Source of the DNA: Bacteroidia bacterium | Lineage (GTDB): Bacteria > Bacteroidota > Bacteroidia > B-17B0 > Aurantibacillaceae | Assembly (NCBI GenBank): GCA_018000995.1 | Contig: JAGNIU010000014.1 | Span: 1 to 64,000, forward strand | DNA: 64,000 nt | Direction of reading: 5' to 3' | Made by a program: the position numbers and the translations under genes | Shown: positions 1 to 64,000 of the stretch, one piece after another | How positions within the stretch are numbered: the first letter of the stretch is position 1 | Layout: each line of letters begins with the position of its first letter | The notes under the pieces: generated by a model | Database searches by the model: none | The model's input: the letters and a program-made list of their open reading frames with translations, nothing else | What the model was told of the DNA's origin: nothing

Positions 1-37
1 ACACGTAGTTGGGTGAAACTGTGTGCCCTCTACAAGT

Positions 38-129
38 GCTAACAGCGGCTAAGCGCCATTTTTGCGCAGTAACGCTCAAATGCTTATCTTAGACTTGCAA
101 AAACGCGCGCCTAGCCGCAAACCGTTAGC
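38..129 (+). other. attC-like site 1 (short form, 92 bp)
   Basis: The site runs from GCTAACA (38-44) to GTTAGC (124-129). Its inner arms pair: GCGGCTA near 45-51 with TAGCCGC near 112-118, followed by further GCGC and poly-T/poly-A pairing toward the loop. The 3' side carries about four extra unpaired bases between the R box and the stem, the same asymmetry as the three other sites. It ends the cassette lying to the left, whose gene is outside the window. It is half the length of the others because it lacks their long inner loop. Confidence 0.65.
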
Positions 130-151
130 GGTAATTTATACGGACATCGAA

Positions 152-595
152 ATGACAATTGACAAAATAGCATTTTCATACTTTTTCCTCCTACTGACAA
201 ACATAGTTTTTGGACAAGTCCAATTTTCAAGCTCACAACTAGACACTATGGTAATTGTTCATCAATATCATTGTGACATGGAAAAAATGGAGTTTCGTCA
301 AGACATTGAGTTAGGTGAAAATCCAATGAAAATTGCTTTTATAAAATGTTACGATAAATCAGGGACCTTAAACATAAGCGGACAAATCATTGCTAACAAC
401 AAAGACGGAATACAATCGGAAATATATTTAGCATCTATTCTAGGTTCTACTTGTCAACTTCAAAAAATTTCCAATTCAGACAAAAAAGGTTTTTTTAATT
501 TCAAAATTTCTACGGACGATTCACAGAGTATATATTTTAAAAGTTTGGGGTATCTGGACCTCGAAATAGCAGTTAATAAAATAAACTACCGCTAA
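152..595 (+). CDS. Cassette gene: secreted protein with a carboxypeptidase-regulatory-like fold (hypothetical)
   Basis: The product has 147 residues. Residues 1-22 look like a signal peptide: a charged start, a hydrophobic stretch SYFFLLLTNIVFG, then Gln, typical of Bacteroidota cleavage. The second half has the spacing of a CarboxypepD_reg-like beta-sandwich: ISGQI, then SDKKGFFNF, then YFKSLGYLDLEI near the C-terminus. An in-frame ATG at 62 was rejected because it lies inside attC1. The stop codon TAA (593-595) lies inside the R'' box of the next attC, so gene and recombination site are fused, as in compact cassettes. No -7 box is seen, so it may be read from an upstream cassette or array promoter. 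The function is unknown and the fold call is an inference from pattern. Confidence 0.7.
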   Translation: MTIDKIAFSYFFLLLTNIVFGQVQFSSSQLDTMVIVHQYHCDMEKMEFRQDIELGENPMKIAFIKCYDKSGTLNISGQIIANNKDGIQSEIYLASILGSTCQLQKISNSDKKGFFNFKISTDDSQSIYFKSLGYLDLEIAVNKINYR

Positions 596-776
596 CACGG
601 GGCAATTACGCAATGCGGGCGGACGAGGTAGTTTTTTTGCTTTGCTTTTGCCCGCCGACGGCGGATCTTTAATTTGTTTAAAGCAAAAAGAAAAACATTT
701 GTATCTTTAATAAAGTTTTCGGCGGGTAGACGAATGATTTTTCAAACCGCACTGCGTAAGCCCCGGGAACGTTAGG
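591..776 (+). other. attC-like site 2 (186 bp)
   Basis: The site runs from GCTAACA (591-597) to GTTAGG (771-776). The stem pairs GGGC, a two-base bulge, TTACGCA and TGCGG (about 600-618) with CCGCACTGCGTAAGCCCC (about 747-764). An unpaired spacer sits only on the 3' side. The loop contains a T-rich/A-rich secondary hairpin (TTTTTTTGC near 632 with GCAAAAAGAAAAA near 683) around the near-perfect palindrome CCGCCGACGGCGG at 652-664, and GGCGGGTAGACGA near 721. It ends the cassette carrying the 152-595 gene. Confidence 0.75.
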
Positions 777-786
777 TGTTATTAAT

Positions 787-1212
787 ATGGCTTTTAAAGA
801 GGAAATAATAAATATAATCGGACCAATATTGCAGAATCATGGATTCTCATTAATCTCTTCCGACTCATTTCTTGTAGAATTTCGTTCCCCGAATTTATAT
901 TTCAGATTCGCCCATAATCCTCGCGAAAATTCCTACTATTATTTCTGTAGACACAAAAATTTCAAGGACCAAGTAGCAGCGATCGAAAACTACCATATAG
1001 AAGAGTTTCTAAACATTAAAAAGGAATTTGGAGCTATGGCCAATAAGGAAAATCGAATCTTAAGTTGGATCGACTCCATTCGCTCGTACTTTGAGTTAAA
1101 TCCTAAGAATTTTCTTGACGGAAATGACGAGCTATATAGAGAAATAGAACTATTTTGGCTACAAAAAATTACAGAATACACGAAGAGTGTATCCGGAAAA
1201 AACAACACCTAA
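787..1212 (+). CDS. Cassette gene: cytosolic hypothetical protein
   Basis: This 141-residue protein has no signal peptide or membrane segment. It is rich in aromatic and charged residues, with a short beta-like stretch (SDSFLVEFRSPNLYFRF) followed by a mainly helical second half (about residues 70-135). I do not recognise the family; small soluble orphans of this kind are common cassette cargo. The ATG lies 10 bp after the R' box of attC2, leaving almost no 5' leader. The TAA stop at 1210-1212 is built into the R'' box of attC3. It could be an antitoxin, immunity or DUF-type protein, but nothing in the sequence decides this. Confidence 0.7.
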   Translation: MAFKEEIINIIGPILQNHGFSLISSDSFLVEFRSPNLYFRFAHNPRENSYYYFCRHKNFKDQVAAIENYHIEEFLNIKKEFGAMANKENRILSWIDSIRSYFELNPKNFLDGNDELYREIELFWLQKITEYTKSVSGKNNT

Positions 1213-1398
1213 CACCACATAAAAGTAATAGCGCTTTTGGTACTCTCACTTTCTGTTTTTCAAATCACTTGCGCTCTACAAAAATTTTTTAAACACTGAA
1301 ATTTATTAAAAAATGTTTTGTTCCGCTTGGTGGGTACTTTTAAGTTCAGTACATTTAATCAAGGCTTGCGCTACTACTTTTATGCGTAGTCCGTTAGC
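1208..1398 (+). other. attC-like site 3 (191 bp)
   Basis: The site runs from CCTAACA (1208-1214) to GTTAGC (1393-1398). The stem is the clearest of the four: CATAAAAGTAATAGCGC (1218-1234) pairs with GCGCTACTACTTTTATG (1368-1384) with a single mismatch. The 3' spacer (GCGTAGTCC) is longer than the 5' one. The AT-rich loop lacks the CCGCCGACGGCGG core but has GGTGGGTAC near 1329, in the place where sites 2 and 4 carry GGYGGGTR. An ORF running from 1313 into the next gene is an artefact of this loop being open. Confidence 0.78.
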
Positions 1399-1408
1399 AG
1401 CAACTTTT

Positions 1409-2197
1409 ATGAGGACTTATAATCTGATCATAATTTTTCTAATGACATTTAAGTTATTTTCTCAACCATGCGGCGGAGCGTATCCCTCTGGCATGTATCA
1501 TAATCACGCTTTTGTTTCATTTAAAGGGGACACCATGAATAAATTAAATAAAGCGGGTTTTTATGAGGGACTACATCTATATACGAATAATGAAAATAAT
1601 CTTTTTAATGATTCGACTACATATACTATTGGCCAATTTTCAAATGGCTTACCAATAGGTGATTGGACTGTACACTGCTCTAATGGGTCTTATTCGACCG
1701 GTCAATTTGAAACAGGAGGAGCGGAAGTTTCTTCCAATTCCGATGGTACGACAACTCAAAAGAAACAAGGAATATATGCTAAAATAGGCATTTGGAAATA
1801 TTATGACAAAGACAGCATTTTAATAAAAACGTTACGTTATGACCGCTCCTTCGACAACAAGGGTTGGACAAACAAAACATATATACAGGATAAACTCGGT
1901 GACTTTGTTTTAATAGACAACGACTTCAATGACAAGCACTCCTTATCCAGTTCATTAAAAAAACAAGTCAGACAAATTTATAATACTGGTGGCAAGCTTG
2001 TTTTATTCGAATATAAAAACTTTTGGAAAGACATCTCAATACAGTATTATACAAACGGACAAATAAAACAAAAATGGAAATGTCAGAAAATTTTTGGACT
2101 AAAAACAAATCGTTCAGTTATTAAAAAATACTCCGAGACAGGTAAACTATTAGAAAAAAATAAAGGCAAATGCTGGACAACCATTATAGACCATTGA
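1409..2197 (+). CDS. Cassette gene: secreted YwqK/MORN-repeat-like protein
   Basis: The product has 262 residues and an N-terminal signal peptide (RTYNLIIIFLMTFKLFSQ). It contains repeats of the MORN/YwqK type: GQFSNGLPIGDWTV, then GIWKYYDKDSILIKTLRYD, then IQYYTNGQIKQKW. The repeats are phrased as field, direction and 'X with new text', as in the two chromosomal MORN-like proteins at 5620 and 12623. The ATG at 1409 follows R' of attC3 by 10 bp; upstream in-frame ATGs lie inside attC3 and were rejected. TGA at 2195-2197 ends 12 bp before attC4. MORN/YwqK repeats are beta-hairpin modules, sometimes linked to toxin-antitoxin partners, but no toxin gene is adjacent. The role is unknown. Confidence 0.72.
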   Translation: MRTYNLIIIFLMTFKLFSQPCGGAYPSGMYHNHAFVSFKGDTMNKLNKAGFYEGLHLYTNNENNLFNDSTTYTIGQFSNGLPIGDWTVHCSNGSYSTGQFETGGAEVSSNSDGTTTQKKQGIYAKIGIWKYYDKDSILIKTLRYDRSFDNKGWTNKTYIQDKLGDFVLIDNDFNDKHSLSSSLKKQVRQIYNTGGKLVLFEYKNFWKDISIQYYTNGQIKQKWKCQKIFGLKTNRSVIKKYSETGKLLEKNKGKCWTTIIDH

Positions 2198-2209
2198 CAA
2201 AAAGCAGCT

Positions 2210-2401
2210 GCTAACACCACATTTGCTCCAGCGGGGGGACGTACAAGTTTTTTGCTTATAATTTGTCCGCCGACGGCGGAATGTTTATTTTTACTATAAG
2301 CAAAAAAAGAGGCAGCGTTTCGGCAGTTTATTTTGTTTGGTGGGTGCAGACAGGAAAGTGTTTCAAAAACCCGCCGGACGCAAATCTGGAAAACGTTAGC
2401 C
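2210..2401 (+). other. attC-like site 4, right end of the array
   Basis: The site runs from GCTAACA (2210-2216) to GTTAGC (2395-2400). The stem pairs ATTTGC, TCC and GCGGG (about 2221-2236) with CCCGCCGGACGCAAAT (about 2370-2385). The 3' spacer is extended, as in the other sites. The loop repeats the core of site 2: GTTTTTTGCTTATA, then CCGCCGACGGCGG at 2267-2279, then ATAAGCAAAAAAAGA, then GGTGGGTGCAGACAGGA near 2339. Core chromosomal genes start 137 bp downstream. A minus-strand ORF covering 2083-2412 is only a shadow of this site. Confidence 0.75.
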
Positions 2402-2537
2402 TCACCTTTCAATTACACCCTCTTCTTTCCTGTTAACATTTACTAAAATTGTTAAAATGTGACCTGGTTTTGTTCCTTATCGGGATTATTGGCATTTACC
2501 GTTTAAGCTTATGTGTATCTTCCTTAAAAATAGTAAC

Positions 2538-3254
2538 ATGAAAAAATTATTTACACTTATTCTGCTTTTGGTTTTTGCTTTGGGATATTCTCAAAGCACA
2601 ACCGGCTATTACGAATGGTTAGTGCGCGGTGAGATTAAAAAAGAAAAATTAAGCGCTGCAAAAGAAATGACCGACATCATTCCTAATTATCCTAAAAACT
2701 ATTTTGGGAATATAGTGAATTACGTTTCTGTAGAAATTTCCGGTACTTGCAACGGAACGTCTTTTACTTCAATTGCTACAAACGAAATTCTTACAACGGA
2801 ACAAAAAACTATTTTATCTACAGCCGATTTTGGTACCGATCTCACTTTAAAAATAAAATTTTCTTACAAAGATTCTTCTAATGATGTTTACGGTACGGGC
2901 GGAAGAATTAAAGAACTAACACCATTAGCGATTACAGTAATGCCTGATACAGAAGCCCAATATCCCGGCGGAGACAATTCGGTTATTAATTATCTTAAAG
3001 AAACAGTGATGAAACAAAGTACCGATACCAGCGCTGTGAAAAAAATGATGAACGCCATTGTGAATTTTACTATTGATGAGGAAGGAAAAATTATTGACGC
3101 AAAAATTTTACGGTCGTCGAGTGATTCGAAAATTGACGAACTATTATTACAGGCAACTAACAACATGCAAAAATGGATTCCCGCACAAAACGCGAATGGT
3201 ATAAAAGTTAAACAAACGTTTAGTTTTCCTACTCGCAGAAATGCCGGTTGCTAA
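2538..3254 (+). CDS. Secreted protein with TonB C-terminal domain
   Basis: The product has 238 residues: a signal peptide (residues 1-19, ending GYSQ), a unique middle region, and a TonB_C-like domain from about residue 135 (EAQYPGGDNSVINYLKETV, then VNFTIDEEGKIIDAKILRS, then MQKWIPAQNANG). In canonical TonB this domain contacts TonB boxes of outer-membrane receptors. Here the usual transmembrane anchor and Pro-rich linker are missing, so this is a periplasmic orphan TonB_C protein, common in Bacteroidota. The ATG at 2538 was chosen over 2511 because it gives a clean signal peptide. It is followed 16 bp downstream by a heme lipoprotein gene. Confidence 0.8.
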   Translation: MKKLFTLILLLVFALGYSQSTTGYYEWLVRGEIKKEKLSAAKEMTDIIPNYPKNYFGNIVNYVSVEISGTCNGTSFTSIATNEILTTEQKTILSTADFGTDLTLKIKFSYKDSSNDVYGTGGRIKELTPLAITVMPDTEAQYPGGDNSVINYLKETVMKQSTDTSAVKKMMNAIVNFTIDEEGKIIDAKILRSSSDSKIDELLLQATNNMQKWIPAQNANGIKVKQTFSFPTRRNAGC

Positions 3255-3270
3255 AAATTTAATTTATTCG

Positions 3271-3702
3271 ATGAAAACTAAAATTACAATACTCGCACTT
3301 ACAACTATTATTGTTGCAGCTTGTCACACTTCTAAAAAAACAACAAGCGCTCCTGCGGTTGCTATAACTTCAACCGAAGCTGTTCCCGTTGCAACAGTTG
3401 CAAGCGCTCCTGTTGTAGTTGTAAAGCCCGCTAACGGCGTTTACGAGCCGGGTGCTGAAGAACTCACTGCTATTCAAGCGCAGGATAAAGCTGTTACTTT
3501 AGATAAATTAAAACAAGGTTATATATTATATGCCTATAGTGCTTGTATTGCTTGTCACCCCGCGCAAAACATTTATAATTACGACGAAATGAAATGGCAG
3601 TTTATTATGAGTGATATGGCTTACAGAGCCAAACTAACGCCCGATCAAAAAGACGCTGTTCTTAAATATGTTCTCGCTATAAAAGCAAGTAAACCAAAAT
3701 AA
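3271..3702 (+). CDS. Lipoprotein with a single c-type heme motif
   Basis: The product has 143 residues. A lipobox (IVAAC) places the acylated Cys at residue 18. An Ala/Val/Pro-rich linker (about 20-60) precedes a small C-terminal domain with CIACH at 92-96, the CxxCH heme c attachment motif; Met residues near 110-116 could be the distal ligand. It is probably a membrane-attached periplasmic or outer-membrane electron carrier. The ATG at 3271 fits the lipoprotein signal; the in-frame ATG at 3241 would bury it. It is co-directional with its neighbours, and no oxidoreductase gene is nearby to name its partner. Confidence 0.75.
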   Translation: MKTKITILALTTIIVAACHTSKKTTSAPAVAITSTEAVPVATVASAPVVVVKPANGVYEPGAEELTAIQAQDKAVTLDKLKQGYILYAYSACIACHPAQNIYNYDEMKWQFIMSDMAYRAKLTPDQKDAVLKYVLAIKASKPK

Positions 3703-3710
3703 TTTTTATC

Positions 3711-4355
3711 ATGAAAACAATTATCAAACTATTTTTTATTGTTGCGCTTATTGTGTTTGCGTGTAGTAAAACGAATACTGAAGCGAGTATTATTGATTCA
3801 AATACTGAATTAGATTCAAACAAAAGTAGCGTAACTTTTATTAAAGGAAATTATAAAATTGATTCTGCTATTATAACTAAAAACTTAAATAAAAAACGCT
3901 TAATTTCTAATCTTGAAACTAAACCGTTAAGCGAGAAATACACAATGCAAGAGGTTCCTTCTTTTATAAAAGATTTTTTAAATAGCGCTTCTCCTCACAA
4001 AAAATTTGAAATTGTAAATCTAGGCGAAGACTGGAAATCGGGAATTACTAATTACGGGCATATAGTTTACAAGAAAGTTTACGATCCGATTAAAAAAGAT
4101 TCTGTCTTAATCATGTCGGGCGACGGCGCTATTCTTCCCGATAAACAATTAATTTATTTTGGACTTGGTGATGGTGTGGCCTTATTATCTTATTTTCGTG
4201 GTGGATTTGGCGCTTTGCAAAATGTTATTATGATAGAATTTAAAAACGAAACCGTGACTGATTTTTGGTTCGGAAGTGTTTTTGAAGGAAGTATTAAAAC
4301 TAAAAACGACATTATAAAAAACGTAAAGCGGGCTCCAAGAAATAACGGATGTTAA
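3711..4355 (+). CDS. Hypothetical lipoprotein
   Basis: The product has 214 residues with lipoprotein signal FIVALIVFAC (acylated Cys18), then a Ser/Asn-rich linker and a globular C-terminal half from about residue 80. I recognise no family. The gene starts 8 bp after the heme lipoprotein gene and ends 15 bp before the methyltransferase gene, so it probably shares a transcript with both. The protein is rich in Lys and Ile and ends in Cys; no enzyme motif is visible. Confidence 0.75.
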   Translation: MKTIIKLFFIVALIVFACSKTNTEASIIDSNTELDSNKSSVTFIKGNYKIDSAIITKNLNKKRLISNLETKPLSEKYTMQEVPSFIKDFLNSASPHKKFEIVNLGEDWKSGITNYGHIVYKKVYDPIKKDSVLIMSGDGAILPDKQLIYFGLGDGVALLSYFRGGFGALQNVIMIEFKNETVTDFWFGSVFEGSIKTKNDIIKNVKRAPRNNGC

Positions 4356-4370
4356 TTTCAAGCGCTTTAA

Positions 4371-5003
4371 ATGGATAAATCAAAAATAGCTGTAGATATT
4401 TTTAATAAGCATGCTAGTCTGTATCAAAACAAATTTATGGATGTAAGTTTGTATCACGCTACATTCGATTTTTTTTGTGATTCCATTAAAAAACAAAACC
4501 CCGAAGTTTTTGAATTAGCTTGCGGTCCGGGCAACATCACCAAATACCTATTAAGCAAACGTCCGGATTTAAAACTTCTAGGAACAGATTTAGCGCCCAA
4601 TATGATTGAGCTCGCTAAACAAAATAATCCTTCCGCGACATTTGAAGTAATGGATTGCCGCAAGATCAACGAACTAAATAAAAAGTTCGACGCCATTATG
4701 TGCGGTTTTTGTTTGCCGTATTTAAACAAGGAAGAAGTTTCAAAATTATTTTCAGATGCTTTTCAATTACTGAATTCCAAGGGTGTAATTTACATCAGCA
4801 CCATGGAAGATGATTATTCAAAATCAGGATTGCGTAAGGGAAGTCAGGGTGATGAAATATTTATGCACTATTATCTCGAAAAAGATTTAAGCGAACCGCT
4901 TATTAAAAACGGTTTTCAAATAAATCATATTAGCCGCGTAAAATCTGAAATGACCGACGGAAGCGTTGTTGTTGATTTAATTCTTATTGCAGAAAAAAAT
5001 TAA
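4371..5003 (+). CDS. Class I SAM-dependent methyltransferase
   Basis: The product has 210 residues. Motif I is VFELACGPGN (about residues 45-54), followed by the acidic ribose-binding strand LLGTDLAP and motif FEVMDCRKI near residue 100; FDAIMCGFCLPYL is motif IV. This is the Rossmann core of a small-molecule type class I methyltransferase. The substrate cannot be read from the sequence. It is cytosolic, with no signal peptide. Its stop overlaps by 4 bp the stop of the convergent thioredoxin-like gene on the other strand, so no terminator separates the two. Confidence 0.85.
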   Translation: MDKSKIAVDIFNKHASLYQNKFMDVSLYHATFDFFCDSIKKQNPEVFELACGPGNITKYLLSKRPDLKLLGTDLAPNMIELAKQNNPSATFEVMDCRKINELNKKFDAIMCGFCLPYLNKEEVSKLFSDAFQLLNSKGVIYISTMEDDYSKSGLRKGSQGDEIFMHYYLEKDLSEPLIKNGFQINHISRVKSEMTDGSVVVDLILIAEKN

Positions 5004-5521
5004 TTTTTCTTTACCTCTTCTTTTTTCTCGTACGTTTTTGGATCTAATGCTGCGGGCGACCATTGATTAAAAAAATCCAATACTTGTTCTGTTCCGTGTC
5101 CTTTACCTGATTCTAAATACCCGCTGCTTTGTGTGTGGAGGCGATTTCCTTTTCCGTCGAGCACAACAAATACAGGAAAACCAAAACGCTGAGGAAATCC
5201 TAATGAGGCGAGAACGTCTTCGTTTTTATTTTCTTTACTATAATTTAAGTGATAGGTGATATAATTTTTTTCGAGAGCGGTTTTTAAAGTATCGTTACCG
5301 TTTACTTTATCATTAAAACGTAAACACCACACGCACCAATTGCCACCAATTTGTAACAAAACATGTTTTCCTTCCTTGCCTGCTTTTTCAATAGCAGCTT
5401 TAATATCCGCTTTTGCATCCGCTTCCGGATGATAAATTTTTGGTTTCGCCGCAGCCTCAGTTTGTGCAAAGCTTGTTCCTAAAACGAAAAAGCTAAATAA
5501 GCAGACTAGTAATCCTCTCAT
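5000..5521 (-). CDS. Periplasmic thioredoxin-family protein (CVWC active site)
   Basis: The product has 173 residues with a signal peptide (residues 1-19) and a thioredoxin fold with active-site CVWC at 63-66 (context GGNWCVWC). A likely cis-Pro loop follows at GFPVFVVLDG. The WCxWC form with two aromatic residues resembles the DsbD C-terminal/thioredoxin_7 type seen in secreted Bacteroidota proteins. It is expected to exchange disulfides or bind thiols in the periplasm. It is transcribed alone and convergently with the methyltransferase gene. Upstream on the minus strand TATCTTTA resembles a -7 box with one mismatch. Confidence 0.85.
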   Translation of the reverse strand: MRGLLVCLFSFFVLGTSFAQTEAAAKPKIYHPEADAKADIKAAIEKAGKEGKHVLLQIGGNWCVWCLRFNDKVNGNDTLKTALEKNYITYHLNYSKENKNEDVLASLGFPQRFGFPVFVVLDGKGNRLHTQSSGYLESGKGHGTEQVLDFFNQWSPAALDPKTYEKKEEVKKN

Positions 5522-5619
5522 GGTTGTGGTTTTAGTATTTAAAGATAGCTTTTAATTCGTATTCCTGTTTGTTTACCAGGCAAGAATGATTATTTTTACT
5601 AAACACAAAACTTAATGTC

Positions 5620-6147
5620 ATGAAAAAACTTCTTTTCCTAAGCATCGCTTTATGTTTGTCGCTCTTTTCTATAAGCCAAACCGAAAAATTAAATCAGCTG
5701 GACGAAAAGGGTAATAAACACGGAAAGTGGATTGTGTACCTTGATAAAAACTGGGACAAATTAAAAGATAGTACGAAAGCCCTTTATTACCGTTATAATT
5801 ATTTTGATCATGGCACTAGTTTATATCCAATGGGTCCTTGTGGTAAAAAAGGTTGGAAATTAGAAGGTCCACAAGGCGCCTCTTCAAAATTTTTAAATGG
5901 CGAATACAAGTGGTACGACGCTAAAGGAAGATTGTTTTCTATACACATTTTAAAAGATGGTCACTATGTTTCCTGTAAAGAATATTATCCAACAGGTGAA
6001 TTAAATCAACATTTTGATTATACAAAAAAATGCAAGGGTGAAGTTCATGGCTGGGGCGTTTATATTTACGATAAGGCAGGAAAATTATTAATGACTAGCT
6101 GGATGTGCCGCGATAAAGACGGCGTTTGGCCCGTAACAAGGGGCTAA
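5620..6147 (+). CDS. Secreted MORN/YwqK-like protein
   Basis: The product has 175 residues: a signal peptide (KKLLFLSIALCLSLFSISQ) then MORN-like hairpins (LDEKGNKHGKWIVYLDK, FLNGEYKWYDAKGRLFSI, CKEYYPTGELNQHFDY, VHGWGVYIYDKAGKLLMTS). Such repeats form extended beta-sheets; the biochemical role is unknown. It is one of three proteins of this type in the window, one of them cassette-borne. It ends 6 bp before the antiporter gene and probably shares its transcript. A -7-like TATTTTTA (one mismatch) lies upstream near 5590. Confidence 0.75.
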   Translation: MKKLLFLSIALCLSLFSISQTEKLNQLDEKGNKHGKWIVYLDKNWDKLKDSTKALYYRYNYFDHGTSLYPMGPCGKKGWKLEGPQGASSKFLNGEYKWYDAKGRLFSIHILKDGHYVSCKEYYPTGELNQHFDYTKKCKGEVHGWGVYIYDKAGKLLMTSWMCRDKDGVWPVTRG

Positions 6148-6153
6148 TCTAAA

Positions 6154-7386
6154 ATGTCGAACCTTGATATATTTATAGCGGCAACCACTTCGATTGTTGT
6201 AATACTAATTGTGTCACATTCGTGTGGAAAATTGTTTCAGTTTATGGGTCAGCCCAAAGTAGTGGGCGAAATGATTTCGGGTGTTTTACTGGGACCAACT
6301 TGTTTTGGATTTTTTTTTCCGGAGATAAGCACTAACCTGTTTAGTAAAGATGTTATGCCTTTTTTGTTTGTGCTTAGCAATTTAGGCTTGTCGTTTTACA
6401 TGTTTTTAGTTGGTGCTGAAATTGATTTCGATAAGTTCACAAAAAAAGTATTGAAGCAGTCTTCTTTACTTTCGGCGGCGGCTGTAATTTTTCCGTTCAT
6501 TTTTGGGGGCATTGCAGCGGCATGGTATTTTGATTTATTTGCCGGCGCAGGAATTTCATACATTTCGTTTTCATTTTTTTTAGGAACCGCCTTTGCTATT
6601 ACTGCTTTTCCTATGCTGGCGCGCATATTACATGAACGGAATATTCTAAACACCCCTATTGGCGTTCTAACAGTTGTTTCAGCAAGTATTCAGGATGTGG
6701 TGTCGTGGATTTTGCTTTCGTTTGTAACCGCAGCGGCAGCGCATAAGGGTTTGGAGAGTGGCTACATCACATTATTTGGTGGTATCGCATTTATTGCACT
6801 TGTGTTTTTTGTTGCGAAACCGCTACTTAAAAAAATAGGTGAGCGCGTAGAAAAAAATAACTTTTTTAGTCAGCCCGATTTTGCAATTGTAATAATTTCT
6901 CTTTTAGCTTCCGCTCTTATTACCGATAAGCTAGGACTTTATTCTGTTTTTGGTGGATTTATTTTAGGTTTAGCAATGCCCCGCGGAAAAGTGTTTTCCA
7001 AAGGGCTCGACGATAAATTAAAAGATGTTACTGTTGTTTTTCTGCTTCCTTTATTTTTTACATTTTCAGGTTTAAATGCTAATATGCTTGTGTTGGGCAA
7101 CCTTACCAATTTTATTCCAACACTTATTATTGTCGCTTTTGCCTTTGCCAGTAAATATGGTTCGGCAACTGTGGCTATGAGGCTTTCCGGTTTTTCGTGG
7201 GGCGAATCATCCGCTATTGGCGGATTAACAAACGCAAGAGGTTTAATGGAGTTAATTGTAGCTAATATTGGTTTGTCGTACGCTGTTATTTCGCGCGACC
7301 TCTATTCGATTTTGGTTCTAATTGCTATCTTAACAACACTTTTCGCTATGCCTATTTATAATTTGTCATTAAAAGCGAAAAAATAA
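6154..7386 (+). CDS. Cation:proton antiporter, CPA2 (KefB/Na+-H+ exchanger) family
   Basis: The 410-residue inner-membrane protein consists almost wholly of hydrophobic segments (about 11-13). Family landmarks are GQPKVVGEMISGVLLGPT near residue 30 (N-terminal half of the exchanger domain), GTAFAITAFPMLARIL near 145, and GLTNARGLMELIV near 355. It ends soon after the membrane domain and lacks the C-terminal TrkA-N nucleotide-binding domain of KefB/KefC, so gating by nucleotide or glutathione is unlikely. Expected role: exchange of Na+ or K+ for protons. The ion cannot be told from the sequence. Confidence 0.9.
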   Translation: MSNLDIFIAATTSIVVILIVSHSCGKLFQFMGQPKVVGEMISGVLLGPTCFGFFFPEISTNLFSKDVMPFLFVLSNLGLSFYMFLVGAEIDFDKFTKKVLKQSSLLSAAAVIFPFIFGGIAAAWYFDLFAGAGISYISFSFFLGTAFAITAFPMLARILHERNILNTPIGVLTVVSASIQDVVSWILLSFVTAAAAHKGLESGYITLFGGIAFIALVFFVAKPLLKKIGERVEKNNFFSQPDFAIVIISLLASALITDKLGLYSVFGGFILGLAMPRGKVFSKGLDDKLKDVTVVFLLPLFFTFSGLNANMLVLGNLTNFIPTLIIVAFAFASKYGSATVAMRLSGFSWGESSAIGGLTNARGLMELIVANIGLSYAVISRDLYSILVLIAILTTLFAMPIYNLSLKAKK

Positions 7387-7422
7387 TTTTGACTTGATTA
7401 ATTGAAAGTAAAAAACAAAGCT

Positions 7423-7842
7423 ATGCTTAAAAAAATCCTTCTCCTTCTTTTTCCTTTAGTTTTATCTTGCGGCAGGCCCGACCCCAACGAAACAAAATTA
7501 AATTTAGAATATTTGGATAAAGAAATTAACGAACGCTCGTTGGTGTTAAGCAAAGACACTTCTTTTACAGAAGAATTAAATACAATTAGAAAAGAAGTTG
7601 AAAAACTAAAATGGCTTACCGTTGATATCGAAAATATTAATGCGTCTATTATTAAATCCAATCAATATTTTACAGAAGCTTCTAAAAAATATAATGTCGA
7701 CACTGCCGGTTTCATTATGTTATACAAAGGAATTCCGTTACAGGATATTGCAAATTTCATTAAGAAAAACCATCTGAATCTGCTTAATAAAATAATTATT
7801 GAGCGTAATAAAAACGGCGATTTAATGTACACTGCCCAATAG
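7423..7842 (+). CDS. Hypothetical lipoprotein
   Basis: The product has 139 residues with a lipoprotein signal ending LVLSC (acylated Cys near residue 17), then a mostly helical, Lys/Glu-rich domain with possible coiled-coil stretches (about residues 30-75). No known family was recognised. The ATG at 7423 was preferred to an upstream TTG at 7402 because it puts the basic residues directly before the hydrophobic stretch. It follows the antiporter gene by 36 bp. Confidence 0.7.
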   Translation: MLKKILLLLFPLVLSCGRPDPNETKLNLEYLDKEINERSLVLSKDTSFTEELNTIRKEVEKLKWLTVDIENINASIIKSNQYFTEASKKYNVDTAGFIMLYKGIPLQDIANFIKKNHLNLLNKIIIERNKNGDLMYTAQ

Positions 7843-7886
7843 CCATTTTGTGATTTTAGAATAAATTTTTATCTTTCTATTTTAGA

Positions 7887-9677
7887 ATGCGCGCGCTACT
7901 TTTTTTTCTAACTATATCTATTTCTTTTCTTAAAGCACAAACGCTTGTAAAAGGTCCGTACCTGCAAGTAGGCACTCCTAATAGTATTATTATTCGCTGG
8001 GAAACGAACGTTGCAACCGATAGTCGAGTTGAGTACGGAACCAGCGTTACTGCTTTAAGTTCTTCAACCACAAGCGCGATAATTGACACAACACATATCT
8101 TACAAATTACAGGGCTTCTTCCGTATACAAAATATTTTTATTCGGTAGGAACTAGTACTGGCGTTATTCAAGGTGATACAAATAATTATTTTGTTACCTC
8201 TCCTCTGCCCGGTGCTGAGGGAAAATATCGTTTTTGGATAAATGGAGATTGTGGAAATTTATCTTTAAATCAAGCTAACTGTAAAGCCCAATACAATTTA
8301 TTTAATGGTAACCGACTTACTAACGGCTGGTTATTATTGGGCGATAACGCTTATTACTATGGAACAAATTACGAATACAACACAGAATTTTTTAATGTTT
8401 ATCAAACTGATATCATGAAACACTCTGTACTTTGGCCGTCGCCAGGAAATCACGATTACGATAATGGTGCAACAAAAACACCAACCGTTCCTTACTTTAC
8501 CATTTTCTCAATGCCAACTGCTGCAGAGGCTGGTGGTTTTGCTTCGGGAACAAAACGTTATTATTCTTACGATTATGGTAACGTACATTTTATGTCGTTA
8601 GACTCGTATGGTGTTGATGGTAATTTAAAAATGTATGATACCTTAAGCGCACAAGCCTTATGGGTAAAACAAGATTTAGCGGCAAACACTAAAAAATGGA
8701 CGGTTGCGTACTGGCATCATCCGCCTTATACAATGGGTTCACACAATTCGGATACAGAATTAGATTTAGATTCGATACGCGTAAATTTTATCCGGATTTT
8801 AGAAAGAAGTGGCGTTGATTTAATTTTATGCGGACATAGTCACTCTTATGAAAGATCAAAACTAATGCGTGGGCATTATGGTAATGAGGCTTCGTTTGTT
8901 TCTTCAACTCACAATCTAGATACTTCAACAGCTTTATACAATGGCTCTGTAAATTCTTGTCCTTATGTAAAAGATACTATTAGTAAAAAAGCCGGAACTG
9001 TTTATGTGGTGGCGGGCTCTGGCGGATGGATTGGTCCAAATCAAACTTCTTTTCCGCATGATGCCATGTATTTTTCAGATGCAACTAATGGCGGAACCGC
9101 TGTTTTAGACATTGAGGCTAATCGTTTAGATTTAAAGTGGCTTTGTGCTGATGGTCTTATCCGTGATAATTTTACAATGTTTAAAAATGTAAATAAAGTA
9201 AGTTTGTTTACAATTACACCTACACAAACCATTTCTCTTAACGCTTCCTGGCCGGGAAATTATGTTTGGAGTAATTCTGATACGTTGCGGGCAACAAGTG
9301 TTAGTCCGATTACAAATACAACCTATTGGGTAAAAGATAAGTTTAATTGTGTGGCCGATACCTTTAAAGTTTTTATTTCGCCGGTTGGGGTTAAAGAACT
9401 TTCTCTTAAAAATGATCAAACGCTTTTATTGTATCCGAATCCCACAAAAGAAAATATTACTCTTAAGTTATCTTTAAAAGAAAAAACAGATGTGGGCATG
9501 AAGTTGTTTTCATCAGAAGGGAAATTGCTTAAAGACTACGAGCCGACAGATTTTCCGGCTGGTGAAAATAATATTTCGGTATGGATGACTGATTTAAAAT
9601 TGCAATCGGGAATTTATTTTTTACAAATAAATTTTAATGGTGTAAGCGTAATGGATAAATTTATTATTACGAAATAA
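7887..9677 (+). CDS. Secreted purple-acid-phosphatase-like metallophosphoesterase with T9SS sorting domain
   Basis: The product has 596 residues: a signal peptide (1-18), an N-terminal fibronectin III-like domain (about 20-105, RWETNVATDSRVEYG), and a calcineurin-like phosphoesterase (about 110-430) with the dimetal motifs NGDCGN, LLGDNAYYYG, GNHDYDNG, WHHPPYT and CGHSHSYERS. A further beta-sandwich and a T9SS type A sorting domain follow (about 515-596: LLYPNPTKENITLKL ... GIYFLQI). The expected product is a cell-surface or released phosphomonoesterase, perhaps for phosphate scavenging; the substrate is inferred only from the family. It is convergent with the DUF3592 gene, with a 1-bp gap. 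Confidence 0.9.
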   Translation: MRALLFFLTISISFLKAQTLVKGPYLQVGTPNSIIIRWETNVATDSRVEYGTSVTALSSSTTSAIIDTTHILQITGLLPYTKYFYSVGTSTGVIQGDTNNYFVTSPLPGAEGKYRFWINGDCGNLSLNQANCKAQYNLFNGNRLTNGWLLLGDNAYYYGTNYEYNTEFFNVYQTDIMKHSVLWPSPGNHDYDNGATKTPTVPYFTIFSMPTAAEAGGFASGTKRYYSYDYGNVHFMSLDSYGVDGNLKMYDTLSAQALWVKQDLAANTKKWTVAYWHHPPYTMGSHNSDTELDLDSIRVNFIRILERSGVDLILCGHSHSYERSKLMRGHYGNEASFVSSTHNLDTSTALYNGSVNSCPYVKDTISKKAGTVYVVAGSGGWIGPNQTSFPHDAMYFSDATNGGTAVLDIEANRLDLKWLCADGLIRDNFTMFKNVNKVSLFTITPTQTISLNASWPGNYVWSNSDTLRATSVSPITNTTYWVKDKFNCVADTFKVFISPVGVKELSLKNDQTLLLYPNPTKENITLKLSLKEKTDVGMKLFSSEGKLLKDYEPTDFPAGENNISVWMTDLKLQSGIYFLQINFNGVSVMDKFIITK

Positions 9678-9678
9678 T

Positions 9679-10125
9679 TTATCCCGCGTAGTTGGCAAAT
9701 CCAATTATAAGGCTCATCATTCCCATTAGTAAAATTCCGAAATATAAAATAATGCCGTCGCAGTAAATTACAGCCTCTTCGGGATTTTTAGGGTTAACGT
9801 AAATTTCTATTTCGGGTTTTATTTTTTCAAGAAATTTTTCGGCGGCTCTTTGTATGAACCCGCGCTCGCCTTTTACGAGTTCAATTAAAAACACTTTATT
9901 TCCGGCGAATTCTTTCGAATTAAAATTATAAGTATAATCAACACTTGCTTTATAACCTGCTCTTGAAGCTGAAGATTGTTTTCGTTCTGTTGCGGCTTTT
10001 CGGATAACTTTAGCTTTTATCCTTTCCCATTTTTTTACCCGGAAATACAATCTGATTAATTTTACGCCGTACCAAAACGAGGCTAGTGAAAGCAGACAAC
10101 AAAAAATTAGAACTAAAATTTTCAT
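9679..10125 (-). CDS. DUF3592-family membrane protein
   Basis: The product has 148 residues with one transmembrane helix near each end (about 3-25 and 122-142) and a soluble middle domain: a basic stretch, then VDYTYNFNSKEFAGNKV and a Pro-rich PEIEIYVNPKNPEEAV, the pattern of DUF3592. Function unknown. Its ATG overlaps the upstream gene's stop by one base (TAATG), so translation is probably coupled to the 10125-10673 gene. Confidence 0.75.
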   Translation of the reverse strand: MKILVLIFCCLLSLASFWYGVKLIRLYFRVKKWERIKAKVIRKAATERKQSSASRAGYKASVDYTYNFNSKEFAGNKVFLIELVKGERGFIQRAAEKFLEKIKPEIEIYVNPKNPEEAVIYCDGIILYFGILLMGMMSLIIGFANYAG

Positions 10126-10673
10126 TACTCTGCTGCGGCTTCCAGCTTATCCATTTTATCTTCTTTAAAAGCGCCACTTACCATCTCAATAATTTTACCG
10201 TTATCTTCTAGTACATAGAAGTAAGGGATTTTTTCGTCTTTCGCTTTTAGTGTTTCGCGTAATTTTTTAATATCTGTTTTTTGCGTGTCCATAATATATG
10301 GCCAAAATTCTTTATCAGTACTCGCTTTAAAATCTGCAATCACATTTTTTAATCCCGCAATTACAGGAACGAAAACAAAATTCACGTCGTAAATTTCAGC
10401 CACGTCGAAGTTTTTTGTTCCGCCGCCTTCTTTTACCATAAACGTATTATATAATGGATTCAACCATTTTTTTAAATCTGCTTCAGCCGCTCTGCTATAA
10501 GCAATACCTACAACGGTTTTCTTTCCGTTTTTTATTGGTAGCTCAATATATTTATCGGCTAATGTTTGTCCTGATATTTCCGGAAACATCAATCCTGTTG
10601 CTTCAAGAGCTGTAATTTGTGCTGTTGCGTTAATTGCAATAACAGAAAAAATAATACAAATAATTTTTTTCAT
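10125..10673 (-). CDS. Secreted thioredoxin-fold-like protein without active-site cysteines
   Basis: The product has 182 residues with a signal peptide ending INATAQ. The order of elements (KKTVVGIAYSRAAEADLKKW, then FVFVPVI, then KIPYFYVLEDNGKIIEMVSG) resembles thioredoxin-like or ATP10-like folds, but there is no CxxC. The role is unknown; a structural or binding protein is possible. The ATG at 10673 was chosen over 10700 because it gives a normal signal peptide and does not overlap rpiB. It lies between rpiB and the DUF3592 gene in one minus-strand operon. Confidence 0.65.
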   Translation of the reverse strand: MKKIICIIFSVIAINATAQITALEATGLMFPEISGQTLADKYIELPIKNGKKTVVGIAYSRAAEADLKKWLNPLYNTFMVKEGGGTKNFDVAEIYDVNFVFVPVIAGLKNVIADFKASTDKEFWPYIMDTQKTDIKKLRETLKAKDEKIPYFYVLEDNGKIIEMVSGAFKEDKMDKLEAAAE

Positions 10674-10686
10674 CTTGGTTTTATAT

Positions 10687-11118
10687 TTAACAGTTTTCAA
10701 TCTTTTCTACTCGTCCTTGGTGACGGCCTCCTTCAAATGTAGCACTTAAAAATGCATCTGTGCAAGCAAAAGCCTCTTCGTTACTTATATATCTTGCAGG
10801 AAGCGCCATAATATTAGCATCGTTGTGTTGTCGCGCTAAAGCAGCCACTTCGCTGTTCCAGCACAAAGCGCCACGAATACCTTTATGTTTATTTACACTC
10901 ATATTGATACCGTTTCCGCTTCCACAAATAACAATGCCTAAATCGCATTCTTTACTTAAAACCGAATTTGCTACGGCGTGACCATGGTCGGGATAATCGG
11001 CGCGCTCTTCGCTATAACAACCTTTGTCTAATACTTTAATATTTTTACCTTGTAGGTATTTAATTACATCTTGCTTTAAGCAAAACCCGGCGTGATCGCT
11101 ACCTATTGAAATGGTCAT
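10687..11118 (-). CDS. rpiB: Ribose-5-phosphate isomerase B
   Basis: The product has 143 residues. RpiB converts ribose 5-phosphate and ribulose 5-phosphate in the non-oxidative pentose phosphate pathway. The N-terminus ISIGSDHAGF is the family signature; GIVICGSGNGINM carries the catalytic Cys and phosphate loop; ARQHNDANIMALPAR is the C-terminal substrate-binding motif. The length is normal. The ATG at 11118 lies about 23 nt downstream of a perfect minus-strand TATTTTTG -7 box, which supports this start over 11154. It heads an operon with the two following minus-strand genes. Confidence 0.93.
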   Translation of the reverse strand: MTISIGSDHAGFCLKQDVIKYLQGKNIKVLDKGCYSEERADYPDHGHAVANSVLSKECDLGIVICGSGNGINMSVNKHKGIRGALCWNSEVAALARQHNDANIMALPARYISNEEAFACTDAFLSATFEGGRHQGRVEKIENC

Positions 11119-11141
11119 GTTTTTATGTGCTTTATTTGTAA

Positions 11142-11149
11142 CAAAAATA
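11142..11149 (-). promoter_or_regulatory. -7 box of rpiB operon promoter
   Basis: TATTTTTG on the minus strand matches the Bacteroidota -7 consensus TAnnTTTG, 23 nt before the rpiB ATG. No convincing -33 TTG was found at the usual spacing. Confidence 0.45.
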
Positions 11150-11379
11150 CACAATGTTTGTAATTAGTAATCCACGTTAATTAACACTCATAACTTATGT
11201 GACTGAAAATAAGGCTTGCTTGATTAACAAAAGGGGTGAATTTGTATGTTGATATGTTTATTAAGGCATAAGAAACTTTTCACATCTATTTCGTTGAATA
11301 TATCCAAATCTTTATATACAAATGTCCTCAAACACTTTGCAAACTTATTTTCTAAATGTTTCTGTTTTTTATGGAGTAG

Positions 11380-11576
11380 TTATAAGGTGTTAGTTTGACT
11401 ACTTTTTATGAAACTTATTAGCGTTAATTACTATTAACTAATGTTAATCATTAAAATTTTACTTGATAATCAGTCCTTTAAAATTGTACCTTTGTTAATA
11501 GCTTGTTAGTGTAGAATGATAACCTTAAAATGCAAGTATTAAACGTTTAAAAACTAACAGGACTAACACCTTATAA
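11380..11576. repeat. 197-bp element bounded by perfect 15-bp inverted repeats
   Basis: TTATAAGGTGTTAGT (11380-11394) and its exact reverse complement ACTAACACCTTATAA (11562-11576) bound the element. Similarity continues inward with gaps (TACTTTTTA against TTAGTTTTTA). This looks like a MITE with terminal inverted repeats or a large cruciform; it carries no ORF. It ends 36 bp before the nadA ATG. Confidence 0.6.
11463..11494 (+). promoter_or_regulatory. Putative nadA promoter
   Basis: TTG (11463-11465), 21 bp, then TACCTTTG (11487-11494), a perfect match to TAnnTTTG. It would give a leader of about 110 nt that includes the right arm of the inverted repeat. Confidence 0.45.
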
Positions 11577-11612
11577 TAATACAATATATTTTATTTAAAT
11601 AAATTTATTTAT

Positions 11613-12599
11613 ATGTATAGTAAAGAATTGGAAAAGGGTTACCTAGAAAAAAAAATTGATTTGTCGCTTGACCTGTTTCAAGAAATCAAGTACCTTCAAC
11701 AAAAAAAGAATGCCGTTATTCTCGCCCACTACTATCAAGATGCTGACATACAAGATATTGCTGACTACATCGGCGATAGCCTCGGATTAGCTCAGGAAGC
11801 GCAAAAAACTGATGCAAAAATAATTTTATTTGCCGGCGTTCACTTCATGGCTGAAACCGCAAAAATTTTAAATCCAACAAAAAAAGTTTTAATTCCGGAT
11901 TTAAAAGCAGGATGTTCTCTTGCGGATTCTTGTCCCCCACAAAAATTTTTAGATTTCAAACAACAACATCCTGATCATATTGTTATAACTTATATTAATT
12001 GTACTGCAGAAATAAAAGCATTAAGTGATATTATTTGTACAAGTAGTAACGCCGTACAAATTGTAGAAAGTTTACCGAAAGAACAAAAAATTATTTTCGC
12101 ACCGGATAAAAATTTAGGAGCATATATAAATAAAAAAACAGGACGTAACATGTTGTTGTGGGATGGTGCTTGTATGGTGCATGAAATATTTTCGTTAGAA
12201 AAAATTGTAAAATTAAAAGTACAACATCCAACTGCACAATTAATAGCACATCCTGAATGTGAAAGTATAATTTTAGAAAAAGCAGATTTTATTGGAAGCA
12301 CAACAGCACTATTAAACTATTCTAAAAAATCCGATTGTCAAGAATTTATTATTGCAACAGAAACAGGAATTTTACATCAAATGCAAAAATCGAGTCCCGG
12401 AAAAACTTTTATTCCGGCACCTCCAAATAATAATTGTGCTTGTAATGATTGTCCGTACATGAAACTAAATACCCTCGAAAAAATATATATTGCTTTAAAG
12501 TACGAACAACCCGAACTTTTAATGGATGAAGCCCTTATAACAGCAGCTAAAAAGCCAATAATTAGAATGTTGGAATTGTCTGCGAAATTCGGTTTATAA
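11613..12599 (+). CDS. nadA: Quinolinate synthase A
   Basis: The product has 328 residues. NadA condenses iminoaspartate with dihydroxyacetone phosphate to quinolinate, using a [4Fe-4S] cluster, in de novo NAD synthesis. [19 protein letters not shown] is the N-terminal signature. The three cluster-ligand regions are visible: GCSLADSC (about residues 100-108), AHPECE (about 211) and CACNDCPYM (about 275). The length is normal. NadB and NadC are not in the window. It is followed 23 bp downstream by the MORN-protein gene. Confidence 0.95.
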
Positions 12600-12622
12600 A
12601 CCTTATATTTAAAGGATAAATT

Positions 12623-14296
12623 GTGGCCCTTTTAAATAAACATATTCTTATTATTTTAGTAATTCTAAATGCTTTTGCGTTAGAATTATCTTCTCAAACC
12701 AATCCAAACGGATTTAATAAATTTTATTACGACAACGGTGCCTTATCATCTGAAGGAAATATGAAAGATGGTAAACCGGATGGCTATTGGAAAAATTATT
12801 ATAAAAACGGTAATTTAAAAACAGAAGGTAACCGACTTAATTTTTTATTAGATAGTATTTGGAAATTTTATTCTGAGAATGGAAAAATAACAAAATCTAT
12901 TTCTTATAAAGAAGGAAAAAAAGATGGATACACTTGTGTATATGATACCGGACAAAAAATTATATCAAGAGAAGTTTTTGTAAATGATATTAAACAAGGC
13001 GTTACAAAATATTATTACCGCTCAGGAAAAGTAAAACAAACATTACCTTATACAGCAGGTAAGCCTGAGGGAATTTCGTATGAATTTAATGAAGACTCAG
13101 TTATCATTGCTATTTACCGCTATAAGCAAGGCGTGTTACAAGGCTTAGAAAGAATAAACAGATTAGATAGTGAAGGAAAAAAGCAAGGCACCTGGAAGGA
13201 ATTTTATGATGATGGAAAAGTAAAAAAGGAATCTCGTTTTAATGATGATATTTTAGATGGCTACGTAAAAGAATACGACACGAAAGAAAGTTTAATTAAA
13301 ATAAATAAATACAGTTTAGGTAAAGAAATTAAAAACGCACCCGAATTAGCAGTAGTAGAAATTTTTAAACAATACTATGATGACGGGACTTTAAAATATG
13401 AAGGTCCTTATGCTGATGGTTATGCAGTAGGAACACACTATCATTACAAACAAAAATTTCAATGTGATTCTTTATTATTCCGTCGAGATGATAGTACAGA
13501 AGTTTGGATTCGTAAATGGATTTGTAGAAACGTTCCCGTTCCGGATTCAGCAATAACGTATAATGAAGGAATTGTAATTGAACGCGGACCGGTTGATAGT
13601 ATTCGTCAGAAGATCGGAATTTGGACGGAGTATCATAACACAGGAGAATTCAGAGCAAAAGGATTATGTGCAGGGGGTAACAGAATTGGCGAATGGATTT
13701 TTTATTATCCGAACGGGAAAGTTGAACAAAAAGGTTTGTACGATAAGAAAGGTCGACCAAAAGGTATTTGGAAATGGTATTACGAAAACGAAGCCTTAAT
13801 GCGCGAAGAGTCTTACGTTAACGGAAAGCGTGAAGGTCCAATGACAGATTACGGCGAAGACGGAAAAATTTTAACGAAGGGTGAATATTTTGATAATTTA
13901 CAAGAAGGTATTTGGGTATTTGAAACACCGGAATATAAAGAGATAGGGAAATATACGAATGATAAACAGGACAGTACTTGGCGAAGTTACTATATGCCTA
14001 AAGGTAAGCCGAGATTTGAAGGAAAGTTTTTAAATGGCGAACCTGAAGGATTACACACCTGGTATTTTGAGAATGGAACGAAAAGGTTTTATGGTAATTA
14101 TGCAGGCGGCATGAAACAAGGCGAATGGTATTTTTACGACGAGAACGGGTATAATTATTTACGCATCACTTACGATAATGATATTGAAGTAAAATTTCAG
14201 GGCGTAAAAGTTAAGCCAACCTATGAGGAGAGCTTACGCGATTATTCTTCAGCTATAAAAAACAAAAAGAAAAAAGAAGAAGAGGGTGAAAAGTAA
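12623..14296 (+). CDS. Secreted protein made of YwqK/MORN repeats
   Basis: The product has 557 residues: an N-terminal hydrophobic signal ending ELSSQ, then about 15 MORN/YwqK-type hairpins filling the whole chain (KFYYDNGALSSEGNMKDG, GYWKNYYKNGNLKTEGN, GIWKWYYENEALMREESY, GEWYFYDENGYNYL). Several diverged copies are easy to align at a 20-25 residue period. The C-terminus is a Lys/Glu-rich tail. The start is GTG at 12623, after AAAGGA; no in-frame ATG exists nearby. Its last 11 bp overlap the histidine kinase gene. The tight coupling suggests a periplasmic partner or input of the kinase, but the kinase has no visible membrane segment, so this is only inference. Confidence 0.82.
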   Translation: MALLNKHILIILVILNAFALELSSQTNPNGFNKFYYDNGALSSEGNMKDGKPDGYWKNYYKNGNLKTEGNRLNFLLDSIWKFYSENGKITKSISYKEGKKDGYTCVYDTGQKIISREVFVNDIKQGVTKYYYRSGKVKQTLPYTAGKPEGISYEFNEDSVIIAIYRYKQGVLQGLERINRLDSEGKKQGTWKEFYDDGKVKKESRFNDDILDGYVKEYDTKESLIKINKYSLGKEIKNAPELAVVEIFKQYYDDGTLKYEGPYADGYAVGTHYHYKQKFQCDSLLFRRDDSTEVWIRKWICRNVPVPDSAITYNEGIVIERGPVDSIRQKIGIWTEYHNTGEFRAKGLCAGGNRIGEWIFYYPNGKVEQKGLYDKKGRPKGIWKWYYENEALMREESYVNGKREGPMTDYGEDGKILTKGEYFDNLQEGIWVFETPEYKEIGKYTNDKQDSTWRSYYMPKGKPRFEGKFLNGEPEGLHTWYFENGTKRFYGNYAGGMKQGEWYFYDENGYNYLRITYDNDIEVKFQGVKVKPTYEESLRDYSSAIKNKKKKEEEGEK

Positions 14297-17200
14297 AACA
14301 AAAATACTTCAACACAAACCTACCGATTCTTTAGATGATTTACCGGTAGCGGTTATTTTCTTCGACAACAAGCAAATTTATTATTTAAATAAAATTGGCC
14401 ATAAAATTTTAGGCGCAAAAAAGCCCTGCGACTTTACAAAACATAAAGTTTCGGTGTTTGATTTTTTATTACCCGAGTTTCATCAGAAAATAAGAGCGAA
14501 TAACGTAAAAATTTTAAGCGGTAAACCACATGAACGCTTAGAGTTTACTATACGTAATTTAAAAGGGGAAATTTTACACATGGAGTCTAGTTCGAATAGA
14601 ATAGACTTTAATGGTAAGAAAGTAATTCAAACCACTATACAAGAAATTACAAAAAGGAAAGCGCAGGAGCAAGAATTAAAAGAAGTTCGCGAGCAATTCA
14701 AGATTATTTCAAACAACGCTCACGATATTATTTATTTCTTTAGCTATACTCCAAAACCACATTACTTATATATTAGTCCCTCGGTTGAAAAAGTATTAGG
14801 GTACAAAGTAGATAATTTTTACAAAGACCCTTTTTTCATCAATAAAAAAACTATTGGTAAGGATAACGAATTAAAGAAACACGAGAAGCAAGCGATTGCC
14901 CAGCAAAAGAATAATACGCTAAAACAAAAAAAGGTTATTTATAAAATGACCGGGAAGGATGGAAAAGAAATATGGATGGAAGATCATATTTTACCAATTA
15001 AAGACGAGAAGGGGAAAATTAAATTTGTTTTTGGAATTGTTAGAAACATTACCGACTTAAAGGAAAAAGAAAAAGAGCTTAATCAGAAATGGAGTAATTA
15101 CCGAGAGTTATTAAATGAGTCGCCAATGGCGTTTTTCATTCACCGGAATGGTTTTTGCGAAATGTGTAATAAGGAAGCGACAAAAATTTTAAAAGTAAAA
15201 TCGCCCGAGGCAATCCTCGGAAAATACCTTATAAACTACATTGTTCCCCACCAACGCACACAAGCACTTGAGAGGGTGAAGGACGTATTAATGGGAAAGG
15301 AGCTTGATTTTACTCCTTATAAAATAATAGACAGTAGAGGTAAAGTTGTAAACATCGAGTTAAAATCAGTACCTATAAAATACAACGGCAACAACTGCGT
15401 GTTAACGTTAATGCAAGACGTAACCACGAAGGAAATTTACGCGAAGGAAAAATTACGTGCAGAATTAGCCGAAGAGCACAATAAGGGATTACTAAAGGAA
15501 ATTGATTTAAGAAAGAGAATTGAAAAGAAATTAATAGAAAACGAAAGCCAATTAATTAATCAGGCCGCAAAATTATCAGCCATATTTGAGAGTAGCACCC
15601 ACTTAGTATGGACTGTTAATAAGAATTTTGAGCTTACTTATTTTAACGCAAATTATAAAAACACATTTAAAGGAAAGTACGGTATAGCGCCTGTAATAGG
15701 CCAAGTAGCATTTGATTTAATACCCGATAGGTTTAAAACCGAGAATAAAGACATTTGGCATCCGCTTTACCGAAAGGTATTAAAGGGGGAACAGATTGTA
15801 TTTGAAAGGCGTGACAAGGATAATAAAGGAGAAGAAGTTTACCGAGAAGTTTTTTTAAGTCCGATAAAAAACGAGAACGGAAAGGTGTTTGAAATTGCTT
15901 GTTTAGCCCATGATATTACAGAAAACAAAAGGTATGAAAAGCAAAGTATAGAACAAGCATCAAAGATCAAAGCTATTTTTGAAAGCGGTACACATATTAT
16001 GTGGACGTTGAATAAAGCGATGGACTACACTTCATTTAATCAAAACTTTTCTGATGCAATTCTTGATTTGTATGGTAAGCGCCCGGAAATAAATAAAAAA
16101 TCTGTTCGTCCCGAAGAAGCGCAGGCAAGAAAAGAGTACGAGAAAATTTGGAATGGTAAATACGAAGCGGCGTTTAACGGAAAAATAGTAGAGTTTGTTA
16201 GTGAACGAACTAATGCTGTTGGAAAAAAAGTATACCGACAGGTTTATTTACACCCAATTTATAATAATAAGGAAGTTGTTGAAGTTTCCGGAATGGGAAT
16301 TGATATAACAGATAAAATTGCCAGCGAGCAAAAAATTGTGAATCAGGCAGCAAAATTAAATGCGGTATTCGAGGGCAGCTCACATTATATCTGGACTATT
16401 GATAAAGATAGTAGGTTAACTTCGTTCAACAAAAATTATGTCGAGTTGATTACGCGCACATATGGCACTGAACCAAAGATAGGAATGTGTATCAATGCCG
16501 AGCCTTTTGTGAGCAGCGAAGAATATAATAATTGGTGGGTGGAGCAATTAGGTAAAGCCTTGAAAGGCGAGCGATTAAATTTCGAAACTGTATTTACAGA
16601 TGAAGATAAAAACAAAATTTATTTGGATATTTATTTAAATCCGATTTACCACGAAAATAGAATTATTGAAGTATCAGGAATTGCACATGATATTACCGGA
16701 CGGATACAAAACGAAGAACAAATTAAAGAGCAAACAGCAAAGCTTAAAGCAATTTTTGAAAGCGGTAATCAATTAATTTGGACAATTAACCGGAGTAAAG
16801 AAATTACTTCTTTTAATAAAAATTATGGAAACGCAATTTATAAACTGTATGGTTTTTATCCGATTGAAAATAAAAGTATTCGCGAATTAAGCAATGGAGC
16901 AACTGAAGAATTTGAGGAGTTTTGGGATGAAAAATATAAGCGCGCTTTTAACGGAACGCCGTCTGAATTTACTACCGAACGAATTAATCGCGATGGAACA
17001 AAAGTGTTCAGGCAGTATGTATTGTATCCCATTAAAAACAATGAAGGTGGCGTTATAGAAGTTTCCGGAATGGGAATTGATATAACAGAAAATAAATTAT
17101 ACGAAGAAAAAATAACCCAATCGCTGAAAGAAAAAGAAGTATTGCTAAAAGAGGTGCATCACCGTGTTAAAAATAACATGCAAGTAATCTCAAGCATACT

Positions 17201-17735
17201 TAATCTTCAATCGTCGTACGTTACCGACGCATACGCTTTAAATTTGCTGAAGGAAAGCCAGAATCGTATTAAAACTATGGCCTACATTCACGAATCGCTA
17301 TACCAAAACAAAACCTTTACGAGCATTAATTTTTCGGATTACATTTCTACTCTTACCAATAACATTTTGCAGTCGTATGCCGCCTCCATTCAAAAGGTGA
17401 AATTAGAGCCGGACGTACAGAAAATCATCCTTAACCTCGATACATCCATCCCGGCAGGCCTGATTATTAACGAATTGGTCACAAATTCCATTAAACACGC
17501 CTTTACCGAGTCAAACGAAGGGATTATTTATATAAATTTGCACACTAAGGATAATGTCTTATTTTTGGAGGTGTCGGATAATGGCAAAGGCTTTCCAAAA
17601 GAGATTGATTTCAGGAACACAAACTCTTTAGGGCTTCAACTTGTAAATACATTAGTAGAGCAGTTAAACGGCAAACTGGAATTAAAAGAATTTAAAGGCG
17701 GGGGAACTAGTTTTTTAATAAATTTCCCAATGTAA
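14286..17735 (+). CDS. Multi-PAS hybrid-free sensor histidine kinase (HisKA_2 type)
   Basis: The product has 1149 residues with seven PAS-like domains: about 15-125, 130-260, 265-390, then four close relatives starting near 427, 559, 689 and 819, each beginning with a version of KLKAIFESG...WTI. A HisKA_2 dimerisation domain follows with phospho-acceptor His in LLKEVHHRVKNNMQVIS (about 950), then HATPase_c (about 1045-1149: INELVTNSIKHAF, DNGKGF, GGGTSFLI). No signal peptide or membrane segment: a cytosolic sensor. It starts with GTG inside the end of the MORN gene and is followed 6 bp on by a LytTR response regulator, its likely partner. The ligand or cofactor of the PAS domains is not evident. 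Confidence 0.9.
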   Translation: MKSKTKILQHKPTDSLDDLPVAVIFFDNKQIYYLNKIGHKILGAKKPCDFTKHKVSVFDFLLPEFHQKIRANNVKILSGKPHERLEFTIRNLKGEILHMESSSNRIDFNGKKVIQTTIQEITKRKAQEQELKEVREQFKIISNNAHDIIYFFSYTPKPHYLYISPSVEKVLGYKVDNFYKDPFFINKKTIGKDNELKKHEKQAIAQQKNNTLKQKKVIYKMTGKDGKEIWMEDHILPIKDEKGKIKFVFGIVRNITDLKEKEKELNQKWSNYRELLNESPMAFFIHRNGFCEMCNKEATKILKVKSPEAILGKYLINYIVPHQRTQALERVKDVLMGKELDFTPYKIIDSRGKVVNIELKSVPIKYNGNNCVLTLMQDVTTKEIYAKEKLRAELAEEHNKGLLKEIDLRKRIEKKLIENESQLINQAAKLSAIFESSTHLVWTVNKNFELTYFNANYKNTFKGKYGIAPVIGQVAFDLIPDRFKTENKDIWHPLYRKVLKGEQIVFERRDKDNKGEEVYREVFLSPIKNENGKVFEIACLAHDITENKRYEKQSIEQASKIKAIFESGTHIMWTLNKAMDYTSFNQNFSDAILDLYGKRPEINKKSVRPEEAQARKEYEKIWNGKYEAAFNGKIVEFVSERTNAVGKKVYRQVYLHPIYNNKEVVEVSGMGIDITDKIASEQKIVNQAAKLNAVFEGSSHYIWTIDKDSRLTSFNKNYVELITRTYGTEPKIGMCINAEPFVSSEEYNNWWVEQLGKALKGERLNFETVFTDEDKNKIYLDIYLNPIYHENRIIEVSGIAHDITGRIQNEEQIKEQTAKLKAIFESGNQLIWTINRSKEITSFNKNYGNAIYKLYGFYPIENKSIRELSNGATEEFEEFWDEKYKRAFNGTPSEFTTERINRDGTKVFRQYVLYPIKNNEGGVIEVSGMGIDITENKLYEEKITQSLKEKEVLLKEVHHRVKNNMQVISSILNLQSSYVTDAYALNLLKESQNRIKTMAYIHESLYQNKTFTSINFSDYISTLTNNILQSYAASIQKVKLEPDVQKIILNLDTSIPAGLIINELVTNSIKHAFTESNEGIIYINLHTKDNVLFLEVSDNGKGFPKEIDFRNTNSLGLQLVNTLVEQLNGKLELKEFKGGGTSFLINFPM
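15566..17090 (+). repeat. Four tandem PAS-domain repeats inside the kinase gene
   Basis: Four segments beginning near 15566, 15964, 16352 and 16742 (period about 390 bp) encode near-parallel PAS/PAC units that start A-K-[LI]-x-A-[IV]-F-E-[SG] and end with IT(E/D)NK-like linkers. Units 2 and 4 share the end VSGMGIDIT. They indicate recent internal duplication. Confidence 0.75.
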
Positions 17736-17741
17736 AATAAA

Positions 17742-18500
17742 ATGGAAAAACTGAATATTTTTATTGTTGAAGACGAGAGCATCGTTGCGAAAGACATACA
17801 GAACAATCTTATTAAATTAGGTTATAATGTTTTGGGAATTGCTAATAATGGTAAAGACGCCATTGAGCAAATTAAAGAAACCAATCCGGATGTTGTTTTA
17901 ATGGACATCATGATTAAGGGTGATTTAACAGGAATAGAAGTAGCAGAACAAATCCGTAAACACATAAGCGTGCCTGTAATATTTTTAACGGCTTATGCTG
18001 ATGAGAGCACTTTAAGCAGAGCAAAAGTTACTGAGCCTTACGGATACATTTTGAAGCCATTTAAAGAAATTGATTTACACAGCACTATTGAAATGGCCGT
18101 GTACAAACACCAAAAAGATTCAGCTTTACAAAAAGAGCGTGATTTTTTATATTCATTAGTTGAGAATAAAGACGGTTCGCAAAGCGATATTTTATTTGTG
18201 AAAGCAAACAGCCGTTTAGTAAAAGTGTATTTAAAAGATATTTATTATGTTGAGGCGTTGAAAGATTACGTTATCATCAACACACAATACGCTCGTTACA
18301 CTGTTCATTCAACCATGAGGGACATCGAGAAAAAATTAGGCACTATCGAATTCATCCGCGTACATCGTTCTTACATTGTACGTATTGACAAAATTCAAGC
18401 TATCGAAAACCAAACTGTTGTTTTAGAAAACGAGAAGAAAGCAATTCCTGTTGGCGGCTCTTACCGCGATGAGCTATTAGGAAAACTAAATTTATTGTAA
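17742..18500 (+). CDS. LytTR-family response regulator
   Basis: The product has 252 residues: a receiver domain (1-120; acidic pocket EDE at 10-12, phospho-acceptor Asp55 in VVLMDIMIKG, conserved LTAYAD and ILKPF), then a LytTR DNA-binding domain (about 150-250: LFVKANSRLVKVYLKDIYYVEALKDYVII, HRSYIV). It is expected to bind paired direct repeats in promoters after phosphorylation by the adjacent PAS kinase. Pairing of HisKA_2 kinases with LytTR regulators is common in Bacteroidota. A strong terminator follows. Confidence 0.92.
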   Translation: MEKLNIFIVEDESIVAKDIQNNLIKLGYNVLGIANNGKDAIEQIKETNPDVVLMDIMIKGDLTGIEVAEQIRKHISVPVIFLTAYADESTLSRAKVTEPYGYILKPFKEIDLHSTIEMAVYKHQKDSALQKERDFLYSLVENKDGSQSDILFVKANSRLVKVYLKDIYYVEALKDYVIINTQYARYTVHSTMRDIEKKLGTIEFIRVHRSYIVRIDKIQAIENQTVVLENEKKAIPVGGSYRDELLGKLNLL

Positions 18501-18506
18501 TTGTCA

Positions 18507-18526
18507 GTTCGAGCGTAGTCGAGAAC
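18507..18526. repeat. Short palindromic intergenic repeat
   Basis: GTTCGAGCGTAGTCGAGAAC is an imperfect palindrome (GTTC...GAAC ends), sitting between a stop codon and a terminator. From memory, near-identical strings recur between genes in many Bacteroidota genomes; I cannot confirm copy number from one window. Confidence 0.4.
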
Positions 18527-18530
18527 TAAG

Positions 18531-18564
18531 AAAAGCCCCTCCGAACAGAAGGGGCTTTTTTATT
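18531..18564 (+). terminator. Rho-independent terminator after the LytTR regulator
   Basis: Stem AAAAGCCCCT / AGGGGCTTTT with a 9-nt loop, followed by a T-rich run. It ends the nadA-to-regulator gene string. Confidence 0.85.
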
Positions 18565-18589
18565 TAATTTAATTTTCCTAACTTGGTGT

Positions 18590-19561
18590 ATGAAAAAAGT
18601 AATCTATATTTTTCTTTTCGTTTTTCTTTTCGTTTTTAGTAACGCGCAAAAGTATCAGCCAATAGACTCAACTATTACTTGGAGCACACAAGAGGTGGGT
18701 AAAAATATGGCCAGCTGTTATATAAAAACAGAGTGCAAGTATTACCTTAAGGGGTACGAATTAAACAACAGCAGGATATGGAACAAAGTTTATAGGTCTT
18801 ATTTTTCATATGGAGTTTCCTGGCCACAATGCACAACGTATACAGCACCTCCGCCGGTTTATAATGTACAATATGGTTTCATGAATAATGACTCCATAAA
18901 TAAAAAAGTTTATTTTGTTTATAATCTTCCACCTAATTTCACGCCTGCCCCGAACAATCTAGTGTATGATTTTAATAAAGTTGTAGGAGATAGCATGTAT
19001 GTTAATCCCGGTTTGAGCCCTTTCAAATTTGTTATTAATTCTATTGATTCAATTCTTTTTTCCGGAAAATATCATAAACGTTTTTTAACCAGCAGCACGC
19101 CGTCAATTTTCTATTTAGCTAATACACAAGTTACTTTTGTAGAAGGCGTTGGTAGTTCTTTGGGCGCGCTTACTCTTACCGTTAATCCAATGGGCGAGGC
19201 AACGTCTAATTTAGTGTGTTTTGCATCTCCAACTCAAACGATGAGCATAAGCAACCACTCTGTTTATGCTAATAGTAGCGCATGTAATAATATTACATTA
19301 GGAATAAGTAATAACCACCTTTCTGAAGGAGGAATTTTTCCTAATCCCGCTTCAAACCATTTTATGATTGAAAACAATGGCAGCAATCAGGAAGAAATAA
19401 CATACGAAGTTTATAATTCGCTTGGACAAATTCAATTAAGCGGAATAGCAACAGGACAAACAAAAATAAATACCGAAACATTATGTAGCGGAATTTATTT
19501 TGTAAAGCTTTCAAATCACTCGCAAAGCGACATTAAAAAACTCGTGATCCAAAAAGAATAG
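18590..19561 (+). CDS. Secreted hypothetical protein with T9SS type A sorting domain
   Basis: The product has 323 residues: a signal peptide (about 1-19), an uncharacterised beta-rich body (about 20-240), and a C-terminal sorting domain (about 245-323: IFPNPASNHFMIEN, VYNSLGQIQLSG, SGIYFVKLSN). It should be exported by Sec, then T9SS, and attached to or released from the surface. I recognise no enzyme motif in the body. It is transcribed alone and convergently with the anchor-L/OmpA gene, 2 bp apart. Confidence 0.85.
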   Translation: MKKVIYIFLFVFLFVFSNAQKYQPIDSTITWSTQEVGKNMASCYIKTECKYYLKGYELNNSRIWNKVYRSYFSYGVSWPQCTTYTAPPPVYNVQYGFMNNDSINKKVYFVYNLPPNFTPAPNNLVYDFNKVVGDSMYVNPGLSPFKFVINSIDSILFSGKYHKRFLTSSTPSIFYLANTQVTFVEGVGSSLGALTLTVNPMGEATSNLVCFASPTQTMSISNHSVYANSSACNNITLGISNNHLSEGGIFPNPASNHFMIENNGSNQEEITYEVYNSLGQIQLSGIATGQTKINTETLCSGIYFVKLSNHSQSDIKKLVIQKE

Positions 19562-19563
19562 GC

Positions 19564-21054
19564 TTATTTATTATTGATCAATTTAATGCTTCCCGAAGCA
19601 ACGCCATCAGTAAATAAGCTTGCCACATAAATTCCTTCAGCTAAATTTCCGGCATCAAATATTACAGAAGTTTTTCCGCGTTCCAGTAAATAAATTGTCT
19701 TTACGGTTTTGCCGGTTAAGTCTGTAATTAATAAATGTGCTTCTGTAGCCGTTTCTAAAACATAAGCATCAATGGTTGTGGTATTAATAAATGGATTCGG
19801 ATAGTTTTGTAATAGCGAAGATTTTTCTGTTGGAATTCCTGTTAAAGGTTCAGTTTTTTTCTTTTCAAAATACACAGCTTGGTCACCAATAATTTTAAGT
19901 TCTACTCTACGGTTTAATTCCTTTCCTTTTTCGTTTGTATTATCATAAGCCGGCATGGTTTCACCTTTGCAATCGATGGTTATTTTATTCGCAGCAACAC
20001 CTTTATTCTGTAGGTAAGCCGAAATGTTATTCGCTCTGCTACAACTTAATTCTTCGTTACCTTCATTATCAGCGTGACCGGTCAATAATATTTTTCCACC
20101 ATAACTTTTGTATTGAGTAGCTAAAGCATCTAATAAATTTTTGTAGCTCTCGTCAATTTTCTCGTCGTTCTTATCAAACAAAACATTGTAACGCTTTTCG
20201 TAACTTACAATACTTCTGCCTTCTAATAATACACCTGAGTCGTAAGCGTTATCGCCAACATCAGCAATCGCTAATTTAATGTGATACGTTTTGTATGGTA
20301 TAACGGCTTGACGGATTTCCATTAGTTTAGTCATGCCATCATATTCTAATCCCATACTGCCATCCAAATTACTTACATAAAAAGTAGAGTTGCTTGATGC
20401 TTTACGCGCGTAACTATTATTGCTTCCGCCATTAATATTATTTACGCTTACAGGTGTTTTTGTATTGGGAACAACCGCTAAATTCTGAACATCTTTAATC
20501 CCCTCTCCGCTTATAAAAAAAGCAAACACATCATTATATTCAGAGCCCACATATTCATCATATTCTTCCGAACCAAAAACATAATTGAAACTAATTGAGT
20601 CGGCAGTTGGCACAACGTCTAATTCAATGACACAAGCGTCGTAAGTTTTTTTACCCTTTTCTAAAAGTTTTTCCAAATCAACACAACCTGTGTTTTGATC
20701 CATTTTATTTCCCCTGCCCTCGGCATTTGCGTGTGTGTTATTAGAGGTGCTGCCCGACATATTCTTTGACGATAAGCCTGCAATGCCGCCGGTTGTCATA
20801 ACCAAACCCTTACTCATACCAAGACGTGCTTTTTTATCTTCAAAAAAACCAAAGGCCTCATCGCTCGATGTTTTAGTTATAGAGTAACCTTTTAAAACAA
20901 CGCCATCTCCAACCATACTCTGTAATAGTTTTTGAATACTTAATTGGCTGTTCGGATTAGGATCAGCTTTAAATACTTTGAAATTGTCGGCACGCTGTGC
21001 GCACAGGCACAAACTCAATAAACTAACCGCCGCAGTAACGTATAATTTTCTCAT
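19564..21054 (-). CDS. Fusion of choice-of-anchor L domain, OmpA-like domain and T9SS sorting domain
   Basis: The product has 496 residues with a signal peptide (1-19). The N-terminal region is a choice-of-anchor L-like domain (about 35-280: LVMTTGGIAGLSS, FVFGSEEYDEYVGSEYND, GVLLEGRS). It is followed by an OmpA C-terminal peptidoglycan-binding-like domain (about 290-385: ILLTGHADNEGNEELS, LNRRVELKI), then a T9SS type A sorting domain (about 420-496: NYPNPFINTTTI ... EGIYVASLF). OmpA-like domains normally bind peptidoglycan in the periplasm, while T9SS domains send proteins outside, so the combination is odd. The OmpA module may have another role on the surface. It is monocistronic. Confidence 0.85.
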   Translation of the reverse strand: MRKLYVTAAVSLLSLCLCAQRADNFKVFKADPNPNSQLSIQKLLQSMVGDGVVLKGYSITKTSSDEAFGFFEDKKARLGMSKGLVMTTGGIAGLSSKNMSGSTSNNTHANAEGRGNKMDQNTGCVDLEKLLEKGKKTYDACVIELDVVPTADSISFNYVFGSEEYDEYVGSEYNDVFAFFISGEGIKDVQNLAVVPNTKTPVSVNNINGGSNNSYARKASSNSTFYVSNLDGSMGLEYDGMTKLMEIRQAVIPYKTYHIKLAIADVGDNAYDSGVLLEGRSIVSYEKRYNVLFDKNDEKIDESYKNLLDALATQYKSYGGKILLTGHADNEGNEELSCSRANNISAYLQNKGVAANKITIDCKGETMPAYDNTNEKGKELNRRVELKIIGDQAVYFEKKKTEPLTGIPTEKSSLLQNYPNPFINTTTIDAYVLETATEAHLLITDLTGKTVKTIYLLERGKTSVIFDAGNLAEGIYVASLFTDGVASGSIKLINNK

Positions 21055-21188
21055 GACTAAAGGTTTTTGTAATAACTTTTATATTGAGATGTGGTTACGG
21101 GAACCTTTCCATAAAGTTATTTCAATTTATTTTAAAGGCAGCCAAGCCCCTAGGCCATTTTCCATCTTCCCTTTGCCATTAAATGTCC

Positions 21189-21196
21189 TATCTTTG
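21189..21196 (+). promoter_or_regulatory. -7 box of mnmG promoter
   Basis: TATCTTTG, a perfect TAnnTTTG, ends 8 nt before the mnmG TTG start. It would give a very short or absent leader. The nearest upstream TTTG (21172) is too close to be the -33 element. Confidence 0.5.
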
Positions 21197-21204
21197 CAAA
21201 AGTT

Positions 21205-23091
21205 TTGACTCAACAATACGATATAATAGTAGTAGGCGCTGGTCATGCCGGTTGCGAAGCGGCAGCTGCGGCGGCCAATATGGGCTCCAAAGTTTTATTG
21301 GTGACCATGAACATGCAGACCATTGCTCAAATGAGTTGCAACCCCGCTATGGGCGGAATTGCCAAAGGACAAATCGTAAGAGAAATTGATGCCCTCGGCG
21401 GATACAGCGGAATTGTTTCTGATTTTTCTGCTATCCAATTTAGGATGCTGAACAGAAGTAAAGGTCCTGCTATGTGGAGTCCAAGAACACAAAACGACAG
21501 GATGATGTTTGCTGCGAAGTGGAGAGAAATGTTGGAACAAACGCCCAACGTTGATTTCTGGCAAGACATGGTTCGCTCTTTACTTATTAGTAAAGACGGA
21601 AAAAGAGTTGAGGGAATTGTGACGGGGATGGGAATGGAATTCAAAGCGAAAGCGGTTGTATTAACGAATGGAACTTTCTTAAATGGCATAATTCATATAG
21701 GCGAAAAGCAATTAGGTGGTGGAAGAACGGGAGAATCAGCATCACATGGAATTACTGAACAATTAGTAAAACTTGGTTTCGAAAGCGGCCGCATGAAAAC
21801 CGGAACGCCCCCACGAATTGACGGACGATCTTTAGATTATTCGAAAATGGAAGTTCAGGATGGTGATGATGCGTTTTCGAAATTCTCTTTCGAAGACGGG
21901 CATTCGCCTTTCGCGGGTGGTAATATGAAAAAGCAAATGCCTTGTCATATTACTTATACTAACGAAAAAGTTCATGAAATTCTTAGAACCGGATTTGAAA
22001 AATCGCCGATGTTCCAGGGAAGAATTCAAGGACTTGGCCCAAGATATTGTCCGAGTATAGAAGATAAAATAACACGTTTTTCAGAGAGAGAGCGTCATCA
22101 GCTCTTCGTGGAACCCGAAGGATGGAACACTGTTGAGATATATGTGAACGGATTTTCAACCTCTTTACCAGAAGTTACTCAAAATCAAGCACTTAGACTT
22201 ATTCCGGGCTTTGAGAACGCAAAAATGTTCCGTCCGGGCTATGCAATTGAATATGATTACTTCCCTCCTACCCAATTAGCACTTACGCTGGAAACAAAAC
22301 TAGTGGATAATTTATATTTTGCAGGACAGATAAACGGAACAACAGGATATGAAGAAGCGGCTTGTCAAGGTTTAATGGCCGGAATAAACGCACACTTAAA
22401 AATTAACGAGAAACCATCTTTTGTGTTGAATCGTTATGAAGCATATATCGGAGTTCTGATAGATGATCTTGTTACAAAAGGAACCGAAGAGCCTTATCGC
22501 ATGTTCACTTCCCGAGCGGAATATCGTTTGCTTTTAAGACAAGATAATGCGGATACCAGGCTAACTCCTTTGGCTTATAAAATGGGACTAGCATCAGAAA
22601 GCCGTTTCAAAAGAGTTGAACAGAAAGTTGAGAATTCTCAAAAGCTTATCAAATATTTTAAGAACACAAGTGCCGAGCCCGATCAAATAAATCCATATTT
22701 AAGCGAACTTGGTTCTGCCCCCGTTTCGCAAAAGATGAGGTATTATAATATCCTTTCAAGGCCGGATGTTTCTATAAAAGGAATTCAAGAGCATAGTCCG
22801 GATGTACAAAATACTGTTGCCGGAATGGACGAAGAAACTATAGAACAGGCAGAGATCTTAATGAAGTACGAAGGGTACTTAGAGCGTGAGCAAGAGAACG
22901 CCGAAAAGCTAAAACGACTTGAAGACCTTAAAATAAAACCAGACTACAATTACGATTCAATTGTAAGTTTAGGAACAGAAGCAAAGGAGAAACTTAAGAA
23001 ATTTAAACCCGCCTCTATTGGACAAGCCAGCCGGATCTCGGGAATTAATCCCGCGGACATTTCGGTTCTGCTAGTTCATATGGGCCGCTAA
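21205..23091 (+). CDS. mnmG: tRNA uridine-5-carboxymethylaminomethyl modification enzyme MnmG
   Basis: The 628-residue FAD-binding subunit of the MnmE-MnmG complex makes (carboxymethyl)aminomethyl-uridine at tRNA wobble position 34. Signatures are the dinucleotide fold [16 protein letters not shown] at the N-terminus, [37 protein letters not shown] and [16 protein letters not shown]; the C-terminal helical domain is complete. The start is TTG at 21205 (TTG ACT CAA CAA); no in-frame ATG lies near, and the -7 box just upstream confirms it. parS-like palindromes follow immediately, fitting the common location of mnmG (gidA) near the chromosome origin. Confidence 0.95.
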
Positions 23092-23092
23092 A

Positions 23093-23108
23093 AGTTCCAC
23101 GTGGAACT
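23093..23108. other. parS-like centromere site 1
   Basis: AGTTCCACGTGGAACT is a perfect 16-bp palindrome directly after the mnmG stop. Its core GTTCCACGTGGAAC fits parS (TGTTnCACGTGnAACA) except for the outermost pair. parS is bound by ParB for chromosome segregation. Confidence 0.7.
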
Positions 23109-23114
23109 AATTAT

Positions 23115-23990
23115 ATGCTGCAACAAATAACTAATTGTCCGGTTTGTAAGGGCACAGACTTCGCCCCCTTTTTAAACTGTAAAGATTATACTGTAAGCCA
23201 GGAAAGCTTCAATATTGTTTCATGCAAAGCCTGCAACTTTAAGTTCACCAATCCTCGCCCCTCAGATTCTGAGATTGGGAAATACTATAAATCGGAAGAC
23301 TATGTTTCGCATTCCGATACTAAGAAAGGATTGATAAACCGCCTCTATCACATGGTTCGCACCAGGACCTTAAAGCAGAAGCTGGACCTGATTAGTTCTT
23401 ATGTTTCACGTGGAACAATCCTAGATTATGGATGTGGTACAGGAATGTTTTTAAAGACTTGCGCTGACGCCGGCTGGAAATCCTTTGGCTTTGAGCCGGA
23501 CTCCGACGCCAAGAAATTGGCAGAGGGCAAAGGTTTGTCTGTGGCTAATTCTAAGGAGGCGCTAGCCGGAAACAAGTATGATATTATTAGTCTTTGGCAC
23601 GTTCTTGAGCATGTAACTGATCTTGACCCAACGCTAGAATTCTTTTCTAAAAGCATTACAGATAAAGGCCGCTTGATTATTGCGGTCCCAAATTATACTT
23701 CAGCCGACGCCAAATACTACAAGGAGTTTTGGGCAGGTTATGATGTGCCTAGACACATCTACCACTTCGAAATTAATACTCTGAAAAAGCTTTTAGGGAA
23801 CTATGGATTTAGCCTGGAAGAAACCAAGCCCATGAAGTTCGATAGTTATTACGTTAGCATGCTTTCTGAGAAATACAAAACAGGATCCATGAATTACTTT
23901 ACAGCTTTCTTAAACGGACTTAAGTCTAATCTCGCCGCTAAGGATTCCTCGCAATACTCAAGCGTTATCTACATTTTCAAAAAGGCCTAG
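23115..23990 (+). CDS. SAM-dependent methyltransferase with N-terminal zinc ribbon
   Basis: The product has 291 residues. Two CxxC pairs near the N-terminus (CPVC at about 8-11 and CKAC at about 36-39) form a likely zinc ribbon, followed by a class I methyltransferase core (ILDYGCGTGMFLKTC near 102; FEPD; ISLWHVLEHVTDL). This arrangement occurs in methyltransferases acting on sugars, lipids or secondary metabolites; the substrate is unknown. The gene starts 23 bp after mnmG. A parS-like site at 23402-23417 is embedded in the coding sequence at residues VSRGT, next to motif I. Confidence 0.85.
   Translation: MLQQITNCPVCKGTDFAPFLNCKDYTVSQESFNIVSCKACNFKFTNPRPSDSEIGKYYKSEDYVSHSDTKKGLINRLYHMVRTRTLKQKLDLISSYVSRGTILDYGCGTGMFLKTCADAGWKSFGFEPDSDAKKLAEGKGLSVANSKEALAGNKYDIISLWHVLEHVTDLDPTLEFFSKSITDKGRLIIAVPNYTSADAKYYKEFWAGYDVPRHIYHFEINTLKKLLGNYGFSLEETKPMKFDSYYVSMLSEKYKTGSMNYFTAFLNGLKSNLAAKDSSQYSSVIYIFKKA
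23402..23417. other. parS-like centromere site 2, inside a coding sequence
   Basis: TGTTTCACGTGGAACA differs from the universal parS TGTTTCACGTGAAACA at one base and fits TGTTnCACGTGnAACA fully. It encodes part of Y-V-S-R-G-T-I in the methyltransferase. Confidence 0.75.
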
Positions 23991-24000
23991 TCCTTTAAAT

Positions 24001-24016
24001 TGTTTCAGGTGGAACA
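24001..24016. other. Degenerate parS-like site 3
   Basis: TGTTTCAGGTGGAACA is identical to site 2 except for one central base (CACGTG to CAGGTG). It lies 11 bp after the methyltransferase stop. The altered centre may weaken ParB binding. Confidence 0.5.
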
Positions 24017-24593
24017 ATAGCCAAACCCCATTCTTGCTATAAACCTAATTAGCCCTGGCGCTAGCTAGCCTTTCTTTTAAAGGCTTAATATATCCTAAAG
24101 GCGCCTTGGACCTTTCCTTCATAGAAACGACTCTTATAAAGCACTTATTTCAATTCTTACACAACGCCTCTTGTTGTTTATCTCAGAACAGGCCTTTGTT
24201 TTATATAAAGACTGAGGTGTTGAGTTAAGGAATTTCTATTTGGTTGAATCAATAATGAAAACAACAACTATGAACATGCGAAATTCAATAAAGTACATTA
24301 TTCAATTAGTGAATATCTGTTAGAGCCCTGATATCAATTATTTCAATATTGAGATTGTATGTTAAAAGTAAATTTTGGTCACTATAATATTTGTCGAACT
24401 AAAACCGAACCTATATTCCCGAATTTGTTAAATCCTTAACTTATTAGTAGACCGTTCCTATATGAATAGGAGAATGTTTGAGTTGAAAACTATTTTGGTT
24501 GGAATACCAATTGAATAAGCGCGCCTCCGAATTAAATAACACCAAGTAAAAAGAGAGGCCGGGTAATAAAAGTTGATTAGAGAAGAAGCATGA

Positions 24594-24660
24594 CCCTCTA
24601 TGAGCGAAGAGGGCGGAAGCTGTTTCTGTAAATAAAGAAAAAGGCTTTTCTTAAACAGCT
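24594..24660 (+). ncRNA. Candidate structured RNA: two adjacent hairpins
   Basis: Hairpin one: CCCTCT (24594-24599) with AGAGGG (24608-24613). Hairpin two is nested: outer stem AGCTGTTT (24618-24625) with AAACAGCT (24653-24660), inner stem AAGAAAA (24635-24641) with TTTTCTT (24646-24652) and a 4-nt loop. All four arms pair perfectly. Whether it is transcribed, and from which strand, is unknown. Confidence 0.3.
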
Positions 24661-24693
24661 AGTCAGCAAATACCGGCACAAGTTTCTTAATAA

Positions 24694-24834
24694 AAGTCTA
24701 ATTGCAAAAGAAGAAAACCTAGCGGATTGGTAAAGGCATACCTTCAAGAAAAATTAGCTAAAGTGCGTCCAGGAACAAAGAATTTAATGTATAGAGTTAA
24801 GGGCGAAGAAAGCTTATTCATTAATTCTATTTAA
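24694..24834 (+). pseudogene. Possible decayed coding fragment
   Basis: A 46-codon open frame with plausible protein composition (GLVKAYLQEKLAKVRPGTK near its centre) ends at TAA (24832). It has no start codon at its head, and an overlapping frame just upstream reads YRHKFLNKSLIAKEENLADW, as if a frameshift had split one gene. No family was recognised. It may be chance. Confidence 0.2.
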
Positions 24835-24854
24835 CATAATAAAAGTTATTCCAA

Positions 24855-24882
24855 TTAAAAAGAGCCCGCATTTACACGAGCT
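24855..24882 (-). terminator. Terminator after aminopeptidase P gene
   Basis: On the minus strand AGCTCG and CGGGCT form a stem (one G-U pair) with an 8-nt loop, followed by TCTTTTT. It lies 17 bp downstream of the stop at 24899. Confidence 0.65.
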
Positions 24883-24898
24883 TCTTTTCTAGTAAAAC

Positions 24899-26191
24899 CT
24901 ATTTACTGTTCATCAAGTCTTCAATTTCTTCAGCCTCTAAAGGAATATTCTTCATTAAATCCATTTGTCCTTTTGAAGTAATCAACACGTTATTTTCTAA
25001 ACGAATTCCTAAATTTTCTTCAGGAATGTAAATTCCAGGCTCAACCGTAAACACCATTCCCGGACGCATTGGCTCGTTAAAGAAACCAACATCATGAACG
25101 TCTAATCCTAAGAAATGCGAGGTCCCGTGCATGAAATATTTCTTGTAAGCAGGCCATGCCGGATTTTGTTTTTTCACATCAGCAGCTTTTATCAAGCGTA
25201 ATTTTAATAACTCTTCAGTCATTAATTCGCCAACAGCCTTGTTATATTTTTCAAAGGTATTTCCGTCTTTAAGCATTTTGGTTGCCGCTTTCATAACCCT
25301 TAAAACAGCATCGTAAACGTTACGCTGACGTTTAGTAAACTTTCCGCTCACCGGCAAACAACGGGTTAAGTCACTAGCGTAATTTGCGTATTCCGCAGCT
25401 GTATCTAATAACAAAACATCTCCCGCCTTACATTGCTTATTGTTCTCAACATAATGTAAAACACAAGCGCTGCCACCGCTCGCAATGATTGGTCCGTATG
25501 CAAAACCCTGACTACGATTGCGGATAAACTCGTGAATTAACTCCGCCTCAATTTCATGTTCCCAAACACCAGGCTTCACAAACTTTAATAAGCGACGAAA
25601 TCCTTTTTCTGTAATATCACAAGCTTGTTGAATTAATTCAATCTCCACAGCACTCTTAATAGAACGAATTTTGTGCATAATAGGAGCAGAGCGCTCGAAT
25701 TTATGTAATGGATATTTTTGTTGCATCCACTTATTAAATCGCGCCTCGGCCGTTTCGGTATTGATATAGCGACGGGTGTGTTCGTTAGCATTCAAATAAA
25801 TATTTTCTGCCTGAAAAACGAACGACTGAAACACTTTTTCAAATTCGTGGTGCCAATAAATATGTTCGACGCCGCTTACTTTTGTAGCCTCTTCTTTAGT
25901 TAATTTAGCGCCTTCCCAAATAGCAATTAGGGCGCTGGTTTCTTTTATGAATAGAACTTCTTTATGTTTTCCGTCTTTTACATCAGGGAAAATCATAAGA
26001 ATAGTATCTTCTTGATCTACTCCGGTTAAGTAAAACAAATCACTGTTTTGTCGAAATCCCATAGCGCCATCGGCATTAGTTGGTAGAATGTCATTACTTA
26101 CAAAAAGACCCAAAGAGCCTGGCTTTAAATGTTGTTTATACTTGCGGCGGTTTTCTACAAATAAGCTTTTGTTGATAGGAGAATACTTCAT
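24899..26191 (-). CDS. Xaa-Pro aminopeptidase (M24B family)
   Basis: The product has 430 residues: an N-terminal aminopeptidase P domain (about 1-150) and a pita-bread M24 metallopeptidase domain (about 175-420). Dimetal ligand regions are LLLDTAAEYANYASDLTR (Asp pair), HGTSHFLGLDVHDVG (His), FTVEPGIYIPEE (Glu) and GIRLENNVLIT (Glu). It removes N-terminal residues preceding proline. It is cytosolic, with no signal peptide, and its length is normal for PepP-like enzymes. It is monocistronic with its own terminator. Confidence 0.92.
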   Translation of the reverse strand: MKYSPINKSLFVENRRKYKQHLKPGSLGLFVSNDILPTNADGAMGFRQNSDLFYLTGVDQEDTILMIFPDVKDGKHKEVLFIKETSALIAIWEGAKLTKEEATKVSGVEHIYWHHEFEKVFQSFVFQAENIYLNANEHTRRYINTETAEARFNKWMQQKYPLHKFERSAPIMHKIRSIKSAVEIELIQQACDITEKGFRRLLKFVKPGVWEHEIEAELIHEFIRNRSQGFAYGPIIASGGSACVLHYVENNKQCKAGDVLLLDTAAEYANYASDLTRCLPVSGKFTKRQRNVYDAVLRVMKAATKMLKDGNTFEKYNKAVGELMTEELLKLRLIKAADVKKQNPAWPAYKKYFMHGTSHFLGLDVHDVGFFNEPMRPGMVFTVEPGIYIPEENLGIRLENNVLITSKGQMDLMKNIPLEAEEIEDLMNSK

Positions 26192-26257
26192 AGTAATAAA
26201 TTTAATACACGAATATACAGCTTAAAGCTACCAAAACAAATCCCGCAGAGTAGGGGA

Positions 26258-27448
26258 TTATTTCACCCAAACATAAGCGTCTTGTAGTTCCTGCAGAAAC
26301 TGATTTCTCTCGCCCTCTTCTAGTTTCACATAAGCAGTTTCCTCGTAAAAAGAGCCGTCGGTTTCAAAAAAGGTTAAACTAACGGAGTGGTCATTGCCCT
26401 CCCCATTAAAGAACTCAATCTTAACCAATTGGGGCAGGCTGATGTTATGGAACGTATGATGTTTGAAAAGGAAAAAACCTTTTGACAACAGAAGCTGATT
26501 GCCCTCAACAGTAAATGAACGGTACAAAAAATCTTCCCGAAGAAAAGCTAAAACAAACACAATGAAAGTGAAAAGAGCCGGAAACGAAAACAGGCCAGCG
26601 ACATACGCCGTGAAAAGAGAAAGGGCCAAACAAATAAAAGCAGGACCAAATAAAGGAAACCCTCTTCTTATTAGAGTGGGACTTAATTTTAGGTCGCGAC
26701 CCTGAATGCGAATTTCTTCCTCGCGAACATTAACTTTAGTTTCTGTTCCGTTTGTTTTTTGGTTTAACATGATAGCTGTTGCGGAGTAAAACAAAGGAAG
26801 CTCCGATTGAAATTCTTTGGGCGATTCAAAAAAATGTTCTACTACCACACTTAAAAACTCATTAATGTTTGCGCCTCCATATTTTCTAAAAATACTTTTT
26901 CCGCCGCCTTTTAATCTTTTAAATTCTTCATTTGCATACGTAAACCATTTAGGAAAATAGCCATCAAAAAACTCATCAGTTTCGTGGCCACGAACACCAT
27001 TAAAGCGTAACGCGTGAGTAAATTCATGGAGGCCAAGATTTAAATTATCGTTAGGAATTTTGTAGCCATCAATAAAACTTTTCCAACTAAAGGATACAAA
27101 TCCGTTTAAGTTCGTTTCGCCTTTTAATTTTAAGCCGCTTATTTCGTTTTTGAAATCAGATGAAAATAAAATAATGGTTTCGAAATAACCTATCCGCCAG
27201 TTTTCTAATCCTAAAGTTAGCTGTACTGCGGATGCAGAAATAATAGCTTTCACTTGATTATTTATTTCAAAACCTTTTTGAGAAACAAATAATTTTGAAC
27301 GGGCAAACTTTATAACCCTGTCTACAAAGACGGATTTCCAATGTTGAGAAAGCGTACGGTAATAACTAAAATATTTAGTCAAAAAAACATCCAGTTCCTT
27401 ATCATTAAGCAATATGTCTTTTTGGTCGTTCAAAGCTAAAATCCACAC
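26258..27448 (-). CDS. M90 (MtfA-like) zinc metallopeptidase with C-terminal membrane and PH-like region
   Basis: The product has 396 residues. HEFTHALRFNG (about residue 142) carries the HExxH zinc motif, and FDGYFPKWFTYANEEF plus NEFLSVVVEHFFESP match the following part of the MtfA/M90 fold (third ligand Glu). After residue 250 come two adjacent hydrophobic helices (FPLFGPAFICLALSLF, FPALFTFIVFVLAFL) and a C-terminal beta-rich domain that resembles a bacterial PH-like domain. Classic MtfA lacks this tail. The start is a GTG at 27448; a TTG about 15 bp downstream would also keep the domain. Confidence 0.78.
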   Translation of the reverse strand: MWILALNDQKDILLNDKELDVFLTKYFSYYRTLSQHWKSVFVDRVIKFARSKLFVSQKGFEINNQVKAIISASAVQLTLGLENWRIGYFETIILFSSDFKNEISGLKLKGETNLNGFVSFSWKSFIDGYKIPNDNLNLGLHEFTHALRFNGVRGHETDEFFDGYFPKWFTYANEEFKRLKGGGKSIFRKYGGANINEFLSVVVEHFFESPKEFQSELPLFYSATAIMLNQKTNGTETKVNVREEEIRIQGRDLKLSPTLIRRGFPLFGPAFICLALSLFTAYVAGLFSFPALFTFIVFVLAFLREDFLYRSFTVEGNQLLLSKGFFLFKHHTFHNISLPQLVKIEFFNGEGNDHSVSLTFFETDGSFYEETAYVKLEEGERNQFLQELQDAYVWVK

Positions 27449-27566
27449 AAAATAAGCAAAAACCTCAGTAAAATGGGGTTTCCTTGAGTGAGATAAAGCT
27501 ATTAATTATCCTATAAATTGTCCCCCTGGTGTCATTGGCGTAAATTGTAGTCGGAAATATACTCTC

Positions 27567-27962
27567 ATGAAACATAACAAATTAAAATTTTTGCTAGCTT
27601 TTTTAATGTGCAGTTTTTTTATAAGCGCACAAACGAGCTCAATTACTAAGCGCTGGTATGAAGCACCGGAAAGCTCGAAAGGCGATACAATCTCTTTCAA
27701 AACCACCGCTCATGTGTTAAGTGCAAATGATGATCCTGCTTATCATTGGTCTGATTTTACCGTGAACACTAATAACACTTTTGATATCGCCTATTGGAGA
27801 TGGTGTCCGAGTGGGAATTACGCCTATAGCGGAACATGGAGCTCGCCAACTACAGGAAAAATTATTTTCGATTTTGGAGCAGGGAAATGCAAATGCGAAA
27901 TGCAAATTATTTCTACAACCGCAACAGAACTTAAAGCAATCATAAAAGAAACTACAAACTAA
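27567..27962 (+). CDS. Small secreted protein, lipocalin-like pattern
   Basis: The product has 131 residues: a signal peptide ending FFISAQ, then a beta-rich domain beginning with SSITKRWYEA and containing GTWSSPTTGKIIFDFG and paired Cys residues (WCPSG, CKCEM). The 'W ... F ... G.W ... L' rhythm resembles lipocalin-like domains of Bacteroidota (KRW followed by FxxDGTF/GTW blocks). The function is unknown. It sits 10 bp before the giant adhesin gene and is probably cotranscribed. Confidence 0.7.
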   Translation: MKHNKLKFLLAFLMCSFFISAQTSSITKRWYEAPESSKGDTISFKTTAHVLSANDDPAYHWSDFTVNTNNTFDIAYWRWCPSGNYAYSGTWSSPTTGKIIFDFGAGKCKCEMQIISTTATELKAIIKETTN

Positions 27963-27972
27963 ACTTACTATA

Positions 27973-30900
27973 ATGAAACGCATTTATTATTCACTTTTAA
28001 TTTTACTGTTTGGCTTAACCGGTCAACAAGGTTATTCTCAACTTCAAACAGCAAAATGGTATTTTGGCGGACAAGCAGGGCTTGATTTTATGGGAATGCC
28101 AACTATTCTTACCAACGGGATGATGAATCCGTGGGAAGGATGCGCGAGTATTTCTGACGCAAGCGGCGCATTATTATTTTATACAGACGGTATTACTGTT
28201 TGGAATAAAACACACGCGGTAATGACCAACGGAACAGGGTTATTTGGAAACGGCTCCTCAACACAGGCGGGAGTTATTGTTCAACGACCAGGAAGCGCAA
28301 ACATTTATTATATTTTTACTGTAGATGCTCAAGCGGCTCCAAACGGATTACGATATTCAACTGTTGATATGAGCATGTCGGCAGGAAACGGTGCCGTTAC
28401 GGTTAAAAACACATTATTACAAACACCAAGCGATGAAAAAATTACAGCTGTTCGTCATTGTAACGGTGTAGACATTTGGGTTGTAACACACGACTGGAAT
28501 TCAAACAACTTTAGATCTTTTTTAGTAACGGCGGCCGGAGTGGGCGCGCCGGTAAACTCTGCGGTAGGAAATGTACATAGCGGAAGTAATGCAAATACTA
28601 TTGGACAAATGAAAGCCTCTCCAAACGGAAGAAAGATAGGTTTAGCGGTTCACGATTCTCCATTAAACTCATTTGAATTATTTGATTTTGATAATTCAAC
28701 GGGGGTAGTGAGCAATCCGTTAGTTTTAGGAACTACTTATAATTGGGCTTATGGTTGTGAATTTTCTCCAGACGGAACAAAATTTTATGGTGGTAAATAC
28801 GGCGGAGGATCTTATCGCCTTTACCAATGGAACATGTGCGCCGGTTCAAGCGCAGCAATTATTGCTTCTTGTTTTACTGTTGCAACTATGCCGGCAATGC
28901 CAATGTCAATTCAGGCAGCGCTTAACGGAAAACTTTATGTGTGTCGTTTTTCTCAACAAATCGATGGAGTAATAAATGCACCTAACGCGTTAGGCGCAGC
29001 GTGTAATTATGTGGATTTAGGACAATCAACAGCTCCGCGCACAAACAACTTAGGATTACCAAACTTTGTTACCAGTTATTTAAAATCACCACCACCACCA
29101 TTTACATATACAGTAAACTCGGCGGTCAGTTGTCTAACAGCCTCCTTCTCTCCGCCAGCCATTTCTACCGTTGCGGCCACGTGTTCTTCGGCAGGATTTT
29201 CTGTAACAGGAATGACTTGGACTTTTGGCGATCCCGGTTCAGGACCATTAAACACATCTACTCTTACAAATCCGGGACATCTTTATCCGGGACCAGGAAC
29301 ATACACCGCACAATTAATTATTAATTATGCTTGTAATGCAGATACAATAAAAGTTCCTGTAACATTAGTTTCTCCAACAATAGCAATTACAACAACATCG
29401 GCATCATGTTCTTCACTTGGTTCAGCAACAGTTGTTGCGGGCGGAGGCGCAGGCCCATATACTTATACTTGGTCGCCAAGCGCACAAAACACAGCTATAG
29501 CAACAAACCTTTCAGCAGGTATTTATACAGTTACAGTACAAGACGTCGGCGGTGGATGTGTTGTAACCGGAACGGCTAATTTAGGCGCAAGTAATTTAAT
29601 GTCGGGAACAGTAACATCTTCGAGCGTTGCTTGTAATGGAGGAACAACTGGCTCTGCTACATTAAGCATCAGCGGAGGCTCCGGAAACTATTCTTATTCA
29701 TGGACGCCAAGCGCACAAACCACTTCTGTTGCAACCAACCTTGCCGCAGGGGTGTATACCGTTATATCAAATGATTTAAGCAGTAGCTGTTCGGTAACGC
29801 AAACCGTTATGGTTGCACAGCCTTCGGCATTAACATTAGGAATTACAGCAAGCACCCCAAGCGCTTGTGTTGGAACAAATATTACTTTAACAGCAAATGC
29901 AAGTGGCGGAACGGCAGCGTACAACTATGCTTGGTCGGCCGGACCAGCAACCGCGGCTTATGTTGTTACGCAAGCAGTAGGAGGAAATTATACTTATTCA
30001 GCAACAACAACTGATGCAAATCTTTGTCAGAGAACAAATACGTTTACTGTAACGTTTGTAAATAACCCAACTCTTACGGCAACAAGTTCTACGGTTTGTG
30101 TAGGAACAACAGCAACATTAACGGCAAACGGAGCCACATCTTATACATGGAATCCGGGTAACGTTATTGGAAGCACATTTACTTCTGCCTCCGCAACAAC
30201 AACTACCATGACAGTAATTGGCGCTATAGGAACTTGCTCTGCAACCACAACAGCTATTATAACGGTTAACGCCTTACCCACACCAACAGCAGGGAGCAAT
30301 AGTCCGGTTTGTGTTGGCGACCCAATTAATTTAACAGGAAGCGCGGCCGTAACTTATACGTGGGCCGGCCCAAGCGGATTTACATCGAATGTTCAAAACC
30401 CTGTTATTCCTATTTGCGGATTAGCTAATGGCGGAACAAATACTTTAACTGTAACTGACGCAAACGGCTGTACAAATTTTGTTACCGTGAATGTTGTAGT
30501 AAATCCACTACCAACTATTGTAGTAAACAATCCAACGGTTTGTGTTAATCAAGCGATTAATTTTACCGCAACGGGCGGCGCAACTTATTTATGGTCGGGA
30601 CCAAACAGTTTTACTTCTAATTTACAAAACCCAACTATACCTAGCGCAACATTAAATATGTCAGGACCATATACTGTTCTTGTAACAAGCGCGGCAGGAT
30701 GTTCTAATACGGCAGTTTCAACAGCAACAGTTTATGCTTTACCAAATCCAAACATTACAAGTAACAGTCCGGTTTGTGCAGGACAAACTTTAAATTTATT
30801 TGGAAGCGGTGGCGCAAGTTATGCGTGGAGCGGTCCGGGTTATACAGGATTACTTCAAAACCCAACTATAAGCAATGTTACTGCTGCAGCAAACGGAGTT

Positions 30901-32442
30901 TATACTTTATTAGTGGCCTCGGGAAGCTGTACGGCAAGCACAACATTTACGGTTGTAATTAATCCTATTCCTGTATTTAATTTTGCAGGAACAAACGTAT
31001 TGTGTAACGGACAAAGCAATGGAACATCAACCGTAAACGTAACTGTTGGAACGGGACCGTTTAATTATAATTGGAGCACCATTCCAGCTCAAACAACACA
31101 AGACGCAACAGGACTTGCGGCAGGAACTTATTCTTGTATTGTAACTGACGCTAACAATTGTAGTAGCGTTGCGTCAACACAAATAACTCAACCAACTCAA
31201 TTTAGCGTTTCAATTAATAGCGCAACATTCTCTGCGTGTGCAAACAGTCCGATAAATGTAAACGCAATTGGAAATGGCGGAACCGGTCCTTATAATTATA
31301 ATTGGGTATCTGGTCCTGCAACAGGAGTTTATTCTGTTAACGAAATTGTGGCAGGAAATTATACTTACACTGTAAACGCAACAGACGCATTCAATTGTCC
31401 GGCAAGCAATTTTATTAATTTAACTTTCTTCCCACAACCAACAGTTACTGCAACTAGTGCAACTGTTTGTGCAGGACAAACAACAAATCTTACAGCGAGT
31501 GGCGCAACAAGTTATGTGTGGCAGCCGGGAAATATTACGGGCTCTACTTATCCGTTTAGCGGAAACACATCAATTAATGTTAGTGTAATTGGTACAGCTA
31601 ATGGTTGCAGTAATTCGGCTAACACAAACGTAATGGTAAACCCTAATCCAAACGCAAGTATTAATTTGGGCAACGCAAAAGGATGCGTTCCGACTTGTGT
31701 AACATTTAGTGCTGGCGGAAGTTCAAGTATTACAAGTTATGGTTGGATTTTAAATGGAGCGGGGATTACAGGTTCGGTGAATGGAGCATATTGTTTTGAT
31801 GAAGCCGCTTCTTATACTTTGGGTTTAACTGTGATGGACGCGTTTGGTTGTACAAGTACAGTTGTTCCTGTTAACATTGAAATTTATCCTCAACCAATTG
31901 CTGATTTTAATCACGCGCCAATAAAACCAATTGTCAATCAAGATCCGTTTGTGACATTTACCGACGCGTCTTATGGGGCGCCAATTGTAAGTTGGAATTG
32001 GTATTTTATGAATACCGCACAATACACTTCTATTTTACAAAATCCAACTTTCCCTTATACAGAACCGGGAACTTATCCTGTGGTTTTAGTTGTGAAAAGT
32101 GACAGAGGTTGTACAGATACTTTAGTTCGTCCGTTAGTTGTTGGAGAAGATTTTGGAATTTATGTTCCGAATGTTTTCACGCCGAATGGAGATGGGTTAA
32201 ATGATATTTTCCAACCAAAAGGATTTGGTGTTGTGAAATACGAAATGAATATTTTTGATCGTTGGGGTGAAAAAGTATTTTCAACCAAAGATTTTGAAAA
32301 GGGCTGGGACGGAACTATGCAATCTAAAAACGACGTGAAATACGGAGTTTTAGAAGACGGAGCTTATACTTGGTTAATTAACGCAACTAGTGTATTCGGC
32401 AAATCACACGAGTTAAAAGGACACGTTACGCTAATGAAATAA
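27973..32442 (+). CDS. Giant adhesin-like protein with gliding-motility-associated (T9SS type B) C-terminal domain
   Basis: The product has 1489 residues with a signal peptide (1-23). The N-terminal domain is propeller-like (about 25-375: KWYFGGQAGLDF, LLFYTDGITVWN, FSPDGTKFYGG). PKD-like and SprB-type repeats follow (GSATLSISGGSGNYSYSWTP; AGTYSCIVTDANNCSS). Three tandem Cys-containing Ig-like repeats lie at about 770-1000, with a PKD domain (about 1310-1395). The C-terminal CHU_C domain reads YVPNVFTPNGDGLNDIF, IFDRWGEKVF, GWDG. Type B domains send proteins through T9SS to the surface. SprB-type repeat proteins act as gliding adhesins in Flavobacterium; a similar role here is inferred. A strong terminator follows. 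Confidence 0.9.
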   Translation: MKRIYYSLLILLFGLTGQQGYSQLQTAKWYFGGQAGLDFMGMPTILTNGMMNPWEGCASISDASGALLFYTDGITVWNKTHAVMTNGTGLFGNGSSTQAGVIVQRPGSANIYYIFTVDAQAAPNGLRYSTVDMSMSAGNGAVTVKNTLLQTPSDEKITAVRHCNGVDIWVVTHDWNSNNFRSFLVTAAGVGAPVNSAVGNVHSGSNANTIGQMKASPNGRKIGLAVHDSPLNSFELFDFDNSTGVVSNPLVLGTTYNWAYGCEFSPDGTKFYGGKYGGGSYRLYQWNMCAGSSAAIIASCFTVATMPAMPMSIQAALNGKLYVCRFSQQIDGVINAPNALGAACNYVDLGQSTAPRTNNLGLPNFVTSYLKSPPPPFTYTVNSAVSCLTASFSPPAISTVAATCSSAGFSVTGMTWTFGDPGSGPLNTSTLTNPGHLYPGPGTYTAQLIINYACNADTIKVPVTLVSPTIAITTTSASCSSLGSATVVAGGGAGPYTYTWSPSAQNTAIATNLSAGIYTVTVQDVGGGCVVTGTANLGASNLMSGTVTSSSVACNGGTTGSATLSISGGSGNYSYSWTPSAQTTSVATNLAAGVYTVISNDLSSSCSVTQTVMVAQPSALTLGITASTPSACVGTNITLTANASGGTAAYNYAWSAGPATAAYVVTQAVGGNYTYSATTTDANLCQRTNTFTVTFVNNPTLTATSSTVCVGTTATLTANGATSYTWNPGNVIGSTFTSASATTTTMTVIGAIGTCSATTTAIITVNALPTPTAGSNSPVCVGDPINLTGSAAVTYTWAGPSGFTSNVQNPVIPICGLANGGTNTLTVTDANGCTNFVTVNVVVNPLPTIVVNNPTVCVNQAINFTATGGATYLWSGPNSFTSNLQNPTIPSATLNMSGPYTVLVTSAAGCSNTAVSTATVYALPNPNITSNSPVCAGQTLNLFGSGGASYAWSGPGYTGLLQNPTISNVTAAANGVYTLLVASGSCTASTTFTVVINPIPVFNFAGTNVLCNGQSNGTSTVNVTVGTGPFNYNWSTIPAQTTQDATGLAAGTYSCIVTDANNCSSVASTQITQPTQFSVSINSATFSACANSPINVNAIGNGGTGPYNYNWVSGPATGVYSVNEIVAGNYTYTVNATDAFNCPASNFINLTFFPQPTVTATSATVCAGQTTNLTASGATSYVWQPGNITGSTYPFSGNTSINVSVIGTANGCSNSANTNVMVNPNPNASINLGNAKGCVPTCVTFSAGGSSSITSYGWILNGAGITGSVNGAYCFDEAASYTLGLTVMDAFGCTSTVVPVNIEIYPQPIADFNHAPIKPIVNQDPFVTFTDASYGAPIVSWNWYFMNTAQYTSILQNPTFPYTEPGTYPVVLVVKSDRGCTDTLVRPLVVGEDFGIYVPNVFTPNGDGLNDIFQPKGFGVVKYEMNIFDRWGEKVFSTKDFEKGWDGTMQSKNDVKYGVLEDGAYTWLINATSVFGKSHELKGHVTLMK
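30292..30966 (+). repeat. Three tandem Ig-like repeat units in the adhesin gene
   Basis: Aligned on the shared CGGTTTGTGT word, the units begin near 30305, 30536 and 30770 (period 231-234 bp, 77-78 residues). Each encodes NxPxCxxxxxxxxxxGxxxYxWxGP ... QNP. This is a protein repeat, not a CRISPR. Confidence 0.75.
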
Positions 32443-32460
32443 TAAATCAAATTGAGAAAT

Positions 32461-32492
32461 AAAAAAAGGCCGCTTGATGAGAGCGGCCTTTT
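32461..32492. terminator. Bidirectional terminator between convergent genes
   Basis: AAGGCCGCT / AGCGGCCTT stem with 7-nt loop, A-run on the left and T-run on the right, so it can stop transcripts from both the adhesin gene and the minus-strand lipoprotein gene. Confidence 0.88.
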
Positions 32493-32507
32493 GTATTTGT
32501 AAAAAAA

Positions 32508-32909
32508 TTAATTTGTATAAACGCCTTCTGCAAGAGCGATGGCACCAATAGCTTTAGCTTCTCCGGATTTGAAAAGAACGCCATTCACATAAATCTCCAC
32601 TTTAATTTCTTTATCTGATGGAGTAGAATTAATAGCTCTGATACTAAGTTTTTGTTTAGGCACCCAATAGAAAGAATAGGTAAAAGTAATATTGCCAACA
32701 TCTTTTTTGGTTGTTGTAATTTGATCACCCTCTAACGAAACATATTCAACATTAAAGTGCCCGCTTGCTGATGTAACACGATATTGAACTTTGATGTCTT
32801 CACTAGCCGCAGGAGCAGAAATAGTCGGAGTTGGTTCGGTAACTTTCTTTTTACAAGAAGAAAAAGAAAGAATGGCAAGAAGAAGTGATAATGTGATAAA
32901 TTTTTTCAT
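32508..32909 (-). CDS. Hypothetical lipoprotein
   Basis: The product has 133 residues with lipoprotein signal LAILSFSSC (acylated Cys near 19), then a Lys/Pro/Thr linker and a beta-rich domain (VQYRVTSASGHFNVEYVSLEGD, ITFTYSFYWVPKQKLSIRAIN). Repeated beta strands suggest a small sandwich fold; no family is named with confidence. The ATG at 32909 was chosen over 32948 because it gives the usual short lipoprotein signal. It has its own terminator at 32461-32492. Confidence 0.72.
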   Translation of the reverse strand: MKKFITLSLLLAILSFSSCKKKVTEPTPTISAPAASEDIKVQYRVTSASGHFNVEYVSLEGDQITTTKKDVGNITFTYSFYWVPKQKLSIRAINSTPSDKEIKVEIYVNGVLFKSGEAKAIGAIALAEGVYTN

Positions 32910-33052
32910 TTGATTTTGATTGTTTTGGGTTAAATAATTCGAGCGCAAAAGTACTGTTTATCTAACCAAAACCAAATTTTGTCGTTGATTTCTATAGATT
33001 CGTCTATAATTAAACCCGAAACCTGTTCATTATCAAACAACTAATAAAAACG

Positions 33053-33077
33053 AAAAAGGGGCCGCCACAGCCCCCTT
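33053..33077 (-). terminator. Terminator of the small-gene cluster
   Basis: On the minus strand GGGGGC / GCCCC with a short loop is followed by TTTTTCGTTTTT. It lies about 90 bp downstream of the last gene (33164) of the minus-strand cluster. Confidence 0.75.
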
Positions 33078-33163
33078 ATTCTATAAAACAAAACACCAAC
33101 TGCACGTTTCTCCATATTTTCTTATGAATTAAAGCCTGAGAGCTTGTTCGACAAGAGGTGTCT

Positions 33164-33532
33164 TTAGTTTAATAATTTATAGGTTACGGATTTTGTTTGA
33201 TTAGGATTTCCAAAACAGATAGGCCAAAGATAATCAGATAATTTTTTTGCAAACGACACCTGATAGTTATACCAAACAGGAAATGGTAAACTATAACTTG
33301 CGGTAGAATAAGGCTCATTCATTATTTGAGGTGCTGATTGAAGAGTTAATATTAAAGTGTCTTTAAAAAGCGTGTCTCCGCTTACAAATAAAAGCTTGAT
33401 TTTTTCTGGATAATATTCCTTTACCGGTTCCGGTTTCGGCGGACCGAAGATGTTAACCTGAGGAGAGATGGAATTCTTTTCGCAAGCAAAAAGAAAAGCG
33501 GCACTAAAAAGCAGGAAGAAGATTTTTTTCAT
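33164..33532 (-). CDS. Hypothetical lipoprotein (possible paralogue of 34567-34941)
   Basis: The product has 122 residues with lipoprotein signal SAAFLFAC followed by EKNS (acylated Cys near 17). The C-terminal domain contains GDTLFKDTLILTLQ and FPVWYNYQVSF, which line up with GDTLYTQKLTLTFF and FALWNDYDYTF in the lipoprotein at 34567-34941. The shared ACEK start and these blocks suggest distant paralogy inside the cluster. The function is unknown. Confidence 0.7.
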   Translation of the reverse strand: MKKIFFLLFSAAFLFACEKNSISPQVNIFGPPKPEPVKEYYPEKIKLLFVSGDTLFKDTLILTLQSAPQIMNEPYSTASYSLPFPVWYNYQVSFAKKLSDYLWPICFGNPNQTKSVTYKLLN

Positions 33533-33537
33533 AACGT

Positions 33538-33598
33538 TTAATTATAGAGTTGATTGTATTTAGCAATGGCTTGTTTGTACAGATAATTTTAAAACGAA
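33538..33598 (-). pseudogene. Remnant of a second copy of the 33913-34395 gene
   Basis: The minus strand reads (Y)KQAIAKYNQLYN-stop at the end of this stretch, nearly identical to the C-terminus KKAIAKYNQLYN of the 33913-34395 protein. The bases before it (TTTAAAATTATC...ACAAAC) match the homologous FKFIRTK codons with a short deletion. The rest of the copy is missing: the HTH gene begins where the remnant stops. Confidence 0.55.
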
Positions 33599-33901
33599 TT
33601 ATAACCGATTTAAATAAACAGAGGGAGCGTTCAGCCCGCCCGAAATCATAAACCCACCCTTTTCTTGAGTTGAAATATTTAGGCTCTTTATTTCGCCATC
33701 AGATAAGTACAGCAGAAACAAATTTTTCCCTAAAGCATTATTTATTCTTGACAACAACGCTGTGTCGATATCAGCTTTACTAAATATTTTGTAAACATTA
33801 CGCGGCGTGCAGCTAATTTTGTCGGCAAAGTCCGGAACAGAAACGCCTTGCGTGTTTAATAATTCTCTAATTGTTTTTCCTATGTGAATTTTATTAGTCA
33901 T
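33599..33901 (-). CDS. Small helix-turn-helix (XRE-like) protein
   Basis: The product has 100 residues. An XRE-type HTH occupies about residues 5-62 (IHIGKTIRELLNTQGVSVPDFADKI, then CTPRNVYKIFSKADIDTALLSRIN). Such proteins usually bind DNA as dimers, often autoregulating. It lies inside the minus-strand cluster, 11 bp after the 33913 gene. Its target is unknown; the cluster itself is a candidate. Confidence 0.8.
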   Translation of the reverse strand: MTNKIHIGKTIRELLNTQGVSVPDFADKISCTPRNVYKIFSKADIDTALLSRINNALGKNLFLLYLSDGEIKSLNISTQEKGGFMISGGLNAPSVYLNRL

Positions 33902-33912
33902 GGTTTTATTTT

Positions 33913-34395
33913 TTAGTTATACAATTGATTGTATTTGGCAATTGCTTTTTTGTAATTTTTTGTTCGGATAAATTTGAAACACAAGCTTGATGTTAGACAA
34001 ACGCCGCTCAATACCATCAACCCAACACCAATGCTTTTTTGTTGAACGCTTCCTTTGTTTGAAGTTGCTGCCGCGCCAATTAATCCCGCGCCAATTAGAG
34101 CTTCCGGAATGGCAGCGAAACCTACGTTTTGAAAAGTTTTAGCCAACTTTACTTTTTTAAACAAGCGATTCAATTCCGAATTATTTTTTTCTTTTATAAT
34201 TAACAACACCTCTTTTTCTTTCATAACATAAGGCATAAGAATTAAAGAGCTTTCTTGTGTGGGAATAACCTCTTCTGTTTCCGCTAATCTTTCGTCCGGC
34301 GTAATTATTGTACCACTGTTATAACAATAAGAACTGTCTTGCGCAACCGAACGAAACGCGAAAAACAAAACGAATAGAAATAAAATCTTTTTCAT
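33913..34395 (-). CDS. Hypothetical membrane protein
   Basis: The product has 160 residues with a signal peptide (1-18), a soluble stretch, and two hydrophobic Gly/Ala-rich helices (about 93-112 and 122-143: GAGLIGAAAT; IGVGLMVLSGVCLTSSL). A basic C-terminus ends KKAIAKYNQLYN. No family was recognised. Part of its 3' end is duplicated at 33538-33598. It starts 2 bp downstream of the preceding small gene. Confidence 0.7.
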   Translation of the reverse strand: MKKILFLFVLFFAFRSVAQDSSYCYNSGTIITPDERLAETEEVIPTQESSLILMPYVMKEKEVLLIIKEKNNSELNRLFKKVKLAKTFQNVGFAAIPEALIGAGLIGAAATSNKGSVQQKSIGVGLMVLSGVCLTSSLCFKFIRTKNYKKAIAKYNQLYN

Positions 34396-34397
34396 GA

Positions 34398-34562
34398 TTA
34401 ATTAATAAATGAGTTAATAAAGTGTTGTGTTTTTCCTTTCGAGTGGATTAAAAAATCTGTTTTTAGCAAACGATAATAGGCAGATGTAATTTTTACAGCA
34501 GCAAATAAACTAAGCCCAAAAAGCGCAGCAATAGCAATTGTTTTGAATGGTTTTGTTTTCAT
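34398..34562 (-). CDS. Very small single-pass membrane protein
   Basis: The product has 54 residues: a basic N-terminus, one transmembrane helix (about 9-27, IAIAALFGLSLFAAVKIT) and a short C-terminal tail. The ATG at 34562 sits 4 bp after the preceding gene and 2 bp before the following one, so the position in the operon supports that it is real. The function is unknown. Confidence 0.5.
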   Translation of the reverse strand: MKTKPFKTIAIAALFGLSLFAAVKITSAYYRLLKTDFLIHSKGKTQHFINSFIN

Positions 34563-34566
34563 GGTT

Positions 34567-34941
34567 TTAGTTTTCGCGTTTAAAAATGGCTTTTCTGTTG
34601 GTGTCAATATCAATTAGTGTTAATGTGTCATTTACAACGGCACATTCGCTAACCGAGAAAGTGTAGTCGTAATCGTTCCACAAAGCAAAACTTTGTTGGT
34701 AGTAACAAATATTGCAAGGCGTGTTTTTCTCAGTAAAGAAAAAAGTAAGAGTGAGCTTTTGTGTATATAAAGTATCGCCGCCAATACTTTTCCATGTACT
34801 TACTTTTCCATAGGGGCCACACTTTTCTACAATTGGCGCCTGTGTCGCTTCCCTGTTTGTGTTAGGCGTGTTGTTTGTTTTTTCACAGGCGCTAAAGCAA
34901 ACTGCAAGAAGCGCGATCGATAGAAGAATTACTTTTTTCAT
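34567..34941 (-). CDS. Hypothetical lipoprotein
   Basis: The product has 124 residues with lipoprotein signal LLAVCFSAC (acylated Cys near 18), a Thr/Asn-rich linker, then a beta-rich domain with TWKSIGGDTLYTQKLTLTFF, CNICYY and FALWNDYDYTFSV. The CxxC could bind metal or form a disulfide. It resembles the lipoprotein at 33164-33532 in block order. The ATG at 34941 was chosen for the lipoprotein signal. Confidence 0.7.
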   Translation of the reverse strand: MKKVILLSIALLAVCFSACEKTNNTPNTNREATQAPIVEKCGPYGKVSTWKSIGGDTLYTQKLTLTFFFTEKNTPCNICYYQQSFALWNDYDYTFSVSECAVVNDTLTLIDIDTNRKAIFKREN

Positions 34942-34951
34942 GTTATTTTTT

Positions 34952-35335
34952 TTAATGGTTGTTAAGGTTATTATTCTGATTTTCGAATTTTGTTTTGCCG
35001 GCAAGAATGTTGTTTAATGCCAGACGCATTAGGCTTATGTTTTCCGAACACCTTGTATCGTTCAATCCAGAAACCAGAGGCATTCCCACGCCATCTACCA
35101 GCGTTGTAATTTCTATTTGATTTCTTTCAAAAGATGAGAGAAGTCTTACATCTTTACCCGTACAGGATTTATAGTATCTTTTATCGCGACCGCTTTTAAG
35201 GATAATTAAAACGCTGTCTTTAATAGATACTTCTTTTGCTTTTAAAAGAGAAGGGCTGGCGAAGCAAGTGATAACTAATAAGCATGTTGCTTTTGGAGAT
35301 AAGCGAAAGACTAAGTCTTTAAAATATGTTTTCAT
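34952..35335 (-). CDS. Secreted hypothetical protein, first gene of the minus-strand cluster
   Basis: The product has 127 residues with an N-terminal hydrophobic signal (about 13-33) and a small domain containing two Cys (CTGKDVR; TRCSEN). No family was recognised. It ends in an Asn-rich tail. It starts divergently from the XRE-type regulator at 35553, with 217 bp between, so the regulator may control the cluster. Confidence 0.6.
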   Translation of the reverse strand: MKTYFKDLVFRLSPKATCLLVITCFASPSLLKAKEVSIKDSVLIILKSGRDKRYYKSCTGKDVRLLSSFERNQIEITTLVDGVGMPLVSGLNDTRCSENISLMRLALNNILAGKTKFENQNNNLNNH

Positions 35336-35464
35336 GGCGTTGTTGTTTTATGGTTCAAAACTACTTCCGCAAAAGAGCCTACTGAAACTGTTTTGCGCGT
35401 CACGCCGATTGAAATCAGGGCGACTCGCAAATAATGACGGATAAAAACAATGGACAAAGCAAGA

Positions 35465-35481
35465 TTTGCGATTTTTGCAAA
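35465..35481. repeat. Inverted repeat TTTGC/GCAAA
   Basis: TTTGC (35465-35469) and GCAAA (35477-35481) with a 7-nt centre, in the divergent intergenic region. Possible additional operator. Confidence 0.3.
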
Positions 35482-35501
35482 AGGAATTAAAAGGGCTTGT
35501 C

Positions 35502-35540
35502 TTTTATGTAAAAAATAGTACCTTTAATTATTACATAAAA
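35502..35540. promoter_or_regulatory. Perfect 10-bp inverted repeat around the XRE regulator promoter
   Basis: TTTTATGTAA (35502-35511) and TTACATAAAA (35531-35540) flank a -7-like TACCTTTA (35519-35526, one mismatch to TAnnTTTG). The start codon of the regulator follows 12 bp later. This is the expected layout of an autoregulatory operator. Confidence 0.5.
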
Positions 35541-35552
35541 CAAAAAGTAATA

Positions 35553-36554
35553 ATGGCGAAAACCATAAAAAACCTACCACTGCAAACAGTTTTTATTCAA
35601 AAGCTGAAAGAAAATCTTCCAAAAAATGTTGGACTAGCGGAAGAAATGGCTGAGATCTTAGAAATAAGTACAGATAGTGCTTATAGACGAATTAGAGGAG
35701 AAACAGATTTAAGTATTGATGAAGTATATAAACTAACTAAGAAATATAATATTTCGGTGGATAGTGTTTTTTCAAATCTTGGCGACACCGTTACGTTTGC
35801 CTATACTAAACTTACGAATAGCGCCGAAAATTTTGAAAAATATTTATCGCGAATTTTAAATCACTTAAAAGTGATAAGCACCTTTCCTGAAAAAAAGATT
35901 TATTATGTTGCTGAAGAACTTCCAATGTTTCTTTCTTTTTTTAGTCCAAGGTTTATCGAGTTTAAATTATTTTATTGGCAGCGTAGTGTTTTAAACGTGC
36001 CCGATTACCAAGGAAAAAAATTTGAGTTTGGAATTGTACCAAAGAAGCTTGTAGAGATTGCAAGCGCAAGCGCTCAAGAATATAAAAAAATCCCATCAGT
36101 TGAAATCTGGACTAACGAAACTATTTATACTGTTACAAAACAATTAGAGTTTTATGTAGATAGCGGCGTTTTCAAAAACATAAGCGATGCCCTTGAAATA
36201 ATGGAAGAAATACGAAAAATGGTAAAGTATGTTGAGCAAAGCGCAGAGCACAGCAGAAAAGAATTGGGCTCGGCAACCGAAAACTATCAATTGTATAATA
36301 GCGATGTAGTATTAGGAACAAATTGTATTTATGCGCAATCGGGCGATGTTAACTATGCTTACATTTCGTTCAATAGCCTAAACTCGTTAACGACAAACAA
36401 CGTTGAATTTTGCGATGAAACTGAGCATTGGATGCGCAACATTATTAAAAAGAGTACTTTAATAAGTGGCGTTGCCGAAAAAGAACGCTATCGTTTTTTT
36501 AGCGCTATGTATAAAAATATAGATAATTGCGAGGCCAGAATAAAATCCTTATAA
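35553..36554 (+). CDS. XRE-type transcriptional regulator with large C-terminal domain
   Basis: The product has 333 residues. An N-terminal HTH (about 10-75: GLAEEMAEILEISTDSAYRRIRG, SIDEVYKLTKKYNIS) is followed by a predominantly helical domain of about 250 residues, with a mid-region rich in aromatic residues. The fusion of a small HTH to a long unknown domain is frequent in Bacteroidota. The ATG at 35553 was chosen because the upstream in-frame start at 35466 would lie ahead of the promoter box and across the inverted repeat. Confidence 0.8.
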   Translation: MAKTIKNLPLQTVFIQKLKENLPKNVGLAEEMAEILEISTDSAYRRIRGETDLSIDEVYKLTKKYNISVDSVFSNLGDTVTFAYTKLTNSAENFEKYLSRILNHLKVISTFPEKKIYYVAEELPMFLSFFSPRFIEFKLFYWQRSVLNVPDYQGKKFEFGIVPKKLVEIASASAQEYKKIPSVEIWTNETIYTVTKQLEFYVDSGVFKNISDALEIMEEIRKMVKYVEQSAEHSRKELGSATENYQLYNSDVVLGTNCIYAQSGDVNYAYISFNSLNSLTTNNVEFCDETEHWMRNIIKKSTLISGVAEKERYRFFSAMYKNIDNCEARIKSL

Positions 36555-36562
36555 AAAAACAC

Positions 36563-36570
36563 TACATTTG
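36563..36570 (+). promoter_or_regulatory. -7 box of DUF5606 gene promoter
   Basis: TACATTTG, a perfect TAnnTTTG, lies 20 nt upstream of the ATG at 36591, just after the regulator gene. Confidence 0.5.
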
Positions 36571-36590
36571 TAATCCAAAATTTAAAACAC

Positions 36591-37130
36591 ATGATCGATT
36601 TAACAGGTATAATTTCAATTTCAGGTCAACCGGGCTTGTTTAAAATTATTGCACAAAGCAAAAACGGAATTATTATTGAAGGCTTAGCCGACAAGAAAAG
36701 AACCAATATTTATTCAACCACTAAAGTATCTACACTTGCTGATATAGGAATGTACACAACAGGCGAAGATAAACCCATTGAAGAAATTGTAACCGCTGTT
36801 TTTGAAAAAGAAAAAGGTGGTCCGTGTGTAAGCGCAAAAGCCGATGATAAAGAAATCACAGCGTATTTTGCAGCAGTTTTACCTGATTATGATAAAGAAA
36901 GAGTTTATGTAAGTAACATGCGCAAATTATTTAACTGGTATACTATCTTGCAAACGACAGGGAATTTAAAGGAGAAAGATGCAAACGCTGATAGCGAAGA
37001 AAACAAAGCGCTAAAAGCAGCAGCAGAAAGTAACAAAGCAAAAACGAATTTAAAAGAGAGTAGTAAGAACACAAAAACAAGCACAGGCGTAAAGAAAACT
37101 ACAGGTGTTAGAAAAACAGGAACGGCTTAA
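36591..37130 (+). CDS. DUF5606-family protein
   Basis: The 179-residue cytosolic protein starts DLTGIISISGQPGLFKI and contains GLADKKRTNIYSTTKVSTLADI and DKERVYVSNMRKLFNWY, the conserved blocks of DUF5606, a Bacteroidota-specific family of unknown function. The C-terminal third (about 130-179) is a low-complexity Lys/Thr/Ala tail. It has its own promoter and a terminator shared with the convergent gmk. Confidence 0.85.
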   Translation: MIDLTGIISISGQPGLFKIIAQSKNGIIIEGLADKKRTNIYSTTKVSTLADIGMYTTGEDKPIEEIVTAVFEKEKGGPCVSAKADDKEITAYFAAVLPDYDKERVYVSNMRKLFNWYTILQTTGNLKEKDANADSEENKALKAAAESNKAKTNLKESSKNTKTSTGVKKTTGVRKTGTA

Positions 37131-37150
37131 TTAAATATATATTGATTTTA

Positions 37151-37180
37151 AAATCCCTCCCGAAACGGCGGGATTTTTTT
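37151..37180. terminator. Terminator between DUF5606 gene and gmk
   Basis: AAATCCC / GGGATTT stem followed by T7 on the + strand. The A-run before it lets it act on the gmk transcript as well. Confidence 0.75.
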
Positions 37181-37191
37181 ATTGGTACAAA

Positions 37192-37764
37192 TTACGAATT
37201 CAAGAAGTCTCCAACTACTTTTTCTGCTTTCTTTAAAGCATGTTGTAAGTCTTCATTTAAAATGGAAGTATCAAACAATTCAGATGTTTTTATTTCAGCT
37301 TCAGCTTTTGAAACGCGACGTGCAATACTTTCAGGACTATCAGTGCTTCTTGAGTTTAAACGTTCTTCTAAAATTTTAATACTAGGCGGCATTACAAAAA
37401 CAGCTAAAGCGCTTTCTCCGAATTGATTTTTCAAATTCAATCCGCCTTCAACATCAATATCAAAAATAACGGCTTTGCCTTTTGCCCAAATGGATTCTAC
37501 TTCACTTCTAAGAGTACCATAACAAGCTCCAGCATAAACTTCTTCCCATTCCAGAAACTCGCCGGCATCCACCTTCTTCTTAAAATCATCGGGACTTAAA
37601 TAGTGATAATCTTTTCCGTTTTCTTCAACCCCTCTTTTTGGGCGACTGGTTGCTGAAATGGAAAACCCCAACTTATCGGGGAAAACCTTTAGTAAGTGCC
37701 TGACAATAGTGGTTTTACCTGAACCCGAGGGGGCTGAAAATATGACCATTTTGCCGTTTTCCAT
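37192..37764 (-). CDS. gmk: Guanylate kinase
   Basis: The product has 190 residues. Gmk phosphorylates GMP to GDP with ATP. The P-loop FSAPSGSGKTTI is at the N-terminus; SATSRPKRGVEENGKDYHYL forms the GMP-binding region; VIFDIDVEGGLNLK and RLNSRSTDSPESIARRV are also typical. The ATG at 37764 is chosen rather than TTG at 37770 because the TTG is part of the perfect -7 box TATCTTTG. This leaves three bases between box and ATG and suggests a leaderless mRNA. Confidence 0.95.
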   Translation of the reverse strand: MENGKMVIFSAPSGSGKTTIVRHLLKVFPDKLGFSISATSRPKRGVEENGKDYHYLSPDDFKKKVDAGEFLEWEEVYAGACYGTLRSEVESIWAKGKAVIFDIDVEGGLNLKNQFGESALAVFVMPPSIKILEERLNSRSTDSPESIARRVSKAEAEIKTSELFDTSILNEDLQHALKKAEKVVGDFLNS

Positions 37765-37767
37765 AAT

Positions 37768-37775
37768 CAAAGATA
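37768..37775 (-). promoter_or_regulatory. -7 box of gmk promoter
   Basis: TATCTTTG on the minus strand ends 3 nt before the gmk ATG. Initiation at the usual distance would fall on or beside the start codon. Confidence 0.5.
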
Positions 37776-37824
37776 AGGCAAAAAGCGCCTCAATTGTGGA
37801 AAACCTCCAAAATTGTTAAAAAAG

Positions 37825-37856
37825 TTTGTAGAACCCCTCTTAAAACCCTATATTTG
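37825..37856 (+). promoter_or_regulatory. rplU-rpmA promoter
   Basis: TTTG (37825-37828), 20 bp, TATATTTG (37849-37856): a full match to the Bacteroidota housekeeping promoter, 33 bp before the rplU ATG. It is the clearest promoter in the window. Confidence 0.8.
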
Positions 37857-37889
37857 CCCTCCCAATTTAAAAATTAAAAAAACAACCCT

Positions 37890-38363
37890 ATGTATGCAAT
37901 TGTAGAAATAGCCGGGCAACAGTTTAAAGTGGAACGTGGAAATAAAGTATACGTTCACCGCCTTGAGGCTAACGAGGGTTCTAAAGTGGAGTTTGACAAA
38001 GTGTTACTAGTTGACAACGATGGCAAAATTTCAGTTGGAAACCCTACCGTAGATGGCGCCAAAGTTGCGGCCACCGTTATTGAGCACCTTAAAGGTGACA
38101 AAGTTATTGTGTTTAAAAAATTACGCCGTAAAGGTTACCAGAAATGGAACAACCACCGTCAATCTTTTACACAAATTTTAGTGCAAGGAATTTTAAGCAA
38201 AGGCGAAACATTGAAAGATGAAATTGCAGTTGTGAAAAAAGTTCGTGTTGGAACCCCTGCAAAAAATACTAAAGCAGCAGCTGAAGTTGCAGAGAAAAAA
38301 GCACCTGCAAAAAAGGCTCCGGCTAAAAAAGCAGCAGCAAAAAAAGTAACTAAAAAAGATTAA
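37890..38363 (+). CDS. rplU: 50S ribosomal protein bL21, with C-terminal Lys/Ala-rich extension
   Basis: The product has 157 residues. The bL21 core (1-103) includes [18 protein letters not shown] and [21 protein letters not shown] tail of about 45 residues follows with repeated APAKKA units, longer than the usual 100-105-residue protein; such basic tails occur in some Bacteroidota. It precedes rpmA by 51 bp. Confidence 0.95.
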
Positions 38364-38414
38364 CCAAATTACGAAGTACAACGTAAGAAGTACGAGTATT
38401 AAAAAGTAAAAAAA

Positions 38415-38678
38415 ATGGCACACAAAAAAGGCGAAGGTAAAGTAAAGAACGGTCGCGAATCACACAGCAAGCGCTTAGGCGTTAAAATTTTCGGTGGTGA
38501 AACTTGTATTTCAGGAAACATCATCGTTCGTCAACGCGGAACAAAACACAATCCGGGTGAGAACGTTGGCATGGGCAAAGATCATACTTTGTATGCTTTA
38601 ACTGACGGAAAAGTTGTTTTCAAAAAGAAAAGAAACGATAAATCATTCGTATCGGTAGTTCCTGTTGCGCAAGCATAA
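38415..38678 (+). CDS. rpmA: 50S ribosomal protein bL27
   Basis: The product has 87 residues, beginning [21 protein letters not shown] with [18 protein letters not shown] and [18 protein letters not shown]. bL27 sits at the peptidyl transferase centre. There is no N-terminal cleavage extension of the Firmicutes type. It forms an operon with rplU and ends at a terminator. Confidence 0.96.
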
Positions 38679-38709
38679 GAAAACCCGAAACGCTTAATAA
38701 TTTTTATTA

Positions 38710-38740
38710 AAAGCCCTCCGGTTTTCGGCGGGCTTTTTTA
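38710..38740 (+). terminator. Terminator of the rplU-rpmA operon
   Basis: AAAGCCC (plus inner CCG) pairs with GGGCTTT (inner CGG), followed by T6. Confidence 0.85.
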
Positions 38741-38749
38741 TTTTTAGCA

Positions 38750-39241
38750 ATGCTCAATAACACAATACATAAATTAGCAACTGCATTTGCAATAACAATT
38801 TGTTTGTTTGGACTAAGTTGCCAATCAAAAAAAATAAACAGCACACCAGCGAAAGCAAATGAAAAAACCGCTTTTTATGATTTTAAATTTATTTGGGATT
38901 CTATAAGTAAAAAAAGTCAGATTACTGTAAACACGATTAATGTAGCAAACACAAAGAGTAATTTCACACAAAACAACCAGGGCGCTACACTACCCAACAA
39001 CGTACTAATTGAAATAACAGATAAGGACGGAAATAATATTAAAGAACATGCAGAACACCCTCTTGCTAAAAAGTATGATGTTTTTTCGGAGAATGGCGAA
39101 ATAGAAGCAAAATTGGTATCTTTACCTGAAGGCAATTTTATAATAAGAGTTCCATATTACAGCGACTGGAAAAAAATTAAAATAACAGAAACGATTAAAG
39201 GAGTTAAACAAACCGCTATAATTTTGAAAAATGAAAAGTAG
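38750..39241 (+). CDS. Hypothetical lipoprotein
   Basis: The product has 163 residues with lipoprotein signal ITICLFGLSC (acylated Cys about 24), then a domain with YDFKFIWDSISKKSQITVNTI and FIIRVPYYSDWKKIKI. No family was recognised. Its last 11 bases overlap the start of the M64 peptidase gene, indicating translational coupling and perhaps a shared role at the outer membrane. Confidence 0.75.
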   Translation: MLNNTIHKLATAFAITICLFGLSCQSKKINSTPAKANEKTAFYDFKFIWDSISKKSQITVNTINVANTKSNFTQNNQGATLPNNVLIEITDKDGNNIKEHAEHPLAKKYDVFSENGEIEAKLVSLPEGNFIIRVPYYSDWKKIKITETIKGVKQTAIILKNEK

Positions 39242-40631
39242 AGTTTTTATTTTATTGTTTTGTGTGTTTAGCTTTATTTTAAAAAGCCAATCTGTAATAG
39301 GAGTTGATACGTTAATAAAAACAGGACCGGTTAGCAAACGAATTAATATTGTTGTGATGGGCGATGGCTACACAAGCGGACAAACCACGCAATACTTAAG
39401 CGACGCTACAGCAATATCAAACTACTTACTTGCAACACCGCCTTTTAGTAATTACACAAATTACTTTAATGTGTATGCTATCAAATGTGTTTCTACACAA
39501 AGTGGCGTCACGCATCCGGGAACAGCAACTGATGTTACTGAACCTGCAAGTCCTGTTACTTCTGTCACAAATTATTTTGGCACGCGTTTCGATTGGGGAA
39601 ATATTCATCGCTTAATGGTAGCAGGAAATAGCAGTACTGTTTTCTCGGTTCTGTCAACACACTTTCCTAACTACGATCAAATAATTATGCTTGGCAACTC
39701 TACAGTTTACGGAGGCTCAGGCGGAAGCATTGCAGCAACATCACTTAACTCAGCATCAAAAGATATTGCCGTTCATGAAATAGGACATTCATTTGCCGGA
39801 CTTGCAGATGAATATTGGGCAGGCATTGGATATGCAGCAGAGAAACCAAACATGACAGCCAACAGCAATTCCCTAACTGTAAAATGGAGTCAGTGGGTTG
39901 GAATTAATTCTGTTGGTGTTTATCCTCATGGCGCATCATCACCAATGAATTTATGGTTTAAGCCACATCAATCTTGTAAAATGCAATCGTTGTCATTTCC
40001 ATTTTGTTCGGTATGCCAGCAAACTATTATCGAAAGAATTCATACTTTAAGCAATCCTATTGATGCTTATTATCCGCCTAACGCAACAGCTGTTACTTTT
40101 ACATCAAGCAGTCAGTGGTTTAAAACAACTTTAGTAAAACCAAATCCAAACACATTAAAAAGAACATGGGATTTAAATTCTGTTGTTATTTCAAATAATA
40201 CAGATTCAGTTTTAGTAAATGCAATTTCTTTAATCCCCGGCACCAACACCTTAAAGGTAACGGTGATTGATACAACAGGATTATCAAAAGACGTTAATCA
40301 TCCTTCATTACATTCTTACTCTGTAATATGGTCTATTAATAATTCAAGCACAGGAATAATTGATGTTAAAGCGCAAATGGAATATTCCATTTTTCCGAAT
40401 CCGGCAAGCAACTTTATTAATTTGAAATATAATTTATTGCAAAGCGCTTCTATAGTTATAGCTGTTATTGATGCCAACGGAAAAACTGTAATAAGAAAAA
40501 ATTTAGGAAAGCAAGACCCCTCGGAATACCTTCATGAAATTGACGTGCAAGATTTAAGTCAGGGGAATTATTTTCTATCGATACAAATAGACAACAAAAC
40601 ATATAATAACCAATTCGTGATTTTCAAATAA
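39231..40631 (+). CDS. Secreted M64 (IgA-type) metallopeptidase with T9SS sorting domain
   Basis: The product has 466 residues: a signal peptide (about 1-20), then an M64-family peptidase domain (about 22-270). The zinc motif is HEIGHSFAGLADEYW at about 182, and INIVVMGDGYTSGQ near residue 37 is also typical of the family. A linker domain and a T9SS type A sorting domain follow (about 385-466: IFPNPASNFINLKY ... QGNYFLSIQI). It is expected to act at the surface; the substrate is unknown, and IgA is only the name-giving substrate of the family. Confidence 0.88.
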   Translation: MKSRVFILLFCVFSFILKSQSVIGVDTLIKTGPVSKRINIVVMGDGYTSGQTTQYLSDATAISNYLLATPPFSNYTNYFNVYAIKCVSTQSGVTHPGTATDVTEPASPVTSVTNYFGTRFDWGNIHRLMVAGNSSTVFSVLSTHFPNYDQIIMLGNSTVYGGSGGSIAATSLNSASKDIAVHEIGHSFAGLADEYWAGIGYAAEKPNMTANSNSLTVKWSQWVGINSVGVYPHGASSPMNLWFKPHQSCKMQSLSFPFCSVCQQTIIERIHTLSNPIDAYYPPNATAVTFTSSSQWFKTTLVKPNPNTLKRTWDLNSVVISNNTDSVLVNAISLIPGTNTLKVTVIDTTGLSKDVNHPSLHSYSVIWSINNSSTGIIDVKAQMEYSIFPNPASNFINLKYNLLQSASIVIAVIDANGKTVIRKNLGKQDPSEYLHEIDVQDLSQGNYFLSIQIDNKTYNNQFVIFK

Positions 40632-40635
40632 CCTT

Positions 40636-41910
40636 ATGTTACAACTGAACTATATCCGCGACAATAAAGACGAAGTTTTAAAACGTCTTGCTATCAAAAA
40701 CTTTAAAGATGCTGAAACAATAATTACAAAAGTTATTGAGTTAGATAATGCCCGCCGCGCTTCACAAAAAGATGGCGATGCCATTAAAGCAGAAGCGAAT
40801 GTGCTTGCCAAACAAATTGGTGAGTTAATGAAGAGCGGAAAAAAAGAAGAAGCCGAAATTCAAAAAGCAAAAACAGCTGAGCTGAAACAAAAAGAAAAAC
40901 AACTTGACGAAAGTTTAGCTACAATAGAAGAAGAAATTAAAAAATTATTATTACTTGTTCCAAATACACCAAGCACAAAAGTTCCGGCAGGAAAAACACC
41001 TGAAGATAATGAAGTGGTAAATGAGCAAGGAACAAAACCAGAATTACACGCAGCAGCGGTCCCACATTGGGAACTAACCACAAAGTATAATTTAATTGAT
41101 TTTGAATTAGGCGTAAAAATTACCGGTCCGGGTTTTCCTGTTTACAAAGGAAAGGGAGCTAGATTACAACGCGCATTAATAAATTATTTTTTAGATAAAG
41201 CAACCGCTGCAGGGTATTTGGAAATACAACCTCCCATTTTAATTAATGAGGACAGCGCTTATGGTACTGGACAATTACCCGATAAAGAAGGACAAATGTA
41301 TCACGCACAGGTTGATAATTTTTATTTGATTCCAACTGCTGAGGTTCCAATTACTAATATTTACCGTGATGTAATTTTAAAAGAAAGCGACTTTCCAATA
41401 AAAAACTGTGGATACACACCGTGTTTCAGAAGAGAAGCGGGAAGTTATGGAAAAGACGTTCGTGGATTAAATCGTTTGCACCAATTTGATAAAATTGAAA
41501 TTGTTCAAATGGCACACCCTGATAAATCTTACGAGACGTTAGAAGAAATGCGCGAATACGTTGCAAGCATTTTAAAAGAATTAGAATTACCATTCCGCAC
41601 TTTAAAATTATGTGGTGGCGATATGAGTTTTGCTTCTGCATTAACTTACGATATGGAAGTTTGGAGCGCTGCACAAAAACGTTGGTTAGAGGTTAGCTCT
41701 GTTTCTAATTTTGAAACTTTTCAAACAAACAGATTAAAATGTAGATTCAAAGGCGCTGATGGAAAAACACAATTAGCGCACAGCTTAAACGGCAGCGCTT
41801 TAGCTTTACCAAGAATTGTAGCTTCTATATTAGAAAACAATCAAACACCCGAAGGAATTAAAGTTCCTAAAGTATTAGTGCCTTACATGGGAATGGATAT
41901 CATTAATTAA
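40636..41910 (+). CDS. serS: Seryl-tRNA synthetase
   Basis: The product has 424 residues: an N-terminal coiled-coil tRNA-binding arm (about 25-105, Lys/Glu-rich) and a class II catalytic core with motif 2 FRREAGSYGKDVRGLNRLHQF and motif 3 NGSALALPRIVASILE. TAEVPITN is the serine-specific loop. It begins 4 bp after the peptidase gene, an unusual context for a housekeeping gene, and overlaps the next gene by one base (TAATG). Confidence 0.96.
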   Translation: MLQLNYIRDNKDEVLKRLAIKNFKDAETIITKVIELDNARRASQKDGDAIKAEANVLAKQIGELMKSGKKEEAEIQKAKTAELKQKEKQLDESLATIEEEIKKLLLLVPNTPSTKVPAGKTPEDNEVVNEQGTKPELHAAAVPHWELTTKYNLIDFELGVKITGPGFPVYKGKGARLQRALINYFLDKATAAGYLEIQPPILINEDSAYGTGQLPDKEGQMYHAQVDNFYLIPTAEVPITNIYRDVILKESDFPIKNCGYTPCFRREAGSYGKDVRGLNRLHQFDKIEIVQMAHPDKSYETLEEMREYVASILKELELPFRTLKLCGGDMSFASALTYDMEVWSAAQKRWLEVSSVSNFETFQTNRLKCRFKGADGKTQLAHSLNGSALALPRIVASILENNQTPEGIKVPKVLVPYMGMDIIN

Positions 41911-42488
41911 TGCGCTTTTTTCTTTTCATACTAGTTTTGTTTTCGATTTGTTTCTCAAATTGCAAGCATAGCAATATGTATGAAAAGGAAATTTCTATTT
42001 TAGATAGCACCAAAATAGTTTTACAAGTAAAATTAAATGAATTAAAAAAATCTGAGCTAAGCATTCAGAATTTGCAATTCGAAAAATTCGACACCTATAA
42101 TTCGTTTTTAAAAAGTAACGTTAAAGATACAATTGGAAAAACAGAAGGAAACGCGCTACAGCTTTTTGTAAAATCAGGCAGCACCATTTCTGATTTCAAT
42201 AAGAGCAAAACCGAACTAATTAAACAAACCGAAACCAGCATTGTTCAAATTCAAAAACTATCTTCTGATTTAAAGGAAAGTAATGTTCAAAACAACGTGG
42301 CGCTATCTTATTATAGTTCTGAAAAAGGACACGCTGATGAATTAATAAAGACAATAGAGCAAAATGTAAAGGCTCTGAACTTAAGCATCAATAATTATCG
42401 CAACTCCATTTCTAAAACCGAAGAATACATTAAGAACATTAACAGCGGACAATTACCAAGCGTAGTTGCCGATTCAACATTAGAATAA
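41910..42488 (+). CDS. Coiled-coil lipoprotein
   Basis: The product has 192 residues with lipoprotein signal FSICFSNC (acylated Cys about 18). The rest is predominantly helical with heptad-like Leu/Ile spacing (about 25-170), so it is probably an elongated periplasmic coiled coil. Start codon overlaps the serS stop; the ybeY ATG follows directly after its stop. No family name is justified. Confidence 0.75.
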   Translation: MRFFLFILVLFSICFSNCKHSNMYEKEISILDSTKIVLQVKLNELKKSELSIQNLQFEKFDTYNSFLKSNVKDTIGKTEGNALQLFVKSGSTISDFNKSKTELIKQTETSIVQIQKLSSDLKESNVQNNVALSYYSSEKGHADELIKTIEQNVKALNLSINNYRNSISKTEEYIKNINSGQLPSVVADSTLE

Positions 42489-42914
42489 ATGGCCATTTCT
42501 TTTTCTAACGATAATATTATTTTTAATTTAAGGCGTAAGTCGGAATTAAAAATCTGGATTAAGTCTGTAATAGAAAAAGAAAAACGCGTTTTAGGAAATT
42601 TGAATTATACTTTTGTTTCAGACGAATCACTTCTAAAAATCAACATCGAATATTTAAAGCACAACACGTACACCGACATAATTACCTTTAATTATAATGA
42701 GGGTAAAAAAGTATCCGGCGATATTTTCATTAGTGTTGACCGCATAAAAGAGAACGCCCAAAAGTTTGATGTAAGTTTTGAAGAAGAGCTTCATCGTGTT
42801 ATTATTCATGGCGTTCTTCATCTATGTGGTTATAAGGATAAAACCAGAACCGATTCAGATTTGATGCGCAAGAAGGAAAATAGCGCACTCCGTCTATTGA
42901 AACAAGGTAAATAG
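42489..42914 (+). CDS. ybeY: Endoribonuclease YbeY (16S rRNA maturation)
   Basis: The product has 141 residues. TDIITFNYNEGKKVSGDIFIS is the central signature and HRVIIHGVLHLCGYKDKT the metal site. The usual HGxLHLxGYDH motif here ends with Asp-Lys in place of the third His; from memory this is usual in Bacteroidota YbeY, with Asp as a possible ligand. It ends the lipoprotein-to-ybeY operon. Confidence 0.93.
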   Translation: MAISFSNDNIIFNLRRKSELKIWIKSVIEKEKRVLGNLNYTFVSDESLLKINIEYLKHNTYTDIITFNYNEGKKVSGDIFISVDRIKENAQKFDVSFEEELHRVIIHGVLHLCGYKDKTRTDSDLMRKKENSALRLLKQGK

Positions 42915-42927
42915 CGAGTCAAAAAAC

Positions 42928-42957
42928 TTGTTTTTCATTTCAAAAAAGATATATTTG
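42928..42957 (+). promoter_or_regulatory. Promoter of the 42976 gene
   Basis: TTG (42928-42930), 19 bp, TATATTTG (42950-42957), 18 nt before the ATG at 42976. Confidence 0.65.
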
Positions 42958-42975
42958 TTATTCAAATTTATCCTG

Positions 42976-45165
42976 ATGAAAAAACTTTTACTAAGCCTGT
43001 TTTTATTATCGAATTTAATTTCACAAGCACAATCTCCTGTTGATGCTGCAGTCCAAATAACAGCAACAACAAACAGCACCGCCCCTTCAATAACTTTGAA
43101 TTGGGTTGGGAACGCAACCACAACTCAGTATAACATTTACCGCAAATTAAAAACAGCAGCAGCCTGGGGCTCTATTATTGCTTCTTTAACGGGAACCGTA
43201 AATCAGTATATAGACAATGCAATCGCGGTTGGAGCAAATTATGAATATAGAATTATCAGAACAGGAACCGGCTATACAGGATACGGATATATTAATTCAG
43301 GAATAAATATTCCGGCGGTAGACAAAAAAGGAAAATTAATTTTATTAGTCGACAGCACATTTGTTACAACCCTTGCAACAGAATTAAAACGTTTAGAAGA
43401 TGATTTGGAAGGCGATGGCTGGACAGTTGTTCGTCATAATGTTTTGCGGGCGGCAACAGTTACTCATGTAAAATCTTTTGTGGTTGCAGATTACACGGCA
43501 GACCCAACAAATACAAAAGCTATTTTTATTGTGGGACACGTTCCTGTTCCTTATAGTGGAAATATTAATCCTGATGGCCACCCCGATCATTTAGGCGCTT
43601 GGCCAACGGACACTTATTATGCTGACGTAAATGGAAACTGGACTGATCTTTCTGTTACATCAACAACCGCATCTCCGGCAAGAACACAAAATGTTCCCGG
43701 GGATAAAAAATTCGATCAAAGTGCAATCCCCAGTGACTTAGAACTACAAGTTGGAAGAGCGGATTTTGCAAACCTCCCTTCGTTTGCTGCAACAGAACAA
43801 ACGTTATTAAAAAATTATTTAGATAAAGATCATGATTACAGAATGAAAATATTTTCTCCACAAAAACGCGCTACTATTGATGATAATTTTGGTTTTATGG
43901 CAGGAGAGGCTTTTGCCGCAAGCGGGTACAAAAATTTTGCCCCACTAGTTGGTTCTGCTAATGTAATAGCGGGAGATTATTTTACTGATTTAGCAGCAGG
44001 AAGTTATTTATGGTCGTACGGTTGTGGCGGAGGAACTTATACCAGCGCTTCGGGCATTGGTTCAACTACAAATTTTTCAACATCAAATTTACAAGGCGTA
44101 TTCACCATGTTGTTTGGTTCTTATTTTGGAGACTGGGACAGCAATGATAATTTTTTAAGAGCAGCATTAGCACAAGGAAAAATTTTGGCAAATGTTTGGT
44201 CGGGCCGCGTGCATTACCAATTGCATCATATGGGTCTTGGTGAAAATATTGGTTACGGCGTTATGCTGACACAAAACAATATTGGCTCTCTGTATTTTGG
44301 AAGTCCAACAGGAATTACCGGTAGATGGATTCATCATGGTTTAATGGGCGATCCAACTTTGAAGAATGATGTAGTGGCTCCCGTATCAAATGTTATAGCA
44401 ACTAAAGCAGGAAACAATTGCAATATTTCTTGGAGCGCTTCAACTGAAACAGCTGTTGTCGGCTATAATATTTATATGAGGAACGACACGAATAAAGTTT
44501 ATGTGAAACTAAATCCATTACCAATAACCGGCACAACTTATACCGACAATTGTTTGTTGTATCCCGGAATTTATAAATACATGGTACGCGCTATTAAATT
44601 AGAAAACACGGCAAGCGGAACATATTATAATTTGAGTGATGGTATTGCAGATACAGCGTTGAACAATAATTATCTTAAAGTAAACGCCGCTTTTACCGTT
44701 AGTGCAATTAGTAATTCTGTTACACTTACAAATACATCAGCCGGCGCAACAACGTATGCTTGGGCATTTGGCGATGGCGGCACAAGTACAACAACAAATA
44801 CAGCTCATACTTACACCACTAATGGAACCTATACTATTTCTTTAATCGGATATAATTCTTGTAATAGCGATACTGCAAAAATTGTTGTCACCATTACTTC
44901 GGTTGGAATAAACGAATTAGTTTTAATGAATGAAGTTAATATTTACCCAAATCCAAGCAGCGGAACTTTTGTGATAAATACAGGACTCTGGAAGACGGTT
45001 TATGAAATTGTTATTTTTAATGTGGAAGGTAAACAAGTTTATAAAATTCAGGAAATACGCGAGTCTTTAGAAATAAACCTATCAGACCAAAAAAAGGGAA
45101 TGTACTTTGTCCGTATGCGTGACATAAACGGAGGCATTAAAACAAAGAAAATTGTTTTAGAATAA
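42976..45165 (+). CDS. Secreted multidomain protein: gingipain-like region, PKD domain and T9SS sorting domain
   Basis: The product has 729 residues: a signal peptide (1-19), an Fn3-like domain (about 25-105: ITLNWVGNATTTQYNIYRK), and a large region (about 115-455) whose order of motifs (IFIVGHVPVPYSGN, DTYYADVNGNW, LQVGRADFANLP, WSYGCGGGTY) recalls C25 (gingipain-type) caspase-fold peptidases. A clear catalytic His-Cys pair is not evident, so activity is uncertain. A second Fn3, a PKD domain (about 575-645: AWAFGDGGTST) and a T9SS type A domain (IYPNPSSGTFVIN ... GMYFVRM) follow. The ATG at 42976 is downstream of the promoter; 42928 lies within it. Confidence 0.82.
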   Translation: MKKLLLSLFLLSNLISQAQSPVDAAVQITATTNSTAPSITLNWVGNATTTQYNIYRKLKTAAAWGSIIASLTGTVNQYIDNAIAVGANYEYRIIRTGTGYTGYGYINSGINIPAVDKKGKLILLVDSTFVTTLATELKRLEDDLEGDGWTVVRHNVLRAATVTHVKSFVVADYTADPTNTKAIFIVGHVPVPYSGNINPDGHPDHLGAWPTDTYYADVNGNWTDLSVTSTTASPARTQNVPGDKKFDQSAIPSDLELQVGRADFANLPSFAATEQTLLKNYLDKDHDYRMKIFSPQKRATIDDNFGFMAGEAFAASGYKNFAPLVGSANVIAGDYFTDLAAGSYLWSYGCGGGTYTSASGIGSTTNFSTSNLQGVFTMLFGSYFGDWDSNDNFLRAALAQGKILANVWSGRVHYQLHHMGLGENIGYGVMLTQNNIGSLYFGSPTGITGRWIHHGLMGDPTLKNDVVAPVSNVIATKAGNNCNISWSASTETAVVGYNIYMRNDTNKVYVKLNPLPITGTTYTDNCLLYPGIYKYMVRAIKLENTASGTYYNLSDGIADTALNNNYLKVNAAFTVSAISNSVTLTNTSAGATTYAWAFGDGGTSTTTNTAHTYTTNGTYTISLIGYNSCNSDTAKIVVTITSVGINELVLMNEVNIYPNPSSGTFVINTGLWKTVYEIVIFNVEGKQVYKIQEIRESLEINLSDQKKGMYFVRMRDINGGIKTKKIVLE

Positions 45166-45216
45166 TCACCCAAAAGGGGTTAATCTCAATTCCAAAAAAT
45201 AAACTAATTTAGGGCT

Positions 45217-46839
45217 ATGCGCATCGTAGCCCTTTTTTTATTGTTTCCTTTCTTTGTTTTATCACAAAGCAAATACACGCATGCGGATTCTTTAAAGGGG
45301 AAAATTACAAAGGAACGTGAATGGTGGAATGTATTGCATTATGAGTTACATGCCTCGTTCAACGCAAAAGACAGTTCTGTTTCAGGCGTCAACAAAACCA
45401 CTTACAAAGTTTTATCTCCTTTACAAATTATGCATATTGATTTGCGCGAGCCAATGATTTTGGATAGCGCTATTCAAAACAATAAAAAATGTGGTTGGAA
45501 AAAAGATGGCGATGCTTATTTCATAAATCTATCTACAGAACAAAAAGCAAACGAGCAAAATCAGATCACATTTTATTTTCACGGCAAACCGAAAGCCGCA
45601 AAATTGCCACCATGGGACGGTGGACTAATTTGGAAAAAGGACAAAAATAAGAACCCGTGGATTTCAATTGCGTGTCAAGGCATGGCAGGCAGTGTTTGGT
45701 TTCCGAATAAAGATCACATGTATGATGAACCCGATAGCGTTTCTTTTTTTATTACAGCACCAAATGATTTAGTCGCAGTTGCAGGAGGAAAACTTCGCTC
45801 TACAATCGAAAACAACAACGGAACCAAAACGTGGAATTGGGCAATTGTAAATCCAATTAATAATTATTCTATTATTCCTTATATAGGAAAATACTTAAAT
45901 TTTAAAGACACTTTAAATGGAGAAGGCGGCGTGTTGGATATTAATTATTGGGTGTTGGATTATAATTTAGAAAAAGCAAAAGAACATTTTAAGGAAACAA
46001 AAACCATGTTGCGGTGTTTTGAAAATTGGTTTGGTAAATATCCTTTTTATGAAGACGGATTTAAATTAGTGGAAGCGCCGCATTTAGGAATGGAACATCA
46101 GAGCGCAGTGGCTTATGGAAATAACTATGTGAAGGGCTACATGGGAAGAGATTTATCAGGAACAGGTTGGGGATTAAAATGGGATTTTATTATTGTTCAC
46201 GAATCAGGACATGAATGGTTTGGAAACAATATTTCCGTAAAGGACGTTGCTGATAATTGGGTACACGAAGGATTTACTTCTTATTCGGAAGCGTTGTACA
46301 CTGAATATTTATTTGGAAAAGAAGCGGGAGCCGATTACGTTATTGGAACAAGAAAAGGAATTGATAATGACAAACCAATTATTGGCGACTATGAAGTGAA
46401 CCGCGATGGCTCAGGAGATATGTATAATAAAGCAGCGAACATGTTGCACACTATTCGTCAATTGGTAAACAACGATAGTCTTTGGAAATCTTTTTTGCGT
46501 GACATCAACAAAACATTTTGGCATACAACTACAACAAGCAAAGAAGTAGAAACTTATATGATAAATTATTTGAAGTTGGATTTGACAAAAGTGTTTGATC
46601 AGTATTTACGTACCACACAAATTCCAACTTTTGAATACTATTGGAAAGACGAAGTGCTTTCGATGCGCTGGACCAATTGTGTTCCTGGTTTTAATATGCC
46701 GGTAAGAATTAATATAGGGAACAACAGTCTGCTGTTCCGCCCAAGTGAAAAATGGAATTCTATTGGTTTGCCAAAACAAATGGAAGTGTCGGTTAACAGA
46801 AACTTTTATGTTAACATTAAAAAATCAACCGAGAAATAA
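45217..46839 (+). CDS. M1-family aminopeptidase
   Basis: The product has 540 residues: a signal peptide (1-16), an N-terminal beta-saddle (about 40-225) and a gluzincin catalytic domain with HESGHEWFGNN (His328 and His332) and the third ligand Glu in NWVHEGFTSYSE about 19 residues later; LGMEHQSAVAYGN replaces the GxMEN exopeptidase motif. It lacks the long C-terminal helical domain of the PepN type, a short form common in Bacteroidota. Expected role: peptide trimming in the periplasm. A -7-like TAATTTAG (one mismatch) lies upstream. Confidence 0.9.
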   Translation: MRIVALFLLFPFFVLSQSKYTHADSLKGKITKEREWWNVLHYELHASFNAKDSSVSGVNKTTYKVLSPLQIMHIDLREPMILDSAIQNNKKCGWKKDGDAYFINLSTEQKANEQNQITFYFHGKPKAAKLPPWDGGLIWKKDKNKNPWISIACQGMAGSVWFPNKDHMYDEPDSVSFFITAPNDLVAVAGGKLRSTIENNNGTKTWNWAIVNPINNYSIIPYIGKYLNFKDTLNGEGGVLDINYWVLDYNLEKAKEHFKETKTMLRCFENWFGKYPFYEDGFKLVEAPHLGMEHQSAVAYGNNYVKGYMGRDLSGTGWGLKWDFIIVHESGHEWFGNNISVKDVADNWVHEGFTSYSEALYTEYLFGKEAGADYVIGTRKGIDNDKPIIGDYEVNRDGSGDMYNKAANMLHTIRQLVNNDSLWKSFLRDINKTFWHTTTTSKEVETYMINYLKLDLTKVFDQYLRTTQIPTFEYYWKDEVLSMRWTNCVPGFNMPVRINIGNNSLLFRPSEKWNSIGLPKQMEVSVNRNFYVNIKKSTEK

Positions 46840-46840
46840 T

Positions 46841-46870
46841 TTTGTGCTTCGGGCATTCTCCTTACATTTG
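46841..46870 (+). promoter_or_regulatory. Promoter of the MFS transporter gene
   Basis: TTTG (46841-46844), 18 bp, TACATTTG (46863-46870), 11 nt before the ATG at 46882. Confidence 0.6.
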
Positions 46871-46881
46871 CGCGCACATTT

Positions 46882-48092
46882 ATGACCAAAGACGCAAATA
46901 AAAAAGCATTACTGTTTATTTTCATTACACTCTTAGTGGATTGTACAGGTATTGGAATTATTATCCCCGTTGTTCCAACACTAATACAACAACTAACCGG
47001 AGGAAGTGTTAGCGATGCTGCAACTTACGGAGGATGGTTAACCTTTGCGTATGCCATCATGCAATTTGTTTTTTCTCCAATACTAGGCGGCTTAAGCGAT
47101 CGTTATGGAAGAAGGCCTGTTCTTTTAATTTCGTTATTGGGTTTGGGAATTGATTATCTCTTTTTATTTTTCGCTCCTGATCTGTGGTGGTTATTTGTAG
47201 GACGATTAATTGCCGGCGTTTGCGGCGCGAGTTTTACAACAGCATCAGCTTACATTGCCGACATCAGCACAAACGAAAACCGTGCACAAAACTTTGGAAT
47301 GGTTGGCGCTGCATTTGGATTAGGATTTATTGTCGGTCCATTATTAGGAAGTGTGTTTAGTCATTGGGGAGTCCGCGTTCCGTTTTTAGCAGCAGCGGCA
47401 TTATCATTATTAAATTGGATTTATGGTTATTTTGTTTTACCTGAATCTTTATCAAAAGAAAATCGCCGTGCCTTTGATTGGAAACGCGCAAATCCTTTAG
47501 GCTCTTTACTACATCTAAGACGTTATCCTGCCATATTAGGATTGGTGTTGTCGATTGTATTAATTTATATTGCCGGTCACGCCGCACAAAGCACATGGAC
47601 ATATTACACCATGGAAAAATTTAAGTGGAACGAACAATGGATTGGCTACTCCATTTCTTTTGTTGGCGTTTCAGTTGCATTAGTGCAAGGAGGATTAATT
47701 CGTTACACGCAAAGAATATGGGGATCAAAAAATCTGTATTTATTGGATTGTGTTTGTACGTTGTTGGATTTACATTGTTTGCTTTTGCATCAAAAGGATG
47801 GATGATGTTTGCCTTTATGGTTCCTTATGCTTTAGCAGGAATTGCAGGGCCGTCATTACAAAGTTTAATTTCAGGAAACATTCCTGCAAACGAGCAAGGC
47901 GAATTACAAGGGGCTCTCACCAGTTTAATAAGCGTTACATCTATCATTGGTCCTTTATTAATGACAGGATTGTTTTCTTATTTCACCGCCGCAACATCGT
48001 CCGTTTATTTCCCCGGCGCGCCGTTTATGATGGGGGCTATATTAACCCTAATAAGCGTAATAATTGCTGCATTTTCATTACGAAAAACGTAA
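46882..48092 (+). pseudogene. TCR/Tet-family MFS transporter interrupted by a frameshift
   Basis: The first frame (46882-47805) gives the N-terminal eight or so transmembrane segments, with TCR/Tet signatures ([47 protein letters not shown]). Near 47715 the frame changes: the C-terminal segments ([15 protein letters not shown] to IIAAFSLRKT) continue in the -1 frame to 48092. Adding one base within CAAAGAATATGGGG restores a protein of about 403 residues, the normal length with 12 helices. A real mutation or a sequencing error are both possible. Intact relatives export drugs such as tetracycline, or act on unknown substrates. Confidence 0.82.
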
Positions 48093-48195
48093 TCTAAATC
48101 CCTGACTTTCATCATAAAAGCAGAACATACCTCTTTTTAGGTATTGTTTAGACTTAGTATAAATAACACTTTTGTAGCGTACTAATTTATATGTT

Positions 48196-50403
48196 ATGAA
48201 AACCCGCTATATTCTATTAAGTTTTATTTTTTCCGCTTCATTTTTTTCGAATGCACAACAAATAGATTCTGCAAAAACAGTTAGTTTACCAGAAATAGAA
48301 ATAAATGAGAAGCCATTAAAGAATGAAATCGAACGCATGCCGGAAACACAAGGCACTTGCATTTTTGCGGGAAAGAAAAACGAAGTTATTAAGTTAGGAA
48401 ATATTGATGCAGACCTTTCTGTAAATAACTCACGTCAGGTTTTTGGAAAAGTTCCCGGCGTTACTGTTTGGGAAAATGATGGTTCGGGAATTCAGGTTGG
48501 CGTTTCAACACGCGGCTTAAGTCCAAATCGTTCCTGGGAATTTAATGTTCGTCAAAATAGCGGCGATATTAGCGGCGAAACTTTTGGTTATCCGGAAGCA
48601 TATTATAGCCCGCCATTAGAAGGCGTAGAAAAAATTGAAGTTATTCGCGGCGCTTCATCTTTGCAATTTGGTCCGCAATTCGGTGGCTTGCTAAATTATG
48701 TAATGAAAAAAGGCAGTCCTTATAAACCAATTGTTTATGAAACACAACAAACATTTGGTTCTTATGGTTTGTTCAATTCATATAATGCTTTGGGCGGCAC
48801 CTATAAAAAATTCTCCTATTATGCTTTTTTTCACCACCGCGGTTCTGAAGGATGGAGGGAAAACAACCGTTATGAAATAAATGTCGGTTACATAGCCTTA
48901 AATTATTCTGTAACACCAAAATTAAATATTGGAATACAATATACCCGTAGCACGTACATTAGTCAACAGCCGGGAGGATTAACAGATTCATTATTCAATG
49001 CCGATTCCCGTCAATCTGTTCGTAGCCGTAATTGGATTGCTGCGCCGTGGAATGTTGCAAATGTTTACGCAGATTATAACATGAGCGAAAACACAAAACT
49101 CAGCATTAAAGTATTCGGCATTATGGCAGAAAGAAATAGTGTTGGTTTTATGAAAGGATTAAACGTTGCTGATACTTTTAATACTGCTATTAAATCATAT
49201 AACCCACGCCAACTCGACAGAGATAATTATAATAATTACGGGAGCGAATTACGTTTTTTACAAATGTATAATTTGTTTAAACAAAAAAGCGCACTTGCTA
49301 TTGGCGCACGTATGTATCGTGGTGATATGTTACGACGTCAGGTTGGCACAGGCACCGGCGGAAACGATTATGATTTAACAGTTACCGCTTTATCGAACGG
49401 AAAAGAATACACAAAGGAATATAATTACATCACCGATAATTATGCTTTTTATATTGAGAACATGTTCAAACTTTGTAAGCGCCTTACTATAACACCGGGC
49501 GCTCGTTACGAAATTATTTCTTCTTCAGCATCCGGATATTTAAACACAACACCAACAGGAACTTTTTCTCCTGTAAAAAGACAACGTAATGTTTTGTTGT
49601 TAGGAGTTGGCGCAGAATTTTTAATGACAAGCACAACCAATTTTTATGCAAACTTTAGCCAATCATATCGCCCTGTTACGTATTCTGAATTAACACCTTC
49701 AGCAACCACAGAAGTAATTGATCCCGATTTGAAGGATGCCGGCGGATATAATATTGATGGTGGCTACAGAGGAAGAATTAAAGATTGGTTAAGTTTTGAT
49801 GTTGGCGGATTTTATTTAGTGTATGATAACCGCATAGGAACCATCACACAAAACGGAGTAAATTTTAAAACAAACATTGGCACATCAGTTAGTCAGGGAG
49901 CAGAATTATTTGTTGAGATAGATCCAATTAGAATTTTCACTTCAAAATCAAAAGTGGGCTACCTAACACTTTATGCATCGTATGCGTATGTTGATGCAAA
50001 ATATACACGCTGGGATAATCCTGCAATTGCAAACGATGTCACAAAATCTATTCACAATAAACGTGTAGAATATGCGCCTCAAAACATTGGTAGATACGGC
50101 GCAACATATATTTATAAAAAAGTTTCTGCAACATTTCAGTTAAGTCAGGTTAGCGAAGTATTTGCTGACGCACAAAACACTGAAAAAACAAATGCAGTAG
50201 CCACAGTTGGAAAAGTTCCTGGATATACTGTAATGGACGCTTCTGTAACTTGGTTATTTGCACAAAAGTTTAATTTTAAAGCAGGAATCAATAACCTAGG
50301 CGATGTTTCTTATTTCACCAGAAGAGCAGGAGGTTACCCCGGACCAGGCTTAATGCCCGCAAATGGCAGAACCATTTTCGTAAGCATTGGGGCTAAAATA
50401 TAA
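48196..50403 (+). CDS. TonB-dependent receptor, FecA-like (ferric-siderophore/dicitrate type)
   Basis: The product has 735 residues: a signal peptide (about 1-20), a plug domain (about 60-175: VFGKVPGVTVWENDGSGIQVGVSTRG, EVIRGASSLQFGPQFGG) and a 22-strand barrel ending with an aromatic beta-signal (GRTIFVSIGAKI). There is no carboxypeptidase-like prefix, unlike SusC. FecA-like members take up ferric citrate or siderophores. A DtxR-regulated gene pair lies downstream; a TTAGG half-site upstream near 48136 (TTTTTAGGT) hints at the same control, weakly. Confidence 0.9.
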   Translation: MKTRYILLSFIFSASFFSNAQQIDSAKTVSLPEIEINEKPLKNEIERMPETQGTCIFAGKKNEVIKLGNIDADLSVNNSRQVFGKVPGVTVWENDGSGIQVGVSTRGLSPNRSWEFNVRQNSGDISGETFGYPEAYYSPPLEGVEKIEVIRGASSLQFGPQFGGLLNYVMKKGSPYKPIVYETQQTFGSYGLFNSYNALGGTYKKFSYYAFFHHRGSEGWRENNRYEINVGYIALNYSVTPKLNIGIQYTRSTYISQQPGGLTDSLFNADSRQSVRSRNWIAAPWNVANVYADYNMSENTKLSIKVFGIMAERNSVGFMKGLNVADTFNTAIKSYNPRQLDRDNYNNYGSELRFLQMYNLFKQKSALAIGARMYRGDMLRRQVGTGTGGNDYDLTVTALSNGKEYTKEYNYITDNYAFYIENMFKLCKRLTITPGARYEIISSSASGYLNTTPTGTFSPVKRQRNVLLLGVGAEFLMTSTTNFYANFSQSYRPVTYSELTPSATTEVIDPDLKDAGGYNIDGGYRGRIKDWLSFDVGGFYLVYDNRIGTITQNGVNFKTNIGTSVSQGAELFVEIDPIRIFTSKSKVGYLTLYASYAYVDAKYTRWDNPAIANDVTKSIHNKRVEYAPQNIGRYGATYIYKKVSATFQLSQVSEVFADAQNTEKTNAVATVGKVPGYTVMDASVTWLFAQKFNFKAGINNLGDVSYFTRRAGGYPGPGLMPANGRTIFVSIGAKI

Positions 50404-50451
50404 AAAATGTTATTTAGTATCTTGTAGTTAGGGTGATTGAAGGCGGTTTTT

Positions 50452-50459
50452 TACTTTTG
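50452..50459 (+). promoter_or_regulatory. -7 box of the DUF2490 gene promoter
   Basis: TACTTTTG matches TAnnTTTG, 11 nt before the ATG at 50471. A TTG at 50422 is too far to be the usual -33 element. Confidence 0.4.
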
Positions 50460-50470
50460 TCATTCTGCAA

Positions 50471-51235
50471 ATGATGAAAAAACTTCTGATATTATTTATT
50501 GTTTTCCCTGTTGTTGTTTTCTCACAAACGCCAAGAAAGCATTATTACAATAATACAGGTTGGTTAATGTATTTCGGTAATCATAAGATTACTAACAGAA
50601 TTGGTTTGCATCTGGAAGCACAATTACGCCGTAGTGAATTTGTTGCTGCGCCGAAACAATTATTATTAAGGGGCGGCATAAATATTTACACAGGTGATAA
50701 ATCTTTTTTTACTGCAGGTTATGCTTATGTGGAAACCTATCCTTACGGAGATTTGCCTTCACCCATTACTTTTCCCGAACATCGCATTTGGGAACAATTC
50801 CAGGTAAAAACGAATCTTTCAAGATTTGAAATGATCAGTCGTTTTCGTTTAGAGCAGCGTTATGTTTATTCGCCCGTGTATGATAAAGTAGAAAACAAGT
50901 ATGAAGTGGGTAAAGATGTTTACACAAATCGCTTCCGTTTGTTAACGCGGTTTTCTTTACCGATTAACGGAAAAGAAATAAAAGACAAGGTGTTTTATAT
51001 TTCTGCGTATGACGAATTGTTTATCAATTTCGGAAAAAATGTTGGCGCGAATGTGTTCGATCAAAACCGCGCTTATGTTGCATTAGGATATAAAGTGCCC
51101 GTTTTGGGAAGAATAGAGGCAGGTTATTTGTATCAGAGTATTGTAAAAAGTGATGGCATCCGAATTGAAAACAATCACGCTTTGCAATTAAGCATCACTT
51201 CAAATATAGAGTTCCGAAAAAAGAAAGGCGATTAA
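50471..51235 (+). CDS. DUF2490-family outer-membrane protein
   Basis: The product has 254 residues with a signal peptide ending VVVFSQ and a chain of amphipathic beta strands (GWLMYFGNHKI, FFTAGYAYVETYPYG, FRLEQRYVYSPVYD, RAYVALGYKVPVLGRIEAGYLYQ), the pattern of DUF2490, a barrel-like family of unknown role. It follows the FecA-like receptor and may assist the same uptake. It overlaps by 4 bp the end of the opposite dtxR-type gene. Confidence 0.82.
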   Translation: MMKKLLILFIVFPVVVFSQTPRKHYYNNTGWLMYFGNHKITNRIGLHLEAQLRRSEFVAAPKQLLLRGGINIYTGDKSFFTAGYAYVETYPYGDLPSPITFPEHRIWEQFQVKTNLSRFEMISRFRLEQRYVYSPVYDKVENKYEVGKDVYTNRFRLLTRFSLPINGKEIKDKVFYISAYDELFINFGKNVGANVFDQNRAYVALGYKVPVLGRIEAGYLYQSIVKSDGIRIENNHALQLSITSNIEFRKKKGD

Positions 51236-51918
51236 TTCTTACAAGCACAGCCCGGCTTCACACAAGTCACTTGAATTTTCTCTGCGACTTTCGGAGAAAG
51301 AATAACACTCTCATTATTTCTGTATTTTATTTTCATCGAGCCATCGAAACCAAAAACTTTTTCTACAATTAATTTTTCATTCAACCCAATTTTCAAATCG
51401 GTTAAGTAGTTTAAAAACTCGTGACTGTCTTCATTCACGCCAAGCACAATACACTTACAACCTTCAATACTATTTAATAAAGGTCTTCTTTCACTCACTG
51501 GTAATTTTCCACTTTTATCAGGAATAGGATCACCATGCGGATCAAATTTTGGCGCTCCGCTTAATTCGTAAATGCGATCAATTAATTTTTCTGAATTTAC
51601 ATTTTGTAACTGCTCTGCTAATTCATGCACTTCGCTCCAACTAAATTTACAAACCTTATGTAAAAAAGTTTCCCAAATGCGATGCTTACGAACAACGTTT
51701 AACGCTTCTTTTTCACCAACTTTTGTCAGCTGAATTCCCTCTTTCTTTTTGTAAGTGATCCATTTTTCTGATTGGAGAACTCCAATGCGTTCCGATACGG
51801 TTGGCGGCTTCAAATCCAAATAATAAGCTAATTCGCTTAGGGTTACCTTACTGTTTCCTTCGGTGTGACTAACCTGGTAAATAGCTCTCAAATACTTCTC
51901 ATCCGATGTCTTTATCAT
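51232..51918 (-). CDS. DtxR/MntR-family metal-dependent transcriptional repressor
   Basis: The product has 228 residues: a winged HTH (about 1-65: VTLSELAYYLDLKPPTVSERIGVLQ), a metal-binding dimerisation domain (about 70-145: HRIWETFLHKVCKF, WSEVHELAEQLQNV, DPHGDPIP) and a C-terminal SH3/FeoA-like domain. It ends CVKPGCACKN, a Cys cluster not expected in the textbook family. It represses metal-uptake genes when Fe2+ or Mn2+ is bound; the metal here is not decided by the sequence. It is divergent from the TonB receptor across a matching operator. Confidence 0.92.
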   Translation of the reverse strand: MIKTSDEKYLRAIYQVSHTEGNSKVTLSELAYYLDLKPPTVSERIGVLQSEKWITYKKKEGIQLTKVGEKEALNVVRKHRIWETFLHKVCKFSWSEVHELAEQLQNVNSEKLIDRIYELSGAPKFDPHGDPIPDKSGKLPVSERRPLLNSIEGCKCIVLGVNEDSHEFLNYLTDLKIGLNEKLIVEKVFGFDGSMKIKYRNNESVILSPKVAEKIQVTCVKPGCACKN

Positions 51919-51936
51919 AGTGTAAATATACTAATA

Positions 51937-51970
51937 ATTAGGCTTACCTAATAATTGTTTTTAGGTTAGA
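51937..51970. promoter_or_regulatory. DtxR/MntR-type operator in the divergent promoter region
   Basis: ATTAGG-CTTA-CCTAAT (51937-51952) is a perfect inverted repeat of the TTAGG half-site typical of DtxR-family operators (TTAGG...CCTAA). A second half-site TTAGGTTAG follows at 51961-51969. It overlaps -7-like boxes in both directions: minus TATATTTA and plus TATCTTTG (51973-51980). Confidence 0.7.
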
Positions 51971-51972
51971 TG

Positions 51973-51980
51973 TATCTTTG
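51973..51980 (+). promoter_or_regulatory. -7 box of the TonB receptor promoter
   Basis: TATCTTTG matches TAnnTTTG and ends 7 nt before the chosen ATG (51988). It rules out the in-frame ATG at 51970, which precedes it. Confidence 0.55.
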
Positions 51981-51987
51981 TTTCGAG

Positions 51988-54042
51988 ATGAAAAAGCTGT
52001 TGATAGCCCTGATATTACTAAGTCCAAACCTTTTTTCGCAGAAGAAGAAAGCCTTAACGGATTCAACCGGACTAGGGATGGAAGAGGTTGTGATCACAGG
52101 AACGATGAAGGAAATTAGTAAAGATGATAGTCCGATAAACATAGATATCGTTACACCAAAACTTTTTCAAAAAACCGCCACCCCAAATTTATTTGAAGCA
52201 ACAGGAATGGTGAATGGCGTGAAGCCCCAAATTAATTGCAACGTTTGTAATACGGGCGACATTCACATTAACGGCATGGAAGGCCCCTACACTTTAATTT
52301 TAATTGACGGAATGCCAATTGTAAGCGGACTTTCTTCGGTGTACGGCTTAATGGGAATTCCCGCCAGTATGATGGAGCGTTTGGAAATTGCAAAAGGTCC
52401 GGCCGGAGCTTTGTATGGTTCGGAAGCAATGGGTGGAACAATAAATTTAATCACAAAAAATCCTGCGCTTGCTCCAAAGTTTTACGTGGATTATTTCGGA
52501 ACGTCTTATTTAGAAAATAATTTAGACATCAGTACAAAATTGAAAATTGGTAAGAAGGCAAATTTACTAAGCGGCGTTAATGTGTATTATTACGATTCGC
52601 CAATTGATATTAATAAGGATGGTTTTACAGATGTGACTTTGCAAAAGCGTATTTCAACTTTTAATAAAATTAGCTTTAACAGAAAAAATAATCGTGAGTT
52701 TAGTATTGCAGGACGTTATGTTTATGAAGATCGCTGGGGCGGACAAATGAATTGGGACAAAGAATTCAGAGGAGGTGATAGTGTTTATGGAGAAAGTATT
52801 TTTACGAACCGTGCAGAATTGATTGCGAAATACGAATGGCCTGTAAAAGAAAAAATTTACACACAACTCTCTTACAATTTACATGATCATGATTCCTATT
52901 ATGGAAAAACTTCTTTTATGGCTTTTCAGTCAACCGCATTTGCACAAACGTATTGGAATAAGCAATTGGGAAAACGAAAGCGTCATGATTTTTTAATGGG
53001 AATTGCTTATAAGAATTTGTGGTTCGATGATAACTCAGCGGTAACGCAAAGTAAAGATGGAAAGGTAAATATTCCGGAAAGCGCAAACACAGTTGGATTG
53101 TTTTTGCAAAACGAAATTACTTTAGACAGTTTATCAAAGCACAAATTACTTTTAGGTTTTAGAGGGGATTATAATGAGATATATAAATTTATTCCTTCGC
53201 CGCGAATCGCTTACAAATGGGCGCCATCCTATAAATTAATTTTCAGATTAAATTTTGGTACAGGATTTAGAATTGTGAATGTATTTACTGAAGACCACGC
53301 CGCCTTAACGGGCGCACGCGAAGTTGTTTTTGTTGATAAAATAAAGCCTGAACAATCTTATAATGGCTCATTAAATGTGGTTTACAAAATGAAGGCCACA
53401 AGAACCTCAATGATAATTTGGGACGCAAGCACATTTTATTATTATTTCACCAATAAAATTTATGGTAACTACGATATTGATCCAAACAAAGTGATTTATG
53501 ATAATTTAAGTGGTTATGCTTTTTCACGTGGCGCATCATTAAACGCATCTTTAGTTGGTACAGGAAACTTCAAATTTAATTTAGGCGCTACTTATGCCGA
53601 TGTACAAAACATAACAAAGGACAGTACAGGAAAAGAAGTTGCTAGTTGGCAATTACAATCTCCGCGCTGGAGTGGCAACATAATTGTGGGATATACTTTC
53701 CCAAAACCAAATATTAAATTGGATGTAACAGGTAATTGGTACGGTCCGCAACGTTTGCCAACTTTACCAAATGATTATCGTCCGGAATATTCTCCATGGT
53801 TTTGTTTATTAAATTTTCAAATCTCAAAAACCTTCAACGATAAATTCGAAATTTATTTAGGCGCAAAGAACATTTTAAATTTCTTACCGGAAAATCCAAT
53901 CATGCGCGCCAACGATCCTTTTGATAAGAAAGTAGATAATGTTATTGATAATCCAAACGGTTACACATTCGACCCTTCTTATAATTACGCGCCTATACAA
54001 GGAATAAGGGTTTATGGGGGATTAAGGCTTACGTTAAATTAA
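51988..54042 (+). CDS. TonB-dependent receptor under DtxR-type control
   Basis: The product has 684 residues: a signal peptide (about 1-17), a plug domain (about 30-150: EVVITGTMKEISKDDSPI at its TonB-box side; GPYTLILIDGMPIVSG; MERLEIAKGPAGALYGSEAMGG) and a C-terminal barrel ending IRVYGGLRLTLN. The plug contains NCNVCNTGD, a CxxC pair that could bind metal or form a disulfide. The divergent DtxR-type regulator and operator make iron, manganese or a siderophore the likely substrate class. Confidence 0.9.
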   Translation: MKKLLIALILLSPNLFSQKKKALTDSTGLGMEEVVITGTMKEISKDDSPINIDIVTPKLFQKTATPNLFEATGMVNGVKPQINCNVCNTGDIHINGMEGPYTLILIDGMPIVSGLSSVYGLMGIPASMMERLEIAKGPAGALYGSEAMGGTINLITKNPALAPKFYVDYFGTSYLENNLDISTKLKIGKKANLLSGVNVYYYDSPIDINKDGFTDVTLQKRISTFNKISFNRKNNREFSIAGRYVYEDRWGGQMNWDKEFRGGDSVYGESIFTNRAELIAKYEWPVKEKIYTQLSYNLHDHDSYYGKTSFMAFQSTAFAQTYWNKQLGKRKRHDFLMGIAYKNLWFDDNSAVTQSKDGKVNIPESANTVGLFLQNEITLDSLSKHKLLLGFRGDYNEIYKFIPSPRIAYKWAPSYKLIFRLNFGTGFRIVNVFTEDHAALTGAREVVFVDKIKPEQSYNGSLNVVYKMKATRTSMIIWDASTFYYYFTNKIYGNYDIDPNKVIYDNLSGYAFSRGASLNASLVGTGNFKFNLGATYADVQNITKDSTGKEVASWQLQSPRWSGNIIVGYTFPKPNIKLDVTGNWYGPQRLPTLPNDYRPEYSPWFCLLNFQISKTFNDKFEIYLGAKNILNFLPENPIMRANDPFDKKVDNVIDNPNGYTFDPSYNYAPIQGIRVYGGLRLTLN

Positions 54043-54090
54043 CCCCTCCGTCGCTGCGCGCCACCTCCCCTTGGTAAGTGGAGGAAAATT
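54043..54090 (+). repeat. REP-like intergenic repeat, left copy
   Basis: ACCCCTCCGTCGCTGCGCG followed by CCACCTCC, a short loop and a GGAGG arm. It is a diverged reverse complement of the right copy at 54179-54224. From memory, this kind of repeat recurs between genes in many Bacteroidota. Confidence 0.6.
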
Positions 54091-54178
54091 TCGCGTTTTT
54101 ATAATGAATTTGTTCGGCGTGAAATTATTGAATCGCTGATAATCTTAGTAGAAATTTCTTTTGTATGAATAAAACATT

Positions 54179-54224
54179 TCTCCCCCTTTACAAGGGGGAG
54201 TCCCGCCAAAGGCGGGGAGGGGGT
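54179..54224 (-). repeat. REP-like intergenic repeat, right copy
   Basis: TCTCCCCCTTTACAAGGGGGAG is followed by CCCGCCAAAGGCGGGG and AGGGGGT: two adjacent strong hairpins. It is in opposite orientation to the left copy and ends at the stop of the caspase gene; it also serves as a likely terminator between convergent genes. Confidence 0.7.
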
Positions 54225-54225
54225 C

Positions 54226-57200
54226 TTACCAAAGCTCATAATCCAAAACGGTATTCTCAACCCGATAAGTCGGCGTTTGTTTTCCGTTAGAAAGTTGATT
54301 TACTTCTTCGGCCACAAATTTTTGCAATTCGCTTAGCATAATTTTTTGATCTTTATTTGCATCAGCTTTTCCTTTAGTCATGCCATCAATTAAACAATGA
54401 GTAAACAAACCGTTATTCCACTTCTCACCTTCAAAAGCAGCTTCTGTTCCGCCTGCAGAAGAAATAATTGTTGCGCCTGAATTCTGACGTAAATCCGAGA
54501 AAATTGATTTCGACATTTCTAAGGCGGTACTTTGTACAAATGTTGTTCCTGAAATTCGGATATCGCGTTTATCTTTTTGTGGTTTATCATCGCCATCCAT
54601 TTCATAAATATCTTCATCTACTTCCCCACTAAAACAAGCATCCACAAACATTAATTTGCGAATAGGTTTCATTGTTTTGAATAACGTTTCAAATTCTTTA
54701 AAGTTTACCGAATTTATTTTAGGGTCAGTGAAATCAGTATAATGTGTAGGGAAGTAATAACTCAAGTCATCATCCAAATAACCGTGTCCCGCAAAAAACA
54801 CCATTACTACATCGTTAATAGTTGCTTTCGCGAAAAAGTCTTTTAATAGTTTTACGGAATCTGTTGTGAAAGATTTATTAAATAATTTCTTCACCTCAAT
54901 TTTACCAAACGATTTTGAGTTAACCATTGTTTTCGAAACATCACTCGCGTCTTTAACAGCATAAGATAAATCGAATTTTGTATTCTTAAATTTTTCGCTG
55001 GCAATCACCACTAAATATAAATTGGGTTTTACATTGCTGGTGTTGTTAAATAAACGTGGCACACGGGGGGCTTCTAGCCCCGCCTCATCCTTTGCAATAA
55101 ATTCGAAACGGTTAATTCCTGAAGCACTTTCCAGTTTAATTGTTTTTTCATAATGAGAACTTTGTTCTTCTGGAATTTTTTCTGTAAAAACTACGGTGCC
55201 ATTATTCAGAACATCTAATTGTTTTAATTTAGTGGCGCCTTTATTAACGCTGACGTTAAAACTTACAGCGCCACCTTTTTCCTCTTGTAATTTTACATAT
55301 TGAAATTCAGGAGCAGCAGAAAAATTAATATTAGCGCCGGGCTTTATATTTAATACACGCATACGTTTTAAATATGCTGTTTCATAAGCTTTGATCAAAG
55401 AACTATCCTTACATCCAAAAGCACGCAATACTTGATGAGGTTGATTTAAATACGCATCAAATTGCTCGAAACTATAAATCTCACTCTGGCGTTTAAAACG
55501 GATGTTCTTAATAAAATCTTTTGAACCCATGTATTTATAATCGGGAGTTATCATAAAAAAATTATCGTTCACTGCATTAGCTAACGAGCCGATTACTTTT
55601 TTCTTTTTCAAATCCACAAACATGGCGAGCGAAGAAGAAGAGCCTGTAATAATAACCTGCTCCAATTCCTCAATGAAAAAACAATTCGGCATTAAAATTT
55701 TGGAATCGCTTAAATTAAATATTTGTTCTCCTGTTTTGTCAAATATCTTAAAGTCTTTTCCCATGGCATCACTTAAAGCAAAATAATTTCCATTATCGCT
55801 TGTGTAATGCGTTGTGGCAAGTTCTTTCGATTTAATTAAAGTTTTTGAAAGAAGTTCTGCACCCGTTTCTGTATTGTATTCGGTGTACATACTTTCCTGA
55901 AGATTATCAGTACTGCCAATATTGTATATTAAATACCAGATGCAAATTTTGGCACCATTGTCTTTTATTTTTATATCATAAGGATAATAGGTCTCCGCAA
56001 AATCTTTGACTATCTTTTTTGAAGTCATATCAATTTTCACAATAGCGTTTACAGGCATATCCACTTCTGTGCCGCTAAAGTTTTTCTTTTTTGTGACTTG
56101 AGCAGAGGTGTACAAAAATTTATTGTCGGGACTTAATATAACCGGAGCAGTCACCAACCAGTTCTCACTTTCATATTCCGTCTTTTTAGTTTTTCGGTTA
56201 ACGATTTTAAATTTTCCTGCATCTGGCACAAAGACTAAATCTTTCGTGAAGTTTATTATTTTGTATTGGTTGCTTACAGCAAGAGAGTACATTCCCGTAT
56301 AAGTTTCCTCAGCTAAAGTTTTTAAGTTGATGATATGAAGCGAAGTATAATCGGCATAATAAAATTCACCGTTTAAAAAGCCGCTCGCTGCCGCAAATAC
56401 GTTTTTCTTAATGGTTCGGGTATATTTCTTTTTAAGAATATTGTAAATAGAAAGATTAAAATTCGGATATGCTTTTCCCGAACAAACCACGACTTCTGAA
56501 TCACTCAGAAAAAACAAATTGTAAACAGAGGTAGAATCTTTTCCGCTTGCGTCTTTTATTTCGGCGTACTTACTGAAATTATTTAAGTCCCAAATATACG
56601 CTGAGACATTTCCTTTTGTGTACAACCAGCGTTTATTCGGACTAATCCCCGCAAAGTAAATTGGATTATCCATGGCGGGGCGCTCTGAAATGACTTGCAT
56701 GTTCGCCGTATTGTAAACACGGAGAGCTTTATAAGAAGTATATCCATTCGTAATTAAACGTTTCCCTTCAGAAGAGAATTTAATGTGCTGAAAAATCCCG
56801 GGAGTTTGTTTAATTAGCTGTCCTGTCTTCAAATCAATAAACTTAATTCCCTTGATTGTAGCAAATGCAGCTTGCGAAGACCCCGGATGTAAATCCATAT
56901 CAAAGATATATTCTTCGTTAAAATTTTTTGTATCAGGATTTCCTAAAGCCTTTGGTTTACGAAGGTATTGCTGGTTTTGCGGACTCGAATAGTATGCCAT
57001 GTATTGTTTCGGCATCATTACCTCATAGATAATTTTATTAGTCTCAAGGTTGAGAATAAAATAATTATCAGCAGTCTGACAAAACAAAAGCGAGTCGCGG
57101 ATTTTTAAACGTGTTACGCTGGCAATGTCACTAAGAATCGTTGTCGTTTGTGTGAGATTGGAAACAGGATGTTTTATTAAAGAAGTAATTGTTCCGGATG

Positions 57201-57765
57201 AAATAGCTAAAATCACTTCCTGTTTTTTTGGAAAAGCCGCGGCATGTAAAACATAATCTGTAACTGGTAAGTTGCTGGACGAAACAGCTTTTTTCTCATT
57301 CACATCAAACAACAAACTAAAAGAACCAATACTTATGTAAGCAACGTTTCCTTTTCCTGTAAAGAAGCAACCGCTAATAGGCAAACTTCCATAATACTCA
57401 CTGTTAGGCTGACCTTTAATTAACTCAGCAGTATTCGATTTAAAAACTAATTCCAGTTTTTGGTCCTTGAAACTATAAACTAACAATTCGTTATTTGCAC
57501 ACACCATTAATAAATCTCCACTAGGATTAATGGATAGATTTTTAGCGAGATAGGGTAAATCAACTTCGTCAACAATTTCAGAAGTCTCGGTATTTAATAC
57601 GCTAAGCGCATTTGAACAAACAACAAAATGTTTTTCGCCTGGCAGAAACTGCACAAAATCCATATACGAAAAACCAAAATCTTTAGGGATAATGATTTTT
57701 ATGTCCTGCAATTGAGAGAAGGATTTGAGGGAGAATAATAGGAGAAAAAATAAAAAGCGTTTCAT
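54226..57765 (-). CDS. Secreted WD40-like repeat protein with C-terminal caspase (C14) domain
   Basis: The product has 1179 residues: a signal peptide (1-18), then about 700 residues of WD40/propeller-like repeats (for example DLLMVCANNELLVYSFKDQKLELVF; GISPNKRWLYTKGNVSAYIWDLN). A beta-sandwich linker (about 830-930) precedes a caspase-fold domain (about 935-1179) with catalytic His in VVMVFFAGHGYLDD (about 992) and Cys in KLMFVDACFSGEVDED (about 1043). Both dyad residues are intact. A periplasmic or surface metacaspase-like peptidase is predicted; its substrate is unknown. It is preceded by a perfect -7 box. Confidence 0.88.
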   Translation of the reverse strand: MKRFLFFLLLFSLKSFSQLQDIKIIIPKDFGFSYMDFVQFLPGEKHFVVCSNALSVLNTETSEIVDEVDLPYLAKNLSINPSGDLLMVCANNELLVYSFKDQKLELVFKSNTAELIKGQPNSEYYGSLPISGCFFTGKGNVAYISIGSFSLLFDVNEKKAVSSSNLPVTDYVLHAAAFPKKQEVILAISSGTITSLIKHPVSNLTQTTTILSDIASVTRLKIRDSLLFCQTADNYFILNLETNKIIYEVMMPKQYMAYYSSPQNQQYLRKPKALGNPDTKNFNEEYIFDMDLHPGSSQAAFATIKGIKFIDLKTGQLIKQTPGIFQHIKFSSEGKRLITNGYTSYKALRVYNTANMQVISERPAMDNPIYFAGISPNKRWLYTKGNVSAYIWDLNNFSKYAEIKDASGKDSTSVYNLFFLSDSEVVVCSGKAYPNFNLSIYNILKKKYTRTIKKNVFAAASGFLNGEFYYADYTSLHIINLKTLAEETYTGMYSLAVSNQYKIINFTKDLVFVPDAGKFKIVNRKTKKTEYESENWLVTAPVILSPDNKFLYTSAQVTKKKNFSGTEVDMPVNAIVKIDMTSKKIVKDFAETYYPYDIKIKDNGAKICIWYLIYNIGSTDNLQESMYTEYNTETGAELLSKTLIKSKELATTHYTSDNGNYFALSDAMGKDFKIFDKTGEQIFNLSDSKILMPNCFFIEELEQVIITGSSSSLAMFVDLKKKKVIGSLANAVNDNFFMITPDYKYMGSKDFIKNIRFKRQSEIYSFEQFDAYLNQPHQVLRAFGCKDSSLIKAYETAYLKRMRVLNIKPGANINFSAAPEFQYVKLQEEKGGAVSFNVSVNKGATKLKQLDVLNNGTVVFTEKIPEEQSSHYEKTIKLESASGINRFEFIAKDEAGLEAPRVPRLFNNTSNVKPNLYLVVIASEKFKNTKFDLSYAVKDASDVSKTMVNSKSFGKIEVKKLFNKSFTTDSVKLLKDFFAKATINDVVMVFFAGHGYLDDDLSYYFPTHYTDFTDPKINSVNFKEFETLFKTMKPIRKLMFVDACFSGEVDEDIYEMDGDDKPQKDKRDIRISGTTFVQSTALEMSKSIFSDLRQNSGATIISSAGGTEAAFEGEKWNNGLFTHCLIDGMTKGKADANKDQKIMLSELQKFVAEEVNQLSNGKQTPTYRVENTVLDYELW

Positions 57766-57770
57766 TAAAT

Positions 57771-57778
57771 CAAAGGTA
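57771..57778 (-). promoter_or_regulatory. -7 box of the caspase gene promoter
   Basis: TACCTTTG on the minus strand ends 5 nt before the ATG at 57765; leader very short or absent. Confidence 0.5.
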
Positions 57779-57814
57779 TAAGAAATTTGATTGTTTTTGT
57801 ATATTTACAACAGC

Positions 57815-58690
57815 ATGTTAAAGAAGCTTTACTTCACACTCTTGTTCTTACCCATTTTTCTTGGGGCGCAAAACTATCCTGCCAAACCAAGTAATTATGT
57901 TAATGATGAAACGGGTACTTTAACACAAGAGCAACAAAACACTTTGAATGCTAAACTAAGAGTATTTGAGGACACCACTACTAATCAAATTTTTGTTTAC
58001 ATGACTGCCTCTCTCAACGGGGAAGACCTTGCGCAGTATAGTCAGGACATATTTCATAATTGGAAAATAGGACAAAAGGGTAAGAACAACGGAGTACTCA
58101 TTGCTATTTTTAAAGATGACCGTAAATTCAGAATTCAAACCGGTTTGGGTTTAGAAGGGGCTTTACCGGATTTATTGACTAAGCGTATTCAAGATAATGA
58201 AATGCGTCCGTTGTTTAAGCAGGGCGATTATTTTGGCGGGATCAATGCAGGAATAGATATGTTGGCTTATTATTGTGGTCACGAATTTAATCCTGATTTA
58301 ATAAAAGATCAAGGACAAGTAGCCCCCGAAGAGGTAGATTATGGAAAAGGAACATCGGGAGTTTTAATAGGATACGGAATCAATTTAGTTTTGTTTTTAG
58401 TTTTATGTTTAGTGCTCTATGGCAAATCAGCAAAAAAACGTAGCAGCACCGCAACAACTATTTGGTTGATAATAGGAATAGTTCTTGCGTTAATTCCTTG
58501 TCTTGGTGGAATTATAATTTTTGTGATGTGTGGTTTACTTGCGAACTTAAAAGGAGGCGGAGGCTTTTCAAGTAGCAGTTCTTCCTGGAGCAGTTCAGAT
58601 TCATCTTCATCGTGGAGCTCATCTTCCTCTGATTTTGGAGGAGGTGGTGGCGGAGATTCAGGTGGCGGTGGAAGTAGTAGTGATTGGTAG
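57815..58690 (+). CDS. TPM-domain (YgcG-family) membrane protein with Gly/Ser-rich tail
   Basis: The product has 291 residues: a signal peptide (about 1-18), a TPM domain (about 25-160: YVNDETGTLTQEQQNTLNAKL, QIFVYMTASLNGE, KDDRKFRIQTGLGLEG), two transmembrane helices (about 185-205 and 215-245) and a C-terminal tail of Ser/Gly/Asp ending GGGGSSSDW. This is the YgcG architecture; the TPM domain is linked to phosphatase or photosystem II repair activity in other lineages. Its role here is unknown. The ATG at 57815 was chosen over 57791 for the signal peptide. Confidence 0.87.
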   Translation: MLKKLYFTLLFLPIFLGAQNYPAKPSNYVNDETGTLTQEQQNTLNAKLRVFEDTTTNQIFVYMTASLNGEDLAQYSQDIFHNWKIGQKGKNNGVLIAIFKDDRKFRIQTGLGLEGALPDLLTKRIQDNEMRPLFKQGDYFGGINAGIDMLAYYCGHEFNPDLIKDQGQVAPEEVDYGKGTSGVLIGYGINLVLFLVLCLVLYGKSAKKRSSTATTIWLIIGIVLALIPCLGGIIIFVMCGLLANLKGGGGFSSSSSSWSSSDSSSSWSSSSSDFGGGGGGDSGGGGSSSDW

Positions 58691-58694
58691 TCCT

Positions 58695-59084
58695 CTACAG
58701 CAAAGATTTTAGTAAAGCCTCAATTTTTCCAATGTAAGGCGAGTTTGGTTTTATCACCACTTGCTGAATAGTTTTCTTTCCTTTTTTGTGAATTAGTAAA
58801 CCCGTCATCATGGCACGATCTGTTTGTTGCTCAGCTTTTGCCGCAAACGCTTCCTTGAACAAAGTAGAAATTTTTTCAAAATCGGATTTAGAAAGTGATT
58901 TGCTTTTTGCTTCACCACCGCTGTAAGTTCCGCTTGAACTATTTTCTTTTGTTACAGGATCGTATTTAATTAGAGTTTCATTTATAATATAATTATTTGA
59001 ACTTCCATCAGAATAAATATAATTGACTTGTGCTGATAAAAATGTTGTCATAAATACAAAAGCAGCGGTGAATAATTTTTTCAT
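58695..59084 (-). CDS. Small secreted hypothetical protein in the hutU operon
   Basis: The product has 129 residues with a signal peptide ending FLSAQ, a region rich in Ser/Tyr (YIYSDGSSNNYII) and a helical part (LSKSDFEKISTLFKEAFAAK). No family was recognised. It begins 2 bp after the hutU stop, so it is probably cotranscribed; whether that reflects function is unclear. Confidence 0.7.
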   Translation of the reverse strand: MKKLFTAAFVFMTTFLSAQVNYIYSDGSSNNYIINETLIKYDPVTKENSSSGTYSGGEAKSKSLSKSDFEKISTLFKEAFAAKAEQQTDRAMMTGLLIHKKGKKTIQQVVIKPNSPYIGKIEALLKSLL

Positions 59085-59086
59085 AA

Positions 59087-61102
59087 TTAAAAATTTAAAT
59101 CGTTAAGCAAGCTATCATCTACTAAATTCGGCAGTGTGACTTTTAAATTTGGAGTACGTTCCATCTCACGCTTGATTGCGAATAGCGCTTCTTTATTTCT
59201 CGCCCAGCTTCTACGAGCAATTCCATTATTCACATCCCAGAATAACATTTGTTTTAATCTCCTGTCGGCATCATTACTTCCGTCTAGCACCAAACCAAAT
59301 CCTCCATTAATAACTTCGCCCCAGCCAACGCCACCGCCGTTATGTAAACTAATCCAAGTTGCACCGCGAAACGCATCACCGACAAAATTCTGTACAGCCA
59401 TGTCGGCCGTAAATTTAGAACCATCATAAATGTTGGATGTTTCTCTGTAAGGAGAATCTGTTCCGCTTACATCATGATGGTCTCTTCCTAAAACAACAGG
59501 CGCAGTAATTTTTCCTTCTGCAATAGCTTTATTAATTGCTTCTGCAATTTTTACACGCGCCTCACTATCTGCGTACAAAATACGCGCTTGTGAACCAACC
59601 ACTAAATTATTTTTCATCGCATCGCGAATCCAAATAATATTATCGCTTAATTGTTGTTTAATTTCTTCGGGAGCGGTTTTATGCATTGCTTCTAAAACGC
59701 CTAATGCAATTTCATCTGTCTTACGTAAATCATTTTCATTCGCACTTGTACACACCCAACGGAAAGGACCAAATCCATAATCAAAACACATCGGACCTAA
59801 AATATCCTGCACATACGAATTGTATTTGAATTCTCCTGCCGCTTTGTTTTTAAACACATCACCACCTGCGCGCGACACTTCTAATAAAAATGCATTTCCG
59901 TAATCGAAGAAGTACATTCCTTTTGCATGTAATGTATTTACAGCATTAATATGACGCACTAAAGTTTTCTGAACCTCTGTTTTGAATTGTGCGGGATTCT
60001 CCGCCATCATTTTATTGCTTTCCTCCAATGAAAAACCAGCTGGATAATATCCGCCCGCCCAAGGATTATGCAAAGATGTTTGATCGGAACCAATATCAAC
60101 TTTAATGTTTTCTTTTACCAATCGTTCCCACAAATCAACAACATTTCCCTGATACGCTAACGAAACAGCTTCTTTATCTGCAACAGCTTTTTTAATTCTT
60201 GGAATTAAATTATCTAAACTATCAAACACTTCATCCACCCATTTTTGTGAATGGCGAGTTGCCGTTGCTTTCGGATTTATCTCGGCTGTAACCGAGACTA
60301 ATCCTGCAATACGTGCAGCTTTTGGTTGCGCGCCACTCATACCACCTAATCCGGCAGTAATAAATAATTTTCCCTTTCTGTCTTCTTCTGATTTGGAAAT
60401 TTTTCTTGCGGCGTTCATCACGGTAATTGTTGTGCCATGAACAATTCCTTGCGGACCAATATACATGAACGAACCTGCAGTCATTTGTCCGTATTGTGTT
60501 ACGCCTAATGCATTAAACTTTTCCCAATCATCCGGCTTACTGTAATTCGGAATCATCATTCCATTTGTAACAACAACACGCGGCGCATCTTTGTGTGAGG
60601 GAAATAATCCCATCGGATGTCCGCTGTATAAAACCAAAGTTTGTTCATCTGTCATTGCTGACAAATATTGCATCGTCAATAAATACTGTGCCCAGTTTTG
60701 AAACACAGAACCATTTCCACCATAGGTAATTAATTCATGTGGATGCTGTGCCACCGCATAATCTAAATTATTACTAAGCATGTGCATGATGGCAGCAGCT
60801 TGTTTGCTTTGATGAGGATAATCGTTAATTGGTCGCGCGTAAATTTTATAATCAGGACGGAAACGATACATGTAAATTCGTCCGTATGTTTTTAATTCTT
60901 CTGCAAATTCTTTCGCCAAAACAGAATGATGTTTTGAATCGAAATAACGCAAGGCATTTCTAATCGCTAATTTTTTTTCATCAGCACTTAAAATATCTTT
61001 CCGCTTAGGTGCGTGATTGATTGTAGCATCAAAAGATTTGGCCGTCGGCAATTCCTTTGGTATTCCATTTAAAACATGTTGTTGAAATTCTTTTACATCC
61101 AT
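59087..61102 (-). CDS. hutU: Urocanate hydratase
   Basis: The product has 671 residues. It hydrates urocanate to imidazolone propionate with NAD+ in histidine degradation. Family landmarks are YGGNGSVFQNW, GPQGIVHGTT, ITAGLGGMSGAQPKA (NAD+ site), SLHNPWAGGYYPAGF, CFDYGFGPFRWVC and LHNGGGVGWGEVINGG. It is longer than Pseudomonas HutU (about 560) as usual in Bacteroidota. The ATG at 61102 follows a promoter and avoids a GTG at 61114 that lies in the -7 region. Other hut genes are not in this window. Confidence 0.94.
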   Translation of the reverse strand: MDVKEFQQHVLNGIPKELPTAKSFDATINHAPKRKDILSADEKKLAIRNALRYFDSKHHSVLAKEFAEELKTYGRIYMYRFRPDYKIYARPINDYPHQSKQAAAIMHMLSNNLDYAVAQHPHELITYGGNGSVFQNWAQYLLTMQYLSAMTDEQTLVLYSGHPMGLFPSHKDAPRVVVTNGMMIPNYSKPDDWEKFNALGVTQYGQMTAGSFMYIGPQGIVHGTTITVMNAARKISKSEEDRKGKLFITAGLGGMSGAQPKAARIAGLVSVTAEINPKATATRHSQKWVDEVFDSLDNLIPRIKKAVADKEAVSLAYQGNVVDLWERLVKENIKVDIGSDQTSLHNPWAGGYYPAGFSLEESNKMMAENPAQFKTEVQKTLVRHINAVNTLHAKGMYFFDYGNAFLLEVSRAGGDVFKNKAAGEFKYNSYVQDILGPMCFDYGFGPFRWVCTSANENDLRKTDEIALGVLEAMHKTAPEEIKQQLSDNIIWIRDAMKNNLVVGSQARILYADSEARVKIAEAINKAIAEGKITAPVVLGRDHHDVSGTDSPYRETSNIYDGSKFTADMAVQNFVGDAFRGATWISLHNGGGVGWGEVINGGFGLVLDGSNDADRRLKQMLFWDVNNGIARRSWARNKEALFAIKREMERTPNLKVTLPNLVDDSLLNDLNF

Positions 61103-61115
61103 AATACTCTTCACT

Positions 61116-61144
61116 CAAATTTAATATTTTTTGTCTTACAACAA
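61116..61144 (-). promoter_or_regulatory. hutU promoter
   Basis: On the minus strand TTG, 18 bp, TAAATTTG (61116-61123), a perfect -7 box, 13 nt before the ATG at 61102. Confidence 0.6.
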
Positions 61145-61169
61145 CCTAATTGTCAAATTGCCGAATTAT

Positions 61170-61343
61170 CTAATTCTTTTTATCCTTATCGAACTTCCCC
61201 GTTTTCACATTATAGCCATACGGACAATGTTTACAGCCGTTTTTACAGCAAAACCCTCGCTTTAAAAGGTATTTCTCAGTAAAAATCACGTAACCTTCCG
61301 GACTCAGGTAATAATCATCGGGGTCAAGCTCCTTATTAAACAT
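61170..61343 (-). CDS. Small DUF5522-family protein
   Basis: The product has 57 residues and is below common ORF length cut-offs. It reads MFNKELDPDDYYLSPEG at the start, then FTEKYLLKRGFCCKNG and CKHCPYGY: the conserved layout of DUF5522, with a Cys cluster (CC, then CxxC) that could bind zinc. It ends with a Lys-rich tail and TAG. The function is unknown. A -7 box TATTTTTG lies 4 nt before its ATG. It is divergent from the porin gene. Confidence 0.85.
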   Translation of the reverse strand: MFNKELDPDDYYLSPEGYVIFTEKYLLKRGFCCKNGCKHCPYGYNVKTGKFDKDKKN

Positions 61344-61347
61344 GATA

Positions 61348-61355
61348 CAAAAATA
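61348..61355 (-). promoter_or_regulatory. -7 box of the DUF5522 gene
   Basis: TATTTTTG on the minus strand, ending 4 nt before the ATG at 61343; leader very short or absent. Confidence 0.45.
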
Positions 61356-61387
61356 CGATTAGCAGGCACAATGAGAAAAGAAATTGT

Positions 61388-61395
61388 TAGTTTTG
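61388..61395 (+). promoter_or_regulatory. -7 box of the porin-murI operon
   Basis: TAGTTTTG matches TAnnTTTG, 5 nt before the ATG at 61401, so the upstream in-frame ATG at 61371 is unlikely to be used. Confidence 0.45.
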
Positions 61396-61400
61396 TATCA

Positions 61401-62549
61401 ATGAAAATCAACCTTTCCAGCCTTTATTTACTTGTATTCATTTTTTTAGTGTGGAATTTACAAGCGCAGGATACTTTACCTAAGAAAAAAACATTTGTTA
61501 TTGAGAGGGATTCCGCTACACTTTTTGGTCATATTGGGATTAATGATGGCGCGAGCGATGAGGCGAAATTATTGATTGGAGGTTATGTCAGCGCTTATTA
61601 CGCTTATTATACTGATGAAATTACTAACAATGGATTAGTGCAAATTCCGGTGATGGCGCCACGTAATAAAGAGTTTGGTTTAAACATGGCATTGCTATCA
61701 ATGCAGTACAGCAGTAAAAATGTACGCGGTAATTTTGGTCTTCAGTTTGGAGATATTCCAAAAGCAATTTGGCCAACTGAATTTAATATGATACAAGAAG
61801 CAAACGCTGGCGTTCGTTTAGTAAAAGGACTTTGGTTCGATGCGGGTGTTTTCCGTTCGCATATTGGAGTGGAGAGTATTCAGCCTAGAGAAAATATTAC
61901 ATCGAGTACTTCTTTGGTAAATAATTATGAGCCTTATTATTTTTCAGGCGCAAAGCTGACATACGTTTTAAGTTCTAAATTGTCATTGCAAGTAAATGCC
62001 TTTAACAGCTTCAACACAATGACAGAGACTAATAAAGATAAGTTGTTTGGTTTCTCAGCGGTTTACGATCCAAATGAAAAAATGTCTATCACTTATAATT
62101 TTTTAACTGGCGATGAAAGTGCGGATAGCGCTACTATTAAACAACGTCGCTATTATAATAATATTTATGCCACCATTAAACTCAATAAATTTATTTTAGC
62201 ACTAGAGGCAAATTTTGGTATTCAAGAAAACTCAATGTTAACAGACACAAACGGAACCGCAAGTTTATATAGTGGATTAATTATTGCAAGATATCAGTTC
62301 GTAAAAAAATCTGCAATTTATATTCGTGGCGAATATTTGTCGGATCCTGATGGAATTGTAACAGGCGCTTTAAATTTTGGCGACAATGTAATGGGGACAA
62401 CCGCCGGAGTAGAATACAAACCCTATAAAAATGTTGCTTTAAGTTTGGAAGGAAGAGTGCTGCAATCTGACAAAACGGTTTTCAGAGAAAATAATTACAA
62501 AGTAAATCAGCGTTACGAAGCTATTTTTTGCTTAGACGTTTCTTTTTAA
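61401..62549 (+). CDS. Outer-membrane porin-like beta-barrel protein
   Basis: The product has 382 residues with a signal peptide ending NLQAQ and alternating amphipathic beta strands across the remainder (LLIGGYVSAYYAYYTDE; MALLSMQYSSKNVRGNFGLQFGD; ALEANFGIQENSML; YEAIFCLDVSF at the C-terminus). The layout fits the outer-membrane beta-barrel 'porin' families of Bacteroidota. The substrate is unknown. Its stop overlaps the murI ATG (TAATG), so the two are translated together. Confidence 0.8.
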   Translation: MKINLSSLYLLVFIFLVWNLQAQDTLPKKKTFVIERDSATLFGHIGINDGASDEAKLLIGGYVSAYYAYYTDEITNNGLVQIPVMAPRNKEFGLNMALLSMQYSSKNVRGNFGLQFGDIPKAIWPTEFNMIQEANAGVRLVKGLWFDAGVFRSHIGVESIQPRENITSSTSLVNNYEPYYFSGAKLTYVLSSKLSLQVNAFNSFNTMTETNKDKLFGFSAVYDPNEKMSITYNFLTGDESADSATIKQRRYYNNIYATIKLNKFILALEANFGIQENSMLTDTNGTASLYSGLIIARYQFVKKSAIYIRGEYLSDPDGIVTGALNFGDNVMGTTAGVEYKPYKNVALSLEGRVLQSDKTVFRENNYKVNQRYEAIFCLDVSF

Positions 62550-63382
62550 TGAGCGAGAAAAAAACATATAATCCTATTGGTGTTTTTGATTCCGGTTATG
62601 GGGGATTAACTGTTTTGAAAGAAATTGTAAAAGAATTACCGCAATATGATTATTTATATTTAGGAGATAATGCCCGTGCTCCTTATGGATCAAAAAGTTT
62701 CGATGAAGTTTACAATCTCACTTTAGAGTGTGTTAAACAATTATTTGATAAAGGCTGTCATTTAGTAATTCTCGCTTGTAACACCGCCTCCGCAAAAGCA
62801 TTGAGAAACATTCAACAAAAAGATTTACCAATCATTGCCCCTGATAGAAGAGTACTTGGTGTAATTCGTCCAACCACAGAATTAGTTGGAAATTATTCTA
62901 CAACAAAACATATTGGAGTATTAGGAACAACAGGAACAGTTTTATCACAATCGTATCCAATTGAAATCGCAAAATTTTTTCCAGAGGTAAAAGTATATCA
63001 AGAGGCTTGTCCGCTTTGGGTACCGATGGTAGAGAACAACGAATACAATACACCGGAATCAGATGCCATTATTAAACAACACATTGATAATTTAATGAGT
63101 CGCTCACCAAAAATCGACACTATTATTTTGGGCTGTACGCATTACCCCTTACTAAAAGATCAAATCAAAAAGTTCTTACCTGAAAACTTTACATTGCTGT
63201 CTCAAGGCGATATTGTTGCGAAAGGGTTAGCAGATTATTTAAAACGTCACCAGGAAATAGACGCTAAATGCTCAAAAGGAAACACAATAGAATTTTTAAC
63301 CACAGGCGACACAACTAATTTTGATATCCACGCCGGAAAGTTTTTTGGAAAGGAAATTAAATCAAAGCATTTGCAATTATAG
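62549..63382 (+). CDS. murI: Glutamate racemase
   Basis: The product has 277 residues. MurI interconverts L- and D-glutamate to supply D-Glu for peptidoglycan. GVFDSGYGGLTV is the N-terminal signature; the two catalytic cysteines are in LACNTASA and LGCTHYPLL. The length is normal. The ATG at 62549 overlaps the porin stop; a start at 62528 would run into the porin gene and lacks support. The coupling to a porin gene is unusual for murI, although co-occurrence of envelope genes is common in this phylum. Confidence 0.95.
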   Translation: MSEKKTYNPIGVFDSGYGGLTVLKEIVKELPQYDYLYLGDNARAPYGSKSFDEVYNLTLECVKQLFDKGCHLVILACNTASAKALRNIQQKDLPIIAPDRRVLGVIRPTTELVGNYSTTKHIGVLGTTGTVLSQSYPIEIAKFFPEVKVYQEACPLWVPMVENNEYNTPESDAIIKQHIDNLMSRSPKIDTIILGCTHYPLLKDQIKKFLPENFTLLSQGDIVAKGLADYLKRHQEIDAKCSKGNTIEFLTTGDTTNFDIHAGKFFGKEIKSKHLQL

Positions 63383-63414
63383 CTACAGATCGGTTTTTGG
63401 TCGTTACGAACATT

Positions 63415-64000
63415 TTACCAAATTCGTGTCTTACCTTCGTAGAAATTCATTCCTATACCACAACCAAAATAACTGTCAAGTTCCGTTTGATAATTATAGT
63501 TTATCGAGTTTATATAATATGCAGTAATAAAAAATCTTTTTGTAATGTTAAAGGAAATATCCATGAGCAATCCACCGCCAAATCTGTCTCTGGGTGTATT
63601 GGGGTAAAATAACATTGTCAGAAAGGAACCTGCTAAACCAATGTTGTAATTTATCTTTTTAAAATAAAAACATTTGGTAATGCCAATATAGCTAAATGAA
63701 CCGCTTCTAAAACCATCATTGCTTTTCGGATTTAACCGGAATGATTCTCCTTCGCCTATTGATCCAAGTTTAAAAGCGATATTCTTTTTATTGGAGATTA
63801 AAGCTAAATGATAACTATTAGCTAACGAATAATTGTGTTTTTCAAAGTTTATAAAGCTCCAAGAATTAATAAGACCAAAACAAATGCTGACTCGGCTTAT
63901 AAAATGATGCCTTGAACTGTCAGCACGAACTAGAGAATTTTCTTGAATGCCGCCACAAGGATTTGATTGGAAATAGGATTTTCTGTCTTTGAATAAATTT
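63415..64000 (-). CDS. Partial outer-membrane beta-barrel-like protein, cut by the right edge
   Basis: Reading the minus strand from the edge, one frame stays open for about 195 codons to the stop at 63415, with no start codon expected in view. The sequence has alternating aromatic and hydrophobic residues typical of barrel strands (FISRVSICFGLINSWSFINF; GSFSYIGITKCFYFKKINYN; FGCGIGMNFYEG near the end). Only the final 66 codons follow an in-frame ATG, but the frame is continuous before it, so the gene begins beyond 64000. It is convergent with murI. Confidence 0.65.
   Translation of the reverse strand, partial: NLFKDRKSYFQSNPCGGIQENSLVRADSSRHHFISRVSICFGLINSWSFINFEKHNYSLANSYHLALISNKKNIAFKLGSIGEGESFRLNPKSNDGFRSGSFSYIGITKCFYFKKINYNIGLAGSFLTMLFYPNTPRDRFGGGLLMDISFNITKRFFITAYYINSINYNYQTELDSYFGCGIGMNFYEGKTRIW

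Follow-up and report, generated by a model that had tools for sequence, protein, structure and literature searches.

A cassette array in a Bacteroidota genome as the probable 3' end of an integron with an XerA-like recombinase lacking the I2 domain

Integrons of the IntI type, both those of class 1 and sedentary chromosomal ones (for example in Vibrio cholerae), consist of an integrase gene, an attI site and tandem cassettes of one gene each, and their strand-uniform arrays carry attC sites with complementary R boxes and a G^TT crossover. CALINs possess attC sites and cassettes without intI. XerA-type recombinases act on dif, and the family that describes them, NF040815, bears the name 'site-specific tyrosine recombinase/integron integrase'. 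According to PMC7790495, IntI turned to single-strand recombination when it acquired the I2 helix, and the additional I2 domain is credited to Messier and Roy 2001 in PMC2426708, a study in which intI genes were accepted only if they possessed this domain. Because integron surveys search by this IntI-specific insert (the criterion in PMC2426708), a system without it would be invisible to them, which may partly explain the apparent rarity of integrons in Bacteroidota. A complete integron has been reported from Salinibacter ruber, and In0 elements from Bacteroidetes (PMC9024848); they were found by canonical IntI profiles, which would miss the system described here. In the open-access papers searched, Bacteroidetes integrons are described only by way of canonical IntI (PMC9024848, PMC9668308) and no integron integrase lacking I2 is reported, and an earlier description is not excluded, subscription journals and preprints being outside the scope of this search. 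Here, we present evidence that a cassette array in a Bacteroidota draft genome is very probably the 3' end of an integron array, belonging to a lineage that possesses an XerA-like recombinase without I2 rather than IntI.

The window, by which we mean the whole 64,000-nucleotide stretch of DNA analysed, corresponds to C68, one of the 77 contigs of a draft genome. In positions 37-2401, three cassettes of one gene each are set between four attC sites, all on the plus strand (Table 1); taken alone, this segment resembles a CALIN in having attC sites and cassettes with no intI. An earlier note on this DNA had recognised four sites, a single gene on one strand between each pair, and an array entering the window from the left; all of this holds, the array running off the left end. 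On the 3' side of the site 4 crossover (2395) lies chromosome, with a TonB-domain gene at 2511-3254. Sister genomes, in which the right flank is poorly conserved, yielded no empty site for the array.

Table 1. Positions of the attC sites and cassettes in the window.
Feature	Position	Strand	Description	Detected by
attC site 1	37..130	+	94 bp; crossover G^TT after base 124	stem scanner, covariance model
attC site 2	590..777	+	188 bp; crossover after 771	fold, stem scanner, covariance model
attC site 3	1207..1399	+	193 bp; crossover after 1393	fold, stem scanner, covariance model
attC site 4, last of the array	2209..2401	+	193 bp; crossover after 2395	fold, stem scanner, covariance model
Cassette 1	125..771	+	TT of site 1 to G of site 2	
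Cassette 1 gene	152-595	+	147 aa; N-terminal signal-like stretch; faint CarboxypepD_reg likeness	
Cassette 2	772..1393	+	gene 787-1212, 141 aa orphan	
Cassette 3	1394..2395	+	gene 1409-2197, 262 aa	

The covariance search for attC that had been proposed for the window returned the four sites with 47.5, 35.3, 39.3 and 39.5 bits, respectively, the best unrelated match in the window scoring 20.1; these sites were themselves among the training sites of the model, and its E-values are only rough. A separate stem scanner assigned them scores of 57, 50, 45 and 48, and in 256 kb of Markov-shuffled control sequence the best eight scores were 42-53, none of them with the 1/5 or 2/6 spacing seen in the four sites. 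When folded, the bottom strands give imperfect hairpins that outperform almost every shuffled version (z about -2.8 to -3.4). Each site has a TAAC/GTTA R box with 1-2 unpaired bases after AAC and 5-6 before GTT, in agreement with the claim in the earlier note of extra unpaired bases on the 3' side. The large size given there (186-192 bp) applies to sites 2-4 and not to site 1, and the sites can be called unrelated in sequence only in part, the centres of sites 2, 3 and 4 being partly alike. Site 4 has a 97% identical counterpart in the sister genome G053. None of the three cassette genes has a Pfam match over the cut-off; that of cassette 3 encodes a signal-like stretch at its N-terminus, bears a faint likeness to MORN_2 and yielded only a weak MORN-repeat relative in a contig scan.

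The R' at the start and the R'' at the end of a circular cassette form one attC, and the two are therefore expected to be complementary. The sequence GTTAGCGGTA at 124 is complementary to R'' of site 2 over 10 nt, GTTAGGTGTT at 771 to R'' of site 3 over 10 nt, and GTTAGCAGC at 1393 to R'' of site 4 over 9 nt, whereas each cassette start matches the R'' immediately preceding it over only 5-6 nt. Relatives, from which 121 attC sites were taken, have the same arrangement: at least 8 nt of the predicted complementarity is observed in 61 of 70 neighbouring pairs (87%; neighbours lie less than 1400 nt apart) versus 10 of 121 comparisons within a site (8%). Random pairs exhibit it in 4% of cases, and the observed mean was reached in 0 of 5000 draws. 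At the level of sequence, the complementarity at cassette boundaries is direct evidence of recombination at G^TT. The attC stems also covary, with 86.7% of cells paired versus 62% after shuffling and 24-33% when the alignment is slid by 1-3 columns, and with double changes at 12 of 12 L-stem pairs; this alignment had been fitted to the covariance model. With stem covariation, a G^TT that can be read at the cassette boundaries and no transposase-like ends seen at the attC sites, the earlier reading of the locus as a chromosomal array of integron cassettes in Bacteroidota is borne out.

The intI that had been expected to accompany the array is not in this genome; the IntI profile matched just three proteins there, two of Xer type and a recombinase of 377 aa (C12:14394-15527), none of which reaches the cut-off. 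In sister genomes, arrays start behind a recombinase of this C12 type, and we use the name BacInt for the approximately 380-aa XerA-like tyrosine recombinase that heads them. As the recombinase is on C12 and the array on C68, their connection in the present genome is inferred from those sister genomes. Three array right ends (C36, C56 and C68) are present for a single attI, and the window array may thus be a secondary cluster.

A search with a PWM trained on the region that follows the BacInt gene located an attI-like site, with the consensus TATAA(A/G)nnAG^TTA, in 54 of 61 loci, at a median of 99 nt past the stop codon (quartiles 94-103); the same search matched 3.8% of shuffles and 0 of 5 Xer controls. 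Integrase and array are both present in 16 loci, and in every one of them a G^TT behind the integrase marks the start of the first cassette, with complementarity to the first attC over 7-10 nt. This start is the attI motif in 15 of the 16, and 14 of these are the script's first motif match; G053 has its first cassette at a motif further downstream (+772), and the second G003 copy has it at a GTT (+139) that carries no scored motif. Every attC lies downstream of the integrase, with 0 found upstream in the available stretches of these 16 loci, and none was found near the Xer controls. Concatenated attC sites used as a query revealed dense arrays within the genus, and a covariance model built from six sites of the window's own genome alone returned 64 candidates in 253 kb of relatives, among them 23 sites in 27 kb at a contig end of G053. 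In G053 the longest ORF is on the array strand in 21 of 22 cassettes, a uniformity shared with IntI integrons. Array sizes are lower bounds, because draft assemblies break inside arrays. Two further genes were noticed around the integrase. On C12 a GIY-YIG gene, conserved in G054 and G056 (84% identity), lies upstream of it with hairpins with CTGACGTTGGACTCTCC...AGTCCAACGTCACAC ends on both sides (L005 630-1190), and an ORF6N/KilA-like gene with GGTGTCGCAAAATGCGACACC-type repeats is situated between integrase and attI in this genome (L005 2322-3255) and in G053 (L065 3778-4551).

BacInt comprises a SAM-like core-binding domain (PF13495, E 3e-15) and a catalytic domain (PF00589), and the six residues of the RKHRHY active site are all intact in 56 of 56 aligned rows, which cover the Bacteroidota group including Rufibacter, Pontibacter and three outlying XerA-like proteins. 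At the position of the I2 insert each of these 56 has 9-10 residues in place of the 49 of IntI, so that BacInt fails the IntI criterion of an additional domain; it likewise fails TIGR02249 (>265 bits), scoring 203.9 bits in an alignment split around the missing insert. The closest NCBI family is the XerA equivalog NF040815 (219.3 bits, cut-off 220), and the closest solved sequences are archaeal XerA proteins (5hxy, E 1e-42; 4a8e, E 2e-38). Unlike XerA, BacInt is associated with attI and attC arrays and has an added N-terminal domain, most copies having about 80-100 additional residues there; this domain shows weak likeness to DUF5710 in 9 of 24 members (best E 2e-4) and to HARP in 2 of 24 (best E 0.009). 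In a quick tree with long branches, 51 Bacteroidota integrases form one group (SH-aLRT 94) and IntI another (99), and their mutual order is unresolved. The system departs from IntI integrons in an integrase that lacks the insert, falls below the IntI cut-off and carries an extra N-terminal domain, in a BacInt gene that runs in the same direction as the array, and in a typical attC spacer of 1/5, compared with 5/6 in aadA1 of R100.

BacInt is present in 56 of 87 genomes of the family, covering 9 of 10 genera, and contigs often end shortly behind the gene. Across the phylum it occurs in 45 of 392 genomes from 24 genera (E <= 1e-75); these carriers have the same attI, and several have attC arrays. 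Two Chryseobacterium plasmids carry BacInt and attI, one of them with a 38.5-bit attC, and a Rufibacter plasmid encodes a longer BacInt relative and has short, classical-looking attC.

These data bear on several other explanations of the array. Long hairpins between co-oriented genes could also be transposon ends or transcription terminators that flank single genes by chance, but neither predicts the complementarity at G^TT boundaries, no such ends were seen, Rfam contains no family matching these attC sites, and a free best-stem fit places the spacer at 1/5 in 96 of 108 sites; this explanation can practically be set aside. It is very doubtful, though more readily conceivable, that the array is an ordinary CALIN, its cassettes derived from a canonical IntI that was lost or acts in trans and the XerA-like gene a mere bystander. 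CALINs are common in bacteria (PMC9668308, PMC9024848), and a few Bacteroidota do possess canonical IntI, including G414, which has it together with BacInt, so that a foreign IntI could move these cassettes. However, the profile search detected no IntI over the cut-off in the genus and only one among the 87 family genomes, far from the 56 that carry BacInt. This single IntI, in G043, was considered as the source of the cassettes and rejected, being on a 6.6-kb contig in a bin with 6% contamination and accompanied by attC of another kind. IntI over the cut-off is also absent from 11 of 12 further BacInt genomes (G414 is the exception), several of which are single contigs (e.g. G003, G173, G178, G180 and G454). 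Moreover, relatives have a dedicated non-IntI recombinase and attI heading such arrays, which a CALIN would not: an attI in fixed position behind BacInt bears the first cassette boundary, and all attC lie beyond it.

We also consider it unlikely, without discounting it, that the arrays are fossils, made by BacInt long ago and with no movement of cassettes today. Some BacInt copies are indeed broken, as is the fragment in G057. On the other side, several contigs of the window's own genome end only a few bases from G^TT, a pattern to be expected from the coexistence of different cassette orders, although this rests on no population or time-series data. C12 terminates 0.9 kb downstream of the recombinase gene, exactly at attI (...CCTATATGGGA/GTTA); C56, on which a further array has two attC sites of the same kind, has a contig end that begins exactly at GTTATAGG; and bases 1-127 of the window are identical to the end of C36, the two contigs diverging right after GTTA, where C68 enters a cassette and C36 a chromosomal hydrolase gene. 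In addition, the gene of cassette 2 has no match among 100 related genomes.

An integron headed by BacInt remains the preferred reading. Characteristic features of integrons are met by attC sites of conserved structure and variable sequence, by cassettes that are bounded by G^TT and have R' complementary to their own R'', and, in relatives, by an attI that adjoins the integrase and bears the first cassette; the corresponding contig of the window's genome ends at the G-TTA of attI. Insofar as sequence comparison can establish them, attC structure, crossover, cassette boundaries, attI position, gene order and the absence of IntI from most of these genomes are observations, whereas the activity of BacInt as the recombinase of the arrays is an inference made without a recombination assay. 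BacInt would recognise the folded bottom strands of attC as asymmetric hairpins with the TAAC/GTTA R box, a use of single strands that is likewise inferred and supported by no assay, and would cut them at G^TT. Circular cassettes would then be joined to attI at TATAAnnnAG^TTA, about 100 nt behind the integrase's own gene, and cassettes would also be excised, shuffled and inserted elsewhere in the chromosome. That the N-terminal domain of about 80 aa, with its weak DUF5710/HARP likeness, stands in for I2 is a further inference. A broader proposal, which we hold to be a serious possibility and no more, is that an XerA-derived recombinase with a DUF5710/HARP-like domain in place of the I2 helix gained the use of folded single-stranded attC, founding a second, separate integron lineage in Bacteroidota that is a source of resistance cassettes (such as blaVEB-3 and perhaps tet(X)), which later reached Gammaproteobacteria. 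If BacInt does recombine attC, the rule that single-strand recombination needs the I2 helix falls, and the system would offer a natural comparison for the evolution of single-strand recombination. It would also constitute a route of gene capture, possibly linked to mobile resistance genes, in a phylum abundant in guts, fish farms and wastewater. That arrays of this kind in many Bacteroidota stand behind a recombinase without the part regarded as essential for integrons suggests a second, largely overlooked means of bacterial gene capture.

Several observations were made at loci outside these arrays. Near the canonical IntI of G414 (L306, C1:3143001-3163000) there are two attC-like sites of about 217 bp that the covariance model missed; their spacer is 2/6, and the idea that spacer asymmetry is unique to the BacInt lineage was therefore rejected. 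Two IMG/VR viral contigs (L159 3069-4980 and L165 184-5653) encode a relative of the catalytic part and have attC-model matches upstream on the opposite strand, a layout unlike the order of integrase, attI and array described here. The Klebsiella michiganensis plasmid NZ_CP084417.1 (L291 2200-2400) contains a BacInt relative (46% over residues 129-377) whose end lies about 75 nt ahead of ATATTAGGGAG/TTAGCGGTAATTTAAC. Next comes blaVEB-3, in the manner of a first cassette of such an integron; no attC was found after blaVEB-3. On Acinetobacter plasmids (L292 and L305), the 'xerD' of xerD-tet(X)-ISCR2, a known module (PMC7530245), is a truncated BacInt relative (49% over residues 149-377). These plasmids have a degenerate attI and yielded no attC; tet(X) follows GTTATGTGCCATTTT, a start shared with a G052 cassette. 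Finally, the Flagellimonas plasmid NZ_CP092416.1 (L244 1624-1757) has a 25-bit attC-like match that adjoins a dihydrofolate reductase gene and lies near erm(F) and a short xerA.
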